From a virus, in IMG/VR virus record IMGVR_UViG_3300033388_001715, positions 1-20,705 of that record: a stretch of DNA of 20,705 nucleotides; one strand, 5' to 3'. Every line of letters begins with the position of its first letter. Position 1 is the stretch's first letter. The translations under genes and the position numbers were made by a program. Positions 1 to 20,705 of this stretch are shown here, piece by piece. The notes under the pieces were generated by a model, which saw only the letters and a list, made by a program, of their open reading frames with translations, searched no databases and was not told the DNA's origin.

Positions 1-150
1 GCGAAAGCTATACGCGAATTATCAGAGGCGAATACAGATCAAGGCGATAGGGGAGTGCAGGAGTACAGGCGAGAGCAAAGAGCGATCTATTCATCCTTGT
101 ATGATTTAATTGAACGGTACAGAGGTTATAGAATAGGAAAAGACACATAA
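1..150 (+). CDS. 3' end of an unknown gene (5' part outside window)
   Basis: An open frame runs from the first base of the window to a TAA at 148-150 and gives 49 residues. The visible C-terminus is highly charged, rich in Arg, Glu, Asp and Tyr (for example DLIERYRGYRIGKDT), and looks helical. I do not recognise the family. The frame is open from base 1 with no need for a start, and the stop is followed at once by a structured intergenic region, which supports it being the true tail of a gene. Its TAA lies inside the left outer arm of the first attC-like palindrome (147-216). Function unknown. Confidence 0.6.
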   Translation, partial: AKAIRELSEANTDQGDRGVQEYRREQRAIYSSLYDLIERYRGYRIGKDT

Positions 151-216
151 CCTTTGCAATAAACAGCAAGGGAAGTTGGAACAACTGTACGCAGTCTGAT
201 TTGATTGCGTTGTTAT
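147..216. repeat. attC-like imperfect palindrome 1 (structured intergenic element)
   Basis: Outer arms ATAAC (147-151) and GTTAT (212-216) pair perfectly. After short spacers (152-155 and 209-211), GCAATAAACAG (156-166) pairs with 196-208, with two unpaired bases on the 3' arm (A199 and G203). Inside lies a smaller perfect hairpin, AGTTG/CAACT (174-178 and 182-186). This AAC/GTT core, short unpaired spacer and inner stem with bulged bases is the layout of integron attC sites. It is not a perfect match to the attC consensus, and the bulged bases are on the arm opposite to the usual one. Alternatives are an RNA structure or a terminator-like element. Confidence 0.4.
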
Positions 217-237
217 ATTACGATAGGGGATTGGAAA

Positions 238-351
238 GTGAAATTACCAGAAGAATTAAAGCCGGTATTAGCAAAGATTTTTACCGTTACTGATTTGGGT
301 GCAAATATTTATCATGAGGTCGTTTATCATGATGGTGAGAGCTGGAAATAG
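238..351 (+). CDS. Small 37-residue protein, unknown function (possibly truncated by frameshift)
   Basis: GTG start at 238 with a good ribosome binding site (AGGGGA, 225-230) seven bases upstream; TAG stop at 349-351. The product ends in a run with HEVVYHDGESWK, an acidic/aromatic pattern I associate loosely with small accessory phage proteins, but I cannot name a family. Directly after the stop, the +1 frame continues with a plausible sequence (SKGYGYSVGWQCFITRN, 350-403), so the gene may have been about 54 residues and lost its frame at the AAA-TAG junction. It is the only gene between the two attC-like palindromes. Too short for family assignment from sequence alone. Confidence 0.5.
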   Translation: MKLPEELKPVLAKIFTVTDLGANIYHEVVYHDGESWK

Positions 352-387
352 CAAAGGCTATGGCTACTCAGTGGGCTGGCAGTGCTT

Positions 388-442
388 TATAACAAGAAAT
401 TAATCGGCGCATCTTTTCGCGCCCGTTTAATGTAGTGTTATA
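388..442. repeat. attC-like imperfect palindrome 2 (structured intergenic element)
   Basis: Outer arms TATAACA (388-394) and TGTTATA (436-442) are perfectly complementary over 7 bp. Four-base unpaired spacers follow on both sides (AGAA 395-398 and GTAG 432-435). The inner stem pairs ATTAATCGGCGC (399-410) with GCGCCCGTTTAAT (419-431), giving 11 pairs, one T/T mismatch and one extra C on the 3' arm. The loop is ATCTTTTC (411-418). The architecture closely parallels element 147-216, although the inner sequences differ; both end in TGTTATATT. It sits just upstream of the ribosome binding site of the next gene. There is no U-tract, so a standard intrinsic terminator is unlikely. Confidence 0.45.
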
Positions 443-457
443 TTTAAGGTGAGACAA

Positions 458-901
458 ATGAAGAAGAAAAGAAACAAGAAATACAACCCAGTGAAACACG
501 CTGAAATATGCACAGACTACGCACTCAAAAACCTACTAGTTGCATTTGTAACCAATGATGATAAGTGCATTCTAGTTAATAAGAAAGGCGAGCTAATACA
601 CTTATCAGAGCGCATATACAAAGCTATTGCCGAGGTTAAGCACAAGTGGTCGGTTTATATGGCGGCATTTGGTGAGCAGGTAGACGGAAAGCCTTACACT
701 AAATCAAGTGAGGTTATCACAAGTAACAGGCACTACCAGTATGAGCTAGTTGATACACTAAACAAAGAGCACAGCAAGTTAGTTAAGAATTTTAACAACG
801 AGCAATTCAGGGGAGCGGGTTGGCTAGCTAGTCCGGTGGGTGCTGAGTTAAGTGAGGAGCAGGCTTTTGATATATTCGAGAAGCTTGGGGCTTTTAAATA
901 G
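458..901 (+). CDS. Hypothetical phage protein, 147 residues
   Basis: I prefer ATG 458 over the in-frame GTG at 449 because the ribosome binding site AAGGTGAG (446-453) would overlap the GTG but lies five bases before the ATG. The product begins with a Lys/Arg-rich stretch (MKKKRNKKYNP), has a mixed alpha/beta middle with a short strand-turn-strand pattern (CILVNKKGELIHL) and ends with an acidic helix (ELSEEQAFDIFEKLGAFK). No membrane segment, signal peptide or known catalytic motif is visible. It begins the block of small unknown genes and is separated from the next gene by about 50 bases with no clear promoter. Function unknown. Confidence 0.75.
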   Translation: MKKKRNKKYNPVKHAEICTDYALKNLLVAFVTNDDKCILVNKKGELIHLSERIYKAIAEVKHKWSVYMAAFGEQVDGKPYTKSSEVITSNRHYQYELVDTLNKEHSKLVKNFNNEQFRGAGWLASPVGAELSEEQAFDIFEKLGAFK

Positions 902-953
902 ATAAAAACGGTTAATTTTGCTACAATAAAACAACAGACAAAGGTGGAATATT

Positions 954-1496
954 ATGGTCACTATAAACATATCAGATGAGTTATACACTGAAATCACAAA
1001 GACGCTGAACGATACGCGCAACGCCAAGAACTCAATGACTCACGAGCTAGAGAGTCAACAGCTAGACCTAGGCACAGCCATTAGCGAGCTTAAACACCCA
1101 TCAGCAGTGGTTGAGTTAATGAAGGCATCGGATAATGCGCAGGCTAACATTGAATTGCTTAATAAGATATTGAGACAAGTCAGTGTCACGAGTGCTTTTA
1201 CGTCAAAAAAACTATCAGAAGAAGCCGCAACCGAGATATTAAGCAAGCTAGACAATGAATCAGTATTTAGTCCTTCATTCTTCATTCCATCAACGGGGTG
1301 TAGTAATCCAAAAATGAGCAAAGAAGAACACTTAAGCCATTTAAATTATTTAGAGTCACTAAAAAAACATGATAGAGATTCTTTATGTGTACCAAGGAGG
1401 GAGGGTGCGTTCTGGTTTGGTCACTGCCTCACTGTCGATGAGTACATTAGCTCATATAGAAAAGAGTGTATTAAAGAAGGCTGGATTGATGACTAA
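954..1496 (+). CDS. Hypothetical phage protein, 180 residues
   Basis: ATG 954 follows AAGGTGGA (941-948) at a normal distance. The N-terminus (TINISDELYTEITKTL) has a strand-then-helix look that recalls ribbon-helix-helix or other small regulatory folds, but the rest is mostly helical and the resemblance is weak. Residues about 15-100 are amphipathic helices, followed by a C-terminal part with several aromatic and Cys residues (GAFWFGHCLTVDEYISSYRK). No zinc-binding spacing is evident. The last eight bases overlap the start of the next gene (ATGACTAA, 1489-1496), so the two are probably translationally coupled. I do not recognise the family. Confidence 0.75.
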   Translation: MVTINISDELYTEITKTLNDTRNAKNSMTHELESQQLDLGTAISELKHPSAVVELMKASDNAQANIELLNKILRQVSVTSAFTSKKLSEEAATEILSKLDNESVFSPSFFIPSTGCSNPKMSKEEHLSHLNYLESLKKHDRDSLCVPRREGAFWFGHCLTVDEYISSYRKECIKEGWIDD

Positions 1497-1719
1497 CATA
1501 ACCAGGCAGCTAACAATATCAAAAGAGCTCGACGACAATATAGGGCCAATGGCTGATAAGTTAAGCGGCGGGGATAAGGGTAAGTTAATCCTCGGCGCGC
1601 TCAGTGTAATGGATATATATTGCAAAGAGCTAAACAAGTCAGAATCTAAAAACATAGACATAGCGATTATAGAAGGCAGTGAGATACTAGCCAGGTTAAG
1701 CGGTGGTGAGAATGAGTAA
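1489..1719 (+). CDS. Small hypothetical protein, 76 residues
   Basis: The frame is open from 1369, but ATG 1489 is the credible start. It has AAGAAGG (1474-1480) eight bases upstream and overlaps the preceding stop by eight bases, the junction type used repeatedly here. The product is helical and charged, with a SGGDKGKL turn in the middle. It ends in SGGENE, where the codons for GGE also serve as the ribosome binding site of the following gene. No recognised domain. Overlap with the next gene is again eight bases (ATGAGTAA, 1712-1719). Confidence 0.7.
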   Translation: MTNITRQLTISKELDDNIGPMADKLSGGDKGKLILGALSVMDIYCKELNKSESKNIDIAIIEGSEILARLSGGENE

Positions 1720-2038
1720 TTTAACAATCATAAGACCAAATCCTTATTTTATAACACCAAGTACCGACGTTTTCACCAAAGTTGAACCTGGCAGTGATGA
1801 TGAGGTCTTGCTTTCAAACGTGGCCATAAATATAAATTTAGCAACCTCGATAGTCAAATTAACAGAAACGACTGTCAAAGATAATTGTGGTGAGTTGCGT
1901 TATTTTGCGGATGATCCGATTTACTCTATTGAGTTTGTTTTTCATGAGCGGTGCTGCAAGTACTGGGTTTATGAGACAAAAGAAGATCGTGACGCAGACT
2001 ACATAAGAATAATATCAATAGGCGGCAGTAATGAGTAA
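1712..2038 (+). CDS. Small hypothetical protein, 108 residues
   Basis: ATG 1712 is chosen over an in-frame GTG at 1703 because GGTGGTGAG (1702-1710) acts as the ribosome binding site and the start overlaps the upstream stop by eight bases. The product has a beta-rich pattern (NLTIIRPNPYFITP, VAININLATSIVKL) and a Cys-pair segment (FHERCCKYWVYETKEDRDADYIRIISI) that looks like a small beta-sheet domain. It may be a single-domain accessory protein, but no family is recognised. It ends in IGGSNE, with the next start inside the last eight bases (ATGAGTAA, 2031-2038). Confidence 0.7.
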   Translation: MSNLTIIRPNPYFITPSTDVFTKVEPGSDDEVLLSNVAININLATSIVKLTETTVKDNCGELRYFADDPIYSIEFVFHERCCKYWVYETKEDRDADYIRIISIGGSNE

Positions 2039-2320
2039 AAAAGAAAAGCCTGAGGGTTATGTATTCGGCAGCCCAACAAAGTAGCCGTCAAGCTTGGCGA
2101 TAGTTTGTGTCAAGGGTGGTGGGAGAAGGAAGGGCGTAAAGGTACGTTTGGCGGAATCGAAGGAATGAACGCAACTATGTACCAGTTCAACATGAAAAAC
2201 CGATTCAAAGAAGATTGGCGAGATAAGCAAGAGATTCAGCAGACGACTACTATTGTTGATATGACTGATGATGACATTGACGATGAGCTTGGTAGGTTAA
2301 TTGGTGGTGAAGATGAATAA
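2031..2320 (+). pseudogene. Frame-split small gene (about 96 residues if joined)
   Basis: ATG 2031 sits in the same 8-bp overlap junction as its neighbours and reads MSKKEKPEGYVFGSPTK, then TAG at 2082-2084. The -1 frame continues immediately with VAVKLGDSLCQGWW and stays open to TAA 2318-2320, ending in LIGGEDE at another 8-bp junction. Joining the frames at AAG/GTA (about 2079-2083) gives one protein with sensible composition. Translation from TTG 2105 or ATG 2165 lacks a good binding site. The split is most simply a one-base deletion or sequencing error. Programmed -1 slippage is possible, but the local sequence (A ACA AAG) is not a canonical heptamer. The joined product is acidic at its end, with no recognised domain. 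Confidence 0.65.
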
Positions 2321-2531
2321 TACAAAAAGGCGAATGTACGCTTATCCTACAACGAACGAAATACAAAGAATAAGAAGTAAAATTAATTTAACTAAATCCA
2401 AGATAAGCAACGCAAAAAACAAGAGTAAGCATGATAGTGAGTTTGATTTATGTTTCATGCTCTTGCTTCACTGGGTGATGACTGGCGTGGTAATTTTTAT
2501 TTTTGTGGCAGTAGATTGGGCACTATTATGA
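2313..2531 (+). CDS. Small membrane protein, 72 residues, unknown function
   Basis: ATG 2313 overlaps the preceding stop by eight bases (ATGAATAA) and has GGTGGTGA (2303-2310) as binding site. The first ~50 residues are basic and polar (MNNTKRRMYAYPTTNEIQRI and several Lys/Arg/Ser after it). The end is a single hydrophobic helix (FMLLLHWVMTGVVIFIFVAV, residues about 50-69). The layout suggests a tail-anchored inner-membrane protein with a basic cytoplasmic N-terminus. It overlaps the following gene by ATGA (2528-2531). No family recognised. Confidence 0.65.
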   Translation: MNNTKRRMYAYPTTNEIQRIRSKINLTKSKISNAKNKSKHDSEFDLCFMLLLHWVMTGVVIFIFVAVDWALL

Positions 2532-2707
2532 CAAGTAAACAAAAAACTATCGAAGCATTGCTTGCTGAATCCAATACGCAAAACGAACACTCGCTATCCA
2601 TCTTAAGGCAGGCGAAAATGGATTTAAGGTTAGCATCAATATATATTGTGTCAGCCGCGATTATAACCCTGCTTAACGTGTCATTTATGATTTGGAGTGC
2701 ATTATGA
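2528..2707 (+). CDS. Small tail-anchored membrane protein, 59 residues
   Basis: ATG 2528 overlaps the upstream stop by four bases (ATGA). The open frame extends further upstream, but there it would duplicate the coding region of the previous gene. The upstream binding site is weak, which fits coupling. The product is hydrophilic and helical for about 35 residues (MTSKQKTIEALLAESNTQNE) and ends in one hydrophobic helix (ASIYIVSAAIITLLNVSFMI). Its start context ATTATGACAAGTAA is nearly repeated at the start of the next gene (2701-2714). Function unknown. Confidence 0.6.
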   Translation: MTSKQKTIEALLAESNTQNEHSLSILRQAKMDLRLASIYIVSAAIITLLNVSFMIWSAL

Positions 2708-2898
2708 CAAGTAACCAAATCAAACAAATATCAGAGCTAGCAAGAGTTGACAACGAGATACTAACACTCGAAAAGCAGCTTGATAAACTCAACAAGCATA
2801 GACGCGCATTGATTAACAATAACAATATGAATAAATGGCCCAGCGATGAGCGCATTAATAACATCGGGCAGAACGGCAACACAGGCGAACACTATTAA
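2704..2898 (+). CDS. Small coiled-coil protein, 64 residues
   Basis: ATG 2704 overlaps the previous stop (ATGA) and has GGAG (2694-2697) six bases upstream. Residues about 5-40 form a clear heptad-like amphipathic helix (IKQISELARVDNEILTLEKQ) followed by basic residues and an Asn-rich stretch. The tail is polar. It shares the start MTSxQ with the gene just before it, which may mean a local duplication limited to the start region. No known domain. It is probably a small regulatory or host-interaction protein, but that is a guess. Confidence 0.6.
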   Translation: MTSNQIKQISELARVDNEILTLEKQLDKLNKHRRALINNNNMNKWPSDERINNIGQNGNTGEHY

Positions 2899-2909
2899 CA
2901 GGTGATAAC

Positions 2910-3167
2910 ATGACTATTGCATATAAAAACCAGTTTAAACCGTGGCAACCAGGCACCAATACAACTAACGAGCTGTATTACACTGAGTACAAGGAATTAA
3001 TATGGGATGTAGAAGATATGTTTAAACCTGACAATAGAGAGTGCGGCAGTGTTGATAACGCGCCGTTTATTCCTGGGCAGTGCGTTACTAATCAGATGGT
3101 GCTCGGCTGTGATGAGTATGACAATGACATGTATAAGATAGATATGATATTAAGAGGTGATGTGTGA
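2910..3167 (+). CDS. Hypothetical protein, 85 residues
   Basis: ATG 2910 follows AGGTGAT (2900-2906). The product is acidic and aromatic, with WQPGTNTTNELYYTEYKEL near the N-terminus and an FKPDNRECGSVDNAPF segment in the middle, where the two Cys (about residues 45 and 58) are far apart. No membrane helix or enzymatic motif is visible. It overlaps the next gene by GTGA (3164-3167), so they are likely coupled. Unknown function. Confidence 0.65.
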   Translation: MTIAYKNQFKPWQPGTNTTNELYYTEYKELIWDVEDMFKPDNRECGSVDNAPFIPGQCVTNQMVLGCDEYDNDMYKIDMILRGDV

Positions 3168-3382
3168 GCAAGTTAAACAAGAAGAAATACCTTAAGAAAA
3201 GGGTTAGACAGCTTGAAACTCAATCAAAAAGAGACGGCCTTAGGAATAAAAATATTAGGCAGCAACTGGAACTGGCGAATGCGGCGGCAAAGTTAGCTGG
3301 GGTGTCGGGTGATTACTCCGTTGTTGTTGAGAGGTTGTATCTAGCTCTCTGTCATTCTGAAAGTCACATTCAATTTAAATAG
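3164..3382 (+). CDS. Small basic helical protein, 72 residues
   Basis: GTG 3164 overlaps the preceding TGA, with AGAGGTGA (3153-3160) upstream. The first 25 residues are strongly basic (MSKLNKKKYLKKRVRQLETQ) and the rest is helical with small residues (LANAAAKLAG). A basic helical protein of this size could bind nucleic acid, but there is no recognisable DNA-binding fold. It is followed after seven bases by the ATG of a tiny Lys/Pro-rich ORF. Unknown function. Confidence 0.6.
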   Translation: MSKLNKKKYLKKRVRQLETQSKRDGLRNKNIRQQLELANAAAKLAGVSGDYSVVVERLYLALCHSESHIQFK

Positions 3383-3389
3383 GTGAGGC

Positions 3390-3461
3390 ATGAACCCAAC
3401 AAACCCAAAGAAAAGACCGGCAGGCAAAAGAAGCCCAAAGAAACACCCATTAAAGGGGTAG
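3390..3461 (+). CDS. Micro-ORF: 23-residue Lys/Pro-rich basic peptide
   Basis: ATG 3390 lies close behind a strong binding site AGGTGAGG (3381-3388), with stop TAG 3459-3461. The product is very basic, with repeated Pro-Lys-Lys type motifs (NPKKRPAGKRSPKK). The stop region contains AAGGGG (3453-3458), which is the binding site for the lysozyme-like gene starting at 3465, so the peptide may work mainly as a coupling leader. Similar tiny basic ORFs occur at 4453 and 17000. Expression is unproven. Confidence 0.45.
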   Translation: MNPTNPKKRPAGKRSPKKHPLKG

Positions 3462-3464
3462 TAT

Positions 3465-3938
3465 ATGATCAACCCAACACAACTAAGAAACCTAATAACT
3501 CGCACACTAAAACAGATACCAAGCGGCTACAGTGTTGATGCTGTTGAGTTGTTAATGATGATAGCGGCCCATGAGTCAAAGCTTGGTACTTATCTTAGGC
3601 AAACCAATAACGGGCCAGCTCTCGGCGCATGGGAAATGGAGGTTGCCACACATGATGACACTTGGATTAATGGTGATAGCTGCGAGATTAACGCTAGCCA
3701 CTTTGGTTATATTTGGGAGGGCGAGCAAACAGCAAGTAAGCTAGAGTATGATTTACAGTACCAGATACTAATGGCGAGGCAAAGGTTATTCATGAAGCCG
3801 GAGGCCCTGCCAGATTCAAAGGATAAGCATGCAATGGGTCATTACTGTAAAAAGCACTGGAACACGGTTCACGGCAAGGCAGCAGCTAGTGATTATATGG
3901 CTGCTTATGATTACTATTGTGGGAGGGTTTTAACATGA
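3465..3938 (+). CDS. Lysozyme-like / transglycosylase-type protein, probable endolysin
   Basis: The 157-residue product has the signature of a lysozyme-superfamily muramidase. A helix ends in AAHESKLGTYLRQ (E37 is the candidate catalytic acid), followed by LGAWEMEVATHDD (54-65), then a long helix with DLQYQILMARQRLF (96-109) and a C-terminal HWNTVHGKAAASDYMAAYDY. These resemble the E-S and G-x-x-Q/E motifs of lytic transglycosylase-type domains. No signal peptide is present, so export would need the holin downstream. The next gene is a one-helix membrane peptide starting inside the stop (ATGA, 3935-3938), followed by a holin, which supports a lysis role. A virion-associated muralytic role cannot be excluded. 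Confidence 0.65.
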   Translation: MINPTQLRNLITRTLKQIPSGYSVDAVELLMMIAAHESKLGTYLRQTNNGPALGAWEMEVATHDDTWINGDSCEINASHFGYIWEGEQTASKLEYDLQYQILMARQRLFMKPEALPDSKDKHAMGHYCKKHWNTVHGKAAASDYMAAYDYYCGRVLT

Positions 3939-4018
3939 GTGAATGGTTTTATAAGAGAGTCATGTTCGCTGTTGTTATTATGTTTATTTTATTCCTTATG
4001 CTGGCGGTGTTTATATGA
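3935..4018 (+). CDS. 27-residue single-helix membrane peptide in the lysis cassette
   Basis: ATG 3935 overlaps the endolysin stop (ATGA), and its own stop overlaps the holin start (ATGA, 4015-4018). A strong binding site, GGGAGGG (3921-3927), lies about seven bases upstream. After MSEWFYKRV the peptide is one uninterrupted hydrophobic helix (MFAVVIMFILFLMLAVFI) to the end. The basic residues just before the helix favour an N-in orientation. Its exact fit between lysis genes suggests a holin partner or regulator (antiholin or pinholin type), but that is an inference from position. Confidence 0.6.
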   Translation: MSEWFYKRVMFAVVIMFILFLMLAVFI

Positions 4019-4413
4019 GTTTCTTTAGTAATCTATTTAGCGTAGGCGCAGCAGAGCCAATCAAAGCAGTTGGAAATATATTTGACGAGCTGTTTACTAG
4101 CGATGAGGAGCGAGAGCAAGCCAAGGTAATGCTTAAGAAGATTGAGCAACACCCTGCGCTGGTTCAAGCTGAGATAAATAAAGTGCAAGCTCAGCATCGA
4201 TCAACATTTGTTGCGGGTGCTCGACCTTTCTTGATGTGGGTGTGTGGCCTTGGTTTTCTATTCGCGTTTGTTATCAACCCGGTATTAGCTTGGATAATGC
4301 CAGAGATTGGGGCACCTGAGCTGCCAATTGATGTAATGATGGAGCTAACGCTTGCAATGCTCGGCCTTGCTGGTTTAAGAACTGTTGAAAAGATTAAAGG
4401 TGTAGCAAAGTAA
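4015..4413 (+). CDS. Holin of the 3TM (gene-transfer-release) type
   Basis: The 132-residue product matches the family known as holin of 3TMs for gene-transfer release. It has a short N-terminal amphipathic segment, an acidic/basic helix (DEEREQAKVMLKKIEQ), a conserved-looking STFVAGARPFLMWVCGLGF leading into a first strong membrane helix (about 72-94), a loop with MPEIGAPELP, and a second membrane helix (about 105-124, MMELTLAMLGLAGLRTVEKI). Such proteins form lesions in the inner membrane to release the endolysin. It follows the lysozyme-like gene and the 27-residue membrane peptide with ATGA coupling. Confidence 0.8.
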   Translation: MSFFSNLFSVGAAEPIKAVGNIFDELFTSDEEREQAKVMLKKIEQHPALVQAEINKVQAQHRSTFVAGARPFLMWVCGLGFLFAFVINPVLAWIMPEIGAPELPIDVMMELTLAMLGLAGLRTVEKIKGVAK

Positions 4414-4452
4414 TGCTATACTAATTAAACCGTCAACTAACCGGAGATGATA

Positions 4453-4506
4453 ATGGGTAAATCTAAAACGCCACCAAAACCAAAGAAACCAACGAAGCGC
4501 AAGTAA
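4453..4506 (+). CDS. Micro-ORF: 17-residue basic Lys/Pro peptide
   Basis: ATG 4453 has GGAG (4443-4446) six bases upstream and encodes MGKSKTPPKPKKPTKRK before TAA 4504-4506. The stop overlaps the start of the next gene in a TAATG arrangement, so ribosomes terminating here can restart on the membrane protein gene. Together with the ORFs at 3390 and 17000 it forms a set of very short basic Pro/Lys/Gln-rich frames with good binding sites. It may be a coupling leader or a real peptide. Confidence 0.45.
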   Translation: MGKSKTPPKPKKPTKRK

Positions 4507-4967
4507 TGAAACTAGCCTTTGCACTGTGTGTGAGTCTCATCTTTGAGGCTCTAACATATCATCAATCAATCGACTTCGTATCAAATAACATAAACTTTGC
4601 TTTCGGGCTGTCTCTCCCGCAATCTGCTATAATAACCACAGCAATAGTTGCGCTTGTAAAACTTGTTGTTGTATGTGCTTGCATTGACATATCAAAAACA
4701 AAATCAAATCTACTTGTTATACTGCTTGCTATGTGCGCCCTGTTTGACTGCTTCTTAATCACCTTGTTTTTAAATAATAGTATGTATGCTATATTATTTA
4801 ATATTAGTGAGATTTTTGGCGATGTTTATAGGGCTATCGAGGTTGTTTGTATTGTGAGTATTTTATTTGATGCTATTCATGTTCTGTTTTTTAGTGATTC
4901 TATACCCAGTTCTCGCCGTGATAGCGATAAAGCTAGCCGAGGTATTTGTGTGGGTGATAAAGTATGA
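4506..4967 (+). CDS. Four-helix membrane protein, unknown, in lysis block
   Basis: The 153-residue product has hydrophobic stretches near residues 3-18, 41-60, 68-90 and 108-130, then a polar tail (SDSIPSSRRDSDKASRGICV). It is coupled to the 17-residue ORF upstream (TAATG) and overlaps the next gene by ATGA (4964-4967). Its position after the 3TM holin suggests a second holin-like or other membrane-acting lysis component, but no named family is recognised. The last 100 bases overlap a second open frame (4870-5109) that is also hydrophobic, so this stretch may encode two proteins. Confidence 0.65.
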   Translation: MKLAFALCVSLIFEALTYHQSIDFVSNNINFAFGLSLPQSAIITTAIVALVKLVVVCACIDISKTKSNLLVILLAMCALFDCFLITLFLNNSMYAILFNISEIFGDVYRAIEVVCIVSILFDAIHVLFFSDSIPSSRRDSDKASRGICVGDKV

Positions 4968-5109
4968 GCGACGAGCAGGAGAAACCTTGGTCAACAGACT
5001 TAGCTCTGATGAACCAGAAAGTGGAACATATAGTAGAGATGCAAGCGAGAACGAACGAGCATCTTCAGCAGACAATGGAAACAATGGCGGCGGCAATAGT
5101 AGAAATTAA
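4870..5109 (+). CDS. Possible overlapping gene: one-helix membrane protein
   Basis: A third frame reads from ATG 4870 (alternatives TTG 4867 and ATG 4879) to TAA 5107-5109. It begins with a strong hydrophobic helix (FMFCFLVILYPVLAVIAIKL), continues with WVIKYERRAG and then a long hydrophilic Ser/Glu/Asn/Gly tail. It overlaps the end of the four-helix gene and the start of the coiled-coil gene. The membrane-helix-plus-polar-tail pattern recalls nested lysis genes such as Rz/Rz1, but no lipobox Cys is present. The upstream binding site is weak (GTGAG at 4854-4858), so it may be a chance frame. Confidence 0.3.
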   Translation: MLFMFCFLVILYPVLAVIAIKLAEVFVWVIKYERRAGETLVNRLSSDEPESGTYSRDASENERASSADNGNNGGGNSRN

Positions 5110-5380
5110 AGACGGGCAGGCTAGACTTGTTGAAGTAACAAGCGCATTGCAAGAACTTCCACAAATCAGGGCTGATGTTCGCAATCTACAAGATGAAGCA
5201 ATAGCTCATCAATCAGTATTCTCAAGTATCAATGACGTAAAGAAGTATATAAACAGGGTTATAACAATTGGCTTTGCTGGCGCTATCATCATGTTTTACA
5301 CATCGCAGTATAACAAATCAAATCAAACTGCTGAGCAAGTAATAGCTGAGTATATAAAGCAATCAAAAGGCGGGAAATAA
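4964..5380 (+). CDS. Coiled-coil protein with C-terminal membrane helix (XhlA-like layout)
   Basis: ATG 4964 overlaps the preceding stop (ATGA) and has GGGTGA (4952-4957) upstream. The 138-residue product has an acidic N-terminus, a long coiled coil (about 12-85, for example LMNQKVEHIVEMQARTNEHL) and, after a hinge, one membrane helix (VITIGFAGAIIMFY, about 104-117) with a short polar tail. This order, coiled coil then membrane anchor, is that of XhlA-type proteins that assist holin/endolysin lysis. The identification is by layout only. It ends in a TAATG overlap with the next gene. Confidence 0.55.
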   Translation: MSDEQEKPWSTDLALMNQKVEHIVEMQARTNEHLQQTMETMAAAIVEIKDGQARLVEVTSALQELPQIRADVRNLQDEAIAHQSVFSSINDVKKYINRVITIGFAGAIIMFYTSQYNKSNQTAEQVIAEYIKQSKGGK

Positions 5381-5778
5381 TGACAATTAAAATCAATGAA
5401 TCACTAGCAAACGCAAGACTAGATCAGGTTACAGCAGCGAGGGATGCGGGTGCAGGTGCTGGTTCAATCAGAATTTACAATGGAGTTAGGCCTGTAACTG
5501 GCGGAGCTGCTACCACTCTCCTGGCTGAGCCCGTGTTTAGTAATCCATCAAGTCCAGCAGCTAGCGGGGGTGTATTAACAGCTAGCGCAATCACAAGCGC
5601 CAATGCTTTGGTTACCGGTACGGCAACATGGTTTCGTGAGGTAGACAGTAATGGTAATTTTGTGTTGGACGGTGATGTTGGATTGTCGGGTAGTGATTTA
5701 AATCTGAATACGGTTGATTTGGTTTCTGGCGTGCCTGTCTCTATTTCATCTTATGTGCTTAATGGCGGTAATTTGTAG
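5380..5778 (+). CDS. Probable phage structural protein, 132 residues
   Basis: ATG 5380 overlaps the previous stop (TAATG), with AGGCGGG upstream. The product is low in charge, rich in Gly, Ala, Ser, Thr and Val, and has predicted beta strands (GSIRIYNGVRPVTG, ATWFREVDSNGNFVLDGDVG, SGVPVSISSYVL). The short helical start (INESLANARLDQVTAARDAG) is followed by a beta-rich domain typical of small virion proteins. It precedes the esterase-type protein by nine bases, with its stop inside AGGGG, so the two probably act together in the virion. Exact role unknown. Confidence 0.6.
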   Translation: MTIKINESLANARLDQVTAARDAGAGAGSIRIYNGVRPVTGGAATTLLAEPVFSNPSSPAASGGVLTASAITSANALVTGTATWFREVDSNGNFVLDGDVGLSGSDLNLNTVDLVSGVPVSISSYVLNGGNL

Positions 5779-5787
5779 GGGTTAGAT

Positions 5788-7473
5788 ATGGCTTTACAAT
5801 TTGATGGTACGGGTTATGTGCCTATCCCAACTTGGACAGAGACGGGTGACTTTGATATACATATACCGAGCTTTACGTATATAGATAACGGTGGGACTTT
5901 ACTTGGTGATGTCAATACTAGTGACAGCTTTATACAATTATTAAGCGCTGGCAAAATTCGACTAAAAGTGGCGGGAACCCAGGGTGATGTTAGTGGCCTT
6001 ATAGTCGGGCAGGAGTATGAAGGGCGCTTTACCCGTGTTGGGACAGTTGTTACCAATGAGATCGTGGGTGTTGGCACTAACGTAAAAAGTTCAGCCTTGC
6101 CTGTGACTTTCAATGCTTTCGGTTCTGGCAATAACTTTCAGTCGAAGTATTTAGGTGTAATTAACAGCTCGGTAGTGGTACAAGGTGACAGTAACAACAC
6201 TAGAACCTATGATTTTATACAGCCAATAGGGTCTTCTTCGCTGCCAGATATAACGGACGGTCAAGATGGGACTTTGACAGGATTTACAACAGGCGGGTTC
6301 ATTGGTGGCACTGAAGGGATCTCAATTGACACGCTTGACGGGTTCCCAGCAACGCATAATTTCTGCAAGCAAAGAGATGTTAACAACGAGGTCACTATAA
6401 CTGTAGCAGGCTCAACAACTGGCACAGCTACAACGGTTGAATATCAGCTTGATGATGGACCTTGGCTGACTCTCGACCCTGCACCTGCTGCTGATTTGTT
6501 TAGTGGTGACATAACCTTTTCTGGTCAGTACGATTTAACAGTTCGATTGAGTAATGACCCAATAGCCACGGACAACGTGTTAAGAATAACCTCGGCAGCT
6601 TGTATAGCGGTTTGGTGGCAATCTAACGCAGCCGGGCGAGGGGATAACCTTCAAACAGTTACCCCGATAGATGACAACCCAGTGCCAATTATGCACAGGT
6701 TTGGGGATTTTGAGGTATTAACTGACGCAGTTGGTACTGATGGTTCGGCGGCTGGCTCAATGTGGCCATTGATAGCACAAATGTATAGCGATATAGGCAT
6801 ACCAGTGTGCATAGGAAATGTAGCTGTAGGCGGCACTAGTATAACTCAGTGGCAACCCGCGGGGGCTAACTACCTAAACATAGCAGCATTTAATACTGCT
6901 TGCCAAGGGCTAGAGTTTTCAACTAGCATCGGTGGCGAAACTGATACTGATAACGGTATGTCTACAAACGACATGATAACAAACCTAACAACTACGTTGA
7001 CAGCTATTAATACAGATTTCGGTGTTGATCATTTTTTGTGTTACTTTCCAGTTGGCACAAATACAGGGACACCTCAAAATATTGCCAACATGAGAGCGGC
7101 TTTCGATAGTGTTATAGCTAATAACTCATTTGCAAGAAATGGTGGTGATTTATCAGTTATTGATCTAACTGGTGGCGATCAACTGCACCTCAAGACAGAC
7201 TCACATTTAGAGCAGGCTGGTGATATACAATACGCAGCATACAACAGCTCAATGCTCGATATAACAACTACGGGCGTGCCAGATGGTACATATGATTCAG
7301 TGATGTGGGATGAGGGTAGAAATATCGTGTTTAATGGCACTGTTAATGTCACTGGTGACAATCTAAGTGTAATGGTAAACACGCCCACGTTAGGGGAAAC
7401 TATATGGGGTGACGCTTACGACCCACTTGGCGCCGACACTGATGGCATGAGAATAAAAGGCACGACATCATGA
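5788..7473 (+). CDS. LamG-like plus SGNH-hydrolase (carbohydrate esterase-type) protein, probable tail or receptor protein
   Basis: ATG 5788 follows AGGGGTT. The 561-residue product opens with a beta-rich LamG/concanavalin-like domain (about 1-165: FTYIDNGGTLLGD, GKIRLKVAG, FNAFGSGNNF). A beta linker follows, then an SGNH-hydrolase domain (about 270-490): block I WQSNAAGRG (Ser279 nucleophile), block II GNVAVGGTSITQW (343-355), a GGETDT segment (382-387) and a C-terminal DQLHLKTDSHLEQAG (464-478) that supplies the Asp/His. A small beta domain ends the protein. SGNH enzymes of the sialate-O-acetylesterase type remove acetyl groups from surface glycans, so the likely role is modifying host polysaccharide at adsorption. 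It overlaps the next gene by ATGA. Confidence 0.75.
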   Translation: MALQFDGTGYVPIPTWTETGDFDIHIPSFTYIDNGGTLLGDVNTSDSFIQLLSAGKIRLKVAGTQGDVSGLIVGQEYEGRFTRVGTVVTNEIVGVGTNVKSSALPVTFNAFGSGNNFQSKYLGVINSSVVVQGDSNNTRTYDFIQPIGSSSLPDITDGQDGTLTGFTTGGFIGGTEGISIDTLDGFPATHNFCKQRDVNNEVTITVAGSTTGTATTVEYQLDDGPWLTLDPAPAADLFSGDITFSGQYDLTVRLSNDPIATDNVLRITSAACIAVWWQSNAAGRGDNLQTVTPIDDNPVPIMHRFGDFEVLTDAVGTDGSAAGSMWPLIAQMYSDIGIPVCIGNVAVGGTSITQWQPAGANYLNIAAFNTACQGLEFSTSIGGETDTDNGMSTNDMITNLTTTLTAINTDFGVDHFLCYFPVGTNTGTPQNIANMRAAFDSVIANNSFARNGGDLSVIDLTGGDQLHLKTDSHLEQAGDIQYAAYNSSMLDITTTGVPDGTYDSVMWDEGRNIVFNGTVNVTGDNLSVMVNTPTLGETIWGDAYDPLGADTDGMRIKGTTS

Positions 7474-7874
7474 GTGCTGTTAATACCTGGGGGGTCGCGC
7501 CTAACGTATGGAGCTCTGAAGACGGAGCTCTAAATGCAACAATGGACGACCTTACCATGCTGTCAACTGGGCAGGCTGGTGAGGATGTTTTCGGCTCTAT
7601 AATGGTGTCGATGAATGACTTCACAATGACTGCTAGCGGGAGCGCCACAAATGATGCTATCGGCACTATTGATATTGTTATGGATGATTTCACAATGTCA
7701 GCCAGTGGCACTCTTGATAATCCTGCAATCGGCACGTTAAATATAACAATGGATGACTTCACACTTAAAACCCCATCTTTCGGTGGTGACAATAGGTTTA
7801 TATCTAGCATAGGCGCAAGCCAAATAACATCAATAGCAATTAACGCCAAGCCAATTAAAGCTATAAGCAAATAA
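7470..7874 (+). CDS. Beta-repeat protein with three 23-residue tandem repeats
   Basis: ATG 7470 lies in an ATGA overlap with the esterase gene. Residues 25-93 contain three full repeats of 23 residues with consensus close to M-D-D-F-T-M-x-A-S-G...A-I-G-T-I-x-I, at 7542-7610, 7611-7679 and 7680-7748, followed by a partial fourth (MDDFTLK, 7749 on). Each unit looks like two beta strands with a turn, so the region may form a small solenoid or stacked fibre. The tail (SSIGASQITSIAINAKPIKA) is beta-rich. The repeats imply a structural or binding role, probably in the virion. No family name. Confidence 0.65.
   Translation: MSAVNTWGVAPNVWSSEDGALNATMDDLTMLSTGQAGEDVFGSIMVSMNDFTMTASGSATNDAIGTIDIVMDDFTMSASGTLDNPAIGTLNITMDDFTLKTPSFGGDNRFISSIGASQITSIAINAKPIKAISK
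7542..7748 (+). repeat. Three 69-bp in-frame tandem repeats
   Basis: Units of exactly 69 bp begin at 7542, 7611 and 7680, each starting ATG-(A/G)A(C/T)-GA(C/T) for M-N/D-D, with a partial fourth unit from 7749. The DNA copies are diverged at many third positions, but the amino-acid pattern is conserved. This points to old duplication with selection on the protein rather than recent DNA expansion. Confidence 0.7.
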
Positions 7875-7883
7875 GGAAACACA

Positions 7884-8180
7884 ATGAGCATTCAAAGATA
7901 CAAACTAGACACAACAATAGATAGCGGTGAGGTTATAACCCTGTCAGAGCTTGACACCACTAGCCATAGAGCAATCCCTCGCTCATCAACGCATGATTTT
8001 TACAGTGACGATAATATAGCTATTGACGTTAAAATAGGTGGCGATTGGATTTCTTTTGAAACTGCGGTGACTGATTTTAATAGAGTTGAGTTTGCTTTTT
8101 TAGATGACATTAGAGTGACCGGCTCGGTCAATGGCACGATATTAAAAATCATTGGCTCAGACCAAAAATCTGACACTTAA
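7884..8180 (+). CDS. Hypothetical beta-rich protein, 98 residues
   Basis: ATG 7884 follows AAGGAAA. The product alternates short strands and turns (GEVITLSEL, DDNIAIDVKIGGDWISF, VEFAFLDDIRVTG, NGTILKIIG) and has no helix long enough for a helix-turn-helix. It sits exactly where a small terminase subunit would be expected, immediately before the large terminase with a TAATG overlap (8178-8182), but its composition does not resemble one. It is more likely a minor structural protein. A 6-bp perfect hairpin (TGACCG/CGGTCA, 8116-8130) lies near its 3' end. Confidence 0.6.
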   Translation: MSIQRYKLDTTIDSGEVITLSELDTTSHRAIPRSSTHDFYSDDNIAIDVKIGGDWISFETAVTDFNRVEFAFLDDIRVTGSVNGTILKIIGSDQKSDT

Positions 8181-9691
8181 TGCAAACCGAGCAAGCTATA
8201 AGTGATTCACAAATAGAGTCACTAGCTAACAAAGCCAAGATAAACAAGTTAAGCCGCGCAGATAAAGAGCGGCTTTTGTTGTTACTGAAAGAAAGAGAGA
8301 GGCGTCGAGGTTTAACAACAATCTCGAAAGTTTTCGACTCTTTATATCCTTGGCAGCATAAGTTTATTGGTAGCACGTTAAGCCACCGCTCATCAATGCT
8401 CATGGCCGCTAACCGAGTGGGCAAGACTTATACTGGCTGCTTGGTTGATGCTATTCATGCTACAGGTGATTATCCCGAAGGTTGGACGGGGCATAGGTTT
8501 GAACACGCCCCGCTAATCTGGGTGCTTGGTTACTCAGGTGAAAAGATTCGTGACTTACTGCAAATGCCAATTGTTGGTACTTACTCTGGCGGTGAGTTAA
8601 CTGGTGGATTAATACCTAAAGATAGGATAGTTGACGCCCTGCCAATGATGGGAACGCCCCGCTGCTGTCGTGAGGTGAGAGTTCGTCATAAGTCCGGTGG
8701 TATATCTCGCTTGCAATTTTGGTCATACACCCAAGGCCAGCACGCTTTAATGGGTGACAGCCTTGACTGGTATCACATAGATGAGGAGCCAAAAGATTCC
8801 ACAATTTATCCACAGGTTATAACAAGGACAGCCACGGGTGACAAGGGTAAAGGTGGTAGAGGAATATTAACCTTTACACCTGAGAACGGTCGAACTGAGC
8901 TAGTCATTAACTTTATGGATCAACCTGGCAAGTCTCAGTATATGCAGAGGGCAACGTGGGACGATGCCGAGCATTTAACAGAAGAAACTAAAGAGGCTTT
9001 ACTTTCTCAATTCCCACCATACCAACGGGACATGAGAACCAAGGGTTTACCATTACTTGGTGCTGGCCTGATATTTGATTTAGATATACATGACAACATA
9101 GTTGACCCAATGAAATGCCCTAGCCACTGGTTTATTATAAACGGCATGGATTTTGGCTGGGACCATCCACAGGCACACATACAACTATGGATAGATAATG
9201 ATAGCGATATCATTTATGTGGCCAATGCTTACAAAGCATCAAAAAAGCAGCCTTATGAGGTTTGGGAGATTATAAAAAGCTGGGCCAATGGCGTCCCGAC
9301 TGCATGGCCTCACGATGGTTTTCAGTCTGAGAAAGGCTCAGGCAGGGAGCAAAAAGATTATTACAAGTCGCGCGGCTGGGATATGCTATTTAAACAGGCG
9401 ACATGGCCAAATGGTGGAAACGGTGTTGAGGCTGGCATAATTGAGCTTTACAACTTAATTAAAAACAAAAAGCTAATGTTTATTAAGTCCTCCGGTGTAA
9501 TGGAATTACTAGAAGAATTCACAAACTACCACCGTGACGACAATGGAAAGATAGTTAAAGTTGGTGACGATTTACTCGACGCTTTACGCTATGCTTATAT
9601 GATGAGGCGCCACGCTAAAAGCAAGTATGATATAATACACGCAGATGATGAAGACGAGTATCAAAACCAGAACTCACGGGAATATTGGTAA
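8180..9691 (+). CDS. terL: Large terminase subunit (packaging ATPase/nuclease)
   Basis: The 503-residue product is close in length to P22 gp2 (about 499). After a helical N-terminus with LSRADKERLLLLLKERERRR come the Walker A-type motif MAANRVGKTY (75-84), the Walker B segment DWYHIDEEP (196-204, with Asp201 and Glu202), a coupling motif TFTPENG (231-237), and the nuclease domain with GMDFGWDHP (322-330, Asp324) and GDDLLDALRYA (462-472). The enzyme drives DNA into the prohead through the portal and cuts the concatemer. It starts in a TAATG overlap with the previous gene, and its stop abuts the portal ATG directly. No partner small subunit was identified nearby. Confidence 0.96.
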   Translation: MQTEQAISDSQIESLANKAKINKLSRADKERLLLLLKERERRRGLTTISKVFDSLYPWQHKFIGSTLSHRSSMLMAANRVGKTYTGCLVDAIHATGDYPEGWTGHRFEHAPLIWVLGYSGEKIRDLLQMPIVGTYSGGELTGGLIPKDRIVDALPMMGTPRCCREVRVRHKSGGISRLQFWSYTQGQHALMGDSLDWYHIDEEPKDSTIYPQVITRTATGDKGKGGRGILTFTPENGRTELVINFMDQPGKSQYMQRATWDDAEHLTEETKEALLSQFPPYQRDMRTKGLPLLGAGLIFDLDIHDNIVDPMKCPSHWFIINGMDFGWDHPQAHIQLWIDNDSDIIYVANAYKASKKQPYEVWEIIKSWANGVPTAWPHDGFQSEKGSGREQKDYYKSRGWDMLFKQATWPNGGNGVEAGIIELYNLIKNKKLMFIKSSGVMELLEEFTNYHRDDNGKIVKVGDDLLDALRYAYMMRRHAKSKYDIIHADDEDEYQNQNSREYW

Positions 9692-11794
9692 ATGAAAAAG
9701 CTACTAGACGCAATTAAAAACAAGAATCTTGCTGATGACATGAGCGAGGAAGAACTAAACAAGCTAGGCGCTAGAGTTATCGAGGCACACAATGACAATG
9801 AGGCCTCGATGGGTGACTGGTGTGTTGTGCTAGAGGATGGTATAAAACTATGTGAGCCAGACTCTAAAGCTCAAGATAAACCGTGGGATGGAGCATCTAA
9901 CTATAAATCACAGATAGCAAACCAAGCTATAGCAGACTTTGGTGATAAGGCTGTAATGGAGATTCTGGCCAGTCCTGATTTGATCAATATCGAGTTTGAA
10001 GATAAAGACAACGAACAAATAAAAGACGCATCAGACCGCGTTAAAAAGCACATGAATTGGCAGGTTAACTTCGAGGACAAGAGTTGGCGACCACAACAAG
10101 AGCGTTTGTTTTATCGCTTGGCTGCTCAAGGCTCGGTTTTTAAAAAGACTTACTTTGATTCAGGCTTAGGTCATAACTGCTCTGAGCTGGTTAGCTACCC
10201 CGACTTCTCTATTAACAACAAATGCCAAACGTTGGATGAGCCCCATTTTTTTACTCACATTAGATACTACACACGAAACGAAATAACAGAGCGTATCAAT
10301 TCTGAGTTGTGGCTTGATATAGATTCGATTTTTACCGATGAAATTGAAAACACCATTGATAATGAAAACTACAAATTCTTAGAGCAAATAACTGAGTTTG
10401 ATATTAATGATGATGGTTACGCCGAGCCGGTACTCGTCACAGTGCATGAGCAGAGCGGTAAGGTTGTTCGAGTTATGGCGATGTGGGACAACGACAGCTT
10501 AACTATTAAATACAATGAGCGCATTTCGTCTTATGATGACATAGTACAGCAGATTGTTAATCAAGAGCCAGCCCCATATTCTAGCACAGAGGAACACCTC
10601 GAGTTCATTGATAACGAGATAAAGCAGCTAAACAAGAAAGCTAAAGTTATCTGTATTAACCCCATCAAAGCAGTGACTCATTATAGATTCATGGATTCTG
10701 GCAACTGCTCTTTACTTGGGTATGGATTCCAACATTTAATGGCTAGCTCAATGAAGGCTATTAACAAGGCTACTAACTCACTGTTTAACGCTGGTGATTT
10801 GGCTAATTTACAGAGTGGTTTTTTATCCAAAGAGCATCGACAAAAGAAAAAAGGCAGCATAGACTTTAAGCCTGGCCAATGGAGAGACACTAATTTATCA
10901 CCGCAAGAGTTAAGGGATAGTGTTATCCCATTACCAACAAAAGAGCCCAGCACTGTCTTACTTCAGCTTAACGAGCAATTAAAAGCTGAGACTAACGCGG
11001 TAGGTAACAAGGTTGATTTAAATGAAATGATGAGCCCTAACATCCCGGCAGCCTCGGTGCTTGGCATGCTACAAGAGGGTGCGATTCCAACATCAGCGTT
11101 ATTATTCCGAACACTTAACTCAATGAGTGAAGAATTTCGTATCATGTATGAGTTGAACGCGCGATACGCCGACCCAGTTCAGTACCAAAAACTAAATGAC
11201 GGCGCTAATTATGATGATGATTACTCGGAAGAGCTGTTTATAAAACCAACTGCAAATGCTAAATTTAGTAATCAGTCACAAAGAATACAGCAAGCAACTG
11301 CTGAAATGGATCAGATACCAATGATTATGCAAGCTGGTGGTAATGTATTACCTATAATCGAAGGTTATTTTAATGCGATTAACTCTGATAAGTATGACGC
11401 TGTATTTAATAAGCAGCCATCACCTGAAGAGCAGGCGAGAATGGAGCAGATGCAGGCAGCTCAAGAGCAGCAAAATCAATTACTACAAAAACAAAACCAA
11501 ATGATTGAGGCTGAGCTACAATTAAGAAACAAAGAGCTAGAAATAAAAGAGTCCGAATCAGCGGCTAAAGTTGCTACAATGCAGGCAGAGCAAGAAAGGA
11601 AAGACATTGAGGCGCAGGCTAAAATGGCAGAGCTTGAAGCTAAAATCCAGCAGATGGAAGTTGGTAACATTAAGACTATACAAGAAGCTGAAAAGATAAA
11701 CGCAGAAACGCAAGCAACAGAAGCGCAACAACTAAAGACAGTCGCGGAATCAATGGCGGCATTAGATAGTAGAGATAACAGTGAAAACAATTAG
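9692..11794 (+). CDS. Portal protein, P22 gp1-like
   Basis: The 700-residue product matches the P22-type portal in length (725 in P22) and layout. An N-terminal helical/clip region contains PWDGASNYKSQIANQAIADF, a typical portal motif. Wing and stem regions with mixed strands follow (VICINPIKAVTHYRF, GYGFQHLMASSMKAINKATN). The last ~115 residues (from about 575) are a long Gln/Glu/Ala-rich helix matching the C-terminal barrel/coiled coil of P22 gp1. Twelve copies form the DNA channel at one vertex, contacting the terminase and the gp4-like adaptor. It follows the terminase with no gap and overlaps the next gene by 14 bases. Confidence 0.96.
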   Translation: MKKLLDAIKNKNLADDMSEEELNKLGARVIEAHNDNEASMGDWCVVLEDGIKLCEPDSKAQDKPWDGASNYKSQIANQAIADFGDKAVMEILASPDLINIEFEDKDNEQIKDASDRVKKHMNWQVNFEDKSWRPQQERLFYRLAAQGSVFKKTYFDSGLGHNCSELVSYPDFSINNKCQTLDEPHFFTHIRYYTRNEITERINSELWLDIDSIFTDEIENTIDNENYKFLEQITEFDINDDGYAEPVLVTVHEQSGKVVRVMAMWDNDSLTIKYNERISSYDDIVQQIVNQEPAPYSSTEEHLEFIDNEIKQLNKKAKVICINPIKAVTHYRFMDSGNCSLLGYGFQHLMASSMKAINKATNSLFNAGDLANLQSGFLSKEHRQKKKGSIDFKPGQWRDTNLSPQELRDSVIPLPTKEPSTVLLQLNEQLKAETNAVGNKVDLNEMMSPNIPAASVLGMLQEGAIPTSALLFRTLNSMSEEFRIMYELNARYADPVQYQKLNDGANYDDDYSEELFIKPTANAKFSNQSQRIQQATAEMDQIPMIMQAGGNVLPIIEGYFNAINSDKYDAVFNKQPSPEEQARMEQMQAAQEQQNQLLQKQNQMIEAELQLRNKELEIKESESAAKVATMQAEQERKDIEAQAKMAELEAKIQQMEVGNIKTIQEAEKINAETQATEAQQLKTVAESMAALDSRDNSENN

Positions 11795-12041
11795 AGATAT
11801 TGCAGAGGATATTAAGAAGGCCGAGAGTGTTCTTGATGTCACTGAGGACGAAAGAGCGGAGTGGCAAGCGCTAAATGAAACCAAACTTTACACTCTCAAT
11901 TTAATTAAGCGGCATAGTGAATTATTATTTACACTAGCCGGAACAGAGAGCGGCAACTCAGCAGAAAGAGTCCGCGGAAAGATACAGATTTTAGATGATT
12001 TAATAACAGAATTAACACAAACAGAGAGAGATGATGATTAA
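11781..12041 (+). CDS. Small helical protein, 86 residues, between portal and co-chaperonin
   Basis: GTG 11781 lies inside the end of the portal gene (14-base overlap). The product is entirely helical and charged (IRDIAEDIKKAESVLDVTED, NLIKRHSELLFTLAGTESGN, IQILDDLITELTQTE), consistent with a three-helix bundle. Small genes of this kind often sit between portal and scaffold in podovirus genomes, but I cannot assign a function. The stop overlaps the start of the GroES-like gene (12031-12041). The binding site is weak, so translation probably depends on the portal gene. Confidence 0.65.
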   Translation: MKTIRDIAEDIKKAESVLDVTEDERAEWQALNETKLYTLNLIKRHSELLFTLAGTESGNSAERVRGKIQILDDLITELTQTERDDD

Positions 12042-12402
12042 TCTTAAAGTAAAAGACGTAGCACCCGCGGGTTATTCCGTGTTAGTTGAATTACATAGAG
12101 TTAATGACGCCGATGACGATGGTATTTTAAAATCAAAAGGCGGAATAGCTCTGCAACAATCAGTTGCCAAGAAAGAGAATGAATCGGTACAGATTGCAAA
12201 GGTAGTTGCTATTGGCCCATTTGCTTACTCAAAACTTGAGTGCGGCTGCAATACTCCGTCAGATTGGGGTGTTGAGGTTGGTAGATATGTATTGTTTGAT
12301 TCATATTGCGGGCGTAAAGTAACTAGTGACCCTAAAGATTTACGTCGTATCGTTACAGACCAAGAGATTAAAGCTGTAGTTACATTAGAGACTGAGGAAT
12401 AA
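12031..12402 (+). CDS. GroES-like head-assembly co-chaperonin
   Basis: The start is ATG 12031 or 12034. The 123-residue product shows the GroES fold pattern: an N-terminal strand AGYSVLVEL, a glycine-rich mobile-loop candidate (GILKSKGGIALQQ, with GGIAL at 37-41 corresponding to the GroEL-contacting GGIVL), strand VQIAKVVAIGPFAY, then VEVGRYVLFDSYCGRKV (81-97) and a C-terminal strand EIKAVVTL. Phage co-chaperonins such as T4 gp31 replace host GroES for folding of the capsid protein by GroEL. Its place between portal and scaffold fits that role. The CGCN segment (71-74) is not seen in classical GroES. Confidence 0.75.
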   Translation: MMINLKVKDVAPAGYSVLVELHRVNDADDDGILKSKGGIALQQSVAKKENESVQIAKVVAIGPFAYSKLECGCNTPSDWGVEVGRYVLFDSYCGRKVTSDPKDLRRIVTDQEIKAVVTLETEE

Positions 12403-12404
12403 AA

Positions 12405-13223
12405 ATGGATACACTAAGAGAAGAAGTGCAAGAGCAAGAAGCGCCAGAAGTTGAGGCGGCAGAGCAAGAGCAAGTTGAAACTGAGGCGGTAGAGCAAGAG
12501 CAACAAGAGCCTGTTGAAGTATCAGCAGAAGAAAAGCAAGCCCGTGAGAAGGGGTGGGTAAACCTAGAAGAGTGGCAAGAACAAGGTAAAGACCCTGCTG
12601 ATTGGGGTGGATATAGAGCGTTCAATAAGAATGGCTCAATCTTGGCGCAGAAGTACGCAAGCGAGCGCAAACACCAGGAAGAAATACAAAATTTAAATCA
12701 ATTTCACAAAATGCAACTAGACAGTAGAATCAAAGAGCTTGAAACTAAGCGCATGGATGCTGTAGAAATGGCGGATACTGACGCATACAGTAAAGCGCAA
12801 GGTGAGATTGACGAGCTACAAAAGCAACAGGCGCAAATACAAAACCAAGCTCAGCCGTCTGTTAGCGAAGCAGACCAGCAAATCGAAGCTGCTTGGGAGT
12901 CAGAAAACCAATGGTTAAAAGGCAATGACCCGAAAGCTGTTTATGCGCGTGATGTTGCAAACAGAAGCCTGCACTTAACCGGTCAGGACTTTGTTGACGC
13001 TATCGAGGCACAAGTCAATTCAGCGTTTCCGCCAACAAATCCAAACCGTGACCGACCAGCAATGACTGATAAAGCATCGCCGCGAACAGTTAAGAGCGAG
13101 AAACCCACAATGTCATCATTGAGTCAAGAAGAAAGAAAAATGTGGAATGCGATGTCAGGAAACAAGCACATGACTGAAGCTAAATTTTTAAAGATGGTAG
13201 AAAACTCAAGAAAAGGCGTATAA
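12405..13223 (+). CDS. Scaffolding protein, P22 gp8-like position
   Basis: The 272-residue product has the composition of a phage scaffold. The N-terminus is very acidic and Glu/Gln-rich (repeats of EQEQ, residues about 8-45), followed by a GWVNLEEWQEQGKDPADWGG motif (50-69) common in podovirus scaffolds. A central coiled coil covers about 80-150, and the short basic C-terminal helix region (KFLKMVENSRKGV) would bind coat protein, as the C-terminal helix-turn-helix of P22 gp8 does. It guides coat assembly and leaves before or during packaging. ATG 12405 has GAGGA upstream. Three bases separate it from the next gene. Confidence 0.83.
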   Translation: MDTLREEVQEQEAPEVEAAEQEQVETEAVEQEQQEPVEVSAEEKQAREKGWVNLEEWQEQGKDPADWGGYRAFNKNGSILAQKYASERKHQEEIQNLNQFHKMQLDSRIKELETKRMDAVEMADTDAYSKAQGEIDELQKQQAQIQNQAQPSVSEADQQIEAAWESENQWLKGNDPKAVYARDVANRSLHLTGQDFVDAIEAQVNSAFPPTNPNRDRPAMTDKASPRTVKSEKPTMSSLSQEERKMWNAMSGNKHMTEAKFLKMVENSRKGV

Positions 13224-13226
13224 GAA

Positions 13227-13709
13227 ATGACTAGAAAAAGACTAGAGAAAGACCAAGGTGAGCGTGAAGCGGTTGATTCATTTGACGAAATGGAACGTGA
13301 CGCACAAAAACGAATTAAAGCTAACGGGCGTAAGTCTTCAATGCGTGGCGTTAAACTTAAAATACCCAATATGGATCCAGATTATCATTACTTTTTTGCT
13401 AGCGATAATCCTCAGTCAACCGGTAACGTGCAAGATAAGCTTGAGCAGGGCTATCAGTTCGTTAGGCATGAAGTGGGAGCGCATCGTGGCGAGGTGTTGC
13501 AGAATCGCACTAAAAGCACTACACTATATGCTATGAGGATTCTGAAAACAGACCGCGATGAATTACTCAAAGAATTAAGACAGGCAGTAAATAGGACAGA
13601 AGTCGGTTTACGTGACCTAGAAAAGAATCAATACGCTGCTGATGAAAGTGGCAAAGGCGTTACACAAGAGCAAGAGACACAAAGCGAATTTAACCCACTA
13701 ATGGATTAA
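13227..13709 (+). CDS. Hypothetical protein in head module, 160 residues
   Basis: The N-terminus is highly charged (RLEKDQGEREAVDSFDEMER). The middle holds a conserved-looking segment DPDYHYFFASDNPQSTGNVQ followed by DKLEQGYQFVRHEV. The C-terminal half is helical (LKTDRDELLKELRQAVNRTE) with an acidic tail. It lies between scaffold and decoration genes, and I have an impression that proteins with the YHYFF-x-S-D segment occur near scaffold genes in environmental phages, but I cannot name the family. It may be a minor head or scaffold-associated protein. Confidence 0.65.
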   Translation: MTRKRLEKDQGEREAVDSFDEMERDAQKRIKANGRKSSMRGVKLKIPNMDPDYHYFFASDNPQSTGNVQDKLEQGYQFVRHEVGAHRGEVLQNRTKSTTLYAMRILKTDRDELLKELRQAVNRTEVGLRDLEKNQYAADESGKGVTQEQETQSEFNPLMD

Positions 13710-13786
13710 TCGCTGTTTAGTTTGCCGTTAAGGTTATTAAACTAATAGAAAATAACACTTACTTTTATTTACTATTGGAGAATACT

Positions 13787-14344
13787 ATGGCTTTCGTACT
13801 AGCTATGAGCCAAAGTAGCGATGACCATAACGGCAAACTAGAGTCTTACTCTGTAGACGCCGCACACGCTACTTTATTAGCCCCAGGTGACGTTGTTGTT
13901 GCTACTGGCGAATCAGATACAAAAGGCCGAGCTAAAGCAGACGCAGCAGCACCCGGCGCAGCAATCACAGGCGTTATTGCTGGAATCTCACCTCAACTAA
14001 AAACCGAAAACCTTGTAGAGACTGGCTTGCCTGCATCTACCGAAGGTAATATCTTAGTTCATGTTGCACCAGAGCTTAACTTCATTGCTGATGTTGTTAA
14101 TGGCCCTTTGACTGATGCTGATGTACAACTAAACGTTGATATTGACGCAACCGCCGCAACCAAGAGTGGAGGCCTAACCATCTCAAATATGGCGATTGAT
14201 GCCGCGACTGTTGCAACTACATCAACACTTCAATTTCGCATTGTTGGCCTTGTTCCTGATGGTGTTGATGGTGTCCCTACGGGCTTAAAAGCTCGTGTAC
14301 GTTTAAACAATACTACAATCCGTAGTGGCGCGGCAGGAGTATAA
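13787..14344 (+). CDS. Probable capsid decoration/stabilisation protein
   Basis: ATG 13787 follows GGAG (13777-13780); the longer frame from TTG 13775 would include the binding site itself. The 185-residue product is beta-rich with low Lys/Arg content: GDVVVATGESDTKGRAKADA, ILVHVAPELNFIADVV, SGGLTISNMAIDAA and TLQFRIVGLVPDGVDG. This pattern (a cement-like domain with an ILV...P...F segment and a final QFRIVG strand) resembles head decoration proteins encoded just before coat genes. It is two bases from the capsid gene and shares its strong expression context. The 77-base gap upstream is one of the larger in the head module. Confidence 0.68.
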   Translation: MAFVLAMSQSSDDHNGKLESYSVDAAHATLLAPGDVVVATGESDTKGRAKADAAAPGAAITGVIAGISPQLKTENLVETGLPASTEGNILVHVAPELNFIADVVNGPLTDADVQLNVDIDATAATKSGGLTISNMAIDAATVATTSTLQFRIVGLVPDGVDGVPTGLKARVRLNNTTIRSGAAGV

Positions 14345-14346
14345 TT

Positions 14347-15267
14347 ATGTCAGGTACTATTACTACAGGTAACGCACCACGACTCTTGCTTGAAGGCTTG
14401 GAGTCTATTTTCGGCAGTGAATATGCTGAACGAGAGATGCTTTGGCGTCGTGTTTTTGAAGATAAATCATCATCAAAAGCTTACGAAGTGTTAGCACAAG
14501 TTGAGGGTTTTGGTTTAGCTTCCGAGAAGACTGAAGGCCAGGAAGTTCAATTTGATACTCGTCGTCAGGGTTTTGTTCCTAAATTCATCGCTACAACTAT
14601 CGCTAAAGGCTATGTTGTTACAGAAGAAGCACAGGAAGATGATTTATATAGCCAAGCCCAGCGTGACGCTATGTCATTAGCTCGCTCTATGCGTGTAACT
14701 GAAGAAACGGTTAGCTTTAATATTCTTAACCGTGCATTCGATGCAGCATACACAATGCCAGGCGGCGATGGTAAATCACTAATCGCAACCGACCATCAAC
14801 TAGGTCCAACAAATACAGGCACTTACTCAAATGCAGCGGCAGTAGCGGCGGCATTCTCTGAGGCGGCGCTTGAAGATATGTTGATCCAAATCGACCGCGC
14901 GGAAGATGCTCGTGGCTTGCCAATCTCACTAACTCCTGAGTTATTAGTGGGCGCAAGTGAGAACCGCTATGAGTTTGAGCGTGTCATGGGTTCGGTATTA
15001 CAGAATGACACAGCTAACAACGCTGTTAATGCTGCCAAATCACTGAGCGCAGTTCGTAATGGTTGGATCACAACTCCTTACTTAATCGGTGACGCATGGT
15101 TTATCAAGACTGATGCAATGGACGGTTTATGTAGCTTTAACCGCGTACCTCTGAGCTTCGGTCAAGATAACAGTTTCACAACTGGCAACCTACGCTTTAA
15201 GGCTCGCCAGCGTTACTCTAAAGGCTGGGCAGACCCACGCGGCTTATACGGCAACGCAGGTTCGTAG
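14347..15267 (+). CDS. Major capsid protein (HK97-fold type)
   Basis: The 306-residue product has features of the HK97-like coat family: an N-terminal helix, a VEGFGLASEKTEGQEVQFDT segment of the E-loop/P-domain region, a long spine-type helix (DAMSLARSMRVTEETVSFNI), DGKSLIATDHQLGPTNTGTY before an Asn-rich loop, and LTPELLVGASENRYEFERVM, which matches the usual strand-then-helix of the A domain. The C-terminus has FIKTDAMDGLCSFNRVPLSF. It forms the icosahedral shell, presumably with the scaffold, decoration and GroES-like proteins encoded upstream. A strong terminator follows the stop. GGAG (14336-14339) is the binding site. Confidence 0.87.
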   Translation: MSGTITTGNAPRLLLEGLESIFGSEYAEREMLWRRVFEDKSSSKAYEVLAQVEGFGLASEKTEGQEVQFDTRRQGFVPKFIATTIAKGYVVTEEAQEDDLYSQAQRDAMSLARSMRVTEETVSFNILNRAFDAAYTMPGGDGKSLIATDHQLGPTNTGTYSNAAAVAAAFSEAALEDMLIQIDRAEDARGLPISLTPELLVGASENRYEFERVMGSVLQNDTANNAVNAAKSLSAVRNGWITTPYLIGDAWFIKTDAMDGLCSFNRVPLSFGQDNSFTTGNLRFKARQRYSKGWADPRGLYGNAGS

Positions 15268-15270
15268 TAA

Positions 15271-15299
15271 AAAACAGCCCTGCAATAGCGGGGCTTTTT
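15271..15299 (+). terminator. Intrinsic terminator after the major capsid gene
   Basis: AGCCCTGC (15276-15283) pairs with GCGGGGCT (15288-15295), eight pairs with one G-U and an AATA loop, followed by TTTTT (15295-15299) and preceded by an A-run. It begins a few bases after the capsid stop. Because the next genes lack an obvious promoter, it may act by partial read-through to reduce expression of downstream tail genes relative to coat protein. Confidence 0.88.
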
Positions 15300-15320
15300 C
15301 CTTTCCTTAAGGAGTAAAAA

Positions 15321-15719
15321 ATGTCTACACGATTAAACGCGGTTGGCTTAAGTGGCAACAAATCAAAATACGACACAGTTAAAGCAATTATTGAAATTGA
15401 CTTGAACGTCGTAGCAAGTGCAGCAGCACAAAACACAAATGTATTCTTAACTTACGGCCAAATCATAAGCGCATGGGTTTACACCAAAACACCAGAAACA
15501 ACGGGCGCAGTAAAAACTGTATCTGTTGGCATTGCTGGCGGCTCTGGTACTGAGTTAATCAATGCTGGTAGCGTATCTGGTTCAGGAATTAACGGTAGCG
15601 CAAGCGTTCCATTAACAACAAATTTAGCTGATGAAATTACCTATACATTAGGCTCGGCTGATTTTGCGGAATTAGACGCGACACTGGTTTTAGAAGTTAA
15701 CCAGCAAACCAAGTTATAA
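15321..15719 (+). CDS. Probable virion protein, 132 residues
   Basis: ATG 15321 follows AAGGAG (15309-15314). The product is beta-rich and low in charge, with Ala/Ser/Thr/Val/Gly dominance (YDTVKAIIEIDLNVVASAAA, VSVGIAGGSGTELINAG, EITYTLGSADFAELDATLVL) and looks like a jelly-roll or immunoglobulin-like small domain. It is the first gene after the capsid terminator. It might form a capsid spike base, a decoration or a minor tail part. No specific family recognised. Confidence 0.6.
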   Translation: MSTRLNAVGLSGNKSKYDTVKAIIEIDLNVVASAAAQNTNVFLTYGQIISAWVYTKTPETTGAVKTVSVGIAGGSGTELINAGSVSGSGINGSASVPLTTNLADEITYTLGSADFAELDATLVLEVNQQTKL

Positions 15720-15728
15720 GGAATTGTC

Positions 15729-16997
15729 ATGGCTGAAGTAAATGGAAACCCGGGATACACTCAACTAGAAAAGCTAAACATAACTGATGAGCTATTAGTC
15801 AAGGGCATGCCTGTTGGTGGTGCTTCTGGCCGCTTTGCTGAAAACGTTGTTATCATTAACGATGTTAGTGAATTAGATGTTTATGAGTCTGGCGGTAAAT
15901 ATGTTTTAGATGGTATGACGGTATATGACTTTAGCGCCCTTAGTGGGCTAACTATTCCATTTGCTTTTGACGTATCAGCAGGCGGTATTGTTATAAAAGC
16001 CGAAACAGCCTTATATGCTATGCTTACCTATCTAGGTACTGACGACTTGTTTACCGGTCCGAACCTAGACATTAGGAACATCGCAATAGTCGCACCATTC
16101 GCTAATGTTTTTAATTTAACCAAAACCGGTAGCGGAGCTGATTACTTTCTTTGCAACACTATTTTAGTTGCCGTAGCTGCAAAATGGGGCACATTCGACC
16201 TTAATGATTTAAACATTATCAATAGTGGCTCAATTGATGTTCAACAAGGCATCACCCTAAACGGTACTGACTGGAACACAAGCAGAGCAGATGGCTTAAA
16301 TCTACAGTCATCTAACGCGGGCTTTATCGGTCTTGATATATCAAACGCGGTACTTTCAGACCCTAAGTTTGACTCGGTGGTAATTAATGCACCAGTAGGA
16401 GCTGTTGGTCTTAATTCTAATGGTAACGCTGACATACAGCCCAATGAAATATGCAGTTATACAAACGGCAACTTCACAGGTGGTATTACTCCACTTGGTG
16501 GTGGTGTCACGGTGGGTGATATTAGGTTTGACTTTAGCTCAAATGGCGGGTTAGAGGATTCAATAATTGCAGCAAACCCCTATCTAGTAACACAAACAAC
16601 CGTACCAATAGCATCCACGAATACATTTGTTAAAATCAACCAAGGAAACTGGCTAAGCTCTATTAGTGAGCGCTTATCAGTAAGTGTTGATGGTGATGTC
16701 GAGAACACAAGTGAGCAACCTATCAGGATTGATTTCACCGGATTTGTAACAATGGAGAAGGCCGGTGGCGGCTCTGATTACGTTGTTGCTAGATTGGTTC
16801 TAAATGATACGCCGGGCGATGCAGCAAGCGTGATAACTGAGAATGGAACTGAAAACAGCCAACCCACATCGGTTCCATTGGTTGGTATATTCACTCTACA
16901 GCCTGGCGATAGCGTATCTATTTACGTGGCAAATACAGATAGTGCAGCAAATATAATTGTATCAAACGCGAAATTCACAAACTTTAGATTGAGGTAA
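15729..16997 (+). CDS. Probable head or tail spike/fibre protein (beta-solenoid with C-terminal jelly-roll)
   Basis: ATG 15729 follows AAGGAATT, with the stop of the previous gene inside the binding site. The 422-residue product starts with a linker (GYTQLEKLNITDELLVKGMP). It is then a series of short beta repeats typical of a parallel beta-helix (about 55-280: GGIVIKAETALYAMLTYLG, DIRNIAIVAPFANVFNL, DLNIINSGSIDVQQGITLNG) and ends in a jelly-roll-like domain (about 290-422: NQGNWLSSISERLSVSVDGD, FTLQPGDSVSIYVANTD). Such proteins are trimeric spikes or fibres. Its position right after the capsid genes, before the connector genes, favours a head fibre or neck spike, though tail association is possible. 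No catalytic residues recognised. Confidence 0.6.
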   Translation: MAEVNGNPGYTQLEKLNITDELLVKGMPVGGASGRFAENVVIINDVSELDVYESGGKYVLDGMTVYDFSALSGLTIPFAFDVSAGGIVIKAETALYAMLTYLGTDDLFTGPNLDIRNIAIVAPFANVFNLTKTGSGADYFLCNTILVAVAAKWGTFDLNDLNIINSGSIDVQQGITLNGTDWNTSRADGLNLQSSNAGFIGLDISNAVLSDPKFDSVVINAPVGAVGLNSNGNADIQPNEICSYTNGNFTGGITPLGGGVTVGDIRFDFSSNGGLEDSIIAANPYLVTQTTVPIASTNTFVKINQGNWLSSISERLSVSVDGDVENTSEQPIRIDFTGFVTMEKAGGGSDYVVARLVLNDTPGDAASVITENGTENSQPTSVPLVGIFTLQPGDSVSIYVANTDSAANIIVSNAKFTNFRLR

Positions 16998-16999
16998 TT

Positions 17000-17077
17000 A
17001 TGAGTAGAACAAGACAAGCAGCACAACAAAAGAAAGGCAGCCAACTACCACCTAACCAACAGGGTAACAAGGTGTAG
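17000..17077 (+). CDS. Micro-ORF: 25-residue Gln/Lys-rich basic peptide
   Basis: ATG 17000 has GAGG (16991-16994) about five bases upstream, overlapping the end of the spike gene, and TAG is at 17075-17077. The peptide is basic and polar (MSRTRQAAQQKKGSQLPP, then Asn/Gln/Lys), in line with the Lys/Pro-rich micro-ORFs at 3390 and 4453. The next start (17080) is two bases after the stop, so it could be a coupling leader. Expression unproven. Confidence 0.4.
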   Translation: MSRTRQAAQQKKGSQLPPNQQGNKV

Positions 17078-17079
17078 TC

Positions 17080-17343
17080 ATGCCTCGCATGAAAAAGCAC
17101 AAAATGAAAGCTAGACCCGGTGATCACAAGGTCAGAGATGACTTGACCGGGTTTACCTATATGCGCTCCGAGTGCCAATTCACTTGGGATAATAAACTTG
17201 TGCCAAGTGAATATTTTGACGAAAAGCACCCGCAGCTAATAGTCAAACCACATCAAGATAAAATAAGCGTTGCTAACCCTAGACCAACGCCCGAAGATGA
17301 TGCAAATTTGCCATTTGGCGAGGGCAATAGAGACGACCTATGA
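17080..17343 (+). CDS. Hypothetical protein, 87 residues, before the gp4-like gene
   Basis: ATG 17080 is the first start after the micro-ORF stop. The N-terminus is very basic (MPRMKKHKMKARPGDHKVRD), followed by a compact segment DDLTGFTYMRSECQFTWDNK and SEYFDEKHPQ. A D-x-x-G-F start, a Trp and a final RHPQ/KHPQ resemble a family of small phage proteins near head-tail connector genes that often carry zinc-binding Cys. Here those Cys are absent apart from one. It overlaps the next gene by ATGA. Codons 12-25 contain a long RNA hairpin (17115-17152). Function unknown. Confidence 0.6.
   Translation: MPRMKKHKMKARPGDHKVRDDLTGFTYMRSECQFTWDNKLVPSEYFDEKHPQLIVKPHQDKISVANPRPTPEDDANLPFGEGNRDDL
17115..17152 (+). 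other. Strong RNA hairpin with GAGA tetraloop inside a coding region
   Basis: ACCCGGT (17115-17121) pairs with ACCGGGT (17146-17152). After a 5-base unpaired segment (GATCA) on the left side only, CAAGGTCA (17127-17134) pairs with TGACTTG (17139-17145) with one bulged G, closed by a GAGA loop, which fits the GNRA pattern. Fourteen base pairs in total, without a U-tract. It may be a translational control or RNA-processing site. Confidence 0.5.
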
Positions 17344-18272
17344 ACCAACCTACACTACAAAGAACGGCTGTTGATATAGTAAAGAAAGCACTTAGATTGC
17401 TAGGTGTGATTGATGCTGAATTATCACTTAATGCCGTTGATAGAGAGCAGGGTATTGAAACACTCAATGATATGGTTAAGAGTTGGCAGCAGCAAGGCTT
17501 TCATCTTTGGACTATTAGCGAGGCTGTTTTATTTCTTCAGCAAGGGCAAGAAAAATACAAGCTTGGCAATGACTGCAAAAACGCAATCACAGACGATTAC
17601 ACGCTTGATTCTGTTACTTCTGATTATGTGCCTGCCTCACTATTGATTGAAGTTGCTGATAGTGCAATCTATACAATGAGTGAAACTATACTAATCACAC
17701 TTGATAACGGGCTTAAGTTTGAAACCACTGTTACAGGGTTTGGTATTGGTTCTATTTTAATTGCAGATGAGCCAACGGATACAGTAAGCAGTGGTAATGA
17801 TATATTTCTAAATGTTGAATACATCAATAGGCCAATGAGCATAATCGACACTAGGTTTAGAGAATCAAATACCCGCGAAGACATTCCCACTTATGAGTGG
17901 GCAAGAACAGATTATTTTGAACAGCCAGATAAAACAAGCCAAGGCACTGTAACGTGCTGGTACTACTCTCCGCAATTAACATGCGGCGACCTGTATGTGT
18001 GGCAAGCACCATCGTCTAACAATCAGCAATTAAGAATGACATACGTTAGACCAACAGAGATAACGCCCGAGAACGGTGACAATCCTGATTTTCCTAGTGA
18101 ATGGTTTTTAACGCTATCTTATAACTTAGCTTTATATTTAGCTGATGAGTACACAGTTACAGACAGTAAGTTCCAGCGAGTTCAAATGCAAGCCATGCAA
18201 TTGTTGGAGTCTGCGAAAGGCTTTGATAATGAAGACACTTATATACAATTGAATCCGGACCACACACGATGA
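17340..18272 (+). CDS. Head-to-tail adaptor, P22 gp4-like
   Basis: The 310-residue product starts with the helical core typical of P22 gp4-type proteins (TAVDIVKKALRLLGVIDAEL, then DREQGIETLNDMVKSWQQQG). A beta-rich part follows that is longer than in P22 gp4 (166 residues): about 75-170 looks like an inserted beta domain. The characteristic segments are RPMSIIDTRFRESNTREDIP, YFEQPDKTSQGTVTCWYYSP, LRMTYVRPTE and a C-terminal helix after DFPSEWFLTLSYNLALYLAD. It would bind below the portal as a ring and carry the gp10-like protein. ATG 17340 is in an ATGA overlap with the previous gene, and its own stop overlaps the next start. Confidence 0.82.
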   Translation: MNQPTLQRTAVDIVKKALRLLGVIDAELSLNAVDREQGIETLNDMVKSWQQQGFHLWTISEAVLFLQQGQEKYKLGNDCKNAITDDYTLDSVTSDYVPASLLIEVADSAIYTMSETILITLDNGLKFETTVTGFGIGSILIADEPTDTVSSGNDIFLNVEYINRPMSIIDTRFRESNTREDIPTYEWARTDYFEQPDKTSQGTVTCWYYSPQLTCGDLYVWQAPSSNNQQLRMTYVRPTEITPENGDNPDFPSEWFLTLSYNLALYLADEYTVTDSKFQRVQMQAMQLLESAKGFDNEDTYIQLNPDHTR

Positions 18273-19729
18273 TTAGCGAGATACCGCTCAGCGGTGGCTT
18301 TTATCAATCAGAATCTCTACCGGTAAGCTCTCAAAGATGCCTTAACTTTTATGTTAACGTTCCTGAAACTATGGGTATATCACAAGCTCAATTATACCCA
18401 ACACCAGGCTTAACAGAGATTGCAAACAGCGGTGACTTTGAAGTAAACCGCGGCTCTCACTCGTTTAAGTCAGAGCCTTATTTTATTAACGGCAATAAAC
18501 TATATAGATTAAATCGTGTAGCAGGTAGCCCGACATCATTCAGCTTTAACCTTGAAGAGCTGGGCGCTATAAGCGGCACTGGCAGAGTTTCAATTAGTGA
18601 TAATGGAATTCAATTGATTATTGTTGTTCCCGGCACTGGCATTGGGTATACATACGAAAAAACAAACGGATTACAGCAGATAACCGACGCAAATTTTACG
18701 GCTAATGGGAATGCTGAAGTTGTGGTATTTATTGATGGTTACTTTGTTTTCTCAACTGCTGGAAAGAAGTTTTTTGTATCAAATTTAAATGACGGCACTA
18801 GCTACAACGCCCTTGCATTTGGTACAGCCGAGGCTGACCCAGACGACATACGCGGACTACATGTTCATCGCAATCAATTATATGTCTTTGGCTCTCAAAC
18901 TTGCGAAGCATTTAGAAATGTTGGCGGCATTGGGTTGTTCCCATTTCAGAGAATTACGGGCTACGTATTACCAAAAGGCTTAGCAAGTAAATTCTCAATA
19001 GCTGAGTTTGACGATACCTTTGCCTTTATTGGTCAGGGCGATAACGAGGCCCCACAAATTTACGTGCATAGCGGAAATAACTTTACCGTGGTATCAACAA
19101 CAGCTATAGATTTAAAGCTGCAAGAGAATACAGATATTCAGCTAGATGAAGCTTTTGCGTGGTCATACGCTGCAAAGGGCGAGGATTTTATAGGCTGGAC
19201 AACAGCAAGCGGGACATTTGTTTTACAATCCAAAGCCAGCAAGCTAACGCAGAAAAAAGTATGGTGTGAGCGACGCTCTGAAAACCTCAGGAACCAAGAA
19301 TCATGGCGTGTTAACTCAATAGTTACAGCTTACGGCAAAGTGTTATGCGGTGATAGTGAGGGCGGTATAATTGGGGAGCTAGATTTTGATTCCAACACTG
19401 ATTACGGCGAGTTTGTGACCAGAGAAGTCGCTTTGCCAACAATCAGCAATGAATCTAAACGAGTTTTTCACAATTCATTTGAGATTGAAATTGAAAGCGG
19501 AATAAATCCCGACCCATCAGCCGAGCCGAAAATCGCACTATCTTACTCTAATGATGGCCGTATATTCACAAGTGATAGATTAATGAGTGCGGGCAAAACT
19601 GGCGAATCAATCAAGGCTAAGCGCTTTAGATTGGGCCAATCAAACCGATTCAGGATTTACAAGCTAACAATGACAGATAACAATAGATATGTTCTATTAA
19701 AGGCTTTGGTGGATTTAGATGCCGTATAA
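18269..19729 (+). CDS. Packaged-DNA stabilisation protein, P22 gp10-like
   Basis: The 486-residue product matches P22 gp10 (472 residues) in length and start: EIPLSGGFYQSESLPVSSQR, CLNFYVNVPE and LYPTPGLTEIANSG are characteristic. The body is a set of beta-propeller-like strands (VSISDNGIQLIIVVPGTG, VVFIDGYFVFS, GLHVHRNQLYVFG, FAFIGQGDNEAPQIYVHSG), then WCERRSENLRNQESWRVNSI and a C-terminal beta sandwich. In P22 gp10 forms a hexamer under gp4 and seals DNA in the head. ATG 18269 overlaps the gp4-like stop (ATGA). The next gene begins 11 bases before its end. Confidence 0.9.
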   Translation: MISEIPLSGGFYQSESLPVSSQRCLNFYVNVPETMGISQAQLYPTPGLTEIANSGDFEVNRGSHSFKSEPYFINGNKLYRLNRVAGSPTSFSFNLEELGAISGTGRVSISDNGIQLIIVVPGTGIGYTYEKTNGLQQITDANFTANGNAEVVVFIDGYFVFSTAGKKFFVSNLNDGTSYNALAFGTAEADPDDIRGLHVHRNQLYVFGSQTCEAFRNVGGIGLFPFQRITGYVLPKGLASKFSIAEFDDTFAFIGQGDNEAPQIYVHSGNNFTVVSTTAIDLKLQENTDIQLDEAFAWSYAAKGEDFIGWTTASGTFVLQSKASKLTQKKVWCERRSENLRNQESWRVNSIVTAYGKVLCGDSEGGIIGELDFDSNTDYGEFVTREVALPTISNESKRVFHNSFEIEIESGINPDPSAEPKIALSYSNDGRIFTSDRLMSAGKTGESIKAKRFRLGQSNRFRIYKLTMTDNNRYVLLKALVDLDAV

Positions 19730-19973
19730 ACTAATAAACCCGACAGAAGTAAATATACCTATTGTAGAGCGCGACAACAGCCCGACACAATCGCACTTTC
19801 AAATACTTGACGACTTAACCCAGTTAGAGATTAGAGCTGGTGATGGTAGCCCAGAGGGTGTCTATAAAGAAAAATCCAAAACACTCTATATGGATACAAG
19901 CGGCGCCGCAGGTAGTATACTGTATATTAAGACAACGGGCATTGATGAAAATACGGGCTGGGTTTTAGTGTGA
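19719..19973 (+). CDS. Small virion-type protein, 84 residues
   Basis: ATG 19719 lies within the end of the gp10-like gene, with GGTGGA upstream. The C-terminal half, SKTLYMDTSGAAGSILYIKT followed by TGW, has the pattern often found at the ends of phage tail or fibre segments (a small beta module ending in an aromatic pair). P22 has its tail needle gp26 at this position, but this protein is much too short and lacks a coiled coil, so it is not a needle homologue. It overlaps the next gene by GTGA. Exact role unknown. Confidence 0.6.
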   Translation: MPYKLINPTEVNIPIVERDNSPTQSHFQILDDLTQLEIRAGDGSPEGVYKEKSKTLYMDTSGAAGSILYIKTTGIDENTGWVLV

Positions 19974-20416
19974 TAATAGAAAGAACTTACAATTCCGGAT
20001 TAATAATGGATATCTTGCTGGACAAGGATATTATCAGTGTAATAGCGGAAGATGGTGCTACCATTCAGAATATACAGCCTGATGTTTTTAATGATATTTG
20101 GCTTATTGCTATTGATAACAATAAGGTGATTGGCGTGTGCAGCTTACCGGCCAAAACATCATCATGCTGTGAGGTTCATTTGAGAATATTAAAAGAACAC
20201 AGGGCGAAAAGCAAAAGCGAAGTTTCAGAGAAAATAGAAAAATGGATTGTTGACAACACGCCATTTAAGACTGTTATAGCAGAGATACCCGAGGTTTTTA
20301 TTAATGTGACCTCTTTTATGAAATCAATTGGCTTTAATCAAGCCGGTGTTATTGAGAAATGCTGGAAAAGGAATGGCGAATTGATTGATTTAATTATTTT
20401 AAGTAAGAGGGTTTAA
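19970..20416 (+). CDS. GNAT acetyltransferase-like protein at the P22 gp14 position
   Basis: GTG 19970 overlaps the preceding stop (GTGA). The 148-residue product has an N-acetyltransferase-like order: N-terminal helix, strand IWLIAIDNNKVIGVCSL, strand SSCCEVHLRILKEHR in the place of the acetyl-CoA-binding turn, helix KSEVSEKIEKWIVDN, strand TVIAEIPE, then VFINVTSFMKSIGFNQAGVI and a final strand LIDLIILSKRV. The VTSFMKSIGF segment is typical of GNAT enzymes. P22 gp14, encoded between gp26 and gp7, belongs to a family of similar size and order, which supports a virion or head-assembly role. The Q/RxxGxG/A motif is not intact, so catalysis is uncertain. Confidence 0.65.
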   Translation: MIIERTYNSGLIMDILLDKDIISVIAEDGATIQNIQPDVFNDIWLIAIDNNKVIGVCSLPAKTSSCCEVHLRILKEHRAKSKSEVSEKIEKWIVDNTPFKTVIAEIPEVFINVTSFMKSIGFNQAGVIEKCWKRNGELIDLIILSKRV

Positions 20417-20417
20417 C

Positions 20418-20705
20418 ATGGGTGCAGCAGCAATACCACTGGCACTAGCTGGCGCAAGCGTTGCGGGTTCAGTTTATTCAGCAAAGAAACAAAGTGACGC
20501 AGCAAAGAAGCAGCAGGCAAGCCTAGAGAAATCACAATCTCAATCAAGGGCTGATGCCGAGCGTGGCAAGTTGGAGCTTCGCGAAATGTACGGCGATGCA
20601 TTGTGGACAATTGAAGCAATGACGCCTGAAATAATAGCCCAGTTACAAAACGGCCAGTTGACAACAGAATCTTATTTGCAAAACTATACCAGCGAAGCAA
20701 ATAGA
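20418..20705 (+). CDS. Start of a DNA-ejection protein (P22 gp7-like position), cut by window end
   Basis: ATG 20418 has AAGAGGG (20405-20411) upstream, and the frame is open through the last base (96 codons visible). The N-terminus is Ala/Gly-rich (MGAAAIPLALAGASVAGSVY), followed by a charged coiled helix (AKKQSDAAKKQQASLEKSQS, then RADAERGKLELREMYGD). This is common in internal virion proteins injected with the DNA. P22 has gp7, gp20 and gp16 here; gp7 is cleaved near its N-terminus. The assignment rests on position, composition and the hydrophobic N-terminal segment. Confidence 0.65.
   Translation, partial: MGAAAIPLALAGASVAGSVYSAKKQSDAAKKQQASLEKSQSQSRADAERGKLELREMYGDALWTIEAMTPEIIAQLQNGQLTTESYLQNYTSEANR

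Follow-up and report, generated by a model that had tools for sequence, protein, structure and literature searches.

The region between positions 145 and 443 of the window (the whole 20,705-nt stretch analyzed here, from a virus record of 20.7 kb that includes terminase and capsid genes) probably belongs to an attC cassette array without an integrase (CALIN), carried by a tailed phage and recombined in trans by the integron integrase (IntI) of the host; the use of IntI is inferred, and no recombination data exist for these sites. Two palindromes, site 1 (ACATAAC..GTTATAT) and site 2 (TTATAAC..GTTATAT), both with TGTTATATT at their right end, flank a 37-codon ORF. An earlier note, made from the sequence alone, had described both palindromes, together with an inner stem of about 11 pairs and unpaired bases on the right arm, and all of this held, the palindromes lying where it had placed them. 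Specifically, the inner stem of site 1 (GCAAT/AAA/CAG) forms 11 pairs and leaves two bases of the right arm (C and T) unpaired, and that of site 2 (ATTAA.CGG.CGC) carries one additional G on the right arm, its irregularities being this extra base and one mismatch. A strict palindrome scan skipped both sites because of these bulges, and the criteria were then relaxed to a stem with bulges enclosed by complementary TAAC/GTTA boxes, with shuffled windows as the control. As only 0.32 such structures occurred per shuffled window, a pair within about 320 bp is very unlikely by chance (expected approximately 0.0016 times). The palindromes are genuine and exceed the chance expectation.

Features of the attC array and adjoining genes at the start of the window (positions refer to the window)
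Feature	Position	Strand	Remarks
Upstream gene, end	1–150	+	Open frame to the TAA stop at 148–150, which falls within the left box of site 1
attC site 1	145–218	-	28.9 bits, E = 7.5e-5 (covariance model, minus strand; default filters, 200-kb search); unpaired bases spaced 5-1-3-1-3
Site 1 boxes	Functional core 145–151; outer partner 212–218	-	Core GTTATGT on the minus strand; directed against the genes
Inferred mobile cassette (site 1 + 37-codon gene)	151–392	-	Inferred crossovers 150/151 to 392/393, G/TT on the minus strand
37-codon cassette gene	238–351	+	GTG start; phrog_23756, E = 2.6e-10
attC site 2	387–443	-	Polarity from unpaired base and breakpoint; the covariance model alone favors the plus strand
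Site 2 boxes	Core 387–393; outer partner 437–443	-	Covariance model 20.0 bits, plus strand; homology with contig G001 from 389 downstream
147-residue gene, phrog_5434 (unknown function)	458–901	+	Site 2 kept ahead of it in contig G001

The attC identity of the palindromes was examined with a covariance model of 15 attC sites of known polarity, which was home-made rather than taken from IntegronFinder. It was trained on nine sites of a Vibrio anguillarum integron, five of a Shewanella integron and CALIN, and one of phage TJE1, that is, solely on other attC sites, with those of the window excluded. The two palindromes ranked first and second within the window, and in unfiltered searches site 2 scored 20.0 bits (E = 0.0025) and site 1 scored 16.0 bits (E = 0.034). 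When applied to phage PH101, which carries the array of Qi et al., the model recovered four sites of 39–43 bits. In bacterial attC sites, the stem consists of blocks of 5, 3, and 3 pairs, with one unpaired base of the left arm between successive blocks. The window sites show this 5-1-3-1-3 spacing on the right arm, which becomes the left arm when the reverse strand is read, so that the attC plan is found on the other strand, with 7-nt boxes, spacers of 3–4 nt, and left-arm unpaired bases breaking the stem. On the minus strand, site 1 has the core GTTATGT and site 2 the core GTTATAA, and both depart from an exact GTTRRRY.

The earlier note had held this departure from GTTRRRY, and the position of the bulges on the wrong arm, against an attC identity. 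The letters were right, but boxes such as GTTATGT, GTTATAT, and GTTATGC are normal among Vibrio and Shewanella integron sites, and the first objection fails; the second also fails, as the bulges reflect a reversed polarity, in line with the note's own remark that the sites would face the opposite way. Among the checks it had set, the covariance-model search matched both sites, and folding as free single-stranded DNA supported only one of them: the minimum-energy fold of site 2 is the attC fold (z about -3), whereas that of site 1 does not have the attC shape. We conclude that the palindromes are most likely genuine integron-type attC sites, reversed relative to the phage genes; their recombination by an integrase is inferred, in the absence of assay data. 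Weaker matches of the model in the window were rejected as plain hairpins within genes; one of these, at 18014–18051, is a small perfect hairpin (GTCTAACAAT..CGTTAGAC) in a coding region, which scored 14 bits and is probably a chance occurrence. A phage-specific covariance model was also dropped, because the site subfamilies change register in the alignment.

The unpaired-base spacing of bacterial attC sites on the reverse strand means that both sites face against the phage genes, and the usual bacterial arrangement, in which genes run with their attC, is absent from the window. For site 1, the covariance model also calls the minus strand. For site 2, it calls the plus strand owing to the spacer sequence, and here the antisense polarity, which we regard as shown, rests on the unpaired bases and the breakpoint, with which the model disagrees. 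The cassette unit of approximately 225 bp (212–437) drawn in the earlier note presumed normal polarity and failed; the corrected unit, consisting of site 1 and the gene, is 242 bp long (about 151–392). Its crossover positions are inferred from the cassette differences in relatives and have not been shown for the window cassette itself. Stop codons within a core box, as seen in the upstream gene, are typical of such arrays. A search for relatives of this upstream 49-codon fragment found none.

Related contigs indicated how such units may be exchanged. In contig G001 (locus L003), the counterpart of site 2 lies ahead of a gene whose product is 77% identical to the 147-residue protein, but the upstream neighbor differs, being a 136-residue protein that is itself preceded by another attC. 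Homology of the window to G001 begins with the left box of site 2 (position 389) and extends downstream, indicating that site 2 travels with the downstream gene and that a cassette, read in the gene direction, consists of an attC and the gene that follows it. In a third relative of this gene (L004, 69% identity), no site precedes the gene. Two more contigs, G008 and G009, were found by a pattern scan. The window and G009 are 87–91% identical over approximately 14.5 kb, mostly in structural genes, and the interval between ninB and ninG in G009 holds five small genes interspersed with four clear attC sites; at the same location, G008 contains one clear attC site and two small genes. Because G001 and G008 were obtained from the same sample and have a 127-bp identical end in common, they appear to represent a single phage population. 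In G001, an attC is joined to gene 65, whereas G008 has gene 57 and another attC between this same attC and gene 65. On one side, G001 matches G008 over its first 58 bases; on the other, the identity returns exactly at GTTATGT, which places the crossover interval at GTTAT. This one-cassette difference is the outcome expected of the excision or insertion of an integron cassette, with the caveats that the evidence comes from contigs, not reads, and that G001 has only the first site on that side.

In a more distant phage group (L043, L044, and L045), a near-identical site and downstream gene are preceded by three different upstream genes, and the sequences diverge at the TAAC box. When all pairs of similar sites were compared, far-reaching homology was found only on the 5′ side of the attC in five of the five informative pairs, and ended no more than 3 nt from the core box; the sixth pair (L048/L129) is a single sequence throughout and is uninformative. 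Junction-precise cassette differences are therefore shown in the relatives, which satisfy the criterion for an integron cassette (a mobile gene plus attC, with a G/TT crossover); this was not shown for the window cassette. The cassette-like reading in the earlier note, which had set the search of related phages as a further check, is thus supported both by the model match and by the occurrence of the same arms beside different genes. Three other relatives found through NinG (L040–L042) had no such site, and a narrower loop-pattern scan returned no contigs beyond those known. Several minor observations concern these loci. A TnpB-like transposon gene, identified by eye, lies at 639–1995 of L045, immediately after the attC and before the gene that follows it in L043 and L044. 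One attC is 96% identical between contig G002 (L011, 1168–1227) and G008 (20574–20634) in different gene surroundings, and the structural genes of these two contigs are unrelated despite the common site. The viral contig L162 contains two copies of a site (1654–1708 and 4505–4559), with at least 350 bp of the 5′ side, that are 85% identical and appear to represent a duplicated, diverging cassette.

An alternative reading of these data is that the hairpins are RNA elements, such as translation insulators, processing sites, or weak terminators, and that the turnover is ordinary phage mosaicism, in which phage recombination proteins join DNA at short repeats. In its favor, the hairpins lie between co-transcribed genes and, in both divergent arms, keep a constant orientation with respect to transcription; the phages encode NinB and NinG, and a recognized integrase is absent; and similar sites are common to otherwise different phages. 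However, homologous recombination at a 60-bp hairpin should break anywhere or keep either flank, whereas the observed breaks fall at one box and linkage is kept only on the 5′ side of the attC. Moreover, the pattern of unpaired bases is that of attC, and an Rfam search found no structured-RNA match for the palindromes. We consider this explanation, including the pair of RNA elements that the earlier note had offered as an alternative, unlikely.

To what extent the inverted arrangement applies to viruses was surveyed from an orientation-blind pattern scan of IMG/VR, which yielded at least 120 stretches. The survey set consisted of sites with model scores of at least 25 bits, after the removal of recognized duplicate contigs other than L048/L129, and comprised 133 sites at 75 loci. 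Of the ORFs flanking the viral sites, 173 ran opposite to the attC and 64 in the same direction, whereas the same treatment of 30 gammaproteobacterial loci, each the best match of its genome, gave 7 opposite and 77 in the same direction. By locus, the viruses were classified as 45 opposite, 12 same, and 18 mixed, and the bacteria as 0, 24, and 6, respectively (Fisher's exact test on unmixed loci only, p = 5e-12). Stop codons located in a box followed the same trend (viruses: 55 opposite, 4 same; bacteria: 1 opposite, 20 same). In G001, the inversion tracks the gene direction on both divergent arms. The sites of PH101 are antisense to its annotated genes, and MW202573 and P12002L also look reversed in a bulge scan; TJE1 has the normal direction. 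The survey is limited by greedy ORF calling, a model biased toward marine types, the presence of some related contigs, many fragments, and the use of only the best match per genome on the bacterial side. With the exceptions of the 12 normal and 18 mixed loci, genes directed against the attC are the prevailing arrangement of the phage-borne sites surveyed. The PH101 array (L017) also includes an unannotated 82-codon ORF at 27466–27714 that is oriented like the attC sites and extends into the tail of one of the annotated antisense genes, and this cassette may hold two opposed genes.

The cargo of the window cassette belongs to a phage protein family. The 37-codon protein aligns only with residues 50–84 of the 109-residue family phrog_23756, and its homologs, detected with tblastn, occur in jumbo phages with 50–58% identity (an example being Pectobacterium phage CBB); the gene is possibly a truncated copy of a family member. 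As a member of a phage family, it looks like phage rather than bacterial DNA. This bears on the view that phages passively picked up bacterial integron cassettes, of which the sites would be what remains, with an accidental direction and an inert array. The sites are plainly of the bacterial integron type, and fragments of chromosomal integrons have been found in phages (PMC9892861). Nevertheless, the membership of the cargo in a phage protein family, the strong direction bias opposite to that of bacteria, and the cassette difference within one phage population make this view very unlikely.

Clusters of attC in phages have already been published: CALINs or attC sites were reported in Pseudoalteromonas phage PH101, Tetrasphaera phage TJE1, and Polaribacter phage P12002L (Qi et al. 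2023, PMC9892861). Like the window, these are attC clusters in tailed phages that lack an integron integrase and have small genes of unknown function between the sites. However, the PH101 array was termed typical, without discussion of gene direction relative to attC, and the antisense genes of the window family and most viral loci, and the cassette exchange between relatives, are not part of that account. In the literature found, which did not extend to preprints or most subscription papers, we saw no description of inverted polarity as a prevailing rule, of members of a phage population that differ by a cassette with precise junctions, or of repeated cassette exchange among related phages. 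The sedentary chromosomal integrons of Vibrio and Shewanella resemble the phage arrays in their boxes, spacers, unpaired bases, single small gene per cassette, and crossover at the GTT box. They differ in that their genes run with the attC (77 of 84 flanks) and their arrays begin at intI and attI, whereas phage genes run against the attC and no intI was found.

No PF00589 tyrosine recombinase was detected in the window or in contigs G001, G002, G008, and G009. The window record, which is a fragment, thus satisfies the criterion for a CALIN (two attC sites approximately 240 bp apart without PF00589), and the criterion for a complete integron fails for it and the four related contigs. Among 44 further records with such sites, 34 had no PF00589, and the other 10 had no integron integrase above the cut-off. 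The absence of a tyrosine recombinase is shown for the window and the four related contigs; the action of a host integron integrase in trans is probable, but is inferred. By analogy with IntI1, which recombined PH101 attC in Escherichia coli at five of six tested sites (PMC9892861), host IntI is the simplest source of the enzyme, although neither the host nor its integrase has been identified; a genome-contig scan for the host returned only distant Gilliamella relatives. Alternatively, an unrecognized recombinase dedicated to these sites could be encoded by the phages or by satellites sharing their hosts, which would amount to the phage-specific cassette system considered in the earlier note. 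Two observations speak for this possibility: neither the window family nor 34 of the 44 other records has a recognized tyrosine recombinase, and some site subfamilies recur only among these phages. On the other hand, the sites fit the integron attC model, comparable PH101 sites are used by IntI1, and most of the contigs are fragments, so the absence of a recombinase proves little. A dedicated system is considered highly unlikely, and the sites are better read as ordinary attC in reverse.

Under the preferred reading of a host IntI acting in trans, every phage gene runs antisense to the attC of its cassette, which in the direction of transcription reads attC and then gene. The integrase would recombine the folded bottom strand of the attC, here identical with the sense strand of the gene, between the G and TT of the GTTATNN box, with the outcome that single small phage genes would be gained, lost, or swapped between conserved phage genes. 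The inverted bottom strand is the non-template strand of transcription and, if replication and transcription are co-directional, would be the lagging-strand template; it would then be exposed as a single strand during phage replication and transcription. In bacterial chromosomal integrons, in contrast, the bottom strand lies on the leading-strand template, and inversion of the V. cholerae array strongly raises excision (PMC11023631). The phage arrays resemble that inverted superintegron in having bottom strands on the lagging-strand template, subject to the same co-directionality, but the whole V. cholerae array was inverted experimentally and at a cost, whereas each phage cassette is reversed in nature. 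Exposure of the recombinogenic strand is the likeliest reason for the inversion, although this is inferred; a neutral alternative, that phage cassettes form a pool in which expression from Pc, the integron promoter, was never under selection, remains possible. A bolder reading, for and against which we see equal grounds, is that phages keep their own inverted-polarity cassette pool, separate from bacterial integrons, and rely on the host integron integrase to shuffle their small accessory genes, with the bottom strand placed on the sense strand exposed by replication and transcription; such inverted genes would be silent behind Pc in bacterial integrons.

These arrays may offer a site-specific route for the fast turnover of small phage genes that is tied to the host integron integrase, and infection of an integron-bearing cell is predicted to be able to reshuffle phage accessory genes. 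They also suggest a testable rule, in which bacterial cassettes run with their attC and phage cassettes mostly against it, and which would allow phage cassettes to be recognized in metagenomes and inside bacterial integrons. With regard to the phage itself, no DNA similarity of the window to named phages was found. Outside the array, a gene at 5788–7473 of the window contains a sialic-acid-specific acetylesterase (SASA) domain, and its product is possibly a tail protein that acts on a host surface sugar.
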